This document shows, piece after piece, positions 1-57,075 of a DNA stretch of 57,075 nucleotides. Source of the DNA: Paludibacteraceae bacterium. Lineage in GTDB: Bacteria; Bacteroidota; Bacteroidia; Bacteroidales; Paludibacteraceae. The notes beneath the pieces are model-generated. The model had not been told where the DNA came from. It saw nothing but the letters and a program-made list of their open reading frames with translations, and did not search any database. The position numbers and the translations under genes were made by a program. Position 1 is the stretch's first letter. Every line of letters begins with the position of its first letter. The DNA is taken from assembly GCA_017962085.1 (NCBI GenBank), contig JAGCWA010000031.1, positions 1 through 57,075 on the forward strand. Direction: 5' to 3'.

Positions 1-1
1 G

Positions 2-1204
2 GAATATTGGATAGACGGGAAGATCGCCACACGCACTTCTTTAGACGCCTCTCCTGCGCAAATTGACCTCTCCGGACTTTCGGCTGGAGTGCACACCCTT
101 ACCACACGCGTAAAGGACAACTCGGGAGCCTGGAGCAGCACTGTCACGAAACACTTCATCATGCCTTCGTCCGAAACACCATCGCCCACAGGCATCGTCG
201 AAAGTGAATATTGGATAGACGGGAAGGTCGCCACACGCACTTTCCTAAACGCCTCTCCGGCGCAGATCAATCTTGTCAAACTCTCGACAGGCATGCATTC
301 TCTCACCATGCGAGTGAAGGATGACTTAGGCATGTGGAGCAGCACCGTCACAAAATACTTCGTCATCTACCCAATTGCGCAGGGCGAGAAAACCATCACA
401 CGATACATGTATTGGTTCGACGACGAAACGAACGCACTCACTGCAGGCACACTCAGCGCCAAAAACGGTGTCATTTCCATGAGCGTCAAGCGATTGAGCG
501 AAGGCAAGCATAAACTATCGTGGAGGGTGGCCGATTCGAAAGGAATCTGGAGCGATGTGGCCATGGATTCTTTCCTTGTCACTAAAGCTGAACTAACCAA
601 GGATATGGTATCCATTGTCCAAGACAGCTTTATATACACAGGAGAAGAAATCACCCCTGAGGTTATGGCAATAAGCGGAGACACAGCGCTAAAGGAAGGG
701 ACGGACTACTTCGTCACCTATACAGAGAATATCAATGCGGGTACTGCCTTCGTAACCATCACCCCTACAGCAGAATCAGGATACAAGGGCGAAGTGGTCA
801 TTCATTTCGACATCGCAAAGGCTGACCCTACAATCACCCCTCCTATGCCAATAGAAGCGGAAGGATTAAGCTACACCGGCGAACCGCAAACACTAATAAC
901 AGCAGGAACGGTTGAAGGTGGAGAAATGCGGTATTCACTTGATAACGAGAACTATTCGGACACTCTTCCGCAAGGAACGAATATTGGAGAATACACGATC
1001 TATTATCTAGTTGAAGGAGATAGCAACCATAACGACATGGCTGCACAAAGCATAACGACATTCATCAACTCCATTTCAGGCGTGGAAATCATCAACAACG
1101 ATTCAACCGCACAAAAACCAAAGGTATATCTTATTAATGGTCGGATATTTATACACATGCCCGACGGTAGGATTTATACTTTAGTAGGTGAAAAAGTGAA
1201 ATAA
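2..1204 (+). CDS. Secreted repeat/Ig-like surface protein, C-terminal part (5' end outside window)
   Basis: The frame is open from the left edge, so only the last ~400 residues are present. It begins with two near-identical 68-residue repeats (EYWIDGK...ATRT...RVKD..G.WSSTVTK, starting at bases 2 and 206) and a third, diverged copy. One MBG/YDG-like Ig domain follows (YTGEEITPEV... EGTDYFVTYTENINAG), then a second, more diverged YTGEPQ segment. The end (VYLINGRIFIHMPDGRIYTL) resembles the short C-terminal tails of Bacteroidales exported proteins. I infer a cell-surface or secreted protein; the function is unknown. A strong terminator follows. Confidence 0.8.
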   Translation, partial: EYWIDGKIATRTSLDASPAQIDLSGLSAGVHTLTTRVKDNSGAWSSTVTKHFIMPSSETPSPTGIVESEYWIDGKVATRTFLNASPAQINLVKLSTGMHSLTMRVKDDLGMWSSTVTKYFVIYPIAQGEKTITRYMYWFDDETNALTAGTLSAKNGVISMSVKRLSEGKHKLSWRVADSKGIWSDVAMDSFLVTKAELTKDMVSIVQDSFIYTGEEITPEVMAISGDTALKEGTDYFVTYTENINAGTAFVTITPTAESGYKGEVVIHFDIAKADPTITPPMPIEAEGLSYTGEPQTLITAGTVEGGEMRYSLDNENYSDTLPQGTNIGEYTIYYLVEGDSNHNDMAAQSITTFINSISGVEIINNDSTAQKPKVYLINGRIFIHMPDGRIYTLVGEKVK

Positions 1205-1252
1205 GAAGGTCTGGATCTCCAAAGAGGAATCTAACATCAAAAATCATCACAA

Positions 1253-1285
1253 AAATAGAGCCGTTCCGAAAGAACGGCTCTATTT
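1253..1285. terminator. Bidirectional intrinsic terminator
   Basis: A perfect 14-bp stem (1253-1266 with 1272-1285, GC-rich at its core) has a 5-base loop and is flanked by A-runs and T-runs on the two sides. It lies between converging genes (surface protein on plus, epimerase on minus), so it can serve both. Confidence 0.85.
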
Positions 1286-1344
1286 GCATTTATAACCTAT
1301 CAGCTACTATTTTAACTGGCTATAACATCTTCATTTCAGGCATA

Positions 1345-2358
1345 TCACAACCAATTATTCTGCCGATACCAACGGATACTCTCCTTTAATCCACGCACAA
1401 GATTATACCTCGCCTTGAAATCGAAGTCCTTTTTCAATGGCTCGATGTCGCATTTCCAGTTTGTTGCGGAGAGGATATTGTATTTATCCATATTCAACGT
1501 AGGCGTCACACCGAACAACCCACCGATTTTGTCGAACAAGAACGCCAGCACCTTCACGATGCAGCAAGGTACCTTGATGTTCAACGTCCACTTCACGCCC
1601 AGCAATTGCTTGCAGAGCTTCACGTAGTTGTCGGAGGTCCACACATCCCCGTCCGCCACGAAGTAAGCCTTGCCGACGCCCTTCTTCTCTGCGGCGAGGA
1701 AAGCCAGATCCACCAAGTCCTTCACATAGATGAAGGTGATGTATTGGGTTTCGAAACCGATGCCTGGATTGAGGTGGCGCGTCAACGTCTTCAACATGAC
1801 GAAATAATCCTTCTCCTTTGGCCCGTAGATGCCTGTAGGACGCAGGATGGTATATGGGAACACCTTCGTGTCTAAAGTGGCCAGGAAACGCTCCGTTTTA
1901 AGTTTGCTGGCTCCGTAAGCTGTGTCAGGCTTAGGCTCGTCCGTCAGTTCAATCGGTTTAAGCGTCTTGCGGTCGCCCGAACCGAAGGCGGAGAGGCTAC
2001 TCAGGTAGATGAAATGCTTAGGGGTCATGCCACTCTCCATGAGCGCCTGCACGAAGTTACGGGTATATTCAAAATTCACGACGTCGAAGTCCGATTTATG
2101 CTTACACTTCGTGAGCCCCATCGTATGGATGATCAAGTCGAACTGCCCCACGACGGAGCGCAAGCCAGCCAAGCACTTCTTCATCCTGTTCTTATCCGCA
2201 TAAGGCAGGTCGATGAACTTAGGCGAAAGACCCTCCAAATTAGCCTTGGAACTCTCCGCACGCATGGCCGCATAGACATCATAACCACGTCGGATAGCCT
2301 CCTCGACCATGAAGCTACCCACGAATCCGTTCGCACCTGTGATTAGAACCTTCTTCAT
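1345..2358 (-). CDS. NAD(P)-dependent epimerase/dehydratase (extended SDR)
   Basis: A 337-residue extended short-chain dehydrogenase. The N-terminus has the Rossmann glycine motif (ITGANGFVGSF, residues ~6-16). The YGASK sequence at mid-protein supplies the catalytic Tyr-x3-Lys pair, and LRPTGIYGP is the usual conserved element after it. The family oxidises or epimerises nucleotide sugars or 3-beta-hydroxysteroid-like substrates; the substrate cannot be read from sequence. Its start overlaps the menG stop by 4 nt (ATGA), so it is translationally coupled as the last gene of the paaK-to-epimerase operon. Confidence 0.85.
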   Translation of the reverse strand: MKKVLITGANGFVGSFMVEEAIRRGYDVYAAMRAESSKANLEGLSPKFIDLPYADKNRMKKCLAGLRSVVGQFDLIIHTMGLTKCKHKSDFDVVNFEYTRNFVQALMESGMTPKHFIYLSSLSAFGSGDRKTLKPIELTDEPKPDTAYGASKLKTERFLATLDTKVFPYTILRPTGIYGPKEKDYFVMLKTLTRHLNPGIGFETQYITFIYVKDLVDLAFLAAEKKGVGKAYFVADGDVWTSDNYVKLCKQLLGVKWTLNIKVPCCIVKVLAFLFDKIGGLFGVTPTLNMDKYNILSATNWKCDIEPLKKDFDFKARYNLVRGLKESIRWYRQNNWL

Positions 2359-3095
2359 TTACGAGCCAAATATAATGAACATGTTTGCATGGTGAATTTT
2401 CTTATCTCGACAGACTGGAATCCGCACATCTTCAGCAGATCCCTCATCTCATCATCTTTCGGGAAGGCTTGGATGGATGCCGGCAGATAATCATACGCCT
2501 TCAGATCCTTGGCGAAGAGCCTAGCCATAACGGGCAGGCACAATTTGGTGTAGACCTTATACCCCAAGCGCAACAATGCGTTATTAGGCTCCGTCATCTC
2601 CAAGATGGCCAACATTCCTCCGCCGACCAGCACCCTGTTGATCTCCCTCAGTCCCTTCTCAAGGCTGGAGAAGTTGCGCACACCGAACGCCACCGTGACC
2701 GCCTCGAATGAAGCATCCTCCAAACGCAGGTCGGTCGAATCGCCTTGGGCGAAATCCACCACGTCAGACAAGCCACGTTCGGCGACCTTTCCCTTGCCGA
2801 CGTTCATCATCTCTTGGGAGAGGTCTACGCCCAACACCCGCTCGGGCTTCAGGCGTTCCGCCACGGCGATGGCAAAGTCACCCGTGCCCGTGGCGACGTC
2901 CAAGACACGGTTAGGATGGCAAGCCTCCAACGCATCGATCGCCTTGCTTCGCCACACCTTATCCTGCCCCAAGGACATCAAACGGTTCATTCGATCATAC
3001 TGCCCCGCAATATGATCGAACATCTCCGTTATCTGTTTTGTCTTACTTCCCCCGTCGGCATACGGGAGCACCTTTTCACACTTGAAATCGGACAT
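2355..3095 (-). CDS. menG: Demethylmenaquinone methyltransferase (MenG/UbiE)
   Basis: A 246-residue SAM-dependent C-methyltransferase carrying out the last step of menaquinone synthesis. The hallmarks are visible: FDHIAGQYDRMNRLMSLGQD near the N-terminus, the SAM loop VLDVATGTGDFAIA, and VAFGVRNF with EMTEPNN later. An upstream in-frame ATG at 3149 would add 18 unrelated residues overlapping the symporter. The ATG at 3095 fits the family and shares one base with the symporter stop (TGATG), implying coupled translation. As the only quinone gene here, it suggests menaquinone-based respiration, consistent with Bacteroidales. Confidence 0.93.
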   Translation of the reverse strand: MSDFKCEKVLPYADGGSKTKQITEMFDHIAGQYDRMNRLMSLGQDKVWRSKAIDALEACHPNRVLDVATGTGDFAIAVAERLKPERVLGVDLSQEMMNVGKGKVAERGLSDVVDFAQGDSTDLRLEDASFEAVTVAFGVRNFSSLEKGLREINRVLVGGGMLAILEMTEPNNALLRLGYKVYTKLCLPVMARLFAKDLKAYDYLPASIQAFPKDDEMRDLLKMCGFQSVEIRKFTMQTCSLYLARK

Positions 3096-4669
3096 CACGC
3101 CTCCTGCTTTTTCCCTGTCAACAGACTGACAACTACGATGGTGATGCAAGAAAGAGGGAAGGCGAACATGATAGGGTCAACGAACTTCAACATACCGTCC
3201 GTCACCAAGACATCCGTACCGAGCAACGCCTTGCAGATACCCAAAGCGGTAGCCTCCTTCGCATGCAAGAAGATCAACGCCAAGAGAGTGGCAACCACGC
3301 CTACCCACATGCTGGCGTATGCGCCCTGCTTCGTCACCTTCTTCCAGTACAATGCGCAGAAGTAGGATGGCAGGAAGGCCGATGCGCAGATACCCATGAA
3401 GAGGGAGGTGGAGATTGCGATGATCGGAGAGTCATTGCCCTCGCCCAACACGAAGCAGATGATAAAGCTGATCAGGATGGACACCAACACCGCGAGACGG
3501 ATCATCACCGTCATCTTGTTACGTTTCTTCTCCTCATCCACGCAAGAACCGTAGATGTCGGAACCAGCGGCGGCAGCCATCGTGTGGAACTGCGCGCTCA
3601 ACGTGGACATGCTGGCGGAGAGGATACACAACATGAAGATGGTCGTGAACCAAGCCGGCATGACACGGCTGATGAAGTATGGTATGATCTTATCGGAAGC
3701 CTCCACCATGTTGATGGAAACCGCTCCGTCGTTTTTCCAGAAGTAGAGGTTGGAGAGCGCACCCACGTGGTAAACAACGCCCACCGTGATGATCAAGAAG
3801 ACACAACCGATCACAACGCCCTGATTCAGCTTCTGCGTGCTATTCACCGTCATGAAGCGAACCACCAACTGAGGCTGCGCCAAACAACCGATTCCCACGC
3901 CCATGATCAGGGAAGTGACCAGCGTATACCATTGCTGGGAGCCCCCTTCCGGCATGGAGGTCCATCCTCTATGACCTACTGCGGCAAGTTTCTCCGGCAC
4001 TTGGTCAGAGATGGCTCCAAGCGCGGCGTTCGCCTCGGAGAAGCCCATGCCCAACGCCTTGTACACGCCGAACACCAAGCAAGCCATACATACGAACATG
4101 ATCACAGCCTGCAAAGCGTCCGTGTACATCACACCCTTCATACCGCCCGCGATGACGTAAGAGGCCACGATGACGGTGAAGACCAACAACGCTAAGTCGA
4201 AATCGATGCCGAAGACCTGTTGCATACAGAAGACACCACCACGCAACACGGCGGCGGCATAAAGCGGCATGCAGATGAAAATCACGGCTGCCACGAAGAT
4301 GCGGATCTTCTTGGAGTCATAGAACGCACCCAAGAAATGGGCGAACGAACCCACCTTCAGCTTCGCTCCGATACGACGCGTAGGCCGTCCGAACACGATG
4401 AAGGCGATTACCACACCCACGAACATGTTTAGGAACATCAACCATTGGATACCCATACCGAAGGTAGCCGCCACACCACCGAAACCTACGATGGCAGAAG
4501 CCGAGATGAACGTGGCACCGTAAGAGAGCGCCATCACGATTGGATTCATCTCACCACCACCGATCAGGAAGTCCTTCGAATCCTTTGTTTTCTTATATCC
4601 CAAATATCCTAAAAAAGCGATGGACAAGAAATAAACCATCACGATTAAATACATTGAAAAATTTTCCAT
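3095..4669 (-). CDS. Sodium:solute symporter (SSS family)
   Basis: A 524-residue integral membrane protein with about 13 hydrophobic segments. The SSS signature region (DFLIGGGEMNPIVMALSYGA, residues ~33-52) is followed by an alternating helix pattern and CLAQPQLVVRFM at mid-protein. It should import an organic anion or other solute with Na+; the substrate is unproven. It sits directly after a 40-residue accessory peptide, an ACT-domain protein and phenylacetate-CoA ligase. The operon therefore suggests an aryl- or branched carboxylic acid (for example phenylacetate from amino acid breakdown) as substrate. That is inference. Confidence 0.9.
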   Translation of the reverse strand: MENFSMYLIVMVYFLSIAFLGYLGYKKTKDSKDFLIGGGEMNPIVMALSYGATFISASAIVGFGGVAATFGMGIQWLMFLNMFVGVVIAFIVFGRPTRRIGAKLKVGSFAHFLGAFYDSKKIRIFVAAVIFICMPLYAAAVLRGGVFCMQQVFGIDFDLALLVFTVIVASYVIAGGMKGVMYTDALQAVIMFVCMACLVFGVYKALGMGFSEANAALGAISDQVPEKLAAVGHRGWTSMPEGGSQQWYTLVTSLIMGVGIGCLAQPQLVVRFMTVNSTQKLNQGVVIGCVFLIITVGVVYHVGALSNLYFWKNDGAVSINMVEASDKIIPYFISRVMPAWFTTIFMLCILSASMSTLSAQFHTMAAAAGSDIYGSCVDEEKKRNKMTVMIRLAVLVSILISFIICFVLGEGNDSPIIAISTSLFMGICASAFLPSYFCALYWKKVTKQGAYASMWVGVVATLLALIFLHAKEATALGICKALLGTDVLVTDGMLKFVDPIMFAFPLSCITIVVVSLLTGKKQEA

Positions 4670-4675
4670 GACTGT

Positions 4676-4798
4676 TTATTCTTTATCTTTATCGTCTTCC
4701 TTATTCCAATATTTAACACCAAAGATGATCGAACCGATCACACACAATATCGACAATAGATACACGATCCAAATGCCGGGATCCGAAATGCCAAACAT
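4676..4798 (-). CDS. Symporter small accessory peptide (40 aa, single membrane helix)
   Basis: A short frame with ATG at 4798 and TAA at 4676-4678 encodes 40 residues. It starts MFGISDPGIWIVYLLSILC, continues as one hydrophobic helix to about residue 28, and ends with a highly charged tail (KEDDKDKE). The DPGIW start followed by one helix matches my memory of small membrane peptides found next to SSS symporters. It ends 6 bp before the symporter start and begins 26 bp after the ACT gene, so it is inside the operon. It probably assembles with the symporter as a second subunit. Confidence 0.82.
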   Translation of the reverse strand: MFGISDPGIWIVYLLSILCVIGSIIFGVKYWNKEDDKDKE

Positions 4799-4824
4799 AT
4801 TCTTTTTCTTTTATGGTTAATACA

Positions 4825-5250
4825 TTACAAATTGTTCAATTCAGCCTCCGAAAGGTTGTTCATACCATACCTGCGGATCACCTCGTGCGCCGCGTCGATG
4901 TTGTTGGTGCGCAGGACGAGTATCGCCTTCTGGTTGATGGAGAAGCAGTACATATATTCGATGCTGATGCCCGCCTTCGTGAAGCACTGGATTGTCTCGG
5001 CGAACTTATCGATGGAGGAATCCACCGAAATGGCCATCACCGTGTTCAGGTTGGCGCTCACCCCATTGGCCTTCAACAATTGGAGGGCTTTGATTTGATT
5101 GGAGGTGATGAGGCGCAGGATACCATAGTCGGACGTATCCGCCACGGTAGCGGCGATCACACGGATGTTCTCCTTGCTCAAGAAAGAGAGAATCTCGTTC
5201 AGCCTGCCGAACTTATTCTCCAAGAAAATTGATATCTGGTTGATTGTCAT
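4825..5250 (-). CDS. Tandem ACT-domain amino acid-binding protein
   Basis: 141 residues with two ACT-like halves: TINQISIFLENKFGRLNEIL... at the N-terminus and ANLNTVMAISVDSSIDKF... with GISIEYMYCF in the second half. ACT domains bind small ligands, usually amino acids. There is no catalytic domain, so it is probably a sensor or allosteric partner. It follows paaK by 12 bp, an arrangement often seen where phenylacetate-CoA ligase is linked to aromatic amino acid catabolism. It may sense phenylalanine or a related compound; this is inference from position only. Confidence 0.85.
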   Translation of the reverse strand: MTINQISIFLENKFGRLNEILSFLSKENIRVIAATVADTSDYGILRLITSNQIKALQLLKANGVSANLNTVMAISVDSSIDKFAETIQCFTKAGISIEYMYCFSINQKAILVLRTNNIDAAHEVIRRYGMNNLSEAELNNL

Positions 5251-5262
5251 AGTAATATTCTA

Positions 5263-6570
5263 TTAGTGGTTTTTCCTTAAATCTTTCACTCTGACCGCCT
5301 TCCCTTCGGACACTGGCAAAGAGCCCTTCTCCACCAGTTTCACCTTAGGAGTCAGCAGGATCTCATCCTTCAGCTGACGGGTGATCTCCTTCGTCAACGA
5401 CTGCAGTTTCGTGAAGTCGTCCGTATGCAGGTCGCCCAATTCCACCTCCACCAACATCTCGTCGTTGTTGCCGACCGTGTCTATGGTGATGAGGTAGTTC
5501 ATACCCAACTCCTTGAAGTTCATCAGGATACGTTCGATCTGGATAGGGAAGATATTCACACCCTTCACGATCATCATATCGTCGGAACGTCCCTTGATAC
5601 GGGAGATTCTCCTGTGGGTTCTACCACAAGGGCACTCGCCCGGCATGAAGCTGGTAAGGTCACGCGTACGGTAGCGGATCAAAGGCATCGCCTCACGACG
5701 GAGGGTTGTCAAGACCATCTCGCCCACCTCGCCATCTTTCACAGGCTCCAAGGTCTCAGGGTTGATGATTTCAACGATCACCATGTCCTCCCAGATGTGG
5801 AGACCATTCTGCTCCTGGCATTCGAAAGCGACACCCGGACCATTCATCTCGGACATACCAAAGCAGTTATAAGCCTTCAAGCCAAGGAGTTCCTCGATAC
5901 GTTTCCGTTGCTCCTCAGAGTGAGGCTCAGCGCCCACGCACATGATCTTCAGCTTGGAATCCTTGCGAGGGTCCAACCCCTCCTCCTGGAATACCTCCGC
6001 CAAACGTGTAGCGTAGCTTGGGATGGTATGGAGAACCGTGGTACCGAAGTCACGGATGAACTTAATCTGACGTTTGCTGTTACCGGCTGCGGCAGGGACC
6101 GTCAAGCAGCCCAAGAGCTCCGCACCGTATTGGTAGCCAAGACCACCGGTGAACATACCGTAACCAGAGGTGTTCTGGAAGACATCCGACTTGCGCACGC
6201 CCACCATGTACATGCAACGCGCCACCTGGTTCGCCCAAGCGTCGAGATCGTTCTTCGTGTGGAGCACGACGGTCGGATTACCGGTAGTACCGCTGGATGA
6301 GTGGAGACGCACGATATCCTCCATCGGCACAGCGGCGAGTCCGAAAGGATAGTTGTTACGAAGATCCTCCTTCGTGGTGAACGGGAACCTCTTCAGGTCG
6401 TCCAAGGTCTTAATGGAATCAGCGGAAAGACCTTTCTCCGCAAATAACTTCTTATAGAATGGCGAGTTCGACGCATGCGCCACCGTTTTCTTCAAACGCT
6501 CCAACTGGAGTTTTTCGAGATCAGCACGACTCATCGTCTCAATCTCTTCTTCCCAATACTTTTCAGTCAT
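5263..6570 (-). CDS. paaK: Phenylacetate-CoA ligase (AMP-forming)
   Basis: 435 residues of the ANL superfamily, PaaK group. Visible motifs are the P-loop LHSSSGTTGNPTVVLHTKND, the aryl-acid site region YGMFTGGLGYQYGAELLG, NCFGMSEMNGPGVAFECQ, YRTRDLTSFMPGECPCGRTH, and the C-terminal hinge/lid GRSDDMMIVKGVNIFP. The frame stays open upstream to 6807, but the family N-terminus (YWEEEIETMSR) begins at the ATG at 6570, and the promoter at 6633-6664 lies inside the extra part. It makes phenylacetyl-CoA or a similar aryl-CoA and is the first gene of the operon ending at 1345. Confidence 0.93.
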   Translation of the reverse strand: MTEKYWEEEIETMSRADLEKLQLERLKKTVAHASNSPFYKKLFAEKGLSADSIKTLDDLKRFPFTTKEDLRNNYPFGLAAVPMEDIVRLHSSSGTTGNPTVVLHTKNDLDAWANQVARCMYMVGVRKSDVFQNTSGYGMFTGGLGYQYGAELLGCLTVPAAAGNSKRQIKFIRDFGTTVLHTIPSYATRLAEVFQEEGLDPRKDSKLKIMCVGAEPHSEEQRKRIEELLGLKAYNCFGMSEMNGPGVAFECQEQNGLHIWEDMVIVEIINPETLEPVKDGEVGEMVLTTLRREAMPLIRYRTRDLTSFMPGECPCGRTHRRISRIKGRSDDMMIVKGVNIFPIQIERILMNFKELGMNYLITIDTVGNNDEMLVEVELGDLHTDDFTKLQSLTKEITRQLKDEILLTPKVKLVEKGSLPVSEGKAVRVKDLRKNH

Positions 6571-6632
6571 TTTGATATTTTTTGCCCGTTTCGAACAACG
6601 GATTTCACATTCATGTTTTTCACTATCGTTTG

Positions 6633-6664
6633 CAAATTTAAAGTAATTCATCGAGTGAGACAAA
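6633..6664 (-). promoter_or_regulatory. Promoter of the paaK operon
   Basis: Reading the minus strand, TTTG (6664-6661) is followed after 20 bp by TAAATTTG (6640-6633), a full match to the Bacteroides -33/-7 pattern. It lies 62 bp before the paaK ATG at 6570. Confidence 0.75.
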
Positions 6665-6751
6665 AAAACCGCCAACAAATGTATGAATGGATGAACGGAG
6701 AACCATCGCATAGTGACGCAATACCCATTCGGGGAATTATCGGGGCAACAG

Positions 6752-6792
6752 AATCTAGGGGTGAAAAATTTTTCGCCCCTAGATTTTTTTTC
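6752..6792 (+). repeat. Orphan 34-bp palindrome followed by T-run (terminator-like or MITE/REP-like)
   Basis: Bases 6752-6785 form a 17-bp, essentially loopless stem with one wobble pair (core TAGGGGYGAAAAATTTTTC), followed by a run of nine T (6784-6792). It looks like a plus-strand terminator, but no plus-strand gene lies upstream: paaK and the GH9 gene diverge here. Similar TAGGGGCGAA palindromes recur between genes in many bacteria, so an inserted palindromic element is likely. Confidence 0.6.
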
Positions 6793-6884
6793 GCACACAC
6801 ATTCCACCTCCGAACCACATAAGACATAACAATATTTTTCGCAAAAAACAAATAATAGCCACAGGGAAAATTGATAAAAAATCG

Positions 6885-6892
6885 TATATTTG
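6885..6892 (+). promoter_or_regulatory. -7 promoter box of the GH9 gene
   Basis: TATATTTG fits TAnnTTTG and lies 103 bp before the GH9 ATG. No good TTTG is seen at the -33 distance, so either this promoter is activator-dependent or the call is weaker. The leader holds a small CGTGC/GCACG hairpin at 6920-6936. Confidence 0.5.
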
Positions 6893-6995
6893 CGTGTAGA
6901 TTAAATTTTATTTATCAGGCGTGCTGAGAGGGCACGATATGTATATGTGTATAAATCTTTTTATTGTATAATTAATTAACAACTGAACAAAAAAA

Positions 6996-8855
6996 ATGGT
7001 TAAGCTAAAGTATTTAGGGGTATGTTTCTTATGTAATGTTATGTGTATCAGCGCATTTGCGCAGGATAACCTATCATTCGAGAAGGAACAGTATCAGAAA
7101 GCGTTGTGGATGACAACACGATTTTACGGGGCACAAAGAATGGGTGATGGTGTGAATTGGCTCATCGCGACACATGTGCCTGGCGAAGTGAGCGAGGATG
7201 TCCAATTCGACAGTAGTAAATTCGTGCAAGGGAAATCCTTCCTCAATGACGCCGACGGAGATTATGATTTGACAGGCGGATGGTTCGACTGCGGAGACTA
7301 TGTGCTCTTCGGCCAGACCTTCTATTACTCCGCCTACTTGTTGTTGTTAGGGTATACAGCCTTCCCGGAGGGGTATCCCGACTTCTATTCGGAGGATTAC
7401 CACGGTTACATTGACTCGGACGACTACACGTGGGAAGGGAAGCAAGGCAAACCGGACGGCATCCCTGACATCCTGAACGAGGTGAAATATGCGACGGACT
7501 TCATGTTGAAGGCGGTACGTGACAACCAGACCTTCTACTACCAGAAGGGAGATGGTTATTGGGATCATAAGGTGTGGTGCACCTCATCGGTCAGATCCGG
7601 TGTCCCGAACGCTATCGGAGGGGATGCGGACGGTCCGCGCATGATCATGAAAGCGACGGGGAAGGCCACGGCCATGGCCTCACAAGCCGCCTCCGCACTA
7701 GCCGTGATGGCGCGCGCGTATGCTCCGTATGACAAGGATTACGCAGCCGCTTGCCTGGAGAAAGCCAAGGTGGCCTGCGAGTTCGTGGAAACGACGGAGA
7801 AGGGCACTTCATGGGGCGAACCGCTGGTGGCGGACGGGAAAGACCAGAACTTCTATCATGTGGGTGACCGCTATATCCATGACATGATCGTCATGTACGT
7901 GGAGCTGTATAAAACGACGAATGATCCGGAATACCTGAGGAAGGCGGAGGAGAACTGCGATTGGATGAACGACATGAGCCTGTACGACTACAACTTCTCC
8001 CTCTGCTACGACCACAGGGAAGACTTGGCCGCCTACGCCATAGCGTCGTTAGGAGCGACATCGACCTACGGAGCAAAAGCCCTCGAAATATTAGGATTCT
8101 ATGTCAACACCATGTATAAGCCTACTTCCGGCTATCTGTTGAACAAGCAGACAGACGACTGGGGCGTGCTCCGCTACCCTGCCAACCAAGCCTTCGTATA
8201 TGCCTTGTACGATAAATTGACGAGCTCGGAAACAATCAATCCGTACACCTCCACCTCTATCGACTACATCATGGGGCGCAACGGACGGAACTTCTCCTAC
8301 ATCGTAGGATTTGGAGACAAATATCCTAGCAAGCCCCACCACAGGAACGTGTACAGAACCGACATCAGGAAACTGGCGCTCGAAAAGGACAAGTTGCCAA
8401 GCATCGACAACAACTACAAGTTCTCCCAATTGGGATATTTAGTCGGAGGTTCGTTGAACGACGGCGAATACACGGATGAAGTCAGCGGTTACGAAGGAAC
8501 CGAGGGTGGCGTCGACTACAATGCGGGGTTGGTCGGCGCATTGGGCTACATCAACTCCAAAATCAACCCTGTTCCACAGGTATTGGCCTCAGTGGAGACC
8601 ACGGAAAGGGAAGAGATGGTCTGCGTTTTAAGTCCGAACCCAGTACAAGACCATATGAACATCCACTTCGGCAAGTTCATCAAAGGCTTGGTGAAGGTGG
8701 AGGTGATCGATGCTCTCGGATGTGTCCGCACCAGCAAGGTGGTCTCCGGTCAATCCTACTGTAGTCTCGACTGCGGCGGATTGGACAAAGGCATCTACCT
8801 CGTGCGTGTCGTTGCGGGAGAGGAGAGCTTTGTGAAACAGTTCATTAAGAAATAA
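6996..8855 (+). CDS. Secreted GH9 endoglucanase with T9SS C-terminal sorting domain
   Basis: 619 residues. The signal peptide is residues ~1-22 (cleavage near AFAQ-D). The glycoside hydrolase 9 barrel runs from about residue 28 to 535. GGWFDCGDYVLFG carries the Asp pair (D98, D101) that activates water, PHHRN (~446) is the substrate-binding motif, and GTEGGVDYNAGLVGALG holds the likely acid Glu (~503). The last ~80 residues start LSPNPVQDHMNIHF and end with GIYLVRVVAGEESFVKQFIKK-type strands, typical of a type A T9SS sorting domain. I infer a surface-attached or secreted beta-1,4-glucanase. No Ig-like or carbohydrate-binding domain precedes the barrel, and no SusC/D pair is nearby. Confidence 0.92.
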   Translation: MVKLKYLGVCFLCNVMCISAFAQDNLSFEKEQYQKALWMTTRFYGAQRMGDGVNWLIATHVPGEVSEDVQFDSSKFVQGKSFLNDADGDYDLTGGWFDCGDYVLFGQTFYYSAYLLLLGYTAFPEGYPDFYSEDYHGYIDSDDYTWEGKQGKPDGIPDILNEVKYATDFMLKAVRDNQTFYYQKGDGYWDHKVWCTSSVRSGVPNAIGGDADGPRMIMKATGKATAMASQAASALAVMARAYAPYDKDYAAACLEKAKVACEFVETTEKGTSWGEPLVADGKDQNFYHVGDRYIHDMIVMYVELYKTTNDPEYLRKAEENCDWMNDMSLYDYNFSLCYDHREDLAAYAIASLGATSTYGAKALEILGFYVNTMYKPTSGYLLNKQTDDWGVLRYPANQAFVYALYDKLTSSETINPYTSTSIDYIMGRNGRNFSYIVGFGDKYPSKPHHRNVYRTDIRKLALEKDKLPSIDNNYKFSQLGYLVGGSLNDGEYTDEVSGYEGTEGGVDYNAGLVGALGYINSKINPVPQVLASVETTEREEMVCVLSPNPVQDHMNIHFGKFIKGLVKVEVIDALGCVRTSKVVSGQSYCSLDCGGLDKGIYLVRVVAGEESFVKQFIKK

Positions 8856-8920
8856 CGCTAGATAATTTTGAATTAAGAATTAAGAGTTTTTGGGGAATGC
8901 GTATCCCTATACGATGCTCA

Positions 8921-9022
8921 ACCCAAAGCCCCAATGGGGCGGCATCCCCCAGGCAGGGGTGTAAACCCCTGTGCTATGGGCGATGGGCGCAGGACGCAAC
9001 ATGAGCCCCGAAGGGGCGACAC
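8921..9022 (+). repeat. REP-like palindromic element, left copy of an inverted pair
   Basis: A GC-rich stretch of nested palindromes (GCCCCAATGGGGC, a CCCCCAGGCAGGGG core, GCCCCGAAGGGGC). Read on the minus strand it closely matches 10055-10149, so the two form an inverted pair about 1 kb apart. The type is common between genes in Bacteroidota and resembles REP elements spread by RAYT transposases. No transposase is in the window. Confidence 0.75.
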
Positions 9023-9033
9023 GGGAATTTTTT

Positions 9034-9066
9034 GAATTATGAAACGTTCGTCGACGTTTTATGATT
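9034..9066 (+). repeat. Short GAATTATGAAACGT-type intergenic repeat
   Basis: The sequence beginning GAATTATGAAACGTTCGTCG ends in a self-complementary AAACGT...ACGTTT block. It belongs to the same family as the two direct copies at 49078-49152. It touches the REP-like element to its left. Confidence 0.55.
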
Positions 9067-9079
9067 CCACACAAACAAT

Positions 9080-9108
9080 GGGGGCATATCCTGAATGGAT
9101 ATGCCCCC
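9080..9108. terminator. Strong hairpin between GH9 gene and YtxH-like gene
   Basis: A perfect 12-bp stem GGGGGCATATCC / GGATATGCCCCC (9080-9091 with 9097-9108) with a 5-base loop. Short T-rich tracts lie on both sides. Its position between convergent genes suggests a shared terminator. Confidence 0.75.
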
Positions 9109-9141
9109 TCTTCGTTTCTTAATGACGGCTAACGCCTTCGT

Positions 9142-9372
9142 CTATTCTTCCATGACGTCCTCAACCTGTTTCGTGACGGCGGTAGAGGTGGTTTCCTCAC
9201 CCTCGAACTGTTTCAGTTCCTTCTCCAATTTATCCTTCCACTCATCAGCCGTTTTTTTAACCTTATCCTTAACTCTCTTGCAAGTCTCCTTGCCCTCTTC
9301 GGTATTCAACAAATAATTACCGAGCAACACTGCAGCGGCACCAAAGACCGCACCTTTCACAAAATTTCCCAT
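9142..9372 (-). CDS. YtxH-like small membrane-anchored protein
   Basis: 76 residues. A short hydrophobic segment (GAVFGAAAVLLGNYLL, residues ~6-21) is followed by an acidic/lysine-rich helix (EGKETCKRVKDKVKKTADEW) likely to form a coiled coil. This is the layout of YtxH-type stress or envelope proteins of unknown role. The ATG at 9372 fits the family; an earlier ATG at 9396 adds eight residues. A clear promoter precedes it at 9402-9431. It lies within the segment bracketed by inverted REP-like elements. Confidence 0.75.
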   Translation of the reverse strand: MGNFVKGAVFGAAAVLLGNYLLNTEEGKETCKRVKDKVKKTADEWKDKLEKELKQFEGEETTSTAVTKQVEDVMEE

Positions 9373-9401
9373 AGCGCATATAGTTTTAATGTTCATGTAA
9401 A

Positions 9402-9431
9402 CAAATATAGGAATAAAATTGTATATAACAA
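9402..9431 (-). promoter_or_regulatory. Promoter of the YtxH-like gene
   Basis: On the minus strand TTG (9431-9429), 19 bp, then TATATTTG (9409-9402). This is a good Bacteroides-type promoter about 30 bp before the chosen start codon. Confidence 0.7.
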
Positions 9432-9559
9432 CGGCCCTTGTCAATATTTATACATTATTAACATTGCATATTTATTTACATAATTATTCCTAATTTATGC
9501 ATTATATCCCTATTTTATGCATATTTTAAAATATTTTAACCAAAAAGACTGTATATTTA

Positions 9560-9590
9560 TTTGTCAAATAAAAAACAATGCCTATATTTG
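9560..9590 (+). promoter_or_regulatory. Promoter of the micro-ORF transcript
   Basis: TTTG (9560-9563), 19 bp, TATATTTG (9583-9590): a full match to the Bacteroides consensus and among the best in the window. Transcription should start near 9594-9597, giving a leader of about 57 nt before the first micro-ORF. Confidence 0.8.
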
Positions 9591-9652
9591 CAATGTGATT
9601 CAACGAGGAATTACATAAACAACGAATAAATAACGTATAAAATTACAGAACT

Positions 9653-9733
9653 ATGGTTACAGCATTGGTATTATCGATCGCAGCTTGCTTCGTAGCAAAG
9701 GTAGTCATGACATTCGACACCATCAAAGGCTGA
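9653..9733 (+). CDS. Micro-ORF A: 26-residue hydrophobic peptide
   Basis: ATG at 9653 and TGA at 9731-9733 give 26 residues. They begin MVTALVLSIAACFVAKVV, a single possible membrane helix, and end with a short polar tail (FDTIKG). It is the first frame in a short transcript with its own promoter and terminator. It aligns without gaps to micro-ORF B around SIAA-x-F-x-x-K-V and in the tail (D/N, T/S, I/M), so the two look like a duplication. No family is recognised. Possible roles include a small membrane regulator, a type I-like toxin or a membrane-stress peptide; none is shown by the sequence. Confidence 0.6.
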   Translation: MVTALVLSIAACFVAKVVMTFDTIKG

Positions 9734-9789
9734 GAAAAGAAGAGTGAACAGAAGAAAACGAGTGATGAACCCTTAAAAATTTTACGAAT

Positions 9790-9876
9790 ATGATAGTAGC
9801 AACATTTTTGACGATCTCAATCGCCGCAGTTTTCGGAGTAAAAGTATATTTGGAAATTAATTCCATGAGTAAATAA
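9790..9876 (+). CDS. Micro-ORF B: 28-residue hydrophobic peptide, paralogue of A
   Basis: ATG at 9790 and TAA at 9874-9876 give 28 residues starting MIVATFLTISIAAVFGVKVY, then a polar tail (INSMSK). It shares with A an uncharged start, an SIAA core, a Phe two residues later, a Lys-Val pair three residues after that, and a hydrophobic/polar tail of the same length. It lies 56 bp after A in the same transcript. The retained pattern between two otherwise different sequences argues that both are translated. Function unknown. Confidence 0.6.
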   Translation: MIVATFLTISIAAVFGVKVYLEINSMSK

Positions 9877-9895
9877 CCCTATAATTAGAACTGAG

Positions 9896-9955
9896 ATGGA
9901 ACAGAATAAAAAACGACGGAAACAGCGAAAGCGGCCGTACAGCGTACGACAATAG
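9896..9955 (+). CDS. Micro-ORF C: 19-residue very basic peptide (possible)
   Basis: ATG at 9896 and TAG at 9953-9955 give 19 residues, with ten Lys/Arg in total and a dense basic stretch NKKRRKQRKR. Its stop codon touches the terminator stem. A weaker parallel is the 10-codon basic GTG frame after micro-ORF A (9744-9776, stop included, reading NRRKR). It could be a real cationic micropeptide or simply purine-rich RNA; evidence is weaker than for A and B. Confidence 0.35.
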   Translation: MEQNKKRRKQRKRPYSVRQ

Positions 9956-9994
9956 CCTCAATGGACAATATGATGTCAATTGAGGCTTTTTTTT
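9954..9994 (+). terminator. Intrinsic terminator of the micro-ORF transcript
   Basis: A 13-14 bp stem with one mismatch (AGCCTCAAT... with ATTGAGGCT) is followed by eight T (9987-9994). It closes a transcript of about 400 nt starting near 9595. Confidence 0.85.
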
Positions 9995-10054
9995 GCTACT
10001 AACAGGATAATTAAGAGTTAAGAGTTAAGAATTACCTAGCGCCTTTTCTACCAA

Positions 10055-10149
10055 GTGTCGCCCCTTCGGGGCTTATTCCACGTTGATGATTCTTTGCACA
10101 AGGGTTTACACCCCTGCCTGGGGGATGTCGCCCTTTCAGGGCTTGGGGT
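10055..10149 (-). repeat. REP-like palindromic element, right copy of the inverted pair
   Basis: This is the reverse complement of the 8921-9022 element with changes: the shared stretch runs from the GGGGCGACAC end through a GTGTAAACCC...GTGC segment to the CCCCCAGGCAGGGG core. More palindromes follow to about 10221 (CCCAGGG...CCCTGGG, GGCCTTGCAGGCC), probably part of the same repeat unit. The stretch 10222-10358 before the fumarase gene holds no clear promoter: GATATTTG near 10292 misses the consensus by one base and lacks a -33 box. Confidence 0.75.
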
Positions 10150-10358
10150 GTCCATATCACACCGCAGACCCAGGGTGTTGCCCTGGGCTATGTAAAGAGC
10201 TGGCCTTGCAGGCCGTGGGTAACATCTCCACCATCAAAGTCTAATGTCTAAAGTCTAGCGTCTAAAATTCTCTTCGAAACATCAAGGATATTTGAAAAAA
10301 AAGTTGTTACTTAGTCGCACAAAACGTAGAAACACATAAAACATTAAACAACAGAAAT

Positions 10359-11999
10359 ATGGCTGTAGAATTTAAGTATGCTCCGATGTTCCAATTAGGA
10401 AAAGACGACACGGAGTACTATCTACTGACGAAAGACTACGTCTCTGTCGGTGATTTCGAAGGAAAACCTATCCTTAAAGTTGAGAAAGAGGGATTGACCA
10501 AGATGGCCAACGCCGCATTCCGCGATGTTTCCTTCCTGTTAAGACGTTCCCACAACCTGCAAGTGGCTAAGATATTGAGCGACCCTGAGGCGAGCGACAA
10601 CGACAAGTATGTGGCCCTCACCTTCCTGCGCAACGCGGAAGTGGCCGCTAAGGGCAAATTGCCACTCTGCCAAGACACGGGTACCGCCATCATCCACGGC
10701 GAGAAGGGTCAGCAGGTCTGGACGGGCTACTGCGACGAAGAGGCTTTGGCGAAGGGTGTCTTCAAAACCTACACCGAGGAGAACCTCCGCTACTCCCAGA
10801 ACGCTCCGTTGAACATGTACGACGAGGTGAACACGAAATGTAACTTGCCTGCGCAGATCGACATCGAGGCGACTGAGGGCATGGAGTACCGCTTCCTGAT
10901 GGTCACCAAAGGTGGTGGTTCAGCCAACAAGACATATTTGTACCAAGAGACCAAAGCGCGCATCCAGAACCCTGGCACGTTGGTTCCTTTCTTGGTGGAG
11001 AAGATGAAATCATTGGGTACGGCGGCTTGCCCTCCTTACCACATCGCCATCGTCATCGGTGGTACCTCGGCGGAGAAGAACCTGCTGACGGTTAAATTGG
11101 CCTCCACCCACTACTACGACAGCCTCCCTACTTCGGGCGACGAGACGGGCCGCGCTTTCCGTGACATCGAGTTGGAGAAACAACTACTGGAGGAGGCGCA
11201 CAAGATCGGCTTGGGCGCTCAGTTCGGCGGTAAATACATGGCTCACGACGTGCGTGTGGTTCGTTTGCCTCGCCACGGCGCCAGCTGCCCTATCGGCTTA
11301 GGCGTAAGCTGCTCCGCGGACAGAAACATCAAGTGCAAAATCAACAAGGACGGTATCTGGATCGAGAAGATGGACGACAAACCATACGAATTGATCCCTG
11401 AGTCTCTCCGCCAGGCTGGTGAGGGCGACGCTGTGAAGATCAACTTGAACCAACCGATGAAGGAGATCCTGAAGGAGCTCTCCAAATATCCGGTATCCAC
11501 CCGCCTCTCCCTGAACGGTACGATCATCGTGGGACGTGACATCGCCCACGCAAAGATCAAGGCTCGTCTGGACGCTGGCGAGGGTATGCCTCAATACCTG
11601 AAAGACCATCCGATCTACTACGCTGGTCCGGCCAAGACTCCGGAGGGTATGCCTTGCGGAAGTATGGGACCTACCACGGCGGGACGTATGGATCCATACG
11701 TGGACGAGTTCCAAGACAACGGAGGATCCATGATCATGTTGGCGAAGGGTAACCGCTCACAGGCTGTGACAGACGCCTGCAAGAAGCACGGAGGATTCTA
11801 TTTGGGCTCCATCGGTGGACCAGCCGCTATCTTGGCGCAAAACAACATCAAGAGCATCGAATGTGTGGAATACCCTGAATTGGGCATGGAAGCCATCTGG
11901 AAGATCGAAGTGGAGGATTTCCCTGCCTTCATCCTGGTGGACGACAAGGGCAACGACTTCTTCAAACAACTGAAACCTTGGTGCGGTTGTAAGAAATAA
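10359..11999 (+). CDS. fumA: Fumarate hydratase, class I (iron-sulfur, single chain)
   Basis: 546 residues, the usual length for the fused alpha-beta class I fumarase. It interconverts fumarate and malate and needs an oxygen-sensitive [4Fe-4S] cluster. [14 protein letters not shown] (~105) and [20 protein letters not shown] carry conserved cluster-region cysteines. [42 protein letters not shown] and AKGNRS are family blocks. In Bacteroidales this enzyme works in the reverse direction, feeding fumarate reductase. It is a single-gene transcript with a terminator directly after it. Confidence 0.95.
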
Positions 12000-12030
12000 T
12001 CGTCCGCTGAATATTCACGGAAACACAGAG

Positions 12031-12065
12031 CGCACGGAGAATATCACATCTCCGTGCGTTTTTTT
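12031..12065 (+). terminator. Terminator of the fumarase gene
   Basis: A perfect 10-bp stem CGCACGGAGA / TCTCCGTGCG (12031-12040 with 12049-12058) followed by seven T. Confidence 0.88.
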
Positions 12066-12154
12066 GCCATGGCGGCTTACTTCCCACTCGTAGGCACGGG
12101 GAAAACTTTCCCTTCACATGGCCCGCTTCCTGTTTTTTTTTCATATTCAACGAT

Positions 12155-12186
12155 TTTGCGGATTATGACAAAAAAACATAAATTTG
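12155..12186 (+). promoter_or_regulatory. Promoter of the 685-residue envelope protein gene
   Basis: TTTG (12155-12158), 20 bp, TAAATTTG (12179-12186). This gives a leader of about 80 nt before the ATG at 12272. Confidence 0.72.
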
Positions 12187-12271
12187 TATAATTGAGTTGT
12201 TGGGTTAAGATCTAATACCTGCAATTGGCTTTATTATAACAGATTAAGGAATCATCACACCACCACAAAAC

Positions 12272-14329
12272 ATGAGGAAAATATATAGCATACTGTTTTT
12301 TATCCTATTGGGAGCCTTTCCCATTCAAGTGAAAGCCGACGATGCAAGCGCCGTCGCTTACGAACATTGGTCATATGGCCACATCAAAGCCGACACGCCC
12401 AACAAACAGATCGCGCTAGAGAAGGAACTGATGATCGTAACGGAAAACAGCATACAAGCCACCTTCGTTTTCAGGAACACCACCAACCAACACGTGGAGA
12501 CACCCTGCGTGTTTCCGATAAACGTTATGATGAATATGAATTCTTCAGAAACAGAAGGCGACTCTATATACTTCCATATCGGACAAGGCTCATCAGAGCC
12601 TCATCCATGGGCAATTGGTTTGAACAAGAAAGTAACTTTACAACCTCGCGAGAATTGCTCCTTCAGTATAGCAAAACACGATTTTGAAGCTGCAGACAAG
12701 AAACTGAGGAAATACACTTACGAAGACTACCTAAAAAGGGTAATGGAACTGACAGGAACCTCCTACTTGTCCGGATGCGACATTCAACAAAACGGTCAGA
12801 GTGTACCAATCAAAAATGTGGGAGTAGAAACCGCCATGCGGAAAGACAACTATAACAAAGGATTGGAGATGAACATCTATTTCTATCATTTCCTTAAATT
12901 CAAACCTTATGAAGTCTCCAAGGTAGTGGTGGAATACCCTATCGAATCATTTGAGTTAGAATATCGTGAATGTAAAGGGTACCGCGTGACGTACGACATT
13001 TCATCGGGAGGCACATGGAAAGACAACATAAAATCCTTCATGGTCTACTCTACTCTGCGCATGAAATCTATATCAAAGAATCCTGAAAACGTAACATTCA
13101 ACAACTGTACTTTTTCAGACTGGAAGATCTACTATAAAAAAGATTACAAACCAGTAGCGGACGATTATTTCCTTTTTGAAGGAGGAAGTTGCGACTCTTA
13201 TTTGCACAACACCAGCGGTGAACAATTGGAAGAGAGGAGGTTAGATTATTTGAAAAATGATTCAACCGTTAAGATTTTCGCTGGACCAGATGAGTTGAAC
13301 CCATTTGCCAGCTTCCCTAAAAAAGTGAAGCCACTGCCTTACGTCACCAATGTATCCTCCTCCACGAATCAGGATATTTCTCCTCTCTTCGATGGGAACC
13401 TCTATACATCTTACATCACACCCACGTCTTCTTACGTGGAATTCACCTTGAATAAACCCGCATTGGGACCTTTTGTATCCAATGGGTTCGTAGGCAATAT
13501 GTTTAACGAAAAGGTCTTTTACGGTACACAAGCAGAGAAGAAAAGACAATTAGAGGAAGAAGATGAACGACTCACAGGAAATCATCACGAAAGAACTGTC
13601 GAGAACTATGATTTTCCAATGTTCAAGGACACTGTTTGGGAGAACACATCAAGGTTGAAGAGGATGACACTTCAACGGATAGGGGCTTCGGAGAAAAAGA
13701 CTTTTTCGTTAGCGAACAAGTATGGTGTTTTGCCAAACGAAAGAGTTGATTGGAAGAGCGTCAATGCGGTTCATCACCCTAAAATTTTACGTTCAGGCAC
13801 CTACCGCCTGACATTTGACGAAACGTACAATGGGAAGAGGAGCGAGGAGGTCGCGCTGAGTGAAATATGGTTCTACCAATACCCAGAGGATTTGATCGCC
13901 ATGGCGGAGGAAGAGAGGAAAGACTCCATCCAAATCTTTCAGGATTATGATAAATATATCGAGCGCAATTGGGTGACCGACTATGACTTTGTTCCGTACG
14001 AATTGCTTCGTAGCCAAAGCGGGTCCTACTATAAAGAGTGTTTAAAAAAATTCTGTGACGATAGCCTGAAATTGGAGATGGACTCCCTTGGAAACTACTG
14101 CATAGCCGCAATGGAATATGAATCGACAGCATTCGAAACGGTGCGTTCTGACGAGATGCCTAACGACTCGACTGCCATTCAGAACACGGGGAACGAATCC
14201 TCGGATGTTTCTGACGCCGGCAAATCCTACCGCATCATCATAGGAATAATCCTGGCATTACTCATTGCGGGCGGAGCGGTACTCTTTATCCTTAAAAGAA
14301 GGGGATCTTCGCCTCTCAAGAAAAAATGA
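12272..14329 (+). CDS. Membrane-anchored exported protein, DUF4424-like with discoidin-like part
   Basis: 685 residues with a signal peptide (residues ~1-22, ending VKA-DD). The N-terminal region (VTENSIQATFVFRNTTNQ...ETPCVFP) recalls the DUF4424 fold. A split discoidin/glycan-binding-like part follows (ISPLFDGNLYTSYITP ... YVEFTL ... SNGF; later GTYRLTFDETYNG...EVALSEIWFY). A single C-terminal helix (IIIGIILALLIAGGAVLFIL) with a Lys/Arg tail anchors it with most of the chain outside. The domain calls are by resemblance only. It has its own promoter, and its last 14 bases overlap tail-to-tail with the next minus-strand gene. Confidence 0.75.
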   Translation: MRKIYSILFFILLGAFPIQVKADDASAVAYEHWSYGHIKADTPNKQIALEKELMIVTENSIQATFVFRNTTNQHVETPCVFPINVMMNMNSSETEGDSIYFHIGQGSSEPHPWAIGLNKKVTLQPRENCSFSIAKHDFEAADKKLRKYTYEDYLKRVMELTGTSYLSGCDIQQNGQSVPIKNVGVETAMRKDNYNKGLEMNIYFYHFLKFKPYEVSKVVVEYPIESFELEYRECKGYRVTYDISSGGTWKDNIKSFMVYSTLRMKSISKNPENVTFNNCTFSDWKIYYKKDYKPVADDYFLFEGGSCDSYLHNTSGEQLEERRLDYLKNDSTVKIFAGPDELNPFASFPKKVKPLPYVTNVSSSTNQDISPLFDGNLYTSYITPTSSYVEFTLNKPALGPFVSNGFVGNMFNEKVFYGTQAEKKRQLEEEDERLTGNHHERTVENYDFPMFKDTVWENTSRLKRMTLQRIGASEKKTFSLANKYGVLPNERVDWKSVNAVHHPKILRSGTYRLTFDETYNGKRSEEVALSEIWFYQYPEDLIAMAEEERKDSIQIFQDYDKYIERNWVTDYDFVPYELLRSQSGSYYKECLKKFCDDSLKLEMDSLGNYCIAAMEYESTAFETVRSDEMPNDSTAIQNTGNESSDVSDAGKSYRIIIGIILALLIAGGAVLFILKRRGSSPLKKK

Positions 14330-14798
14330 CGGGAGCTCCCCGCCATACCGCAAACACAAAAGAGAGAGCAGCTAAAACATAAAGAGAGACAGGAGAAGGC
14401 TCTGCCAGTTTCTCGTTCTTCCGTACATACAAAAAGAGGATGATAGCCATCAATGCGGACACAACCGCACCCGACGACGAAGCGCACACCGCACCCGGCC
14501 AATGCATGATTCGGAACAATCCACCTACGGACAAGACCATCAAAGAGAGGCCTAAGAGAGCCAGACATAGGCTTAGGCGAATCCTAAAACCTTTCCGCTC
14601 CTTCAGCGCCTCCACCTCATCCTGAGCAGCCTCGGCAGAATCATGCGTCGTACAAGCGCCTATCAAACCACCCAACGGCACCAGAAAGAGGGCGAGGAGC
14701 ACCACTGGGTATACCATGAACAGAGGCGAGGACTTCGCCACAGCAAAAAGAAGGCTCTCTATCACTATCAGAGAGATCATGATTTTAGGAGTTTTCAT
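14316..14798 (-). CDS. Four- to five-helix membrane protein with HWPGA motif
   Basis: 160 residues, nearly all hydrophobic: helices at ~5-22, 28-47, 73-95, 103-125 and 138-155, with a charged loop at ~52-72. The stretch GGLFRIMHWPGA resembles the conserved motif of Bacteroidota membrane proteins such as GldL, the T9SS/gliding motor subunit, but the rest does not match GldL. Function unknown. It overlaps the 3' end of the opposite gene by 14 bp, which is unusual and leaves no room for a terminator between them. Confidence 0.65.
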   Translation of the reverse strand: MKTPKIMISLIVIESLLFAVAKSSPLFMVYPVVLLALFLVPLGGLIGACTTHDSAEAAQDEVEALKERKGFRIRLSLCLALLGLSLMVLSVGGLFRIMHWPGAVCASSSGAVVSALMAIILFLYVRKNEKLAEPSPVSLYVLAALSFVFAVWRGAPVIFS

Positions 14799-14856
14799 GT
14801 CAACACTTATTTTACGTAAACTATTTATTCAAAACCAAAGGCATCATCCATCGTAA

Positions 14857-16419
14857 CTATTCACTGGAGAAAGGTTCACGCCACGGGCCGACATGGATAT
14901 TATCCTCCAGGACACCACACGCCAGCAAGACCTTCTCCACATCATCCGCATCCGTGATGATATAAAGATCGGTGGCCATTGTAACATACTTTCTTCCCTT
15001 CATATTTCCCCTGAAGAAAATATCCGAGTCCATGAATTCATCAACAAATATTCTCAGTACGTACGCCTTTTCTCCCGACATCAGATCTCCAGCAGCACCC
15101 GACTTCTCCATGAGTTTCACATGCCAATAAAGATTAGCCCAATCCCCATAAGGAGAAGCCTTACGTTGGTCTTTAGACATCCGACAGTACGCCACAAACA
15201 GTGAATCGGAGCGGCGTTCCGCCTCCGACAGCAACCTTACCTCCTCTTTCTCCTCGGCAGGGACAATAGATGTATACGTGTGCGGAAGAACATACTTTTC
15301 CAGATACCAGGAGAGGGGCGCATAATTCAAATGGCCATACACGTCGTCATCAATGTTTTCAAAAACATACCAGCCTTCCTTCCCATCCTTCTCCATCTTA
15401 TTCACATACAACATTTTGGAGTTAGCTATCCGTTCCGCCCGCAAACCGGATTCTTTCGATTTGCGACCTTCCGCAAAGGTTTTCCAGATAGAGAGATTTT
15501 TCATAAGGATAGATTCCTGTTCCGCCAGCCAATTGTACCTTTTCACACCAAACGTTTGGAGTTTAAGCTGCTCCAAATCCTTACGGCGAAGACTCTCCTC
15601 GGATCCATCCTTGGAAGCCCGCATCACCTCACAGTAATGGGGGCAATCCCTATACTTCAGCAAATCCAAGGAGGGAAAGAACAAAGGAGAACAATTCAAA
15701 GAACAATACAACAAAGTGGCATAGCTCAGGAAGGTCAAATCCCTACCCAATGGATGATAGTGGGCCGCCACTATCTCGGAAACGTCCATCTCAATAAGCG
15801 TGTTCGAATGAATAAACGAGATAGTGACCAACGCTATGAGGACTATGTAGACATATACTTCGTGGACAGGCCAATGCTGGACAATGAAAACGTTATATAC
15901 GATCATGGACACAAGTATCGCACCCGTAAACACAAGATAGAAGCACTTCTTGATCTCTTTCCTGTAATTGTCGGGGAGCAAATGGCGAAGAAGGAACGAC
16001 AGCACAATAACAGAAAAGAAACCTATTTCCAAAAGGATATTCGCGCGAGGACCTATATAGTCAGAAAGGACGATACCCACAATGAACGTCAGCGCACCGA
16101 GGAATAAAAAGAATAAGCAAAAGACCAGTTTCACCACATTCTTCCTTTTCTCTATGAATTTCTCCTTCTCCTGCCCTTCCTCCTCGGATATTTCCAGGAA
16201 GGCGCTTCTATACAAATCGGACAAAGGAAACACGATCATCAGTAGGCAAATCACAACCGACAAGCTCACATAGAGCAAATCCAGCATCTCTTCCTTCTCG
16301 GCAAACGACGAGTACAGGAGAGACTTCAGGAGAGTCGCCATCACCTCCACCACAATCAACCGCACCATGAAGTAAGCCGTATTCATCGAGCCTTTCCTAT
16401 TCTTTTCAGTGACATTCAT
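14857..16419 (-). CDS. Polytopic membrane protein of unknown function
   Basis: 520 residues from the ATG at 16419; an ATG at 16461 would add 14 residues. About seven hydrophobic helices fill residues 1-240. A soluble, charged region of about 280 residues follows (YGHLNYAPLSWYLEKYVLPH, ending YIITDADDVEKVLLACGVLE). I do not recognise the family. It lies 51 bp after a DUF4230 gene on the same strand and is probably co-transcribed with the two DUF4230 proteins and dnaG. Confidence 0.65.
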   Translation of the reverse strand: MNVTEKNRKGSMNTAYFMVRLIVVEVMATLLKSLLYSSFAEKEEMLDLLYVSLSVVICLLMIVFPLSDLYRSAFLEISEEEGQEKEKFIEKRKNVVKLVFCLFFLFLGALTFIVGIVLSDYIGPRANILLEIGFFSVIVLSFLLRHLLPDNYRKEIKKCFYLVFTGAILVSMIVYNVFIVQHWPVHEVYVYIVLIALVTISFIHSNTLIEMDVSEIVAAHYHPLGRDLTFLSYATLLYCSLNCSPLFFPSLDLLKYRDCPHYCEVMRASKDGSEESLRRKDLEQLKLQTFGVKRYNWLAEQESILMKNLSIWKTFAEGRKSKESGLRAERIANSKMLYVNKMEKDGKEGWYVFENIDDDVYGHLNYAPLSWYLEKYVLPHTYTSIVPAEEKEEVRLLSEAERRSDSLFVAYCRMSKDQRKASPYGDWANLYWHVKLMEKSGAAGDLMSGEKAYVLRIFVDEFMDSDIFFRGNMKGRKYVTMATDLYIITDADDVEKVLLACGVLEDNIHVGPWREPFSSE

Positions 16420-16470
16420 ATCCACAAATATTCTTGAACAATTAAACCATTCAGCCGCCAAGGAGACGGT

Positions 16471-17025
16471 CTATTCGAACAACACCGTTTTGAAACCCAT
16501 GGAACGGAACATATAGGTGAACTGCGCCTTAGCGTTCCCGCTTGCGGCGGAGATGTTCTCCTTCGACATGGCACGAAGACGCATATCCCGCTTCGCCCGC
16601 TCGTACAAGGCAGTTTTGATGGCTGGCGTAATCGAGCCGTTCTCATAGAAGGTGCGGGTCTGCATGTCATCGATGATCTCCTCGTCCAATATCCGAATGG
16701 CGGGCAATTGGATCCTCACCGTGTCGTGCGAGGCGGTCACCCAACCCGCCTGGGCCTCCTTCATGTCAATGCCCAGCCGTGCCGTACCCTTATAGATGCG
16801 GGCGAACTGATCGTCGGAGACTATACTCCGAGGAATCACCGTATCCTCGAACTCCTCCATCTCGACCGTGAGGAACTCCCACTCCGCCACCTCCTTGATG
16901 GAGGAGATCTCCGTGGAGATATCCATCTGCACATTTCTCGTTTTGGAATCCTTCCCCCTAAGGAGGAAGAAGGCAAGGACACACACAGTTATCGACAATA
17001 ATAAAATTATAATTTTCTTCGCCAT
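16471..17025 (-). CDS. DUF4230 protein, membrane-anchored
   Basis: 184 residues. An N-terminal hydrophobic anchor (IIILLLSITVCVLAFFLL) is followed by a DUF4230-type domain: VAEWEFLTVEMEEFED, IYKGTARLGIDMKEAQ, VRIQLPAIRILDEEI and a C-terminal helix pair. The family is common in Bacteroidota and Firmicutes; its role is unknown to me. It is the second of two DUF4230 genes in tandem. They are very different in sequence, so this is an old duplication or a heteromeric pair. Confidence 0.78.
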   Translation of the reverse strand: MAKKIIILLLSITVCVLAFFLLRGKDSKTRNVQMDISTEISSIKEVAEWEFLTVEMEEFEDTVIPRSIVSDDQFARIYKGTARLGIDMKEAQAGWVTASHDTVRIQLPAIRILDEEIIDDMQTRTFYENGSITPAIKTALYERAKRDMRLRAMSKENISAASGNAKAQFTYMFRSMGFKTVLFE

Positions 17026-17076
17026 ATCCTATTCATTTCAAACTGATTCCACTATCGATGCACAACACTGCGAGAC

Positions 17077-17733
17077 TCACAACGACTCCCTTTCGACCAT
17101 CTTAAGGAGAAACTGCTCGTCATGGCTCTTGTCCAACAACTTCTGGTCAAAACGAATCACGATGTTCTCACGGCGGAAACCAGCAGCCTCAACCAAAGGG
17201 ACCAAGGCATTATAGGCGCCCACTTGGGAACGTTCGACAATGTCCGTACCCTTCATTTCCGCCAGCATCTTTTCCCTGCCTTTCGACAGCAGAGACTCCC
17301 GCTCCTCCTCCGTGAAGCTGAAACGGTTCCATGAGAGGAACTGTCGCTCCCCCTCGTAATCAATCTTCGATGAGGTCATCTCCATCTGCGGGGCAGGCAA
17401 CGTAATCGTAATCCGGTCACCCTCCACGGAGACATTCTCCTCGGAGAATCCGGCGAAATCGACATAAGCCTTGAAGGTAGCGTCCATCGGCAAGACAATC
17501 TTGCGCTCACCAGGAATCGGGATGGTGATTTTCTCGAAAAGGAGTCCAACCTCGAGCGAGCTGAAATCCTGATAGGTCAGTACCTTGTGCACATTATACT
17601 GCACCGTATACAAGCGAGCACACTTAGAGACGGAGAGCACCACATCCCTCCTCTTCTCCTCCGGGCTCTTGGAAAAGAAACAGCCCGTCGACACAAGCGC
17701 CAACACGATGGCAAGCCAACCATATCTTTTCAT
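17077..17733 (-). CDS. DUF4230 lipoprotein
   Basis: 218 residues from ATG 17733, giving MKRYGWLAIVLALVSTGC. That is a lipoprotein signal with Cys at 18, which fixes this start over the in-frame ATG at 17760. The body has the DUF4230 layout: LYTVQYNVHKVLTYQD, IPGERKIVLPMDATFKAYVD, VEGDRITITLPAPQ, and a helical C-terminus with a GFRRENIVIRF strand. It is an outer-membrane or periplasmic protein of unknown role. It starts 40 bp after dnaG. Confidence 0.78.
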   Translation of the reverse strand: MKRYGWLAIVLALVSTGCFFSKSPEEKRRDVVLSVSKCARLYTVQYNVHKVLTYQDFSSLEVGLLFEKITIPIPGERKIVLPMDATFKAYVDFAGFSEENVSVEGDRITITLPAPQMEMTSSKIDYEGERQFLSWNRFSFTEEERESLLSKGREKMLAEMKGTDIVERSQVGAYNALVPLVEAAGFRRENIVIRFDQKLLDKSHDEQFLLKMVERESL

Positions 17734-17773
17734 ATCGCTAAAAATAATAAATTTCCACAAAATCCATCGGACA

Positions 17774-19819
17774 TCAGTTGATGATCCGCTCGCCCAGGTA
17801 CTTCGCCAAGGCCACCTTGCTCACGTGCAATGAGTTGAAACGGGTAAGCTGTTTTCTCTTCTCCTCCTCGTCTTCCGTCTGCCGCAACGCCTGCAAGCAT
17901 TTGGACATCTCACGTTCCACCCAGATGTACTTGTAGTTGAACATCACGCGAGGCACATCAACCATCAAGCGTTCCGCCTCCTCATTGTCCAATTTCTTCG
18001 CCTTCACCTTATTGTCCGAACATTTCTTATCGAACATACGGCTGAGCTGGTAACGGTCCGAAAGGACATCCGTCGCCACCTCAACTATTTGCGTATCCTG
18101 ATTGCGCAGGAAGAAGTGTTGCGCGGAGGTTTGGGTGTTCAAAAAAGCGGCAAGATATTCATTTAACATCTTGTCATACAATGGATTAGATAACGACAAG
18201 TCATCCGTATCAAGTTCACTCTTAATATACGTGACCACATGGAACTGGAAAGGTTCACCATCCTTTTCCCCCTTCCAAAGAGGCGCTTCTCCATAGCGGA
18301 CCAGGTAGTAGATGATCTCCTTCTCCGCCCTATCGGAAAGGGTCACTTCGTAGCGTTCACGACTGGTAGGGGATTGGGGAGATTGTGAGGTCTCCGTGCC
18401 ATCCGGAGTCGTCTCTCCTTCAGGAGGCACAGGCACCTGTTGGATATCCGAAATAGGGCTCGACGTATTAGCGTTAGAGAGAGTGTTCGTCCATTGTTTT
18501 TGGGCGATGGTCGTATGGAGCAGGTTCTCCTCCACGCCCAGCAGTTTCGAGCATTCCGACACGTAGACGGAGCGCTTCACCTGATCAGGGATCACTGCGA
18601 TGGTCTGGGCGATCTCCGTGATGGTCTGCGCCTTCTTGATCGGGTCACCGTTCGCCTCCTTCAGCAGGTAATTCGTCTTAAAGATGATATAATCCTGCTC
18701 CTTCTCCGCCAGATATTGCAGCACATACGACGAATCGTTGTTCTGTGCGAAAGTATCCGGGTCATCCTCAGGCGGGAGGACGACAACCCTAGCATTGAGC
18801 CCCTCTTGAAGGAGCAGTTTACCGTTTTTCAGGGCGGCATGCACGCCCGCGCTGTCACCGTCATAGAGCATGGTGACATTCTTATTGCCGTCAATCCTAT
18901 CCGCATCAACGGAAGGGACGATACGGCGCAGCAGGCGGATCTGTTCGACGGTCAGTGCCGTACCACAGGGCGCGACGATGTTCTGCACGCCCGCCTGCAC
19001 CATGGAGAGGACATCCGCATAGCCCTCCACGATATAACATTTCTTCTCCTTGATGATCGCGTTTTTCGCGAAGTAGATGCCATAGAGCACATTGCCCTTG
19101 TGGTAGATATCCGACTCCGGGGAGTTCTGGTACTTCACGGGGTCATCTTTCTTCATCGTTCGTCCGCCGAAACCGATGACCTTACCCGATATGGAATGGA
19201 TCGGGAACATGGCGCGGCCATGGAAACGATCGAAGGCGTAGTTATCCTCCTTCACGATGGTCAGTCCCACCTTTTCCAGGTACTCACGCTTGTAGCCCTC
19301 GCCCTGCGCCAGGACGGTATAGGCGTCCCGTTTATCGAGCGCATAGCCCAGCTGGAACTTACGGATGGTATCTTCATGGAAACCACGGTGGGCGAAATAA
19401 GCCATACCGACAGACTGGCCTTCAGGCGTCTCGAAGAGGTTATGGGTGAAATGTTTCTGCGCCCATTCCGTCACCGCCATCATGCTCTCCCTTTCGGTGC
19501 GTTGTTCGATCTGCTCCTGGGTCAGCTCCTCCTCTTGGATATCGATATGATACTTCTTGGCGAGGAACTTCAGCGCCTCGTAGTAGGAGAGGTTCTCCAT
19601 CTCCATGACGAAGTTGACAGGGTTACCGCCCTTGCCGCAACCGAAGCACTTGTAGATATTCTTAGCGGGGGAAACAGAGAAGGAAGGCGTTTTTTCATCG
19701 TGGAACGGACAAAGACCGGTATAGTTAGCCCCGCGTCGATGAAGTGTGACATAATCAGACACCACATCGACGATCTGAGCCGCATCAAAAATTCTATCAA
19801 CCGTAGCCTGGTCTATCAT
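17774..19819 (-). CDS. dnaG: DNA primase
   Basis: 681 residues; lays RNA primers at the replication fork. The N-terminal CHC2 zinc ribbon is intact (CPFHDEKTPSF... YKCFGCG, residues ~37-62). The catalytic core has FDRFHGRAMFPIH and GFGGR. The TOPRIM metal site is IVEGYADVL with LYDGDSAG. A low-complexity linker (~450-490, rich in Pro, Thr and Ser) leads to a C-terminal helical region for helicase binding. Two DUF4230 genes follow closely. An upstream hairpin at 19836-19877 separates it from the lipoprotein genes. Confidence 0.95.
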   Translation of the reverse strand: MIDQATVDRIFDAAQIVDVVSDYVTLHRRGANYTGLCPFHDEKTPSFSVSPAKNIYKCFGCGKGGNPVNFVMEMENLSYYEALKFLAKKYHIDIQEEELTQEQIEQRTERESMMAVTEWAQKHFTHNLFETPEGQSVGMAYFAHRGFHEDTIRKFQLGYALDKRDAYTVLAQGEGYKREYLEKVGLTIVKEDNYAFDRFHGRAMFPIHSISGKVIGFGGRTMKKDDPVKYQNSPESDIYHKGNVLYGIYFAKNAIIKEKKCYIVEGYADVLSMVQAGVQNIVAPCGTALTVEQIRLLRRIVPSVDADRIDGNKNVTMLYDGDSAGVHAALKNGKLLLQEGLNARVVVLPPEDDPDTFAQNNDSSYVLQYLAEKEQDYIIFKTNYLLKEANGDPIKKAQTITEIAQTIAVIPDQVKRSVYVSECSKLLGVEENLLHTTIAQKQWTNTLSNANTSSPISDIQQVPVPPEGETTPDGTETSQSPQSPTSRERYEVTLSDRAEKEIIYYLVRYGEAPLWKGEKDGEPFQFHVVTYIKSELDTDDLSLSNPLYDKMLNEYLAAFLNTQTSAQHFFLRNQDTQIVEVATDVLSDRYQLSRMFDKKCSDNKVKAKKLDNEEAERLMVDVPRVMFNYKYIWVEREMSKCLQALRQTEDEEEKRKQLTRFNSLHVSKVALAKYLGERIIN

Positions 19820-19835
19820 CGTCCGCTAATTTGTC

Positions 19836-19877
19836 AAAAAAAGGAAGCGTGAGCGGGCGAGGCCGGACACACTTCCT
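19836..19877 (-). terminator. Terminator of the small lipoprotein genes
   Basis: On the minus strand a 10-bp stem with one G-U pair (AGGAAGTGTG ... CGCTTCCT) is followed by seven T (19842-19836). It lies 30 bp after the 19909 stop codon and just before dnaG. Confidence 0.75.
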
Positions 19878-19908
19878 GTAAATTACGCACTGAGTATATG
19901 AGTAACGC

Positions 19909-20415
19909 TTATTTCAGCAACCTGTTAATTTCCAGGCAACGACGAGCGTTATCACTATCATCAATATCCGCATAATTGATTTGAGCAAGGATCTTCATCA
20001 GATCGACATACTTAGCCTCGCTCAATTTAAGTTCCTCGTCAAGAGCCGTTTTAAAGCCCCTCATCCACAATGAGTCATTCGCATACTCAACGGAGAGTTC
20101 ATACGGGCGTTGGGTCTTAGACAACGGAGGAGTCAGCATGCCATTAAAGATGGCAGTTCTCGAAAGATTCTGTTCTCCCGTCAAGGCTGACGAAGAGACC
20201 AACTCTTTCTTTTGGGCAGAGGCGACAGTATCACAGATGGAGAACAGGGCCTTCGCCAAGATTTCGCCATTGTTCGTGCCACGTTCCTCCGCAGTCATTT
20301 CAGGGAACTCCACTTCCCGTCCCAACTCGTATGCGTTTGCGGTATCATCGCCGCAAGACTGCAGTCCCAAGGAGAGAGGGAGAAGCGCAACTAAAAAATA
20401 CTTCGTGATTTTCAT
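19909..20415 (-). CDS. Small lipoprotein, unknown function
   Basis: 168 residues. A lipoprotein signal ends LGLQSC-GDD (Cys 21), with acidic residues after the cysteine as in exported Bacteroidota lipoproteins. The remaining ~145 residues are mostly helical, with no recognised domain. It starts 21 bp after a second lipoprotein gene and ends before a terminator, so the two probably form a bicistronic unit. A NEAT family assignment is not possible from sequence alone. Confidence 0.68.
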   Translation of the reverse strand: MKITKYFLVALLPLSLGLQSCGDDTANAYELGREVEFPEMTAEERGTNNGEILAKALFSICDTVASAQKKELVSSSALTGEQNLSRTAIFNGMLTPPLSKTQRPYELSVEYANDSLWMRGFKTALDEELKLSEAKYVDLMKILAQINYADIDDSDNARRCLEINRLLK

Positions 20416-20436
20416 GGTTATCTCTGTTCTGATTGA

Positions 20437-20874
20437 TTAGTTCTTAGAGATAAAGTTAGCTAAGTTAACCAAAGCAGTTGCCACATTTTCGGCAGTGATA
20501 CCGTTGTCCAACATAGTCTTCAACTCAGCCACCTTAGCGAGGTTCTCTGCTGACTTAGCCTCCGTCTCAGAAGAAACGTTATACTTCGCCATTACGACAC
20601 CAGCCAAGAAGTTAGTCGTCCACTCCGTGTTGCTCTTGTTTGTCGTATATTCAGCGGCGCCCGTCACAACAGAAGCGATAGCCACTGCGTCGCCAGAACC
20701 TGCCTTCACCAAATTGGCATAGAAATCCCTTCCTTTAGCGATCACATCAGACTCCACATGCGTGTTATTTTCAGTGTTTTCGTTGTTATCGTCATCGTCT
20801 CCACAAGAAACTAAGCCAAAAGACAACCCAAAAAACATAGCCATCAAGATCGGCAAAAATTTAATCTTCTTCAT
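20437..20874 (-). CDS. Small lipoprotein, unknown function
   Basis: 145 residues from ATG 20874; a frame extension to 20907 lacks a signal peptide. The signal ends FGLVSC-GDDDD, followed by an Asn/Glu-rich linker and a helical domain (residues ~45-145) with Ala-rich segments. No known domain recognised. A TAAATTTG box at 20905-20912 (minus) lies about 30 bp upstream, although no clear -33 box is visible, so this may start the lipoprotein pair. Confidence 0.68.
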   Translation of the reverse strand: MKKIKFLPILMAMFFGLSFGLVSCGDDDDNNENTENNTHVESDVIAKGRDFYANLVKAGSGDAVAIASVVTGAAEYTTNKSNTEWTTNFLAGVVMAKYNVSSETEAKSAENLAKVAELKTMLDNGITAENVATALVNLANFISKN

Positions 20875-20904
20875 TTCAAATAAAAATTTAGTGTTAGTAA
20901 TTAT

Positions 20905-20912
20905 CAAATTTA
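20905..20912 (-). promoter_or_regulatory. -7 box for the lipoprotein pair
   Basis: TAAATTTG on the minus strand, 30 bp before the ATG at 20874 and overlapping the end of the comF-like gene. No TTTG is seen at the expected distance. Confidence 0.4.
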
Positions 20913-21614
20913 ATTCACGGCCGCCAACGAAGCGGCACTTATCTTCACATTATCCACATGGGAGAAGGCGGCGGCGCAAGCCATCAGGGTGGAACCCGTC
21001 GTGATCACATCGTCCACGATAAGTAGGTGGCGGCCTTCCAGGTTCTGCGGTTGGACATTCTGTTTCAGGGAGAAGATTCCCTTCACGTTCGACCAACGCT
21101 CCTCGGCGCTCTTCGTCGTTTGGGTGGAGGTTTCCACCACACGCTCGACGAGGTCTGTCCTCACCGGAACGCCCAATTCCCTAGAGAGTCCCATGGCGAT
21201 CCACTCGCTCTGGTTGTAGCCTCTCCACTTCAGCCGTTTCGGATGGAGCGGGACCGGCACAATCATGTCCACGGAGGCGAACCGTCCGTTCCTCAATTCT
21301 CTTCCCAACATGCTTCCCATGCTTTTGGCCAACTCTTTGGCTCCATGGTATTTTATTTCATGGATAATCTTTTGCGGAGCGGACTCCTTCTCGTACATCA
21401 TCAGCGTCGTGGCCGATTCGATGTAAGGTCTACCGTAGAGATGCTGCTCCACAAAGTTATCCGCCGATTCGTGCACCTGCGCCAACGGCAGGGATGAGAG
21501 GCACTCCACACAGAGGAACCGTTCATCGTGGAAGAGTTTTCTGCCACAGCCCACGCAGAGCCTCGGGTAGAAGAGTTCCACAAAACCGTTCAGCGCACTG
21601 CTCCAACGGATCAT
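20910..21614 (-). CDS. comF: ComF family phosphoribosyltransferase-like protein
   Basis: 234 residues. An N-terminal four-cysteine zinc ribbon (CVGCGRKLF...FLCVEC, residues ~20-37) is followed by a PRTase-type domain with IVPVPLHPKRLKWRGYNQSE and the PRPP loop LLIVDDVITTGSTL. ComF proteins act in natural DNA uptake in some bacteria, but most are of uncertain role; no other competence gene is here. The start overlaps the DUF4197 stop by 4 nt, so the two are coupled. Confidence 0.88.
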   Translation of the reverse strand: MIRWSSALNGFVELFYPRLCVGCGRKLFHDERFLCVECLSSLPLAQVHESADNFVEQHLYGRPYIESATTLMMYEKESAPQKIIHEIKYHGAKELAKSMGSMLGRELRNGRFASVDMIVPVPLHPKRLKWRGYNQSEWIAMGLSRELGVPVRTDLVERVVETSTQTTKSAEERWSNVKGIFSLKQNVQPQNLEGRHLLIVDDVITTGSTLMACAAAFSHVDNVKISAASLAAVN

Positions 21615-22516
21615 TCATCCAAACGTCCAAAGACCCTTCTCAGCAGATCGGAAGTACGGGCAGCCGCGTTCGTGCGGATATCCACCTCCTTGTCAGCCAC
21701 CTTCGTGAACAAACCGTCCAGCGCTTTGCCGGTCACATACTCGCCCAAGTTCGTATTAACGGACTGGATAGCATTCACCTTGTCATACAAATAAGCTTTA
21801 TCACTAGGCAAGGCCAATTTCATAACCGCCAAAGCAGTGGAACCCACTGTTGAGTTCTTCTTTTCAGCTATTTGGTTATATCCTTTAGAGAAAGACGACC
21901 AAGCGTTGTTCAAGGTCAAACCGCTCACAGAGACCTGGTCGAATGTGGAAGTCACAACATTACCAAATGTGGTCTGCAAACCCGCATAAGTCTTATCGTA
22001 CAGATAGGAAGTAGCCGCCTTGTCAGAACCGAAAGAAGCGGTGACATTGCCCTCCTCGTTTGCGGATTGGCTCGTATATTTTCCGAAAAGAATCGACTCG
22101 CCATCAGCGACCGTCATCTTCGTGATAGCGTTCGCAAATATCTCAGCGGATTCAGGAGCAGCCTTCTCGGCAGCGCGGTTCATCAACTCGACCAAATTGT
22201 CGGTCTGTAAACCTTCCGCACCTATCGTGTTCAAAAAGGTTTTACCTGCAGAAGTACTCATCAACTCCGCAACGGTAGCAACCTCTTGCGGCATACCGAT
22301 CTTCACCATGGCGTCGCCGTAGTAACCATCCTTTTGTCCGAGGTTCGTAGCAGCGGTTTTCGCACCAATGGTCAAAGCCTCCTTCAAAGCAGCGACCGTA
22401 TCGCCGGAGGCAAGGTTATTCAATACATCGTCGTCACAGGACACCGCGAAAAACGAAGCGCCGACAAATGACAACAATAAAATTCTTTTCAATCCTAACT
22501 TTATATCCATACTCAT
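21611..22516 (-). CDS. DUF4197 lipoprotein
   Basis: 301 residues. The lipoprotein signal ends FFAVSC-DDD. A DUF4197 domain fills the rest (ALKEALTIGAKTAATNLGQ, GYYGDAMVKI, AAPESAEIFANAITKMTVAD, YLYDKVNAIQSVN, ALDGLFTKVADKE..IR). The helical family is widespread in Bacteroidota and Proteobacteria and uncharacterised as far as I know. ATGs at 22516 and 22510 are both possible starts. A TAAATTTG box (22557-22550, minus) lies about 34 bp upstream. Confidence 0.85.
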   Translation of the reverse strand: MSMDIKLGLKRILLLSFVGASFFAVSCDDDVLNNLASGDTVAALKEALTIGAKTAATNLGQKDGYYGDAMVKIGMPQEVATVAELMSTSAGKTFLNTIGAEGLQTDNLVELMNRAAEKAAPESAEIFANAITKMTVADGESILFGKYTSQSANEEGNVTASFGSDKAATSYLYDKTYAGLQTTFGNVVTSTFDQVSVSGLTLNNAWSSFSKGYNQIAEKKNSTVGSTALAVMKLALPSDKAYLYDKVNAIQSVNTNLGEYVTGKALDGLFTKVADKEVDIRTNAAARTSDLLRRVFGRLDE

Positions 22517-22549
22517 AAATTTAGTTTATATCCAAAAATATACACTTTG

Positions 22550-22557
22550 CAAATTTA
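22550..22557 (-). promoter_or_regulatory. -7 box for DUF4197-comF
   Basis: TAAATTTG on the minus strand, 33 bp before the start at 22516. No good -33 TTTG is visible. Confidence 0.45.
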
Positions 22558-22643
22558 CTTATTTGACGTAAAAAAAAGAATAAAAAAAGATGTTTTTTAC
22601 ATAAAACTCTACCAAACCATAGGATTAAATCGATGAAATAGAC

Positions 22644-22651
22644 TAACTTTG
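22644..22651 (+). promoter_or_regulatory. -7 box implying a leaderless RHH-tadA mRNA
   Basis: TAACTTTG ends only 7 bp before the ATG at 22659. With the usual spacing the mRNA would begin within 1-4 nt of the start codon. No clear -33 box. Confidence 0.5.
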
Positions 22652-22658
22652 TGACCAA

Positions 22659-22904
22659 ATGGCAGAGAAAAAGAAGAAAAACAGCAAGAAACCGGTCAAG
22701 GTGCCAGACCGCAAGAAACTGGTGCGCGACCAACGTATCAACATCGCCCTGAACGATGCTGAAATGAGGGCTCTGCAACGTTATTTCGAGAAGTATAAAA
22801 TCACCAATAAGGCCAAGTTTTGCAGGGAGCTCATCATGCTTGAGGTCTTAAGAAAATTCGAAGCGGACGCTCCCACCCTCTTCGACAACGTGGAAGAGCC
22901 ATGA
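22659..22904 (+). CDS. Ribbon-helix-helix-like DNA-binding protein
   Basis: 81 residues. A Lys-rich N-terminus (13 Lys in the first 23 residues) precedes an RHH-type core: the strand RINIALNDAEM, helix RALQRYFEKYK and helix KAKFCRELIMLEVLRKF. It resembles small RHH proteins such as MobC-like or antitoxin-like DNA binders, but no partner relaxase or toxin is present. It overlaps tadA by 4 nt (ATGA) and heads the tadA operon, so it may regulate it. Role unknown. Confidence 0.7.
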   Translation: MAEKKKKNSKKPVKVPDRKKLVRDQRINIALNDAEMRALQRYFEKYKITNKAKFCRELIMLEVLRKFEADAPTLFDNVEEP

Positions 22905-23335
22905 ACGACGAATACTACATGCGGCAAGCCCTCGCGGAGGCGAAGAAAGCGGGGATGAAGGACGAGGTGCCCATCGGCGCGGTCATCGTCCATGGAGAAC
23001 AAATCATCGCGAAAGCCCACAACCTCACGGAAACATTGCACGACGTGACAGCCCATGCGGAGATGCAGGCCATCACCATGGCGGCAGACTACTTGGGAGG
23101 TAAATACTTGGCGGAGTGCGCTTTATATGTCACCGTCGAGCCCTGCGTCATGTGCGCCGGCGCCATCGGTTGGGCCCAAATCAGCAAGGTGGTCTACGGA
23201 ACACCCGACCCGAAGCGAGGCTACTCCGTCTATGCGCCTAACGCCCTGCACCCCAAATGCACAGTGGTCTCCGGTGTGCTGCAGGAGGAGTGTTCGCAAC
23301 TCATGACAGATTTTTTTAAGAAACTAAGGAAATAA
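22901..23335 (+). CDS. tadA: tRNA-specific adenosine deaminase
   Basis: 144 residues; deaminates A34 to inosine in tRNA-Arg(ACG). The zinc and catalytic motifs are intact: TAHAEMQAI (His ligand and proton-shuttle Glu) and PCVMCAGAI (two Cys ligands). KDEVPIGAVIV is the usual N-terminal strand and RGYSVYAPNALHPKC the C-terminal substrate loop. Start is coupled to the RHH gene; a sugar symporter gene follows 8 bp later. Confidence 0.94.
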   Translation: MNDEYYMRQALAEAKKAGMKDEVPIGAVIVHGEQIIAKAHNLTETLHDVTAHAEMQAITMAADYLGGKYLAECALYVTVEPCVMCAGAIGWAQISKVVYGTPDPKRGYSVYAPNALHPKCTVVSGVLQEECSQLMTDFFKKLRK

Positions 23336-23343
23336 TCACAGAT

Positions 23344-25029
23344 ATGACAGAAAAACTATCCATCAGAGAAAAGATCGCGTATGCCTTAGGCGACGCGTCC
23401 GCGAACATCGCATGGCGCGGTGTCTCAGCATTCCTCATCATCTTCTACACGGACGTCTTCGGCATAGCGCCCGGCATCGTCGCCTTGCTCATGTTGGTGG
23501 CAAGGACCAGCGACGGATTCACGGACGTGATCATGGGCGCGATCGGTGACCGCACCAAGACCCGATTCGGAAAGTTCAGACCTTGGATCCTCTGGACAGC
23601 CATCCCGCTCGGCGTGATTCTGTCATTGCTCTACACCTGCCCTGAGAGCTGGTCGATGGGCTGGAAAACGACCTATGCGTTCACTACCTACATCCTCTTC
23701 ACGCTCATCTACACCGCCAACAACATCCCTTACGGAGCCTTGATGGCCGTCATGACGGGCGACGACAAGGAGCGCACCAGCATCGGCTCGTTCCGCATGG
23801 TAGGCGCATTCGTGGGAGGTATGATCGTGCAAGGCTCCTTGCTGCTGCTCGTGGCACACTTCGGGGAGATCACCCCGGACATGGAGATCCGGAAAATCGC
23901 GGACAAGAAATTCGAAGTGACCGTCACCTCGCAAGAGGAAGTCAAGAACGTGAGCATCAACACGATGGGCGGCATGGCCACCTTCCTCACCGTGGACAAC
24001 CCGAAGGATAGCACCACGGTCGGAAAGAGCTTCTCACTACAAGCCAACCAGCCTGTCACCTTCATCGTGGAGGGCGAGGAGGACGTCTTCGCCGGGAAGA
24101 CAGAGTTCAGCACCATGCTCTCGAAAGTGTTCGGAATAGGCGACAACCAAAAGAACTCGGGCGCCATCACCCTCATCAACCAAAGCGAAGGCTACAGCAA
24201 GGCGATCTATTCGCTCTCCATCATCCTCGTCCTTTGCCTCTTCATCACCTTCTACTTCACACGGGAGCGGGTGACCCCGCCAGCCACGCAGAAGGAGAAC
24301 ATCAAAGAGGATCTGATAGACCTGATCCACAACAAACCATGGGTGATGCTGTTGATCGTCGGATTGGTCTTCAACATATACAACAACATGAAGCAAGGCA
24401 TCACGGTCATCTACTTCACACACTACATCCACGACCAATTGTTGGCGGGAGGATACATGACCGCCCTGATGATCGCCTCGATCGTCGGCGCCGCCATCAC
24501 CAGTCCGCTCAGCAAGAAGTTCGGCAAGAAGAACCTCTTCATCGGAGCGTTGCTCGGTTCCGGAGCCATCAACTCGCTCCTCAGTTTCTGCGGACCACAA
24601 GACACCTCCGCCATCTTCGCGGTCGGCTGTCTTTCTGAATGTGCCGCAGCCATTATGCCTACCCTCTTCTTCGCCATGTTAGGCGATGCGGCGGACTATT
24701 CCGAATACATGAACGGACGACGCGCAACCGGTCTCGTCTACTCGGCAGGCTCCTTCGCCACGAAGTTCGGTGGAGGCATCGCAAGCGCCATCATCGGATG
24801 GGTTTTGAGCATATACGCATACAACGGACAAGACTCCATCGCCATACAGAACGCAGTGCCGGGCATCATCCATCTGATGAGCTGGATCCCTGCCATCATC
24901 GCACTCATAGGAGCCTTCTTAATGTACCTATACCCGCTCAACCAAGAGATGATGGACACCATCACATTGGAATTGAGCAGCAGACGCAACAACGCAGGAG
25001 AATCAGCATTGCAAGAGGTCAACCAGTAA
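23344..25029 (+). CDS. GPH-family (MelB-like) sugar:cation symporter with inserted domain
   Basis: 561 residues, about 100 more than usual. The N-terminus (KIAYALGDASANIAWRGVS) and DRTKTRFGKFRPWILW are GPH/MelB hallmarks, and the C-terminal half has LGDAADYSEYMNGRRATG. Between the sixth and seventh helices there is a soluble insert of about 85-95 residues (near 185-280) rich in beta-type residues (FEVTVTSQEEVKNVSINTMG). The insert interrupts the usual central loop. It probably moves a glycoside or hexuronide with Na+ or H+; the substrate is unknown. It follows tadA by 8 bp. Confidence 0.88.
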   Translation: MTEKLSIREKIAYALGDASANIAWRGVSAFLIIFYTDVFGIAPGIVALLMLVARTSDGFTDVIMGAIGDRTKTRFGKFRPWILWTAIPLGVILSLLYTCPESWSMGWKTTYAFTTYILFTLIYTANNIPYGALMAVMTGDDKERTSIGSFRMVGAFVGGMIVQGSLLLLVAHFGEITPDMEIRKIADKKFEVTVTSQEEVKNVSINTMGGMATFLTVDNPKDSTTVGKSFSLQANQPVTFIVEGEEDVFAGKTEFSTMLSKVFGIGDNQKNSGAITLINQSEGYSKAIYSLSIILVLCLFITFYFTRERVTPPATQKENIKEDLIDLIHNKPWVMLLIVGLVFNIYNNMKQGITVIYFTHYIHDQLLAGGYMTALMIASIVGAAITSPLSKKFGKKNLFIGALLGSGAINSLLSFCGPQDTSAIFAVGCLSECAAAIMPTLFFAMLGDAADYSEYMNGRRATGLVYSAGSFATKFGGGIASAIIGWVLSIYAYNGQDSIAIQNAVPGIIHLMSWIPAIIALIGAFLMYLYPLNQEMMDTITLELSSRRNNAGESALQEVNQ

Positions 25030-25041
25030 AGAGTCCCAGGC

Positions 25042-25947
25042 ATGTACTCTCCTGTCCGCCCCACCTTTCTCGGAAGGAAAATCATCGATTCCATCGACGT
25101 TTTCTCCGTTGTTCCCCTGATAGACTGGAGCTACTTCTTCCATGCCTGGAGGGTGACGGGAGACTTCAAAGGGCTGGAGACGCTGTGCGACTGCCCCGCC
25201 TGCAAGACGCAATGGTTGCTGCGATACCGTCCCGAGGAGCAAGAGAAGGCGAAAGAGGCCTACCAACTCATGCGTGACGCGCAAGAGGTGATCAGGAGGG
25301 GCATCAAGGAGGGAATATTCTCCCTGTCCGCCATCGTCTATTTCTCCGAGGCGAAAGCCACCGAGGATAGCATACTCCTCACCGACGAATCGGGCACCAC
25401 CTCATTCCCCATGCTTCGGCAACAGCACGTCAGCGAACGGAAAGATTGTTGTCTCTCCATGGTCGACTTCATATCCCCCGAAAAAGACTACATCGGACTC
25501 TTCGCCGTCACCGTACATGGAGGCGACGAATGGGCGGAGAGGGTCAAAGCGGAGGGCGACGACTACACCTCACTGCTCATCAAAAGCGTGGCCGACAGGC
25601 TGGCGGAAGCAACCGCCGAATGGCTCCACGAAAAGATACGCACAGAGTACTGGGGCTACGCCAACACCACGCAGGCCAAGGGAATCCGTCCCGCATTCGG
25701 CTACCCCGCATTGCCGGACATCTCCCTGCTCAGGGAGGCGGACCAGCTCATCCACCTAGGCGACATCGGCATCACCTTAACCGAAAACTGCGCCATGCGC
25801 CCCAACGCCTCCATCTGCGGACTACACATCGCACACCCACAAGCCTTCTACTTCATCGTGGGGGCCATCGCCGACGACCAAAAAAGAGCCTACGCGGAAA
25901 GGAGGGGCATGAGCCTGGAAGAACTGGGCAAATGGCTTTCCTCATAA
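25042..25947 (+). CDS. Stand-alone MetH activation-domain protein
   Basis: 301 residues that match the C-terminal reactivation domain of cobalamin-dependent methionine synthase, without the homocysteine, folate and B12 domains. The order is conserved: an N-terminal RPTFLGRKIIDSID...IDWSYFFHAW, the SAM-binding turn GIRPAFGYPALPD, and LTENCAMRPNASICGLHIAHPQAFYF. In MetH this domain binds SAM for reductive methylation of B12. A free copy could reactivate a truncated MetH encoded elsewhere. It follows the symporter by 12 bp; the link to that gene is unclear. Confidence 0.85.
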   Translation: MYSPVRPTFLGRKIIDSIDVFSVVPLIDWSYFFHAWRVTGDFKGLETLCDCPACKTQWLLRYRPEEQEKAKEAYQLMRDAQEVIRRGIKEGIFSLSAIVYFSEAKATEDSILLTDESGTTSFPMLRQQHVSERKDCCLSMVDFISPEKDYIGLFAVTVHGGDEWAERVKAEGDDYTSLLIKSVADRLAEATAEWLHEKIRTEYWGYANTTQAKGIRPAFGYPALPDISLLREADQLIHLGDIGITLTENCAMRPNASICGLHIAHPQAFYFIVGAIADDQKRAYAERRGMSLEELGKWLSS

Positions 25948-25955
25948 AATTTTGC

Positions 25956-25963
25956 TATATTTG
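25956..25963 (+). promoter_or_regulatory. -7 box for dgt
   Basis: TATATTTG, 37 bp before the dgt ATG; no TTTG at the right -33 spacing. An AGGAGG-type Shine-Dalgarno site at 25987-25994, 6 bp before the ATG, is unusually strong for this phylum. Confidence 0.5.
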
Positions 25964-26000
25964 TGATATAATTTTTTACGATATACAGGAGGAGTGTGAC

Positions 26001-27335
26001 ATGAAGATGGATTGGGAAAAACTGATCACCACCAAGCGTTTCGGCTTGGAGAACTACCACGACGAGAAACAACAAGACCGCACCGAGTTCCAACGGGACT
26101 TCGACCGGCTCATCTTCTCCTCCCCTTTCCGCAGGCTGCAGAACAAAACGCAGGTATTCCCCCTCCCTGGTAGTATTTTCGTGCACAATAGGCTGACGCA
26201 CAGCCTCGAAGTATCCTGCGTGGGACGCTCATTAGGCAATGCCGTGGCGAAGCTCCTTAAGGAGAAATACGGGGAGAGCCTACCTGAAAGCATCACTGAA
26301 ATCGGCTCCATCATCTCAGCCGGCTGTCTGGCGCACGACATGGGGAACCCTCCTTTCGGGCACTCCGGGGAGACCGCCATCGCCTCCTACTTCTCCGAAG
26401 GGAAAGGGCAAGAGCTGAAAAGCAAATACAACCTGACGGATAGCCAATGGAACGATATCATCCACTTCGAAGGAAATGCTAACGCTTTCCGCCTCCTGAC
26501 GCACCAATTCAACGGGCGTAGGAAAGGTGGGTTCGTCCTGACCTATTCCACCATCGCCTCCATCGTGAAATACCCGTACAAATCGGACTATGTCAGCGCC
26601 AAGAAGAAGAAATTCGGCTTCTTCCAGAGCGAGAAGGAGGATTTCGTGAAGATAGCGGAGGACCTCGGCATGATCCGCCTCGACGAATACAAATACGCTC
26701 GGCACCCGCTCGTCTACCTCGTGGAGGCGGCCGACGACATCTGCTATGAAATCATGGACATCGAGGACGCCCACAAGCTGAAACTCCTCAGCAACAACGA
26801 GGCGAAGAACCTCCTGCTCTCCTTCTTCACGGAAGAGCAACAAGCGAGGAAGCGCCAACACATGGACGCGGTGGACGACGAGAACGAGCAAATCGCCTAC
26901 CTGCGATCCTCCGTCATCGGTGTGCTCGTGGAGGAATGCTCCAACGCCTTCCTGCGGAACGAGGAGGCCATCATGGAAGGATCTTTCCAGGGCGCGCTCA
27001 TCGACGACATGTCCGAACTGGTAGGGAAAGCCTACCGCCAATGCCAGGAGATATCCCTCAAGAAGATATACAAGTCCAATGTGGTGATGGACATCGAGAT
27101 AGCCGGTTACAACATCATCCACACGCTCATCGACAAGGTGGTGAACGCGGTGTTCAACCCCGACAAGGCCTACTCAAGGCAACTCATCAACCGTATCCCT
27201 GAGCAATATGAGACCGAGAACGAAGACCCATACCGCAAAATCATGGCGGTGCTGGATTACCTGTCGGGCATGACCGACATCTACGCATTGGACCTCTATC
27301 GTAAAATCAACGGTATGAGCTTGCCTAGCCTATAA
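26001..27335 (+). CDS. dgt: Deoxyguanosinetriphosphate triphosphohydrolase
   Basis: 444 residues of the HD-domain dNTPase family; splits dGTP (or other dNTPs) to nucleoside and triphosphate. The HD metal residues are visible: FRRLQNKTQVFPL leading to NRLTHSLEVSCVGR (first His), LAHDMGNPPFGHSGE (His-Asp), and VEAADDICYEIMDIEDAHK (distal Asp). The frame is open upstream into the previous gene, but ATG 26001 has a strong SD site and matches the family start. A secreted Hint protein follows 20 bp later. Confidence 0.93.
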   Translation: MKMDWEKLITTKRFGLENYHDEKQQDRTEFQRDFDRLIFSSPFRRLQNKTQVFPLPGSIFVHNRLTHSLEVSCVGRSLGNAVAKLLKEKYGESLPESITEIGSIISAGCLAHDMGNPPFGHSGETAIASYFSEGKGQELKSKYNLTDSQWNDIIHFEGNANAFRLLTHQFNGRRKGGFVLTYSTIASIVKYPYKSDYVSAKKKKFGFFQSEKEDFVKIAEDLGMIRLDEYKYARHPLVYLVEAADDICYEIMDIEDAHKLKLLSNNEAKNLLLSFFTEEQQARKRQHMDAVDDENEQIAYLRSSVIGVLVEECSNAFLRNEEAIMEGSFQGALIDDMSELVGKAYRQCQEISLKKIYKSNVVMDIEIAGYNIIHTLIDKVVNAVFNPDKAYSRQLINRIPEQYETENEDPYRKIMAVLDYLSGMTDIYALDLYRKINGMSLPSL

Positions 27336-27355
27336 AAATCAAAGGAGGATTACCC

Positions 27356-27937
27356 ATGAAAAAGAGCATACTATTCATTTTAGCATTTTGGGCCTACACC
27401 CTATGCGCATTGGCGGAAACGACTGTATCACAGACCGTATCGACAGAGAGAATGGATTTCGACGGTTTGGACGTGCACTGCCTCGTCAAAGGGACGAAGA
27501 TCACGATGGCGGACGGCTCCGAGAAGAATATCGAAGAGATAAAAGAGGGGGACGAGGTATTGTCCTACACTACCAGCAACACGACGGGCAAGAGCATGGT
27601 GAAAGCAGTCGCACAAAAGAACCACACCAACTTCGTCACCTACCGCTTCAAGAGCGGGAGGAGCCTCACCTGCACGTTGGACCATCCCCTCTTCAGCCCT
27701 AAATTCGGCTGGGTTTCGTGCGACCCCGAGAAGAGCAAACTCTACAAAGGATTCGCCAATGTGGGGACGGTGAAAATCGGGACGTACATCCTGCGATCGG
27801 ACGGCTCCGACGACCAAATCACAGCCATTGAGAAGGGGAAGAAAGAACAACCATTCTACACCATCACAGAGTTGAGCGACAAGCACATAGGATTCTTCGC
27901 CAACGGTGTGTGCGTCGGCACGGAAGGGCTGAAATAA
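27356..27937 (+). CDS. Secreted protein made of a single Hint (Hedgehog/intein) domain
   Basis: 193 residues. The signal peptide is ~1-20 (ending ALA-ET). A Hint domain fills 41-190: HCLVKGTKITMADGSEKNIE contains the nucleophile Cys42 (block A), GDEVLSY follows, and TCTLDHPLFSPKFGW is block B with Thr107 and His110. The C-terminus FFANGVCVGTEGLK aligns with the end block, but the usual His-Asn pair is absent and there is no C-extein. It may form a thioester without splicing, or be an exported pre-toxin-like module that lost its toxin. A strong AAAGGAGG site precedes the ATG; it probably shares the dgt transcript. Confidence 0.75.
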   Translation: MKKSILFILAFWAYTLCALAETTVSQTVSTERMDFDGLDVHCLVKGTKITMADGSEKNIEEIKEGDEVLSYTTSNTTGKSMVKAVAQKNHTNFVTYRFKSGRSLTCTLDHPLFSPKFGWVSCDPEKSKLYKGFANVGTVKIGTYILRSDGSDDQITAIEKGKKEQPFYTITELSDKHIGFFANGVCVGTEGLK

Positions 27938-27946
27938 GCGAAACGA

Positions 27947-29587
27947 TTAACGGTCCTTGCGTTCTATCTCACGGAGGCTCTCCATCTTCTTTTTCTTCAG
28001 GAACTCATAGATGCCCTCCAAGTGTTCGGTCACCCGTTGATGTCCGAACTCATAGACCTTCGTGACCAATCCATCCAAGAAATCACGGTCGTGCGAAACC
28101 ACGATCAGCGTACCGTCGAAATCCTTCAGGGCAGCCTTCAGGATATCCTTGGTCTTCATGTCCAAGTGGTTCGTCGGCTCGTCCAAAATGAGCAGATTGA
28201 CAGGCTCTAATAATAGTTTAATCATCGCTAAGCGGGTACGTTCACCGCCCGAGAGCACCTTCACCTTCTTCGTCGAGTTCTCTCCGCCGAACATGAAAGC
28301 GCCTAAGAGGTCCTTGATCTTATTGCGAATTTCCCCCTTCGCCACGTCATCGATCGTCTGGAAGACCGTCAGTTCTCCATCCATCAGGGAAGCCTGGTTT
28401 TGTGCGAAATAACCGATCATCACATTATGCCCTAACGTCAACGTACCCTCATGCTCTATTTCGTTCATGATGCACTTCACCATGGTAGATTTACCCTCAC
28501 CGTTCTTGCCCACGAAAGCCACCTTCTCGCCACGGGCGATGGTGAACGAAGCGTCCTTGAAGACCAGATGATCCCCGTAAGACTTGCCCACACGGTCCGC
28601 GATGACAGGGAAGCTGCCTGAGCGGGGCGAAGGCGGGAACTTCAGGCGAAGCGCCGAGGTATCCTCCTCGTCCACCTCCAAGATCTCCAGTTTCTCCAGC
28701 ATCTTCACGCGCGACTGCACCTGTAACGTTTTAGAGTACGTGCCCTTGAAGCGTTCGATGAACTCCTTCGTCTCCGCGATCATCTTCTGCTGTTCGTCGT
28801 AAGCCTTCTGCTGCTGTTCGCGACGCTCCTTGCGCAGTTCCAGGTAGTGGGAATAGTTCACTTTATAGTCGTAGATACGCCCCATGGTCACCTCGATGGT
28901 GCGTGTCGTGATGTTATCGACGAAGGCACGGTCGTGGGAAATCACGATGACCGCCTTGCCGCTCTCCACCAAGAAAGACTCCAGCCATTGGATTGACTCG
29001 ATGTCGAGGTGGTTCGTCGGCTCGTCCAGCAAGAGGACATCCGGCTTACAGAGCAGTAGTTTCGCCAATTCGATACGCATGCGCCAGCCACCACTGAATT
29101 GGCTCGTCGGCTTGTTGAAATCCTCACGGACGAAGCCCAGACCGAGCAAAGTCTTCTCCACATCCGCCTCGTAGTTCGTCTCCTCGATGGAGTAGAACTT
29201 CTCGCTCAGGGTAGAGACCTTTTCGATCAGTTCCATATAGCTATCACTCTCGTAGTCAGTACGTTCGGAGAGTTCTTGGTTCATCCGTTCAATCTCACGT
29301 TCCATGGCGAAGAGTTCCTCGAAGGCGAGCGAAGCCTCCTCGAAGACCGTGCGGTGGTCTTCCGTCATCAAGTGCTGCGGCAGGTAGGCGATCACCGTAC
29401 CTTTCGGGGCCGTCACCGATCCACGGGTAGGGTTCTGCACGCCCGCCAAGATTTTCAGCAAGGTAGATTTACCCGCACCGTTCTTGCCCATCAAGGCGAT
29501 TCTATCACTCTCGTTCACCTGGAACGAAATATTCTCAAAGAGAGTCGAGCCGGAAAACTCGACCGTCAAGCCATCCACTGAAATCAT
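27947..29587 (-). CDS. ABC-F family ATPase (ribosome-associated type)
   Basis: 546 residues with two ATP-binding cassettes and no membrane part. Each cassette has Walker A (GKNGAGKSTLLK; GKNGEGKSTMVK), a signature (QFSGGWRMR; LSGGERTR) and Walker B (LLLDEPTNHLD; LILDEPTNHLD). The ABC-F linker between them is Lys/Glu-rich. The start is ATG 29587 (MISVDGLTVEFSG); the frame extends to 29662 but lacks homology. ABC-F proteins act on the ribosome in translation or antibiotic protection; this one looks like the housekeeping type. It converges on the Hint gene with a 9-bp gap. Confidence 0.9.
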   Translation of the reverse strand: MISVDGLTVEFSGSTLFENISFQVNESDRIALMGKNGAGKSTLLKILAGVQNPTRGSVTAPKGTVIAYLPQHLMTEDHRTVFEEASLAFEELFAMEREIERMNQELSERTDYESDSYMELIEKVSTLSEKFYSIEETNYEADVEKTLLGLGFVREDFNKPTSQFSGGWRMRIELAKLLLCKPDVLLLDEPTNHLDIESIQWLESFLVESGKAVIVISHDRAFVDNITTRTIEVTMGRIYDYKVNYSHYLELRKERREQQQKAYDEQQKMIAETKEFIERFKGTYSKTLQVQSRVKMLEKLEILEVDEEDTSALRLKFPPSPRSGSFPVIADRVGKSYGDHLVFKDASFTIARGEKVAFVGKNGEGKSTMVKCIMNEIEHEGTLTLGHNVMIGYFAQNQASLMDGELTVFQTIDDVAKGEIRNKIKDLLGAFMFGGENSTKKVKVLSGGERTRLAMIKLLLEPVNLLILDEPTNHLDMKTKDILKAALKDFDGTLIVVSHDRDFLDGLVTKVYEFGHQRVTEHLEGIYEFLKKKKMESLREIERKDR

Positions 29588-29607
29588 AATCACATATTTT
29601 CGAGCCG

Positions 29608-29639
29608 CGAAATTACGCAAAAAGAAGGAAGGTCGCAAA
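29608..29639 (-). promoter_or_regulatory. Promoter of the ABC-F gene
   Basis: Minus strand TTTG (29639-29636), 20 bp, TAATTTCG (29615-29608): one mismatch to TAnnTTTG. The same TTTG-N20-TAATTTCGCGG arrangement precedes purL. Confidence 0.65.
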
Positions 29640-29729
29640 TGCGGGATAATTAGTCCGGACAAGCATTCCTAACACATTGGAATAAACACTTTTTAAGCCC
29701 AAAACGCATGGAAAATAAATAAAATAGAG

Positions 29730-29737
29730 TATTTTTG
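29730..29737 (+). promoter_or_regulatory. -7 box of the polysaccharide export genes
   Basis: TATTTTTG, 29 bp before the ATG at 29767. No clear -33 box. Confidence 0.45.
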
Positions 29738-29766
29738 CATCTTAGAATAAAAACAAATTAGCACTT

Positions 29767-32214
29767 ATGATAAAAAGACTAAACGTATTCACCATTTTTT
29801 TGTTTGGTTTTATATTTTTCTCGGTTGCGGCAGGCATATCGATCAACAACCTGCAAAGCGTCAAAGTGGATCAACTAAAGGACCCGCAGATTGAGGATTT
29901 CGTGAAGAAATACACCGAGGCAGGGTACACGTTAGCGGACATCGAGCAGATGGCGAAAGCCAAGAAGATGCCAGCCGCCGAGTGGGAGAAACTGAAAATG
30001 CGCATCAACAATTTGGAGACGCAGCAAAACACCATCATCGAAGCATCGGAATTAAACGAAAAGATAAAAGAGAACGAAATCCAAGAGAAGAGGGATAAAG
30101 CAGGGTTGCACGACACCCGCATATTCGGCGCATCCCTCTTCACCAACAGCAAAGTATCATTCGAACCGAGCCAGGCTGTCGCCACCCCTCGCAACTACGT
30201 CATCGGACCAAACGATGTGTTGCACATCGATGTCTTTGGCATGGCGGAGGCGACATACGACCTGACAGTGAACAAAGAAGGAAACATCCGCATACCGAAT
30301 GCGGGAGTGGCGCAAGTGAGCGGCCTCACGATCGAAAACGCGGAGAAGATCATCAAGAAGAAATTGTCAGACATATACAGTTCCATCCACACAGGCAGGA
30401 CGAACGTGACAGTCTCCATCAACAACATCCGTTCCATCAAAGTCTACATCATGGGAGAGGTAAGCACGCCGGGCAGCTACACGCTGACCTCCGTCTCCTC
30501 GGTCTTCAATGCGTTGAACGCATGCGGAGGACCATCCAACAACGGAACCATGCGTAACATAAAAGTGATCCGCGGAGGCAAGGAAGTCGCCAAAGTGGAC
30601 CTTTACGAATTTCTGGCGAACGGAGTGATGCCAAGCAACACGACGCTCCAAGACCAGGACGTGATCCAAGTACCGACCTACGGCACGAGAGTGGACATTT
30701 CAGGAGAAGTCAAGAGGGAAGGCATCTACGAGATGAAGGAGGGAGAGACCCTGCAGAACCTGATCGACTACTGCGGAGGATTCACGGACAAAGCCTACAC
30801 GGAGAGGATATCCGTCACAAGGAACATCAACGGAGAGAAGAGCGTGGCGGACGTGTCCAAAGAGCTGTTCGGCATGTTCACCCCACAAGCGGGAGATGTT
30901 TTCCGCATAGGACAGATTCTAGAGAAATACAGCAATAGGGTTCAAATCACAGGAAGCGTATTCCGTCCGGGCGTGTATGCCTTGGAGGATAAGATGACGC
31001 TGAAAGACCTGGTGAAGAAGGCCAACGGGTTGACGGAAGACGCCTTCATGGGAAGCGCGACCATCGTCCGCCTGCAAGAGGACCTCACCCCTGAGATCAT
31101 CTCCTTCAACGTGAAGGACCTGATGGACGGCAACTTCAACATCGAGCTGAGGAAAGAGGATGTGATCACCATCGGTGGCAAAGAGGAGTTCGAGTACAAG
31201 AAACAGATCACCGTGCGGGGAAGGGTGCTCGCCCCAGGGTCATTCCCTTACTACGAGAACGCCACACTCCGCGATATGATCTTCTTGGCCAAAGGATTTG
31301 AAGAGAATGCCGACCCAAGCAAAATCGAGGTGGTCCGCATGGTCCAGGACGCAGAGGAATTAAAGAATGGACACAAGAAATCGGAGGTCTACATCCTATC
31401 GTTGGACAATGATCTAAACGGGGCGGACGGAGACTTCAAACTCAAGCCAAACGACCAGATCACCATTCGTATCAAAGAAGGATATGAAAAGTTAGGCGTC
31501 GTGAGCATTATGGGAGAGGCAAGACAGGCGGGAGATTACGCCATCACCAGTAAAACCGAGAAGATCTCCGACGTGATCGCCAGAGCTGGTGGCATCACCC
31601 AATACGCCTACCCGAAGGGAGCGTTCCTCCTCCGCAGCGCCAACCGGACAGAGGCGGAAAGAAGAAGGGACATAAAGATCATCGAGATGCTCAACAACGC
31701 GGAAGAAGATGAAATAAAACAAAAGATCAAAAAGGAACTGATGGAGCGACAAGACCTCGTGGGCATCCAACTCGATAAAATCATCAAGGATCCAGGAGAC
31801 GAGGAATCGAACCTCATTGTTGAGAACGGAGACATCATCTTCATCCCTCAAGAGTTGCAGACCATCACCATCGGAGGATCGGTACAAGTGCCTGGTAAAG
31901 AGGTGTACAGCACCGGACGACTCAGAAAATACGTCAAGGGAGCAGGCGGATTCACAAGCAACGCCAAAAAGAAATCCGTGTACGTGGCCTACCCAAGCGG
32001 AAGGATCGCATCCACGAAGCACATCCTCTGGATTAAGAACTATCCTAAAGTGGAGCCGGGATCACACATCTACATCCCAGAGAAGATAGACAAATCGGAG
32101 GATGGCAAGGAACGCACCACATTCATCGTATCCATTTCAAGCTCAGTCATCACCATGGCATCCGTTGTGGTAACAGCCATGTCCGTAGCGAAATCATCAA
32201 AAGGAAAGGAGTAA
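29767..32214 (+). CDS. Polysaccharide export outer-membrane protein (Wza-like, multi-SLBB)
   Basis: 815 residues. A hydrophobic signal segment (~1-24) is followed by a coiled, Lys/Glu-rich region (~50-115). The polysaccharide export domain starts NYVIGPNDVLHIDVFGMAE (~138), followed by about six SLBB repeats (for example IMGEVSTPGSYTL, ISGEVKREGIYEM, ITGSVFRPGVYAL, IMGEARQAGDYAI, IGGSVQVPGKEVY). A C-terminal hydrophobic stretch (SSSVITMASVVVTAMSVA) resembles the membrane-crossing helix of Wza. It should form an export channel for surface polysaccharide. No lipobox is seen. It precedes the Wzz-like gene by 2 bp; no glycosyltransferases follow. Confidence 0.88.
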   Translation: MIKRLNVFTIFLFGFIFFSVAAGISINNLQSVKVDQLKDPQIEDFVKKYTEAGYTLADIEQMAKAKKMPAAEWEKLKMRINNLETQQNTIIEASELNEKIKENEIQEKRDKAGLHDTRIFGASLFTNSKVSFEPSQAVATPRNYVIGPNDVLHIDVFGMAEATYDLTVNKEGNIRIPNAGVAQVSGLTIENAEKIIKKKLSDIYSSIHTGRTNVTVSINNIRSIKVYIMGEVSTPGSYTLTSVSSVFNALNACGGPSNNGTMRNIKVIRGGKEVAKVDLYEFLANGVMPSNTTLQDQDVIQVPTYGTRVDISGEVKREGIYEMKEGETLQNLIDYCGGFTDKAYTERISVTRNINGEKSVADVSKELFGMFTPQAGDVFRIGQILEKYSNRVQITGSVFRPGVYALEDKMTLKDLVKKANGLTEDAFMGSATIVRLQEDLTPEIISFNVKDLMDGNFNIELRKEDVITIGGKEEFEYKKQITVRGRVLAPGSFPYYENATLRDMIFLAKGFEENADPSKIEVVRMVQDAEELKNGHKKSEVYILSLDNDLNGADGDFKLKPNDQITIRIKEGYEKLGVVSIMGEARQAGDYAITSKTEKISDVIARAGGITQYAYPKGAFLLRSANRTEAERRRDIKIIEMLNNAEEDEIKQKIKKELMERQDLVGIQLDKIIKDPGDEESNLIVENGDIIFIPQELQTITIGGSVQVPGKEVYSTGRLRKYVKGAGGFTSNAKKKSVYVAYPSGRIASTKHILWIKNYPKVEPGSHIYIPEKIDKSEDGKERTTFIVSISSSVITMASVVVTAMSVAKSSKGKE

Positions 32215-32216
32215 CA

Positions 32217-33350
32217 ATGAGCGAACTGAATGACATCATGAAACTCCTCAACGACGGGGAGGGAAAAGAGAGCAAATTGTCCATGAAGGAGATTGCCTCA
32301 ATGGTAAAAAAATACATTCTGGCATTATGGGGCAAAAAATGGCTTGTCGTGGCGGCAGGAATCATCGGTGGAATCATCGGACTCATCTACGCCTACAATA
32401 GGAAAACAACCTACACGGCAGAGTACACCTTCACCATCGGAGGATCATCTCCCACAAGCGGAGGAATCAGCGGATTGTCGTCATTGCTCAATCTGGGAAG
32501 CGGTTCCATGGACGCATTCTCCGGAGACAACGTTCTGGAGCTCATCAAGTCATACGCTTTGATCGAAAAGACTCTACTCTCTCCTGTGGAATACAAGGGA
32601 GACTCCATCACCTTCATCGAATATGCCCTGATATGCGACAGCGTAAGGGCCGATTGCCAGAAAAGAACTGGCAAAGGAAAGGATTCGGACATCGTCTCCG
32701 TCTGTGACGTGGAATTCCCTCTTTATCAAGAGAGGGAGACATTCTCCCGCGCGCAGGACAGTATCCTGAAGGTCATGGCAGGGAATTTCATGAAGAGCAA
32801 CATAGTCGCCATAAGGAAAGACAAGAAACTCTCACTAATGATCTACACCTTCAGCCACACCAACGAAGAATTCGCGAAAGAATTCTCCAGTGCGCACCTG
32901 AAGGAAGTGTCCCAATTCTACATCGACACCAAGACTTCCCTCGCGAGGAAAAACATAGAGACATTCCAGGAAAAGGCTGATTCCGTAAGGCGGAAGCTTG
33001 ACCAATGCTTCTCACGCCGCGCAAGCTTCGCGGACGCGAACAGGAATGCGAGCGGACAAATGGTTTCCGTGACGCAATGGAAGATCGAAACAGACATACA
33101 GATTCTCAGCAACACCTACACCGAAATGCTGAAGAACCTTGAAGTGCTGAAACTGGACTTGGCAAAGGAGACTCCTTTCATCCAAGTGATCGATAAACCA
33201 AGATATCCGCTCTCCAATGACAAGATGCGCAAGCTGAAGGGTATCATCGCAGGAGGATTCCTTGGCGGATTCCTATCTTGCATGGGTCTCATCGCCTTTT
33301 TCATCTTTTGTGAGATGAAGAATAAAATGAACGCCGAAGAAGAAGAGTGA
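32217..33350 (+). CDS. Chain-length determinant (Wzz-like) protein
   Basis: 377 residues in the polysaccharide co-polymerase layout. There is an N-terminal helix (WLVVAAGIIGGIIGLIYAY, ~45-63), a long periplasmic coiled region, and a C-terminal helix (GFLGGFLSCMGLIAFFIF) preceded by the Pro-rich motif DKPRYPLSNDK. No tyrosine kinase domain is attached. It pairs with the Wza-like gene just upstream to set chain length and drive export. A glycosyltransferase cluster is absent here, so the polymer is made from another locus. Confidence 0.85.
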   Translation: MSELNDIMKLLNDGEGKESKLSMKEIASMVKKYILALWGKKWLVVAAGIIGGIIGLIYAYNRKTTYTAEYTFTIGGSSPTSGGISGLSSLLNLGSGSMDAFSGDNVLELIKSYALIEKTLLSPVEYKGDSITFIEYALICDSVRADCQKRTGKGKDSDIVSVCDVEFPLYQERETFSRAQDSILKVMAGNFMKSNIVAIRKDKKLSLMIYTFSHTNEEFAKEFSSAHLKEVSQFYIDTKTSLARKNIETFQEKADSVRRKLDQCFSRRASFADANRNASGQMVSVTQWKIETDIQILSNTYTEMLKNLEVLKLDLAKETPFIQVIDKPRYPLSNDKMRKLKGIIAGGFLGGFLSCMGLIAFFIFCEMKNKMNAEEEE

Positions 33351-33373
33351 ATTTCTGATAACAGACGTATACC

Positions 33374-34579
33374 ATGGAAGGGAAAAACATCATAGTCGGA
33401 GTAACGGGCGGTATCGCCGCCTACAAAACCGCATCTTTGGTGAGGGAACTAAAGAAGCGAGGAGCTAACGTCAGAGTGGTCATGACCCCTTTGGCCAAGC
33501 AGTTCATCACGCCACTCACCATGGCCACACTCTCCCAAAACCCTATCATGGTGGATTTTTTCAACCCTGAAAACGGGGAATGGAACAGCCATGTCTCCCT
33601 CGGCATCTGGGCGGACGCCTACGTCATCGCCCCCGCCACCGCCAACTCCATCGGCAAGATGGCGAACGGCATAGCGGACAACCTGCTCCTCACCACCTAC
33701 CTATCCGCCAAGTGCCCGGTCTTCATCGCACCTGCCATGGACCTGGACATGTACGCCCACCCCGCCGTGCAGAAGAATATCGCACTGCTCAAAGAGCGCG
33801 GCAACTTCATCATCGACGCGGAGGAGGGGTTCCTCGCCAGCGGACTCTCAGGGAAGGGTAGAATGGCAGAGCCTGAAAGCATCGCGAAATACTTGGAAGA
33901 TTATTTCCGCAAAGGACAAGACCTCTCCGGCAAAAAGGTGATGATCACCGCCGGTCCGACATACGAAAAGATAGACCCAGTCCGTTTTATAGGCAACTAC
34001 TCTTCCGGAAAGATGGGTTACGCCTTGGCGGAGGAATGTGCGGCAAGAGGAGCGGAAGTGACCCTCGTCTCAGGTCCGGTTTCCCTATCGCCTAAGCACC
34101 CGAACATCCATCGCGTATCGGTGGAGTCCGCCCAAGAGATGTACGAAGCCGCCGTGAAAGCAGCGGAGAGCGCGGACATCGAGATCCTCTGCGCCGCCGT
34201 GGCGGATTACACCCCGGCGAACAAGGAAGACCATAAAATCAAACGGGAGAAGAGAGGCGCCATGCAACTGGACCTCGTCCCTACCCAAGACATCGCCGCC
34301 GCTTTGGGCAAGATGAAACGGAAGGGACAGATGATGATCGGTTTCGCCTTAGAGACGGACGACGAGGAGACGAACGCAGTGGGCAAATGTGAACGTAAAA
34401 ACTTGGACTTCATCGTGATGAACTCGCTGAACGACAAGAACGCCTGCTTCCAACACGACACGAACAAAATAACCATATTCGACAGAAACGGTGAGAAATT
34501 CGCCTACGACCTTAAACCGAAAAAGGAGGTCGCAAAGGATATCATTGACCACGCATTGTCGCTAATGAACAAAAAATGA
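33374..34579 (+). CDS. coaBC: Phosphopantothenoylcysteine decarboxylase / phosphopantothenate-cysteine ligase
   Basis: 401 residues, bifunctional coenzyme A enzyme (Dfp). The N-terminal flavin decarboxylase part has GVTGGIAAYKTASLVRELKK, APATANSIGKMANGIADNLL and PAMDLDMY. The catalytic His is in the SHVSLGIWAD segment. The C-terminal CTP-dependent ligase part has ITAGPTYEKIDPVRFIGNYS, SSGKMGYALAEECAARGA and DFIVMNSLND. It overlaps porD by 4 nt; the coaBC-porD-recN order is typical for the phylum. Confidence 0.95.
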   Translation: MEGKNIIVGVTGGIAAYKTASLVRELKKRGANVRVVMTPLAKQFITPLTMATLSQNPIMVDFFNPENGEWNSHVSLGIWADAYVIAPATANSIGKMANGIADNLLLTTYLSAKCPVFIAPAMDLDMYAHPAVQKNIALLKERGNFIIDAEEGFLASGLSGKGRMAEPESIAKYLEDYFRKGQDLSGKKVMITAGPTYEKIDPVRFIGNYSSGKMGYALAEECAARGAEVTLVSGPVSLSPKHPNIHRVSVESAQEMYEAAVKAAESADIEILCAAVADYTPANKEDHKIKREKRGAMQLDLVPTQDIAAALGKMKRKGQMMIGFALETDDEETNAVGKCERKNLDFIVMNSLNDKNACFQHDTNKITIFDRNGEKFAYDLKPKKEVAKDIIDHALSLMNKK

Positions 34580-35493
34580 TTATGAAGAAAATGATTATAA
34601 AAAGAGCCCTCTCCGTATTGCTCACACTATCGTGCGCCTTCGCCTGCCATGCGCAGGATGTCAAGGCCTACGTCAGAATCAATGCGGAGCAAATCGGAGG
34701 GACAAGCACCAACCGAGAGATTTACGACGAGATGTCCCAAGCCCTGACGGAGTTCATCAACTCCAGAAGATGGACGGACGCCACCTTCACAGAGGAGGAG
34801 CGCATCGAGTGCAACTTCGTCCTAATCCTCGATAAAACAGCAGGAGAGAATTACTCGGGCCAACTACAGGTGCAGGCAAGCCGCCCCGTCTACAACTCGG
34901 GCTACACGACGACCTTGTTCAACTTCCAGGACAATAACCTCACGTTCAACTATACCCAGTACCAAAAGCTGGAGTTCGACGAAAACGTCTACGAGAACAA
35001 CCTGCTCTCCACCGTCGCCTTTTACATGAACATCATATTGGGCCTCCACTTCGACTCCTTCAGCCGATACGGGGGTAGCCGCTACTTCGAGAAGGCCGAA
35101 CTGATCGTTTCCCTGGCCCAAAGCTCCGACGACGTGGGCTGGAAGGCATTCGACAGCGACAAAAACCGATATGCGCTCGTAAGCAACTACCAAGACGAGC
35201 GTCTGAAGAAACTGAGGGACATCATGTACGAGTACCACCGATTCGGCTTGGACGAGATGGTGAACAGCGTAGAGAAGGGTAGAACGAACATCTACAACAA
35301 CCTGCCTTACCTCAAGGAGATGAACAGGGCTGTTCCCTACTCCATCGCACTGCAACTCTTCGTGGAGGCTAAACTGAACGAACTGCTCGACATGTTCAAA
35401 CCGGCCACTTCCAAAGAGAAAAAAGAGCTGTATGATATCCTACAAAGCATATTGCCTACGCAAAGCAACAAATACCAAGAGTTGCTGAACTAA
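34576..35493 (+). CDS. porD: PorD-like type IX secretion protein (DUF4835)
   Basis: 305 residues. A signal peptide ends CAFACHA-QD (~27). The DUF4835 body starts AYVRINAEQIGGTSTNREIY and has FTEEERIECNFVLILDKT, YNSGYTTTLFNFQDNN and a C-terminal helical tail. Members are called PorD in T9SS literature, a component needed for secretion in Porphyromonas. Together with the T9SS sorting domain on the GH9 enzyme this supports a working T9SS. The ATG overlaps the coaBC stop; recN starts 12 bp later. Confidence 0.85.
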   Translation: MIMKKMIIKRALSVLLTLSCAFACHAQDVKAYVRINAEQIGGTSTNREIYDEMSQALTEFINSRRWTDATFTEEERIECNFVLILDKTAGENYSGQLQVQASRPVYNSGYTTTLFNFQDNNLTFNYTQYQKLEFDENVYENNLLSTVAFYMNIILGLHFDSFSRYGGSRYFEKAELIVSLAQSSDDVGWKAFDSDKNRYALVSNYQDERLKKLRDIMYEYHRFGLDEMVNSVEKGRTNIYNNLPYLKEMNRAVPYSIALQLFVEAKLNELLDMFKPATSKEKKELYDILQSILPTQSNKYQELLN

Positions 35494-35505
35494 TCCGCTC
35501 AAGCC

Positions 35506-37164
35506 ATGCTGAAGTCCCTGACCGTAGAGAATTACGCACTGATTGAGAAGACGGATGTGCAATGGAACCAAGGATTCTCCGTCATCACGGGCGAGACAGG
35601 TTCCGGAAAATCCATCCTATTAGGGGCGTTAGGATTGATACAAGGACAAAGAGCGGATACGAAAACGCTCAAGGACACGGAGAAGAAATGCGTGGTGGAG
35701 GCTGAATTCGACCTCTCCGCATACGCATTGCAACCCTTCTTCGAGGAGAATGACTTGGACTATGAGGAGACCTGCATCATCCGCAGGGAAATCGCCCCTA
35801 ACGGCAAGTCCCGCGCCTTCATCAACGACACACCGGTGGCCCTCTCCGCACTGAAGGAGATAACCTCCCACATCATCGACATACACTCCCAACACGAGAC
35901 GCTCCTGCTGAACGAGGACGCCTTCCAACTGCATGTACTGGACGCCTACGCCAACCTGAAAGAGGAGCTTTCGGCATACGGCACGGTCTACGGACAATAT
36001 GCGGCCAAGAAGAAGCGTCTGAAAGAGCTCCGAGCCTCCCTGGAGGAAAGGAACGCCAACAGAGATTACCTGGAGTTCCAACTGAAACAACTGCATGATG
36101 CCGGATTCTCCGCAAACGAGCAGGAGGAGCTGGAGGAAGAGATCAATGTCCTCTCGCACACCACAGAGATGAAGGAGGCTCTCTCCAAGGCCACATGGCT
36201 ACTCTCCGACAAAGAGGAGAACATCTGCTCCTCCCTGAAGGATGTGACCTCCGCCCTATCGTCCATCGCACAGTTCTCCGAGACCTACTCCGAGATGCAA
36301 AGACGCGCGGAGAGCTGCCTCATCGAACTGAAGGACCTCTCTCGGGAGATCGAGCAGAAATTAGCGGACGTGAACGTGGACCCGCAAAGGCTGGAGCAGG
36401 TCAGCCAACGCTTAGACCTCATCTACACACTCGAAAAGAAACACCATGCGGAGTCGTTGCAGGATCTGTTGGAGATACAAGCCTCCTTCGAACAACAGTT
36501 GGAGGAGATGGACAACTCGGAGGAGACGACAACGCTCTTGGAGCGGGAAATCGCCCAACTGGAGGCGCAACTGGAAGAACGGTCAAGAGCCATCTCCCTA
36601 AAACGCCAGGAAAGCAAACCCGCCTTGGAGAAGTCCGTCGAAGAGATACTTCAGAACTTAGGCATTCCTAACGCCAAGCTGGAAGTAAGGGTAGAACCAT
36701 TGGCACAACTAGAGGCGAACGGAAAGGATTCGGTCCGTTTCTTCTTCGCGGCCAACAAGAACGCCCCATTGCAACCCATCGCCCACGTCGCTTCAGGCGG
36801 TGAATTGTCACGTATCATGCTCGCCCTCAAGTCTATCCTCTGCCAAACAGAGGAGTTACCGACGGTCATCTTGGACGAGATAGACACGGGCGTTTCAGGC
36901 GAAGTGGCGGACAAAATGGGTGCCCTGATGCACTCCATGGGCGAGAAGATGCAGGTCATCAGCATCACCCACCTTCCACAAATCGCCTCCAAAGGAGCCA
37001 CCCATTACAAGGTCTACAAGGAGGACGACGAGACGACCACCCACTCGCGCATCAAGCGCCTGAGCGAAGCCGAGAGGGTCACGGAGATCGCCCAGATGCT
37101 CAGCGGATCCGCCCTGTCGGACGCCGCCATCCAGAACGCCAAGGAACTTCTAAAACAATCGTGA
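35506..37164 (+). CDS. recN: DNA repair protein RecN
   Basis: 552 residues, SMC-like ATPase of double-strand break repair. The Walker A is [20 protein letters not shown]. Long Glu/Lys-rich coiled coils (~150-380) fold back. The C-terminal head has the signature [18 protein letters not shown] and Walker [20 protein letters not shown], then [11 protein letters not shown]. Length and motifs match the family. It sits between porD and rnhB on one transcript. Confidence 0.95.
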
Positions 37165-37165
37165 T

Positions 37166-37771
37166 ATGCTACTGCCCTATCTGAAAGAGAACGTCATGGA
37201 AGCCGGGTGCGACGAGGCAGGAAGAGGATGCTTGGCGGGCCCTGTATTCGCCGCGGCGGTCATCCTACCGCCTGATTTCCAGAACGCCCTACTGAACGAC
37301 TCCAAACAACTCACTGAGAAACAACGCTACGCCCTGCGCCCCATCATCGAGGAGCAAGCGGTGGCATGGGCGGTAGGCATCGTATCCGCTAAGGAGATTG
37401 ATAAGATAAACATTCTGAACGCCTCCTTCCTCGCCATGCACAGAGCGATCGACCAACTGAAGGTCAGGCCGGAGCACCTCATCATAGACGGTAACCGTTT
37501 CAGGCCCTACGAGGGCATCAAGCACCAATGCGTGGTGAAAGGGGATGGCAAGTACATGTCCATCGCGGCCGCCTCGATCCTCGCCAAAACCTACCGTGAC
37601 GACTACATGAACAAAATAGCGGCAGACTACCCGGCCTACCAATGGACAAAAAACAAGGGGTACCCCACCAAGGCGCATAGAGAGGCCATCGAGCAGTTCG
37701 GTCCGACCGAGCACCATCGCATGAGCTTCACCCTCATCGACCCACAATTAAAACTGGAATTCAAGGATTAA
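37166..37771 (+). CDS. rnhB: Ribonuclease HII
   Basis: 201 residues; removes single ribonucleotides and RNA in DNA-RNA hybrids. The acidic active site is present: [19 protein letters not shown] (Asp-Glu), IIDGNR (Asp) and the C-terminal [18 protein letters not shown] block. [11 protein letters not shown] is a family signature. It starts 1 bp after the recN stop and is the last gene before a terminator. Confidence 0.95.
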
Positions 37772-37776
37772 AAATA

Positions 37777-37806
37777 AAAAAGCGGCCCAAACCTGAGCCG
37801 CTTTTT
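37777..37806. terminator. Bidirectional terminator after rnhB
   Basis: A 10-bp stem AAAAAGCGGC / GCCGCTTTTT (37777-37786 with 37797-37806) has T-runs in both orientations. It serves rnhB (plus) and the lipoprotein gene ending at 37826 (minus). Confidence 0.88.
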
Positions 37807-37825
37807 CTATTATCCGAGGAATCTC

Positions 37826-38323
37826 TTATTTTGTGCCTGCGTAGCTCAAATCAAGATCAACCATACCAGACTTCACGTTGATGGTGAAATTCAACTTGCC
37901 ACCCTTAGAGAAGGTTCCTTGTTTCACATTAACGTCAGCCTCAACAGCGCCATCCTGCAATACAACATGCAAGTTGTCAGCCGAGAATGACCAAGTGTCA
38001 GTAGCTGCGTCATAGGTGCATGGCAAAGCCTTGAAGTCCAAGTCCTTAACCTCAATACCCATGATGTTGATTGGCTCCAAAGTCATATCAATTGCATTTT
38101 CCGCACCACTGTTAGCAGAAACCACAACACCCAAATTGTCAGCAGCCACAGAACCCGTAAGAGGCATTACCAATGGACCATGGTAAGTTCCAGCAACCTC
38201 AGAGAATGCAAGAGTCTCTGACTTCTGTTCGTTGTTCTGTGCATCATCGTCATCATCACCACATGCTGGCAACATAACCATAGAGAATCCTGCCAACAAA
38301 AGCATTAACAATTTACTTTTCAT
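37826..38323 (-). CDS. Lipoprotein with calycin-like beta-barrel domain
   Basis: 165 residues. The lipoprotein signal ends MVMLPAC-GDDDDD (Cys 21). The rest is beta-rich: AFSEVAGTYHGPLVMPL, NAIDMTLEPINIMG, DTWSFSADNLHVVL, LNFTINVKSGMVDLDLSY, consistent with the calycin-like lipoproteins common in Bacteroidales. Probably an outer-membrane or surface lipoprotein of unknown ligand. It runs on the minus strand and ends at the shared terminator. Confidence 0.75.
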   Translation of the reverse strand: MKSKLLMLLLAGFSMVMLPACGDDDDDAQNNEQKSETLAFSEVAGTYHGPLVMPLTGSVAADNLGVVVSANSGAENAIDMTLEPINIMGIEVKDLDFKALPCTYDAATDTWSFSADNLHVVLQDGAVEADVNVKQGTFSKGGKLNFTINVKSGMVDLDLSYAGTK

Positions 38324-38360
38324 AACAATACTATAATTAAGTTAAACATAAAAATTAGAC

Positions 38361-38906
38361 TCATTTGAACTCCATCGCAGCAGCCAACTCATCTGCGAAG
38401 GATTGACCCTTCACCTTAGCGACCAATGCGAAGCCGAAACGCATAGCGGTACCCGCACCACGGCTGGTGACGAATTGGTTAGAGACCACAACCGGCTCCT
38501 TCTTCACCTCCGCACCCGTCAGGTACTCCTCGAAGCCTGGGTAGCACGTGGCCTTCTCGCCCTTCAGCAAGCCCAAGCATCCGTAAACGGACGGAGCGGC
38601 ACAGATAGCGCCCAAGATCACATTCTTACCTGCAGCGGAGACGAGCAGTTGACACAAGCCCTCGTGAGCGGCCAGATTCTTGGTGCCAGGCATTCCGCCA
38701 GGAAGAACCAACATGCCCGCCTCGGAGAAATCACACTCCTCGAACAGAGCGTCAGCCTCAACCACAACGCCATGCGAGCTTCTTACCAGCTTTTTACCCA
38801 TGATAGAGACAGTCACCACATTGAAACCAGCCCTACGCATGACATCAATCGGAGCGATAGCCTCAGTCTCCTCGAAACCATCCGCCAAAAACACAAATGC
38901 ATTCAT
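38361..38906 (-). CDS. DJ-1/PfpI family protein (YajL-like)
   Basis: 181 residues. ADGFEETEAIAPIDVMRRAG at the N-terminus holds the conserved Glu, and AICAAPSVYG the reactive nucleophile-elbow Cys (~101). VLPGGMPGT and SRGAGTAMRFG complete the DJ-1 signature. Family members act in oxidative stress, or as deglycases or chaperones; the activity is debated. It lies 5 bp downstream of tonB, a separate function carried on the same transcript. Confidence 0.9.
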   Translation of the reverse strand: MNAFVFLADGFEETEAIAPIDVMRRAGFNVVTVSIMGKKLVRSSHGVVVEADALFEECDFSEAGMLVLPGGMPGTKNLAAHEGLCQLLVSAAGKNVILGAICAAPSVYGCLGLLKGEKATCYPGFEEYLTGAEVKKEPVVVSNQFVTSRGAGTAMRFGFALVAKVKGQSFADELAAAMEFK

Positions 38907-38911
38907 ATATC

Positions 38912-39784
38912 CTAATTCAAAATAAATTTATACGTAATCGTACCGAACTGGTCGTTATCACTGCCATCCGTACGAGGGGAGAACTTCGTCTTCTTAGCGG
39001 CCGCCTGAGCCTCCCGCAACAAAGCGGGGTCGGAAGTGTTCGTACCCTTACCAATGCTCGTGTTCACCACATTACCGTTCTTATCCACCTTGATGCTGAC
39101 GACCACCGTGCCCTCCTCCTGAGAAGCATAATTCGGGCGTACAAGCGAACCCTTGATCGAGCGTCCACCCAAGCTCCAAGAGAGGTTGCTACCTGAGTTA
39201 GCCGCCCCGTTGGTGGAAGTGGAACCGTCACGGCCGAACGGATTACCCTTCGTGCCACTGCCGGAACCATCGCCCATGCCATTCGAGTTAGCGTCCGTAC
39301 CGTTACCGCCGGCGCCGAAGCCCTTCAAGCCCTTTGTTTTCTGAGCGATAGCGTTCTTGATGCTATCCTGTTTGCGTTTCTCCTCCGCCAGCTTACGGGC
39401 CTCCTCCTGTCTGCGCTTCTCCTCAGCGACGCGTTTCTCACGCTCCTCACGCTCCTTGCGCAGCTGCTCCTCCGTCTTCTTCGGATTCTTGTCAGGCATT
39501 TCCAGAGACTCCTCGATGTTCTGGGTCTGGTACGACTCATTGGAGGGCGTAGGCGTCTGAGGCGCAGGAACAGGTTGAGCGGCCTCGGCAGGAGCAGGTG
39601 CGGCATCCGCCACATCGGCACCCGAAGTCAGGGACTCGATACCCAAAGCCACCTCCAAGCCCTCCTCCGTGTCAGGGATTCTATGCTCAAGGTAAATATT
39701 GAACATCAGCAATATCAACAACAGATGCAACACGATGGTCACAACCATTGCAATAGCCTTCTGTTTTTGATTATTATCCTCCAT
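38912..39784 (-). CDS. tonB: TonB energy-transducing protein
   Basis: 290 residues from ATG 39784 (a TTG at 39790 is less likely). The N-terminal membrane anchor is ~10-30 (IAMVVTIVLHLLLILLMFNI). A Pro/Ala region and a long Lys/Glu/Arg helix follow (KKTEEQLRKEREEREKRVAE). A Gly/Asn-rich linker leads to the C-terminal domain (LVRPNYASQEEGTVVVSIKVD ... GTITYKFILN). It couples ExbB-ExbD proton motion to outer-membrane TonB-dependent receptors. The long helix replaces the usual Pro-rich spacer. Confidence 0.88.
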   Translation of the reverse strand: MEDNNQKQKAIAMVVTIVLHLLLILLMFNIYLEHRIPDTEEGLEVALGIESLTSGADVADAAPAPAEAAQPVPAPQTPTPSNESYQTQNIEESLEMPDKNPKKTEEQLRKEREEREKRVAEEKRRQEEARKLAEEKRKQDSIKNAIAQKTKGLKGFGAGGNGTDANSNGMGDGSGSGTKGNPFGRDGSTSTNGAANSGSNLSWSLGGRSIKGSLVRPNYASQEEGTVVVSIKVDKNGNVVNTSIGKGTNTSDPALLREAQAAAKKTKFSPRTDGSDNDQFGTITYKFILN

Positions 39785-39790
39785 TTGCAA

Positions 39791-40201
39791 TTATTTCTGA
39801 GGTCTCGTAGCGATAACCAGTTTAAACTTATTCGTGTTGGCGATGTTCAGCACCTTCACGACTTCGCCGTACGGGATGGTCTCGTCGGCATAGAGCGCCA
39901 CATACATGTCAGGCTCGTCGAGCACCTGCTGTTGCAGGAATGGCTCGATCTCCTCGAAAGAGACTGGACGCTCCTTCTCGTTGCCGGATGCGACGTAGTA
40001 ATTAAGTTCCTTATCGATCGTCACGCGGGTGATCGGCTTAGCGGAAGTCTGCTGCTTGCTCTGCGGCAACATCAGCTTGATGGCGTTCGGATGCACCACC
40101 GTAGAGGTCAGCATGAAGAATATCAACAGCAAGAAGACGATATCCGTCATGGAAGACATGTTGAAACCCGCCTCGGCCTTACTTCTTCTTTTAAGTGCCA
40201 T
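39791..40201 (-). CDS. exbD: ExbD biopolymer transport protein
   Basis: 136 residues. The single membrane helix (MSSMTDIVFLLLIFFMLTST, ~16-35) carries the proton-binding Asp. The periplasmic domain ends VLNIANTNKFKLVIATRPQK. It lies between exbB (21 bp upstream) and tonB (start 6 bp after the exbD stop) and forms the ExbBD motor. Confidence 0.92.
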   Translation of the reverse strand: MALKRRSKAEAGFNMSSMTDIVFLLLIFFMLTSTVVHPNAIKLMLPQSKQQTSAKPITRVTIDKELNYYVASGNEKERPVSFEEIEPFLQQQVLDEPDMYVALYADETIPYGEVVKVLNIANTNKFKLVIATRPQK

Positions 40202-40222
40202 AACTAATTACAATTAAGTCAA

Positions 40223-40906
40223 TTAAGCTGGTTCGTTCAGGATATCCATGAATTCCATGGAACGGGCTTCCATGTTGCTCACCACCTTATCCACCAAGGA
40301 GATCAGGTAGTTGTAAGCGAAGTAGGCGATGACACCGACGATCAATCCGCCGACCGTCGTCACCATAGCCGTGTAGATACCGCCTGCGAGCAAGCTGACA
40401 TCCACGTTGTTACCTGCGTTGGCCATGTTGAAGAATGCCTGGATCATACCGACCACCGTACCGAGGAAACCGATCATTGGGCCTCCACCAGCGGTAGTAG
40501 CCAAAAGGGAGAGTCCCTTCTCCAGCTTAGCCACCTCCAGGTTGCCCACGTTCTCGATAGCCACCATGACGTCGTTCATCGGACGACCGAGTCTCATGAT
40601 ACCCTTCTCGATCATGCGCGCGTAAGGCGTGTCATTGTTTCTGCAAAGGTTAAGCGCGGCGTCGATCTTGCCCTCGTTGATGTAATCCTTGATCTTATCC
40701 ATGAAGGTAGGGTCCTTCACGGAAGCCTTGCGAATCACGAGCAGACGCTCGATGAAAATGTAGACAGCCAACATGCACAAGAGCAACAGCGGAATCATGA
40801 TCCATCCGCCCGCCTTGGCCAATTCGAATATACTCAGACTTGCGACTTCCGGCTCAGCAGCCGCCTCGGCCGTTTGCACCGCTTGTAACAACACACCTAA
40901 AACCAT
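40223..40906 (-). CDS. exbB: ExbB/MotA/TolQ proton channel protein
   Basis: 227 residues from ATG 40906; a GTG at 40945 adds residues without homology. Three helices: GWIMIPLLLLCMLAVYIFIE, GPMIGFLGTVVGMIQAFFNM and TAMVTTVGGLIVGVIAYFAY. The central GGGPMIGFLGTVVGMI is the ExbB/TolQ signature. It begins the exbB-exbD-tonB set and follows ribBA by about 43 bp. Confidence 0.92.
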   Translation of the reverse strand: MVLGVLLQAVQTAEAAAEPEVASLSIFELAKAGGWIMIPLLLLCMLAVYIFIERLLVIRKASVKDPTFMDKIKDYINEGKIDAALNLCRNNDTPYARMIEKGIMRLGRPMNDVMVAIENVGNLEVAKLEKGLSLLATTAGGGPMIGFLGTVVGMIQAFFNMANAGNNVDVSLLAGGIYTAMVTTVGGLIVGVIAYFAYNYLISLVDKVVSNMEARSMEFMDILNEPA

Positions 40907-40949
40907 TTTATTTATTTTTACGTTAAACGTTAATATTAAATTCACTCAA

Positions 40950-42158
40950 TCACAGATGCAGGTCGTGCCCCATCCGTTCCTTCTTCGTCTTGATATAGAA
41001 CTCGTTGTACTTGTTCGGTTTGATCTCGATCGGCACGTTCTCCACAATCTCCAGACCGAAACTTTCAAGACCGATACGCTTCACCGGGTTGTTGGTCATC
41101 AGGCGCATCTTCGAGACACCCAATTCACGGAGTATCTGCGCACCCACGCCATAGTCACGCTCGTCGGGTTGGAAACCGAGGTGGACATTGGCATCCACCG
41201 TATCGTACCCCTCCTCCTGGAGCTTATACGCACGGATCTTATTCATCAGACCGATACCACGGCCCTCCTGGTTCATGTAGATGAGGACGCCCTTGCCCTC
41301 CGCTTCGATTCGTTGCATCGCCACCTTCAGCTGTTCGCCGCACTCGCAACGCAGAGAACCGAATATATCGCCCGTAGCGCAGGAGGAGTGAACCCTCACG
41401 AGGATAGGCTCGCCATGTTTCCAAGTACCCTTGACCAGCGCCACATGCTCCAATCCATTGGATTTCTGGCGGAAAGGCGTCAACATGAAATCACCGTATT
41501 GAGTCGGCAGATGCACCGTCTCCCCCTTCTCGACCAAGGATTCGGACTTGATACGATAAGCGATCAGGTCACGGATGGATATAATCTTCATACCATACTG
41601 TTTGGCACGTTCCATCAGTTGCGGAAGACGTGCCATGGTACCATCCTCATTCATGATCTCGATGAGCGCGGCGCAAGGATGAAGTCCCGCAAGGCGAGCC
41701 AAATCGACAGCCGCCTCCGTATGTCCCGCACGACGCAAGACACCCTTGTCCTGCGCATATAACGGATTCACATGGCCTGGGCGACCGAAGGTGTCAGGCG
41801 TTGACTTAGGGTCCGCCAACGCACGGATCGTAGCGGCGCGGTCGGCAGCCGAAACACCCGTAGTACAACCCTCCAGCTTATCCACCGTAATGGTGAAGGG
41901 AGTACCCAGCACAGAAGTATTGTTAAAGACCTGCTTGTCCAATTTCAGCTCGGCGCAGCGCGTCAACGTGATAGGGGCGCAAAGAACGCCACGACCCTCT
42001 TTCAGCATGAAATTAATCTTCTCCGGCGTGATCAGTTCGGCCGCGGTGATAAAGTCCCCCTCATTCTCTCTATCCTCATCATCCACCACAATCAGGAACT
42101 TACCCTCCTTGAAATCCTCTATAGCCTCTTCTATATCATTCAACTTATATGTTTCCAT
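40950..42158 (-). CDS. ribBA: Bifunctional riboflavin enzyme RibBA
   Basis: 402 residues. The N-terminal DHBP synthase part has [14 protein letters not shown] and [16 protein letters not shown]. The C-terminal GTP cyclohydrolase II part has the zinc site [18 protein letters not shown] and [11 protein letters not shown]. It provides both precursors of riboflavin. The start at 42158 ([13 protein letters not shown]) fits the family; the frame extends to 42236 without similarity. A TATATTTG box at 42161-42168 is only 2 bp before the ATG, too close to give this start. No FMN riboswitch is seen. Confidence 0.94.
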
Positions 42159-42245
42159 TTCAAATATATATAATCTTACCCATTCACATTCAAATATTTG
42201 CAAAAAACAACCAACAGCCTTCGCCGTCCGCGTCACGATGAGGGA

Positions 42246-43703
42246 TCAATTCCCTGTCTGGTCATCGTTCTGACCGTCGGACTTCTTCTTCCTTTTCAGG
42301 AAGGCAGGCAAAGAGATATTGATGGAGCGATCCCTCGCCGCCTCGTAGGTCAAGAAGAGACCCAACGGCAAGAGAACGATCGTACTGAGCCATACGCCTT
42401 GCCAAACCATCCACACGCCATCCCTCGCCATCTTATAGCCTGTATTATCGATGACATAATAGAGGATGAAGAGGATGATGGAATATACGGCCGGCAGACC
42501 GATACCTCCCTTTTTCGTGATCGCACCAAGGGGCGCACCAATCAGGAAGAATACGATGCAGGCTAAAGACAAAGTAAACTTCCTATGTCTCTCGATATCG
42601 AAACGGTGGGAGCGTTTCACATCGGAGAACTTCGCCATGTGCACAAAAGGCATATCGACCTTCAACCTGTTCGCATTCCTCACCGCACGTTTGGCGACCT
42701 CCAACATATCGTTCGAGGAGAGTCCCTCCGTCAGTTTGGCGAAGGTATACGCCCCATACTCCGGAAGGGAGTCGAACTGCGTGATGGAACGTATGCTAAG
42801 CAACCCCCTGTCGAAATAGGAAGGGGTATAGAGCACACGCATCGCATGGTCCAGGCTATCCGCATGGAACATCATGGAATCGATGGCGAAGGTCAGTTCC
42901 TTCAAATCCTTACCCATGTATTTGTTCGATATGACAGACTCGTCCATCTGGCTGAAATTAGCGTCGAAGTCTATGAGGACCTCCTTGTAGGAGAAGGTTT
43001 CCCGACGGTACGGCACATTGTTCGCACTGGTGTTCTGCTCCCTCAGGTTCTCGAACGACTCGCCCGAGTAGAGCATGAGCACCATGCTCAGCTTATCTTC
43101 GGAGGACTTGAGACGACCCGAATCGGCCGCCATCACCACCGCATTCTCGAAACCCTTCGAGAAGTCATATATCTTGATGTCATACAGCAACTTAGTGCTG
43201 TTATCCTTTTTTCTTACGTAGAAATTATAGCCCTCGATGCCTGAATAGAAAGAGCCTTCCGGAATCTCCACCTCGGGCGACTTGGATTTCATGGAATAGA
43301 GTAATGTCCACAGTTTGGTCTGGATGGCTGGGATCGCCAGCTCGGAATAGAGGAAGATGCCCACACTCATAAAGGCCATCACAATCAGGAACGGGCGCAT
43401 GATCCTCGTCAGGGAGATGCCCGCCGCCTTCATGGAGAGCAACTCCAACCGCTCCCCGAAACCACCGAACGTGATCAGGGAAGAGAGCAGGATGGCCAAA
43501 GGCAGGGCCATTGGCACCAACGACAATGCGGCGTAGGAAAAGAATTCGAATAGAACAGAGAAGGCAAGGCCCTTGCCCACCATTTCATCCACATAACGGA
43601 AAAGGAACTCCATCAGCACGACAAATAAGCACACGAAGAACGTCGCTCCGAACGTGCCGAAGAACTCCGACAACAAAAACGAATTAAGTCTTTTTAAACG
43701 CAT
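42246..43703 (-). CDS. LptF/LptG family permease (YjgP/YjgQ)
   Basis: 485 residues. The N-terminus (RLNSFLLSEFFGTFGATFFV) and two sets of three helices, separated by a periplasmic beta-jellyroll region (~115-350), match LPS-export permeases that pull LPS from the inner membrane with LptB. LLSMKAAGISLTRIMRPF is the coupling-helix region. Whether it is LptF or LptG, or a fused single type as in many Bacteroidota, cannot be told. The ATG is at 43703 (an in-frame GTG lies at 43706). Confidence 0.87.
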   Translation of the reverse strand: MRLKRLNSFLLSEFFGTFGATFFVCLFVVLMEFLFRYVDEMVGKGLAFSVLFEFFSYAALSLVPMALPLAILLSSLITFGGFGERLELLSMKAAGISLTRIMRPFLIVMAFMSVGIFLYSELAIPAIQTKLWTLLYSMKSKSPEVEIPEGSFYSGIEGYNFYVRKKDNSTKLLYDIKIYDFSKGFENAVVMAADSGRLKSSEDKLSMVLMLYSGESFENLREQNTSANNVPYRRETFSYKEVLIDFDANFSQMDESVISNKYMGKDLKELTFAIDSMMFHADSLDHAMRVLYTPSYFDRGLLSIRSITQFDSLPEYGAYTFAKLTEGLSSNDMLEVAKRAVRNANRLKVDMPFVHMAKFSDVKRSHRFDIERHRKFTLSLACIVFFLIGAPLGAITKKGGIGLPAVYSIILFILYYVIDNTGYKMARDGVWMVWQGVWLSTIVLLPLGLFLTYEAARDRSINISLPAFLKRKKKSDGQNDDQTGN

Positions 43704-43725
43704 CACTTTCTCTTCTATTCGAGCA

Positions 43726-43754
43726 CAAAGTTAGCAAAAAAATCAAGCCCCCAA
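43726..43754 (-). promoter_or_regulatory. Promoter of the LptF/G-type gene
   Basis: Minus strand TTG (43754-43752), 18 bp, TAACTTTG (43733-43726), 22 bp before the ATG. The -33 box lies inside the end of the START-like gene. Confidence 0.55.
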
Positions 43755-44129
43755 TGCCTTTTTTAAAGAGGCGATCTGATTATTCCACAAATCAATGGAC
43801 TCCTCCTTCTCTCCCTCCTCACAGAAGTCCGTCACGACAAGGATCACATCCATCGTCAGCTCATCGCACAGAATCTTCAGCTCGAAATAACCCTTCGGAT
43901 TCTCATCATCCAACCAATGATAACGTATATAGAAACCACTCCTGTAGTGCAGTACCTCCGCCTTCTGCGCCTCGGACTTCCCCCACACGAAATTCAGCAC
44001 TCCATCCTCCTTGTAGACCTTGTCGGCGAACCAGCAAGACAACCCGGAAGGCGTACTGAGACTATTCCACAACCCCTCAGGCGAGACATGCCCGAACGAA
44101 TACTCCAAAAGAAATTTCACTTTACTCAT
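43743..44129 (-). CDS. START-like (AHSA1/SRPBCC) domain protein
   Basis: 128 residues starting KVKFLLEYSFGHVSPEGLWN, with the Trp/Asp pattern LSCWFADKVYKED, FYIRYHWLDDE and a C-terminal helix (SIDLWNNQIASLKKAL). This is the helix-grip fold of the AHSA1/START-like group common in Bacteroidota; ligand unknown. It lies between the Rid-like gene and the LptF/G gene. Confidence 0.78.
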   Translation of the reverse strand: MSKVKFLLEYSFGHVSPEGLWNSLSTPSGLSCWFADKVYKEDGVLNFVWGKSEAQKAEVLHYRSGFYIRYHWLDDENPKGYFELKILCDELTMDVILVVTDFCEEGEKEESIDLWNNQIASLKKALGA

Positions 44130-44281
44130 ACACGATTACACTTGCATTACACATTTCATCCGCAATATATGCGTTTTTATTCTATATTCAAACAAGGCGC
44201 ATTCTAAAATTTTCCGTTTTAACATATCTGCGCCTAATGATGGTTCAAAAACCATCAAATTCATCAATAATGGTTCTCCCC

Positions 44282-45448
44282 CTAAAAAAGTTGGAATTCT
44301 GCGTTCTCCTCCCGCACGACCGCCAAGCATTCCATCTCAATCAGCCAAGCGGGACGACAGACGGGCGCCAAGACTATCACCTTCGGGACCATCGGGAAAC
44401 GTTTCTCGAACATTTCCTCAACTGCTTCATAATCAGCTACATCCCTTAGATAAACAAACATTTGGGCCACATCATCGAACGAGGCGTTGCCCTCCCTGAG
44501 AAGCATCTCCACATTCTCCCACATACGCTCCGTCTGCTTCCGTATATCACCCACATGCACCACCTCACCCTTATTGTTGATGCTGGCCGTACCTGAGATG
44601 TAGAGGTGAGAACGGTCTCCGTACTTCACCTTGACCCCTCGCTCGAAGGTGACCCCATACTCAGACGTAGGGTTCAGATGGGTGCGCGCATAGAGGTACT
44701 GCTGCTGCCCAGGCTTCAACTCCGCCACCGCATACGCATCCATCCGCACCAAGGCTTTCGGGTCCGCGCTCCGTCCCTCGATGCCGGTACTGGCGATGTA
44801 ATGGGTATGCTCGTTCAGGCCTATGCCCAAGAAATTCTCTCGACGGCCCTTCACCACCCCAGCGTAGTTCACATCCACATTCTGGACGAAGAACCATGTG
44901 CGCACGCAATGGTTCGGCAGGTCGCAACCCACCCGCCTCAACGAGGCCTCGTATCCCTCCAGCAATGCGGTGGTCTGATGGGCGGAATCCGCCTCCGGAC
45001 AGGTCCCATCGACCGTCCAATAATGGGTATAATGAGCGGTGCTCACCTTGTACAAATCATCCGAGCAGGTCACCGAAGCCCCCGAGACGGAATATACCCA
45101 TGCGGCCAACTTCGTACCGTCCAAAGGAGGTTGCTGAATCACGGAGACGGGGCAGACAACGCCCAAGGCCTTCCATCGACGCGACACCTCAGCCTCCTGG
45201 TTGGCGGCGTCGCTCAGAAAGAAACGGACGAATACCGCCGTTCCATGCCCTGCTTTTTGCTTCAGAAGATAGTCCAACAAGGCGAAAAGAGAGGCTATCT
45301 GCTCCTCGAACGGAAGCTCCTTCCGCACAATGCGCAACATGGCGAACGACTCGTCCGCACCCGGCACATGTTCGAACCGGGCACAGTCCATACGGACATT
45401 CTCCATGCCAGCAATCACCTTATCAGTCTCAAACCTAGTATATTCCAT
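44282..45448 (-). CDS. Rid/chorismatase-like protein
   Basis: 388 residues from ATG 45448, which lies 2 bp after the ruvC stop. The C-terminal ~130 residues carry Rid (YjgF) features (LYISGTASINNKGEVVHVGD, RKQTERMWENVEMLL, DVAQMFVYLRDVADYEAVEE). The N-terminal half is a second Rid-like fold. The pattern FLGIGLNEHTHYIASTGIEG recalls FkbO/Hyg5-type chorismatases. No aromatic pathway gene is adjacent, so hydrolysis of chorismate is only a hypothesis. Confidence 0.72.
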   Translation of the reverse strand: MEYTRFETDKVIAGMENVRMDCARFEHVPGADESFAMLRIVRKELPFEEQIASLFALLDYLLKQKAGHGTAVFVRFFLSDAANQEAEVSRRWKALGVVCPVSVIQQPPLDGTKLAAWVYSVSGASVTCSDDLYKVSTAHYTHYWTVDGTCPEADSAHQTTALLEGYEASLRRVGCDLPNHCVRTWFFVQNVDVNYAGVVKGRRENFLGIGLNEHTHYIASTGIEGRSADPKALVRMDAYAVAELKPGQQQYLYARTHLNPTSEYGVTFERGVKVKYGDRSHLYISGTASINNKGEVVHVGDIRKQTERMWENVEMLLREGNASFDDVAQMFVYLRDVADYEAVEEMFEKRFPMVPKVIVLAPVCRPAWLIEMECLAVVREENAEFQLF

Positions 45449-45450
45449 GA

Positions 45451-46065
45451 CTACTCCTTTTCCCCTTTTTCCTCCAAAAACTCCTTCCAGCCACTCACCC
45501 GCTTCTCGTTCTTCGCGGCGAAGTCCTTCCAACTATTGAAATGCTTTTCCGGAACGGCGCGGTTGATTTGATAGAAATGGCACAACGCCACACCTAACGC
45601 ATCGGAAGCGTCCAGATGCTTCTCCATCGACTCGGCGGGGATGTTCAGCTGGCGCTGCAACATGGAGGCCACCTGCTCCTTCGAGGCGGCGCCATTGCCC
45701 GTGATGGACATCTTGATCTTCAGCGGGGCATACTCCGCGATGGGGAGGTCACGCTGCAAAGCGGCCGCGATCGCCACACCCTGCGCCCTGCCTAACTTCA
45801 GCATGGACTGCACGTTCTTGCCGAAAAACTGCGACTCGATGGCGAACTCGTCCGGCAAATAGGTCTCCACCAACTCGATCACCTTGTCGTAGACCGCCTT
45901 CAGCTTCATGTAGGTGTCGCCCACCTTGCGGATGTCCAAGACACCCATCTGCACGAACTCCGCCTTGCTGCCCACGGCGCGGATCACCCCATACCCCATC
46001 AGGTTGGTACCCGGGTCTATCCCCAAAATGATTCGTTCCACCGTGGCCTTCTTCGCAGGAATCAT
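45451..46065 (-). CDS. ruvC: Holliday junction endonuclease RuvC
   Basis: 204 residues. The active-site acids are in place: ILGIDPGTNLMGYGVI (Asp), FAIESQFFGKNVQSMLKLG (Glu) and LDASDALGVALCH (Asp/His pair). It resolves Holliday junctions with RuvAB. The start overlaps DUF4286 by 4 nt (ATGA). The C-terminus has an extra Lys/Glu-rich tail of about 25 residues. Confidence 0.94.
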   Translation of the reverse strand: MIPAKKATVERIILGIDPGTNLMGYGVIRAVGSKAEFVQMGVLDIRKVGDTYMKLKAVYDKVIELVETYLPDEFAIESQFFGKNVQSMLKLGRAQGVAIAAALQRDLPIAEYAPLKIKMSITGNGAASKEQVASMLQRQLNIPAESMEKHLDASDALGVALCHFYQINRAVPEKHFNSWKDFAAKNEKRVSGWKEFLEEKGEKE

Positions 46066-46367
46066 ATCTCACAAGACTTCAGATAGGTGGAAAAATGGAG
46101 CACCGACTCGCCAAACCGAAGGAAGAGCATCCGCTCCAACTCCGCCAAGTGCTGGTTCTTAAACTTAGACATATCGGCGACCGACTCCGCATCGAACTGC
46201 AGGGAGTAGGTGATTCCCTCCTCCTCGCTCACCAAAACCTTGTACAACCGGGGAGCGCCCAATAGGCCAATCTTCTGCACAGCAGGCACATAGACAGCCT
46301 TCATCCACGCCAAAAAATCATTTTCGGACGCTTTCGCCACCAAATATGTAGTATTAAACACGAGCAT
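46062..46367 (-). CDS. DUF4286 protein
   Basis: 101 residues: LVFNTTYLVAKASENDFLAW, a mid-region YSLQFDAESVADMSKF and a C-terminal FGESVLHFSTYLK. The DUF4286 family resembles dimeric alpha-beta barrel proteins; function unknown. It is coupled by ATGA overlap to ruvC. A TAATTTTG box (46379-46372, minus) ends 4 bp before the ATG, implying a leaderless mRNA. Confidence 0.82.
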   Translation of the reverse strand: MLVFNTTYLVAKASENDFLAWMKAVYVPAVQKIGLLGAPRLYKVLVSEEEGITYSLQFDAESVADMSKFKNQHLAELERMLFLRFGESVLHFSTYLKSCEI

Positions 46368-46371
46368 AGTG

Positions 46372-46389
46372 CAAAATTAACTACCTTTG
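46372..46389. promoter_or_regulatory. Divergent -7 boxes for DUF4286-ruvC (minus) and kinase-RapZ (plus)
   Basis: TAATTTTG on minus (46379-46372) and TACCTTTG on plus (46382-46389) lie back-to-back with 2 bp between. The plus start codon is 20 bp downstream (46409). The minus start is at 46367, so that transcript would be leaderless. Neither has a clear -33 box. Confidence 0.5.
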
Positions 46390-46408
46390 TTAAAAATAAA
46401 AAATCAGA

Positions 46409-47839
46409 ATGGAAGAATTAATCGCACTTTTCGAAAAAGCGACAGGCGAATCCCCCCTCTGCGAAAAAATAAAGGGGGAAGGGTCCAACCGAAAATACTA
46501 TAGGCTGAAATCCGCCCACCACTCCCTCATCGGTGTGGAAGGCACCAACGAAGAGGAGGACAAAGCCTTCATCCACCTGGCGAAACACTTCACAGAGAAG
46601 GGCCTCAACACGCCCCGACTCATCCTCGCCTCCGACGACAACCGGTTTTACCTGCAGGAGGACCTGGGCGACGACTCCCTCTTCAGCCTCATCCAAGGGG
46701 GCATCAAGAGCGGACAATTCAGCGAAAAGGAGGAGTCTCTCATCCTCAAAACGATAGCCCTCCTACCCGACCTGCAGTTCAAGGGGACACAAGGACTGGA
46801 CTTCTCCGTCTGCTTCCCCATCCCCGAAATGGACCGTCGCTCCATCCTCTGGGACCTCAACTACTTCAAGTATGATTTCCTGAAACTCACCGGGATAGAG
46901 TTCTCCGAGCCTAAATTAGAGGAGGATTTCGAAAGGCTGTGCGATGCGATCTTAGCTGAACCGAGCGAGACTTTCCTCTACCGAGATTTCCAGTCGCGCA
47001 ACATCATGATCAAGGAGGGACAACCATATTTCATTGATTTTCAAGGCGGACGGAAAGGACCGATTTACTACGACGTGGCCTCCTTCGCTTGGCAGGCGAA
47101 AGCTAACTTCCCCGATTCGTTGCGGGAGAAGATCGTGGAGACCTACATCCAATCGGCCAACCGCTACACCCCTATCGACGGTGCGAAATTCAGGGAGCGG
47201 CTCTCTGTCTTCGTGCTCTTCCGCACCATCCAAGTGTTAGGCGCCTACGGGTTCCGCGGGCTCTACGAGCGCAAGCCGCACTTCATCGAGAGCATTCCAT
47301 TCGCCCTCAACAACCTAAAGGGCTTGCTCCAACAACATGCCTACCCGGACTTCCCGTACCTCGTCCAGACCTTGCGTCAACTGACTGAGCTGCCACAATT
47401 CCAAAACAAACCATTACCAGACAATAAATCACTGAAAGTCAAAGTGTTCAGTTTTTCCTATAAAAAAGGGATACCGGCAGACGACTCCGGCAACGGGGGT
47501 GGCTACGTGTTCGATTGCCGGGGAGTACATAACCCAGGCAGGTACGACCAATACAAACCGCTGAACGGCCTGGACAAGCCTGTGATCGACTTCCTCGAAT
47601 CCAATGATGAGATCAAGAATTTCTTAGAGCATATCTATGCCTTGGCGGATGCGCACGTCCTCCGCTACATGGAGCGAGGCTTCACCTCCCTGATGTTCTC
47701 CTGCGGATGCACGGGCGGCAGACACCGGTCGGTCTATTCGGCCCAACACTTGGCGGAGCACATCTCCCGCAAGTTCGGCGTGGAGGTTCAGCTGGAACAC
47801 ATCGAGCAAGGGATCAGCCAAACATTCCCCGCCCGATAA
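46409..47839 (+). CDS. Aminoglycoside-phosphotransferase-type kinase fused to RapZ C-terminal domain
   Basis: 476 residues in two parts. Residues ~1-330 are an APH/choline-kinase fold: GEGSNRKYYRL loop, QEDLGDDSLF, catalytic FLYRDFQSRNIMI and metal DFQGGRKGPIYYDVASF. Residues ~345-476 match the RapZ C-terminal domain: KVFSFSYKKGIP, YVFDCRGVHNPGRYD and the phosphate-binding CGCTGGRHRSVYSAQHLAEH. RapZ normally has a Walker-A N-terminus and senses glucosamine-6-phosphate; here it is replaced by a sugar-kinase-like domain (AmgK-like). A link to amino sugar and cell-wall supply is inference. Confidence 0.88.
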   Translation: MEELIALFEKATGESPLCEKIKGEGSNRKYYRLKSAHHSLIGVEGTNEEEDKAFIHLAKHFTEKGLNTPRLILASDDNRFYLQEDLGDDSLFSLIQGGIKSGQFSEKEESLILKTIALLPDLQFKGTQGLDFSVCFPIPEMDRRSILWDLNYFKYDFLKLTGIEFSEPKLEEDFERLCDAILAEPSETFLYRDFQSRNIMIKEGQPYFIDFQGGRKGPIYYDVASFAWQAKANFPDSLREKIVETYIQSANRYTPIDGAKFRERLSVFVLFRTIQVLGAYGFRGLYERKPHFIESIPFALNNLKGLLQQHAYPDFPYLVQTLRQLTELPQFQNKPLPDNKSLKVKVFSFSYKKGIPADDSGNGGGYVFDCRGVHNPGRYDQYKPLNGLDKPVIDFLESNDEIKNFLEHIYALADAHVLRYMERGFTSLMFSCGCTGGRHRSVYSAQHLAEHISRKFGVEVQLEHIEQGISQTFPAR

Positions 47840-47861
47840 GGCAAGCAACCACAAAAACAAG

Positions 47862-47892
47862 TTGACGGCATGAATACTTTTTTGTATGTTTG
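47862..47892 (+). promoter_or_regulatory. Promoter of the alcohol dehydrogenase gene
   Basis: TTG (47862-47864), 20 bp, TATGTTTG (47885-47892), 30 bp before the ATG at 47923. Confidence 0.65.
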
Positions 47893-47922
47893 TCGTAGTA
47901 TAAATGTTCAACACTAAACAGT

Positions 47923-49077
47923 ATGGATAATTTTTCTTTTCAATGCATTACGAAGTACTGCTTCGGGAAGGACCAACGCAAAACTGTTGGTTCTCGTATC
48001 AAACCATTTGCCAGCAAGGTTTTACTTGTCTATGGCGGCGGAAGCATCAAACGCAATGGTGTATATGATGATGTGACAAAATCGCTGAAGGAAGAGGGGA
48101 TCTCCTTCGTGGAGCTCTCCGGCATACAGGCCAACCCCACCTACGAGAAGGTGTTGGAAGGCATTGAGATAGCTAAGAAGGAGCAGGTTCAGCTCATCCT
48201 GGCCGTCGGAGGAGGTAGCGTCATCGACACCTCCAAGGCGATCGCCATGGGTTACTACGAGGCGGACGTGTGGTCATTCTACGAGCGTGGCGGAGAGGTC
48301 AGCAACGCACTACCAGTCGCCACCGTGCTCACCATCCCGGCCGCAGGCAGCGAGGTGAGCCCAGACACGGTGATCTCCTACAAGGGGAGGAAGTTAGGCT
48401 ACAGCAGCCAGAAGATCCGCCCTGTGGTGAGTGTCGTCGACCCTGTCATCTTCTTCACCCTGCCTAAGAACCAAATCGCATACGGTGTCTGCGACATGAT
48501 GAGCCACATCTTCGAGCGCTACTTCACGCAGACCAACCACACGGAACTGATCGACTCGCTCTGCGAAGCGACGCTCAAGACCATCATGCGCAACGCTTAC
48601 CTCCTGATAAAGAATCCGCAAGATTACGAGGCTTGGTCGGAGGTCTCCCTCGCCGGCTCCGTCGCCCACAACGGATTCCTCGGTTGCGGCCGTATCCAAG
48701 ACTGGGGCTGCCACGACATGGAGCACGAACTGAGCGCGCAGGACTGCAAGGTTCCTCACGGTGCTGGCTTGGCCGTCCTCACGCCTAACTGGATGAGGCA
48801 CGTCTACAAAGAGAACCCGAAGATGTTCTACCAGTTCGCCGTCAACGTGATGGGCATCAAGGCGGACCGTGACGAGGAGAAGACCATCCACCGAGGCATA
48901 GACAAGCTCCGCGCTTTCTTCACCGCCATCGGACTGCCTGCCACACTCACCGAGCTAGGCTTGGGCGCCAACGTGTTGGAGGAGATGGCGGGGAAATGTG
49001 TCGGCAACGGTCATGTCGGCAACTTCAAACCTTTGTTCAAGGAGGATGTGCTGGAGATTTATAGGAAAAGCCTTTGA
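47923..49077 (+). CDS. Iron-containing alcohol dehydrogenase (butanol-dehydrogenase type)
   Basis: 384 residues of the Fe-ADH family: NAD(P) site AVGGGSVIDTSKAIAMGYY, TIPAAGSEVSP, metal-binding GCHDMEHELSAQDCKVPHGAGLAVL (paired His) and NGHVGNFKPL at the end. The group includes NADPH-dependent butanol dehydrogenases (BDH, YqhD-like). It should reduce aldehydes to alcohols; the substrate is unknown. It has its own promoter, and repeats separate it from yitT. Confidence 0.92.
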   Translation: MDNFSFQCITKYCFGKDQRKTVGSRIKPFASKVLLVYGGGSIKRNGVYDDVTKSLKEEGISFVELSGIQANPTYEKVLEGIEIAKKEQVQLILAVGGGSVIDTSKAIAMGYYEADVWSFYERGGEVSNALPVATVLTIPAAGSEVSPDTVISYKGRKLGYSSQKIRPVVSVVDPVIFFTLPKNQIAYGVCDMMSHIFERYFTQTNHTELIDSLCEATLKTIMRNAYLLIKNPQDYEAWSEVSLAGSVAHNGFLGCGRIQDWGCHDMEHELSAQDCKVPHGAGLAVLTPNWMRHVYKENPKMFYQFAVNVMGIKADRDEEKTIHRGIDKLRAFFTAIGLPATLTELGLGANVLEEMAGKCVGNGHVGNFKPLFKEDVLEIYRKSL

Positions 49078-49152
49078 GAATTATGAAACGTCAGTTAGAC
49101 GTAGTCAATTATGAATTTTGAATTATGAAACGTTAGTTCGACGTAGTCAATT
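49078..49152 (+). repeat. Two direct copies of a 33-bp intergenic repeat
   Basis: Copies at 49078-49110 and 49120-49152, each beginning GAATTATGAAACGT and ending GACGTAGTCAATT, differ at two positions. They start immediately after the ADH stop codon. A relative occurs at 9034. Confidence 0.7.
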
Positions 49153-49177
49153 CTGAATTAGTATTGGGAGGACTTGA

Positions 49178-50059
49178 ATGTTAGATATGGATGTGAATAT
49201 AAAAACGATCTGGAAGAAGGATGCCAAACGGATTCTTTTCGTTGTCCTGTCTGCCTTGCTGATGTCCGCCAACATACGTACATTTGTTCAAGCCGGGGAG
49301 CTATATCCAGGTGGCGCAACCGGCTTGACCATTTTGATATTGAGGGCATGTGACATGTTCTTCAACATCAAACTCCCCTACACCATCGTCAACGTCATCA
49401 TCAATGCGATACCCGTCTACATCGGGTTTAGATACATAGGCAAGAAGTTCACGCTCTACTCTTGCCTGATGATATTGCTGACAGGCATATTCACGGACCT
49501 ACTTCCGTCTTACACAATCACTTACGACACGTTGTTGATCAGTATATTCGGAGGCATCATCAATGGTGTCTCGATCAGCCTATGCCTGTACGTGAACGCC
49601 ACGTCCGGGGGTACGGACTTCATCGCGATATACCTGTCGGAAAAACGGCACAGGGATGCCTGGAACATTGTCTTGGGCGTGAACATCATCATCCTCTCCG
49701 CCGCCGGACTGCTCTTCGGATGGGACAAGGCGCTCTATTCAATCATCTTCCAATTCGCATCCACACAAATCCTCCACACGCTCTACAAGAAGTACCAGCA
49801 GGCGACGTTACTCATTGTCACGACACACCCCGACGAAGTATGCGAAATCATCGCCCGACTGAGCGAACACACGGCGACACTGATACCTTCGGAGGGCGCC
49901 TACGAACATTCGCCCCGCACGATCGTCTACTCTGTGGTCTCGCAGGAGGAGTATCCGAAGATCAACAAGGAGGTGAGGAAAATCGATCCGGACGCTTTCA
50001 TCAATACGATACAAACGGAGAAACTGATAGGGAACTTCTACCAACGTCCGACGGAATGA
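49178..50059 (+). CDS. YitT family membrane protein (DUF161/DUF2179)
   Basis: 293 residues. Five or six helices fill the first ~190 residues (for example LFVVLSALLMSANIRTFVQA, YTIVNVIINAIPVYIGFRYI). A C-terminal soluble DUF2179 domain follows (ATLLIVTTHPDEVCEIIARL, DPDAFINTIQT). The GGATGLTILI and TSGGTDFIAIYLSEK loops are family hallmarks. The transport role is uncharacterised. A GGGAGG site precedes the ATG; another ATG is at 49187. Confidence 0.88.
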   Translation: MLDMDVNIKTIWKKDAKRILFVVLSALLMSANIRTFVQAGELYPGGATGLTILILRACDMFFNIKLPYTIVNVIINAIPVYIGFRYIGKKFTLYSCLMILLTGIFTDLLPSYTITYDTLLISIFGGIINGVSISLCLYVNATSGGTDFIAIYLSEKRHRDAWNIVLGVNIIILSAAGLLFGWDKALYSIIFQFASTQILHTLYKKYQQATLLIVTTHPDEVCEIIARLSEHTATLIPSEGAYEHSPRTIVYSVVSQEEYPKINKEVRKIDPDAFINTIQTEKLIGNFYQRPTE

Positions 50060-50060
50060 T

Positions 50061-50131
50061 TGTATTTACGATTTAGTTATTTACGATTTACTATTTGGCC
50101 ATTGGGAATTTACTATTTAGCCATTTACTAT
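50061..50131 (+). repeat. AT-rich intergenic repeat, left copy of inverted pair
   Basis: Imperfect tandem ATTTACGATTTA / ATTTACTATTTGGCCATT units. Its first half is nearly the reverse complement of 52147-52188, sharing an 18-bp core ATTTACGATTTACTATTT. It lies between yitT and the TSUP gene. Confidence 0.6.
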
Positions 50132-50160
50132 GTATCTTCGCGGTGAAATTTGTAAGCGGT

Positions 50161-50898
50161 ATGGAGTTCTCACTGTTTATGATCGTAGCCTTGTTCGTCC
50201 TAGCCATGACAGCCGCCTTCGTGCAACGGGTGTGCGGGTTCGGGTTCGGCATCTTCATCATGACGATGCTCCCCTATCTGATGCCCTCCTATGGCGAGGC
50301 CGTCACGCTATCCGGCATGCTCTCCGCCACACAGTCCGTCTTCATCCTCTCCAGAGCCTATAAGTACGTGGCGTGGAAGCGGATGATCCCCATCCTGCTC
50401 ACCTTCCTGGTCGTCTCCTTCGTCGCCATCCAATACGTCGCGACCTTAGCGGACAATTCCCTGAAGATATTGTTGGGCATCATACTGATCGTCATGAGCC
50501 TCTATTTCCTCTTCGTCAGCCAGCACATACAGGTTCGTCCGTCGTTACCTCTTCAGATTTCGATGGGAAGCCTCAGCGGTGTGATGGGCGGATTCTTCGG
50601 CATGCAGGGTCCACCGGCGGTACTCTACTTCCTCGCCTCGGAGAAGGACAAGGAACATTATCTCGCCATGGCGCAAATCTACTTCTTCATCGGCAACGTG
50701 GCGATGACGCTCTTCCGCGCCGGCAACGGGCTCTTCACCCATGAGGTGCGCATCAGCTGGATCTATGCGGTGGCAGGCGTGGCGGCAGGTACTTACTTGG
50801 GCAAATTGGTGTTCGAGCGCATATCGATCGAAACATTGCGCAAAATCGTCTATGTATACATGGCTATCAGTGGGGTGATCGCAATTGTGGGGGCTTGA
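50161..50898 (+). CDS. TSUP (TauE/SafE, DUF81) family permease
   Basis: 245 residues from ATG 50161. An ATG at 50095 lies inside the AT-rich repeat and adds a non-homologous start. About seven or eight helices; the first has MEFSLFMIVALFVLAMTAAF, then RVCGFGFGIF, and GSLSGVMGGFFGMQGPPAVL at mid-protein is the second TSUP repeat motif. The family exports or imports sulfonates, sulfite or other organosulfur anions; substrate unknown. It converges on the MNT gene with a 35-bp gap. Confidence 0.85.
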   Translation: MEFSLFMIVALFVLAMTAAFVQRVCGFGFGIFIMTMLPYLMPSYGEAVTLSGMLSATQSVFILSRAYKYVAWKRMIPILLTFLVVSFVAIQYVATLADNSLKILLGIILIVMSLYFLFVSQHIQVRPSLPLQISMGSLSGVMGGFFGMQGPPAVLYFLASEKDKEHYLAMAQIYFFIGNVAMTLFRAGNGLFTHEVRISWIYAVAGVAAGTYLGKLVFERISIETLRKIVYVYMAISGVIAIVGA

Positions 50899-50933
50899 AA
50901 AAGGATTAATTACCGAACATTTCTAGTAACAAT

Positions 50934-51236
50934 TCACGCTGCAGAGAAGATATCGATTCCATTATTTCCAATTTGTTTGCGGAAAAAGGGGCTTAGATTT
51001 TTGTGATCACATATTAGGTCAACCTTACAACCGAGCAGTTCTTCCAAAAACTGTGCGGCAGCTATGGCATTGTAGAATGACTTTGGCATTTTCACAAACA
51101 AGTCCACATCGCTCTCCTCAGTATGGGTGTTCTTTGCCACACTACCGAAAAGCCTCATAGAAGTAATGCCAAAATGGTTTTTTAATACATCGGCACTACT
51201 CTTAAGCAGATTTATATATTCAAGTTGCGACTTCAT
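50934..51236 (-). CDS. MNT-type nucleotidyltransferase domain protein
   Basis: 100 residues from ATG 51236 (upstream in-frame residues overlap parE and lack homology). The minimal nucleotidyltransferase signature is complete: RLFGSVAKNTHTEESDVDLF (Gly-Ser and Asp-x-Asp) and a later Asp in CKVDLICDHKNLSPFF. In MntA-HepT modules this protein AMPylates a HEPN toxin, but no HEPN gene is adjacent. Here its neighbours are ParE and ParD. The region is AT-rich. Confidence 0.8.
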   Translation of the reverse strand: MKSQLEYINLLKSSADVLKNHFGITSMRLFGSVAKNTHTEESDVDLFVKMPKSFYNAIAAAQFLEELLGCKVDLICDHKNLSPFFRKQIGNNGIDIFSAA

Positions 51237-51321
51237 TTTCCAAATAAGATGCAATGAAAGACATTCTAATATGCGAGAACAAGAAAATTTGTTACAGAAA
51301 ATTACGAATCTATGTTTGGAC

Positions 51322-51621
51322 TTATGCAAATTTACTTTGTATATCCATTTTTTCATGCAATACCCTAATAACTAAAATATTATTATTCTGCATTTTACGA
51401 TAGAAAATCAGATGTTTTCGAAAATGATGTCCAAATATTCCGCTTTTTATTTCCGAATATTCTCTATCGATTATTGGATTCCTCTCCGCTATACGACCAA
51501 TCTCCTCAATCAACCCAAAGTAATATTCATCGGCTTGCCTTTCCGACCATTTCTCATACGTATATTTCCATATTGAATCCAAATCGGACACAGCCATGTT
51601 TGTAAGACGCCAATTACCCAT
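51322..51621 (-). CDS. parE: RelE/ParE family toxin
   Basis: 99 residues: the N-terminal helices ([20 protein letters not shown]), [33 protein letters not shown] and [10 protein letters not shown] at the end match ParE (gyrase-type) toxins. Its start overlaps the parD stop by 8 nt, the standard antitoxin-first order. Together with parD it is a complete type II toxin-antitoxin pair. Confidence 0.88.
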
Positions 51622-51859
51622 TTGTCTGTTTCACTTTTAGTTCCGACAAATGTTTAACCGCATCAAAATCTTCATCGACCCCACTTTTTTCGCCTTCTTC
51701 TATGGCATTTCTTAGGGCTATCAGATTGTTTTCATGTTCTTCGAGCAAACGCAAACCCGCTCTAATCACTTCACTTGCATTATTGAATCTACCTCGCCTT
51801 ACCGAAGATGCAACAAAATTCTCGAAATATTCGCCTAATGCTATTGATGTTGTTTTCAT
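51614..51859 (-). CDS. parD: ParD-like antitoxin
   Basis: 81 residues. An N-terminal ribbon-helix-helix ([40 protein letters not shown]) binds DNA and dimerises. An acidic disordered tail ([20 protein letters not shown]) should wrap the toxin. It lies first in the operon and likely represses its own promoter at 51876-51906. Confidence 0.88.
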
Positions 51860-51875
51860 AACGTTTCTTTTTTTG

Positions 51876-51906
51876 CAATATTACCAAATATTAATAACAA
51901 CACAAA
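51876..51906 (-). promoter_or_regulatory. parDE promoter and possible ParD operator
   Basis: Minus strand TTTG (51906-51903), 19 bp, TAATATTG (51883-51876), one mismatch. Two AATATT palindromes separated by four bases lie in the spacer and -7 region, suitable for a ParD dimer site. Confidence 0.55.
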
Positions 51907-51947
51907 GACGAAATTCGTTTTTCTCGACTAAATTTCATGACAACTAA

Positions 51948-52271
51948 AACGTAAAACACTGATATAAAATTATATACATTATACAAAAAAAACAGATTTA
52001 CTTCCAGAATTTGCACGAATCGAAATGATACAACAATCTCTCACCTCCTAAATCAATCTCCACCAACAACCTGCGAGAAAATACGCGTCCGACAATCAGC
52101 GAACTCATTTAGAAGAGGAGGATAAAAAACCATTCCGCCAAACCCTAAAATAGTAAATCGTAAATCATTAAATAGTAAATAAATACAACTGTCCAATACG
52201 GCAAATGAAACCGTCGTGATTTTTCATCAAAAAACAGGGGCGCATTCGGTAACATTTTCACCCCGAATGCT
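51948..52271. other. Gene-free AT-rich stretch between parD and CDF gene
   Basis: No convincing gene is visible. It contains the right AT-rich repeat (52147-52188). A plus-strand TAAATTTG box just downstream (52272-52279) is a probable promoter for the CDF gene, about 35 bp before its ATG. Confidence 0.5.
52147..52188 (-). repeat. AT-rich intergenic repeat, right copy of inverted pair
   Basis: Read on the minus strand it starts TGTATTTATTTACTATTT and contains ATTTACGATTTACTATTT, as does 50061-50098 on plus. The pair brackets the TSUP, MNT, parE and parD genes. Confidence 0.6.
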
Positions 52272-52279
52272 TAAATTTG
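52272..52279 (+). promoter_or_regulatory. -7 box of the CDF transporter gene
   Basis: TAAATTTG, 34 bp before the ATG at 52314; no clear TTTG at the -33 distance. Confidence 0.5.
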
Positions 52280-52313
52280 TAGTAACACTTAACTTAAAGG
52301 AACGATATTAGCA

Positions 52314-53225
52314 ATGGAGGAACCGGTTCAGCGAACCAGGGAGAGGAAGATCACAAGGGTCACTCTGCTTGGCTCATTCGTCAATGTGTTGTTGACTGTA
52401 GCAAAAATCATAGCCGGCGTACTGGGTCACAGTGCGGCCATGATAGCGGATGGTATCCACTCTTTGTCCGACCTCATATCGGACATCGTGGTGCTCATCT
52501 GTGTCCGCATATCCTCCAAAGGAAAGGATAAGGACCATAAGTACGGTCATGGAAAGTACGAGACCATGGCCACCCTCTTCGTCAGCCTCATGCTGATCTT
52601 CGTGGCGGCGAAAATGTGCCTGACGGGCCTTAGCGCCATCATCGGCGTGGTGCAGGGGAAAGTGATCGAGGTGCCCCACACCATCGCGCTCTGGGCGGCG
52701 GTCGCCTCCATCATCGCCAAGGAACTGCTCTTCCGATACACGGCGAAGGTGGGACGGGATGTCTCCAGCCCTGTCGTCATAGCGAACGCCTGGCACCACC
52801 GGACGGACGCTCTCTCCTCCATCGGATCCGCCCTCGGCATCGGCGGCGCCATCCTCTTGGGCGACGAATGGGTGATACTCGACCCGATCGTCTGCTGCGG
52901 CATCAGCGTCGCTATCTTCGTATCCGCCATACAAATGGGCATCCCTTCCCTCAAGGAACTGCTGGAGGTGGCCCTGCCCCAGGAAATGGAGGAGGAGATG
53001 ATCGCCATCGCCTCACAGGTGGAGGGGGTGGAGAGCATACACGACTTGAAGACACGACGCAACGGCACCAGCATCATCGTGGACGCGCACGTCGTCGTAT
53101 CGCCCGACATGACCATCGTGGAGGCGCATAACATCTCCACCGAGGTGGAACGTAGCCTGCGTGAGAAGTATGGCCAGGAGATCCAAACCTCCATCCATGT
53201 GGAGCCGGACGAAGACTCTGAATAA
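52314..53225 (+). CDS. Cation diffusion facilitator (CDF) transporter
   Basis: 303 residues. Six helices fill the first ~200 residues, with the metal sites HSAAMIADGIHSLSDLISDI (helix 2) and NAWHHRTDALSSIGSALGIG (helix 5). The C-terminal cytoplasmic domain (~205-303) has VEGVESIHDLKTRRNG, IVDAHVVVSPDMTIVEAH and HVEP. The His/Asp pattern suggests Zn2+, possibly Fe2+ or Mn2+ export, driven by protons. It is a single gene between repeats and purL. Confidence 0.93.
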   Translation: MEEPVQRTRERKITRVTLLGSFVNVLLTVAKIIAGVLGHSAAMIADGIHSLSDLISDIVVLICVRISSKGKDKDHKYGHGKYETMATLFVSLMLIFVAAKMCLTGLSAIIGVVQGKVIEVPHTIALWAAVASIIAKELLFRYTAKVGRDVSSPVVIANAWHHRTDALSSIGSALGIGGAILLGDEWVILDPIVCCGISVAIFVSAIQMGIPSLKELLEVALPQEMEEEMIAIASQVEGVESIHDLKTRRNGTSIIVDAHVVVSPDMTIVEAHNISTEVERSLREKYGQEIQTSIHVEPDEDSE

Positions 53226-53256
53226 ATCGCCTCATCACCCTGAACATAAGAAAAGA

Positions 53257-53278
53257 AGCGTGCCCGCTAAGGCACGCT
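53257..53278. terminator. Hairpin between CDF and purL genes
   Basis: An 8-bp stem AGCGTGCC / GGCACGCT with a 6-base loop. No T-run on plus; a T/C-rich stretch on minus. Moderate terminator for purL. Confidence 0.55.
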
Positions 53279-53302
53279 CCCCTATCTAGTTTGCTCGAAA
53301 CA

Positions 53303-56300
53303 TCACTTCTTGTTCTCAATCCACTTACGGGCATTGACGAAGGCCTCCAACCATGGAGTCACCTCATCCACCGCCTTACGATCCTCCGGATAGTAAGCCC
53401 ATTGCCAAGGGAAGATGGCACGCTCCAAGTGTGGCATCATCGCCAAGTGGCGACCATCCTTGGAACATACACCCGCCACGTTGTACATGGATCCGTTCGG
53501 ATTGGCAGGGTAACCCTCATAGGTGTACTTAGCGATCACATTGTACTCGCTCTCCGCATAAGGGAAGTCGAACTTACCCTCGCCATGAGCCACCCAAACG
53601 CCTAACTTGCTGCCGGAGAGCGAACCGAACATCACGGAGTCGTTCTCAGGGATCGTCAGGCCCACGAAGTTAGACTCGAACTTGTGGGAGTTATTGTGCA
53701 ACATCTTATGCTTCTTCTCATGCTCAGGATAGAGCAGCTCCAATTCAGCCATCAGCTGGCAACCGTTGCAGATACCCAAGCTTAGGGTGTCCTCACGCGC
53801 ATAGAACTTCGCCAGCGTCTCCTTCGCCTTCTCGCTGTAGCGGAAACCGCCCGCCCAGCCCTTCGCTGAGCCCAACACGTCAGAGTTGGAGAATCCGCCG
53901 CAGAAGACGATCATGTTCACATCCTCCAGCGTCTCACGACCGGAAGTCAAGTCGGTCATGTGGACATCCTTCACATCGAAGCCCGCCAAGTAGAGGGAGT
54001 AAGCCATCTCACGCTCTCCGTTCGTACCCTTCTCACGGATGATGGCCGCCTTCACGCCGGAACGTCTCTTGCGGTCGGCCGTCAAGCCCATCTTGCCAAG
54101 CTTGCCGGAGAAGCTCTCGTCGAACTTGAACTGAAGCGGTTGCTTCTTGTAGTTCTCGTAACGCTCCTTGGCACATGCCTCGCCGCTCTGCTTGCAATCC
54201 AAAAGGTAAGAGGATTTGTACCACACATCACGCAACGCGTCGATGTCGAACACCTCCTTCTTGCCATCCTTCTCCACGACAATCGTACGCTCGTCGGATG
54301 GTTTGGCGATCATGGCGAAACCTACGCCAGCGTTGTGGAGGATCTTCTCCACCTCCGCCTTATGCTCCACCTGAATCAGCACGCCCGGATTCTCGGAGAA
54401 GAGGATCTTGGTCAGACTTGGTTCCGGCAAATCCTTCAGGTTCACCTTCAGACCGCCCTTCGTGTTCGCGAAGCACATCTCCAACAAGGCGGTGATCATA
54501 CCACCCTCGGAGATATCGTGGCCCGCAAGGATCAGGTTTTTGTTGATCAGTTCCTGAACCGCCTCGAAAGCATCCGCGAAGTACTCCGCATCCTTCACGG
54601 TAGGCACCGTGTCGCCCACCTTGTTCAGCGTGGCGGCCAAAGCGGAACCTCCCAGATTCAGCGCATCGTACGAGAAGTCGATATGATAGATGTAGGAATC
54701 TTTCTTGTTGATCAACACAGGGGAAACGATGCGACGCACGTCAGAGACCTCCGCACCTGCGGAGATGATCACCGTTCCTGGGGAGAAGACCTTGTCCTCA
54801 CCATACTTCTGCGTCATGGAGAGGGAATCCTTACCGGTAGGGATGTTGACGCCCAATTCGCAGGCGAAGTCGCTACAAGCCTCAACCGCCTTGTACAAGC
54901 GGGCATCCTCTCCTGGGTTCTTGCAAGGCCACATCCAGTTGGCGCTCAAGGAGACACTCTCCAAACCATCCGCCAACGGAGCCCATACGATGTTGGTCAA
55001 CGCCTCGGCGATAGCCAATACCGAACCAGCGGCAGGGTCCACCAAAGCGGCTGCCGGCGCATGTCCGATGGAGGTGGCGATACCGCTCTTTCCTCTGTAG
55101 TCCAACGCTACCGCGCCCAAGTCGTTCAAAGGCAACTGCAACTCTCCGGCACACTGCTGGTGAGCGATCTTACCCGTCACGGAGCGGTCCACCTTGTTGG
55201 TCAACCAATCCTTACAAGCCACGGACTCCAATTGGAGCACGTCATTGATATATTTTTGAATATTCTTATCGTCGGTCTGTACGGGAGCGAACTTCTCCAC
55301 CACCGTGTTATCCTTGATCACCGTGCGAGGCGGTTTACCGATCATGTAATCCAAACGGAGGTTGATCGGCTGGTCACCGTTGGCACGTTGGAAGACGAAC
55401 TGCATGTCGCCCGTCGTCTCACCCACCACGTACATCGGCGCACGCTCACGGTCGGCGATACGTTTGATCAGATCGATATCCTTATCCTTCACCAAGAAGC
55501 CCATGCGCTCCTGGCTCTCGTTACCGATGATCTCCTTGTCGGACAAGGTAGGGTCACCAATCGGCAACTTGTCCATATCGATCTTACCACCCGTCGACTC
55601 CACCAACTCGGAGAGGCAGTTCAAGTGACCGCCCGCACCATGGTCGTGGATAGATACGATCGGGTTATTGTCGGACTCCGCCAAGGTGCGGATCACGTTA
55701 GAGACACGTTTCTGCATCTCAGGGTTGGCACGTTGCACAGCGTTCAGCTCGATCGCATTGGAATATTGGCCCGTCTCCACCGAAGAGACAGCGCCACCGC
55801 CCATACCGATGCGGTAGTTATCACCACCCATCACGACCACCTTCTCGCCCGGCTCAGGCTCGCCCTTCAGGCTATCCTTCTGCTTAGCGAAGCCTACGCC
55901 ACCCGCCAACATGATGACCTTGTCGTAAGCATATTTCTTGTTGTTCTCCGCATGCTCGTAGGTGAGCAATGAACCGCAGATGAGCGGTTGACCGAACTTG
56001 TTACCGAAGTCGCTCGCACCATTCGAAGCCTTGATCAGGATCTGCTCAGGCGTCTGGTACAACCATTTGCGAGGATCCAAGACATCCTCCCAGTGGCGAC
56101 CCTTCTCCGTACGTGGATAGGAGGTCATGTAGACCGCCGTACCCGCGATAGGCAAGCTCGCCTTACCACCACCCAGACGGTCACGGATCTCACCACCCGT
56201 ACCCGTTGCCGCACCGTTGAAAGGCTCGACCGTCGTCGGGAAGTTATGCGTCTCAGCCTTCAGGGAGATGACAGACTTCATCTTCTTCACCTCGAAGAAA

Positions 56301-56992
56301 TCAGGCTTGTCGCCGCTCGCCGGAGCGAACTGCTCGATCTCAGGGCCCTCGTTGAAGGCCACGTTATCCTTATAGGCGGAAACGATCTTGTTAGGGTTCT
56401 CCGCGGAGGTCTTCTTGATCATTTGGAAGAGGGAAGACTCCTTCTCCTCGCCGTCGATGATGAAGAGACCGCCGAAGATCTTATGGCGGCAGTGCTCGGA
56501 ATTCACCTGAGAGAATCCAAACACCTCACTGTCAGTCAATTTGCGTCCTATCTTTTCGCTGACGCTATTCAAGTAGTCCATCTCCTGTTGGCTCAAGGCC
56601 AAGCCCTCCTGTTGGTTATAGGCGGCCAAGTCCTCGATGTAAACGATAGGGTCCGGTTTCTTGTCGATGGTGAAGATCGTCTGGTCCAGGCCATTGTAGA
56701 CACGTTGCAGCATCGGGTCATGTTCGGAATCCTTCCCTTTGCAGGCGAAGTACTCCTCGATACGACGGATACCCTTCAGCGCCATGTTCTGGGTGATCTC
56801 CACCGCATTAGTACTCCAAGGAGTGATCATTTCACGGCGGGGACCGATAAACCACCCCGCGATATTTTTCTCATCGACGAACTCCGCACCGGAGAAGAGC
56901 CATGTGAGCTTCTCCAAGTCCTGAGCGCCAAACTTTTGGTCCGCATCAACAGCTATATAGCCTGCGTCCGCTTTCTTGAAAAATAGAACCAT
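53303..56992 (-). CDS. purL: Phosphoribosylformylglycinamidine synthase, single chain
   Basis: 1229 residues, normal for large PurL. It converts FGAR, glutamine and ATP to FGAM in purine synthesis. The N-terminal PurS-like part is followed by the first AIRS domain (VFGFSQVNSEHCRHKIFGG, LKAETHNFPTTVEPFNGAATG) and a second one (GKDSLSMTQKYG, GHDISEGGMITALLEM). The C-terminal glutaminase has VFCGGFSNSDVLGSAKGW, nucleophile Cys in LGICNGCQLM and PHLERAIFPWQW. It has its own promoter upstream. The long antisense frames inside it are not genes. Confidence 0.96.
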   Translation of the reverse strand: MVLFFKKADAGYIAVDADQKFGAQDLEKLTWLFSGAEFVDEKNIAGWFIGPRREMITPWSTNAVEITQNMALKGIRRIEEYFACKGKDSEHDPMLQRVYNGLDQTIFTIDKKPDPIVYIEDLAAYNQQEGLALSQQEMDYLNSVSEKIGRKLTDSEVFGFSQVNSEHCRHKIFGGLFIIDGEEKESSLFQMIKKTSAENPNKIVSAYKDNVAFNEGPEIEQFAPASGDKPDFFEVKKMKSVISLKAETHNFPTTVEPFNGAATGTGGEIRDRLGGGKASLPIAGTAVYMTSYPRTEKGRHWEDVLDPRKWLYQTPEQILIKASNGASDFGNKFGQPLICGSLLTYEHAENNKKYAYDKVIMLAGGVGFAKQKDSLKGEPEPGEKVVVMGGDNYRIGMGGGAVSSVETGQYSNAIELNAVQRANPEMQKRVSNVIRTLAESDNNPIVSIHDHGAGGHLNCLSELVESTGGKIDMDKLPIGDPTLSDKEIIGNESQERMGFLVKDKDIDLIKRIADRERAPMYVVGETTGDMQFVFQRANGDQPINLRLDYMIGKPPRTVIKDNTVVEKFAPVQTDDKNIQKYINDVLQLESVACKDWLTNKVDRSVTGKIAHQQCAGELQLPLNDLGAVALDYRGKSGIATSIGHAPAAALVDPAAGSVLAIAEALTNIVWAPLADGLESVSLSANWMWPCKNPGEDARLYKAVEACSDFACELGVNIPTGKDSLSMTQKYGEDKVFSPGTVIISAGAEVSDVRRIVSPVLINKKDSYIYHIDFSYDALNLGGSALAATLNKVGDTVPTVKDAEYFADAFEAVQELINKNLILAGHDISEGGMITALLEMCFANTKGGLKVNLKDLPEPSLTKILFSENPGVLIQVEHKAEVEKILHNAGVGFAMIAKPSDERTIVVEKDGKKEVFDIDALRDVWYKSSYLLDCKQSGEACAKERYENYKKQPLQFKFDESFSGKLGKMGLTADRKRRSGVKAAIIREKGTNGEREMAYSLYLAGFDVKDVHMTDLTSGRETLEDVNMIVFCGGFSNSDVLGSAKGWAGGFRYSEKAKETLAKFYAREDTLSLGICNGCQLMAELELLYPEHEKKHKMLHNNSHKFESNFVGLTIPENDSVMFGSLSGSKLGVWVAHGEGKFDFPYAESEYNVIAKYTYEGYPANPNGSMYNVAGVCSKDGRHLAMMPHLERAIFPWQWAYYPEDRKAVDEVTPWLEAFVNARKWIENKK

Positions 56993-57034
56993 CTATGATT
57001 TAGTTTATGTATGATATCATCAATTAACTAACCG

Positions 57035-57066
57035 CGAAATTAGGTATAATTTTAGAGTTTGGCAAA
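57035..57066 (-). promoter_or_regulatory. Promoter of purL
   Basis: Minus strand TTTG (57066-57063), 20 bp, TAATTTCG (57042-57035), one mismatch to TAnnTTTG. Same arrangement and same TAATTTCGCGG string as the ABC-F promoter. I see no PurR-type or purine riboswitch signal in the 43-bp leader. Confidence 0.65.
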
Positions 57067-57075
57067 TCCAAAGGA

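Follow-up and report, generated by a model that had tools for sequence, protein, structure and literature searches.

Organization of the locus

The window, by which we mean the whole stretch of 57,075 nt analyzed here (contig JAGCWA010000031.1 of assembly GCA_017962085.1, Paludibacteraceae bacterium), carries three very short open reading frames (ORFs A, B, and C) between a promoter and an intrinsic terminator, with a divergent gene on the far side of the promoter. A sequence-only reading had described the promoter, the ORFs, and a terminator with eight T residues as one operon; re-reading the coordinates confirmed these positions, and the operon reading is supported.

9142–9372, minus strand: ytxH-like gene (76 aa), the divergent neighbor kept with the operon (Pfam YtxH match, synteny)
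9402–9432, minus strand: possible ytxH promoter, GTTG-N19-TATATTTG, one mismatch to TTTG-N19-TAnnTTTG and a mirror image of the operon promoter
9433–9563, plus strand: inter-promoter region with same-direction TGYATATTTAT and ATTTATRCA boxes (box counts over 14 related regions)
9560–9590, plus strand: operon promoter, TTTG-N19-TATATTTG (TTTG at 9560–9563, 19-nt spacer, TATATTTG at 9583–9590)
9593–9616, plus strand: hairpin at the presumed mRNA 5' end (RNAfold)
9630–9652, plus strand: pre-start element of A, ATAACGTATAAAA (13 of 14 A genes have AAC 19–25 nt ahead of the ATG, 1 of 14 has AAC(C/T) there)
9653–9733, plus strand: ORF A, predicted 26-aa single-helix membrane peptide (frame score, pN/pS)
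9762–9789, plus strand: pre-start element of B, GTGATGAACCCTTAAAA (AACC in 11 of 13 B genes, AAC(C/T) in 13 of 13)
9790–9876, plus strand: ORF B, 28-aa paralogue of A (frame score, pN/pS)
9869–9895, plus strand: pre-start element of C, GTAAATAACCCTATAAT, overlapping the B stop (AACC in 14 of 14 C genes)
9896–9955, plus strand: ORF C, 19-aa Arg/Lys-rich peptide with CGA at three of five Arg codons (frame score, synonymous changes, codon use)
9954–9994, plus strand: intrinsic terminator, its stem starting within the UAG stop of C (inverted repeat, RNAfold)

The operon promoter is an exact match to the TTTG-N19-TAnnTTTG consensus, the form quoted for Bacteroides (PMC7366714), and exact TTTG-N18-20-TAnnTTTG sites occurred five times in the window compared with 0.35 expected. 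The terminator stem pairs 9954–9962 with 9979–9987, and the T run extends to 9994. A simple terminator scan restricted to loops of 3–8 gave no terminator, but the inverted repeat and RNAfold do show one.

Predicted peptides and coding constraint

Peptides A (MVTALVLSIAACFVAKVVMTFDTIKG) and B (MIVATFLTISIAAVFGVKVYLEINSMSK) share an F-x-x-K-V core, in which F, K, and V were invariant across a 14-sequence A/B alignment. The gap-free match over SIAA-x-F-x-x-K-V noted earlier holds by eye for the pair in the window, but the 14-sequence alignment contains a one-residue gap between lineages. The six A/B peptides tested combined high mean hydrophobicity with a low hydrophobic moment, and by this composition A and B look like transmembrane helices. 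The core and the hydropathy thus support the prediction that they are paralogous membrane peptides, and both have the features of a small membrane protein (fewer than 50 codons, coding constraint, and one hydrophobic helix), as judged by codon constraint and by hydropathy and moment. Peptide C (MEQNKKRRKQRKRPYSVRQ) had been called basic, in agreement with its seven variants, which are 15–19 aa long with net charges of +6 to +8.

Codon-level comparisons agreed with the purifying selection previously suggested from the A/B likeness. Across seven close genomes, A, B, and C had pN/pS ratios of 0.34, 0.15, and 0, respectively, although these involve few variable codons (6, 11, and 2 in the same order, with both C changes synonymous). 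The trio L011–L013, with still fewer changes, gave 0.60, 0.37, and 0.12. The Arg and Leu residues of C are preserved where codons change between AGA and CGA or between CTG and CTC (L009, L041). In a frame-score test on nine representatives (eight for B), which are related and therefore not independent samples, protein similarity in the true frame was 489 for A, 662 for B, and 441 for C, compared with bests of 299, 222, and 230 among 400 column shuffles. For each ORF the true frame exceeded all 400 shuffles and the five other frames (z of 3.4, 4.7, and 3.6 for A, B, and C). This conservation supports translation of all three ORFs.

The same evidence bears on whether the transcript could be a non-coding or dual-function RNA in which the frames are incidental. 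Its 5' hairpin, strong terminator, and conserved nucleotides would fit such an RNA, and RNAfold recovered the hairpin in 13 of 14 leaders, with weak covariation (one pair varies among GC, GU, and AU, which 74 of 500 shuffles equaled). Given that protein conservation is frame-specific beyond every shuffle for each ORF, and that no Rfam family reached its gathering score within the window, we regard this explanation as very improbable.

Distribution among related genomes

The operon was found across most of one genus. A DNA search of 150 genomes, the window's own included, aligned it in 13 of the 16 genomes of that genus, and A, B, and C were all intact in 12 of these 13. The remaining genome, G009, keeps A and C and is missing B, so the A–B partnership is not obligatory. 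An A/B profile matched 14 of the 16 genomes at E < 1e-8, adding G002. Conserved homologues with kept frames, whose absence would have spoken against the genes, are therefore present. The two non-carriers gave no A/B profile match (G006) or a single one within a larger ORF, at E = 0.51 (G012).

Outside the genus, the best profile matches were E = 0.006 among 250 genomes of the family, 0.0016 among 393 of the order, and 0.005 among 395 of the phylum. No such operon was seen at six weak-match loci inspected for small ORFs (one in G012 and five in other genera) or at three more inspected for larger ORFs, and five weak hits outside the window's genome in wider samples (four plus one) had no motif-bearing ORF of 18–70 aa near the locus center. 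A search of 198 genomes of the order anchored on the ytxH-like gene gave three weak loci, two of which (L286 and L288) were without such an operon. A degenerate DNA pattern matched 81 stretches in genomes of named species; among the 80 listed, 11 encode these peptides, and this pattern could miss other relatives since it was built from B-like sequences. The 11 records are metagenome-assembled genomes labeled Paludibacteraceae (eight) or Bacteroidales (three), mostly from rumen or gut as judged by isolate names. From these searches the operon appears limited to one genus, with no convincing relative in the sampled genomes of the family, order, and phylum.

The view that the peptides match no described family was upheld for A and B, which had no match in Pfam, NCBIfam, PADLOC, or PDB sequences and a best PHROGs match of E = 0.087. 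Searches of the open PMC library turned up no paper that we recognized as describing the operon. A global catalogue of small ORFs is stated to predict ORFs from 30 nt (PMC11364881), so the peptides may already be listed there unnamed.

Size, a single helix, and a paralogous pair are also what one would expect if A and B were toxins of a type I-like toxin–antitoxin set silenced by an antisense RNA, a role proposed in the sequence-only reading. A promoter-like site on the minus strand inside ORF A (9696–9727, TTTG-N20-TACCTTTG, pattern TTTG-N20-TAnnTTTG) could serve such an RNA. However, this site is exact in only four of 14 A genes, and we gave the toxin role less weight because it is not conserved. 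The operon is also a single DNA match in its own genome at a syntenic locus, and B had no match in plasmid or phage records. The proposal was not supported on this evidence, and we judge it distinctly unlikely.

A conserved divergent gene and a shared intergenic region

The divergent neighbor matched Pfam YtxH at E = 1.4e-6 and 29.1 bits (query with one extra N-terminal residue), below the curated cut-off of 37.5, so we call it YtxH-like only. By coordinates, this gene is divergent from A in all 14 carriers, and the two non-carriers had no ytxH match at E 0.001. In another genus of the same family, four loci carry a ytxH-like gene and no ORF of 18–45 aa with F-x-x-K-V. In an unrooted tree of one gene, fumA, from 14 genomes (G003 and G011, whose fumA is fragmented, were omitted), the non-carriers form a fully supported pair between two carrier groups, which makes joint loss or joint gain likely.

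Genes on the 3' side are variable. fumA follows the operon in the window and in five of 12 fetched relatives, six have other genes, and one locus reaches a contig end; four of the six without fumA share the same 443-aa ORF, convergent with the operon. No neighbor other than the ytxH-like gene is shared by all 12 loci compared. We rejected a fumA attenuator because the gene 3' of the terminator is not conserved. In the two genomes without the operon (L277, L278), the stretch upstream of fumA resembles a tmRNA gene by eye.

This neighborhood is relevant to a second explanation, in which A and B serve as small structural parts of some larger membrane complex and their position beside the ytxH-like gene is incidental. 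CydX-like peptides, for example, are small subunits of oxidases. A constant F-x-x-K-V core within the helix and low pN/pS would suit a subunit, but restriction to one genus and absence from two of its 16 genomes would be odd for a core complex, and the ytxH-like gene is the only neighbor common to the 12 loci compared. We consider a subunit role rather unlikely.

Together, the divergent promoters make up an inverted repeat (I2; the possible ytxH promoter with 9561–9590) that is 73% complementary. We note that one-mismatch promoter sites by themselves are not above chance in the window (six found, 3.9 expected). Between the promoters, the boxes are strongly oriented: TGYATATTTAT occurred 24 times forward and never in reverse over 14 regions (shuffled mean for both strands 0.2), and ATTTATRCA occurred 25 times forward and once in reverse (shuffled mean 1.4), counts that are not independent because the regions are homologous. 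Thirteen TGYATATTTAT boxes lie at the operon promoter and 11 farther upstream, and all 25 forward ATTTATRCA boxes are upstream of that promoter.

Several other arrangements were observed around the locus. On the far side of the ytxH-like gene, the window has a convergent GH9 gene. At L041 (G002), L087, and L089, the ytxH-like gene is followed by a hydrophobic, holin-like protein of 119–121 aa (by eye) and then by a protein of 70–93 aa, an arrangement that may be an earlier form of the ytxH operon. Inverted GC-rich palindromic repeat units flank the ytxH-like gene and the operon at 8921–9022 and 10045–10220 (54 nt, 87% complementary), where Rfam Acido-Lenti-1 gave a sub-threshold match (32.4 bits, cut-off 37). 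Three of 12 relatives had similar units close to the locus. We rejected a mobile cassette, since the 0.67 Mb sampled of the same genome contains such units elsewhere too and none were at nine of the 12 relatives' loci.

Elements before the start codons

An AACC-like element lies about 21 nt 5' of the start codons of B and C, with a looser form before A, and is uncommon before other genes. At the same place, AACC preceded nine of 191 mechanically called ORFs of the window's genome and three of 124 in relatives' loci, AAC(C/T) preceded 19 of 191 and 13 of 124, and plain AAC preceded 36 of the 124; the 19–25 nt interval used for these counts was picked after the sequences had been inspected. The element remains with C in G009 despite the loss of B.

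A genome-wide regulon defined by the element was rejected. The pattern TAACCYTTNAAA-N6-13-ATG gave 16 matches in 16 genomes compared with 17 for a reversed control, which is chance outside the operon; six of the 16 matches were in the operon, in four of 14 carriers and without the window's own copy. A paired-box pattern gave no matches, the operon itself included, and was thus too strict.

CGA codons and the end of C

CGA, a scarce Arg codon, is over-represented in C. It accounts for 19 of 33 Arg codons over representatives of six lineages, compared with 8.1% of 3172 Arg codons in 194 ORFs of the window's genome, where half CGA was reached by none of the 167 ORFs that have five or more Arg codons. 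For the window's C alone, three CGA of five had a binomial probability of 0.005, calculated post hoc. CGA-CGA or CGA-CGG is present in all 14 C genes. Background CGA is higher in five outer-clade genomes (13.7%–18.8%), where C has two to four CGA codons. There was no tRNA-Arg with anticodon UCG among the Arg tRNAs found, in a set that is incomplete since tRNAs for Ala, Ile, and His are missing; from the tRNAs found, CGA would be expected to be read by the ACG tRNA. Translation in a his-leader assay in Salmonella, as outlined in PMC4046918, was slower with CGA, whether it stood alone or next to a second Arg codon.

The end of C overlaps the terminator. The last two bases of its stop codon were paired in all 14 terminator folds, in 11 within UAGCC at the stem foot and in three only with the U run, as an A-U extension. 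If slow CGA decoding and a stop in the terminator stem linked the speed of translation to termination or to the stability of the mRNA, C would be mainly a regulatory ORF; the CGA bias, the adjacent CGA-CGA or CGA-CGG codons in every C gene, and the stop reaching into the stem point in that direction. However, the amino acids of C are kept through synonymous changes, which argues that the peptide matters, no conserved gene lies 3' of the terminator, and in three genomes the stop meets only the A-U extension. A mainly regulatory C is therefore unlikely in our view.

Interpretation

We find it most economical to view the locus as a membrane-acting microprotein operon co-regulated with the ytxH-like gene; we consider both a type I toxin set and an attenuator less probable. 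More specifically, we tentatively propose, as close to an even prospect, a chromosomal operon of three microproteins in which membrane helices A and B tune an inner-membrane component, likely with the YtxH-like protein, during envelope or membrane stress. If expressed, A and B would insert as single transmembrane helices and bind or tune a different component of the inner membrane, most likely in concert with the divergent YtxH-like protein. The setting would be an envelope or membrane stress response, a role suggested by the YtxH link and by analogy, and the AT-rich stretch between the ytxH-like gene and the operon would regulate both sides. C would be a real Arg-rich peptide whose CGA-rich coding probably slows its translation, giving lower C output or paced translation at the mRNA 3' end.

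This proposal draws on conservation and codon-level constraint in all three ORFs, the high hydrophobicity and low moment of A and B, and the ytxH-like gene, which accompanies the operon in every carrier and is unmatched in non-carriers while downstream genes vary. It also draws on the mirror-image promoters with boxes between the genes, and on the CGA bias of C, the missing UCG tRNA-Arg, and the slow CGA in Salmonella. Against it are the sub-cut-off YtxH score, the ytxH-like loci of another genus without a motif ORF, the loss of B in G009, the higher background CGA in the outer clade, the incomplete tRNA list, the post hoc pre-start interval, and the occurrence of AAC(C/T) before other ORFs. 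A more elaborate version, which we think quite unlikely, is an all-microprotein membrane-stress module in which each cistron has its own initiation element, C is a CGA brake ending inside the terminator, and translation state sets output; Arg-tRNA supply or ribosome speed would then set the amount of the membrane peptides and of the YtxH partner system.

The ytxH linkage, the pre-start element, the CGA bias, the stop of C within the terminator stem, the 5' leader hairpin, and the restriction to one genus go beyond what had been read from the sequence before. Operons consisting solely of proteins under 30 residues evade usual annotation, and the comparative evidence for each ORF, a fixed neighbor, and testable cis elements make this one a tangible starting point for studying what microproteins do in uncultured gut Bacteroidales. 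Start codons in Bacteroidota mostly lack Shine-Dalgarno sites, and the operon offers a handle on how they are selected.

Comparison with known systems

Attenuator leader peptides are rich in codons of one amino acid. C likewise has a scarce-codon cluster and a stop beside a terminator hairpin, but it is the last ORF, and a conserved gene is absent 3' of the terminator. The type I toxins DinQ, TisB, and HokB, as generally described, are small hydrophobic single-helix peptides like A and B; in contrast, we found no conserved antisense promoter here, and the syntenic locus is confined to one genus. YohP of Escherichia coli (27 aa, stress-induced) falls in the same length class, has a single transmembrane helix, and changes membrane state (PMC12719787). 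Compared by description and not by sequence, YohP differs in that the account given there neither groups it with a paralogue and an Arg-rich peptide nor places it next to ytxH. MgtS, MgrB, and AcrZ are described in the same source as small proteins with a single helix whose targets are larger membrane proteins, as we propose for A and B, whereas here two paralogues lie in an operon of microproteins alone and the partner is putative. With no evidence of common descent, the analogy is one of mode of action: A and B may work in the manner of YohP- or MgtS-type small membrane proteins.
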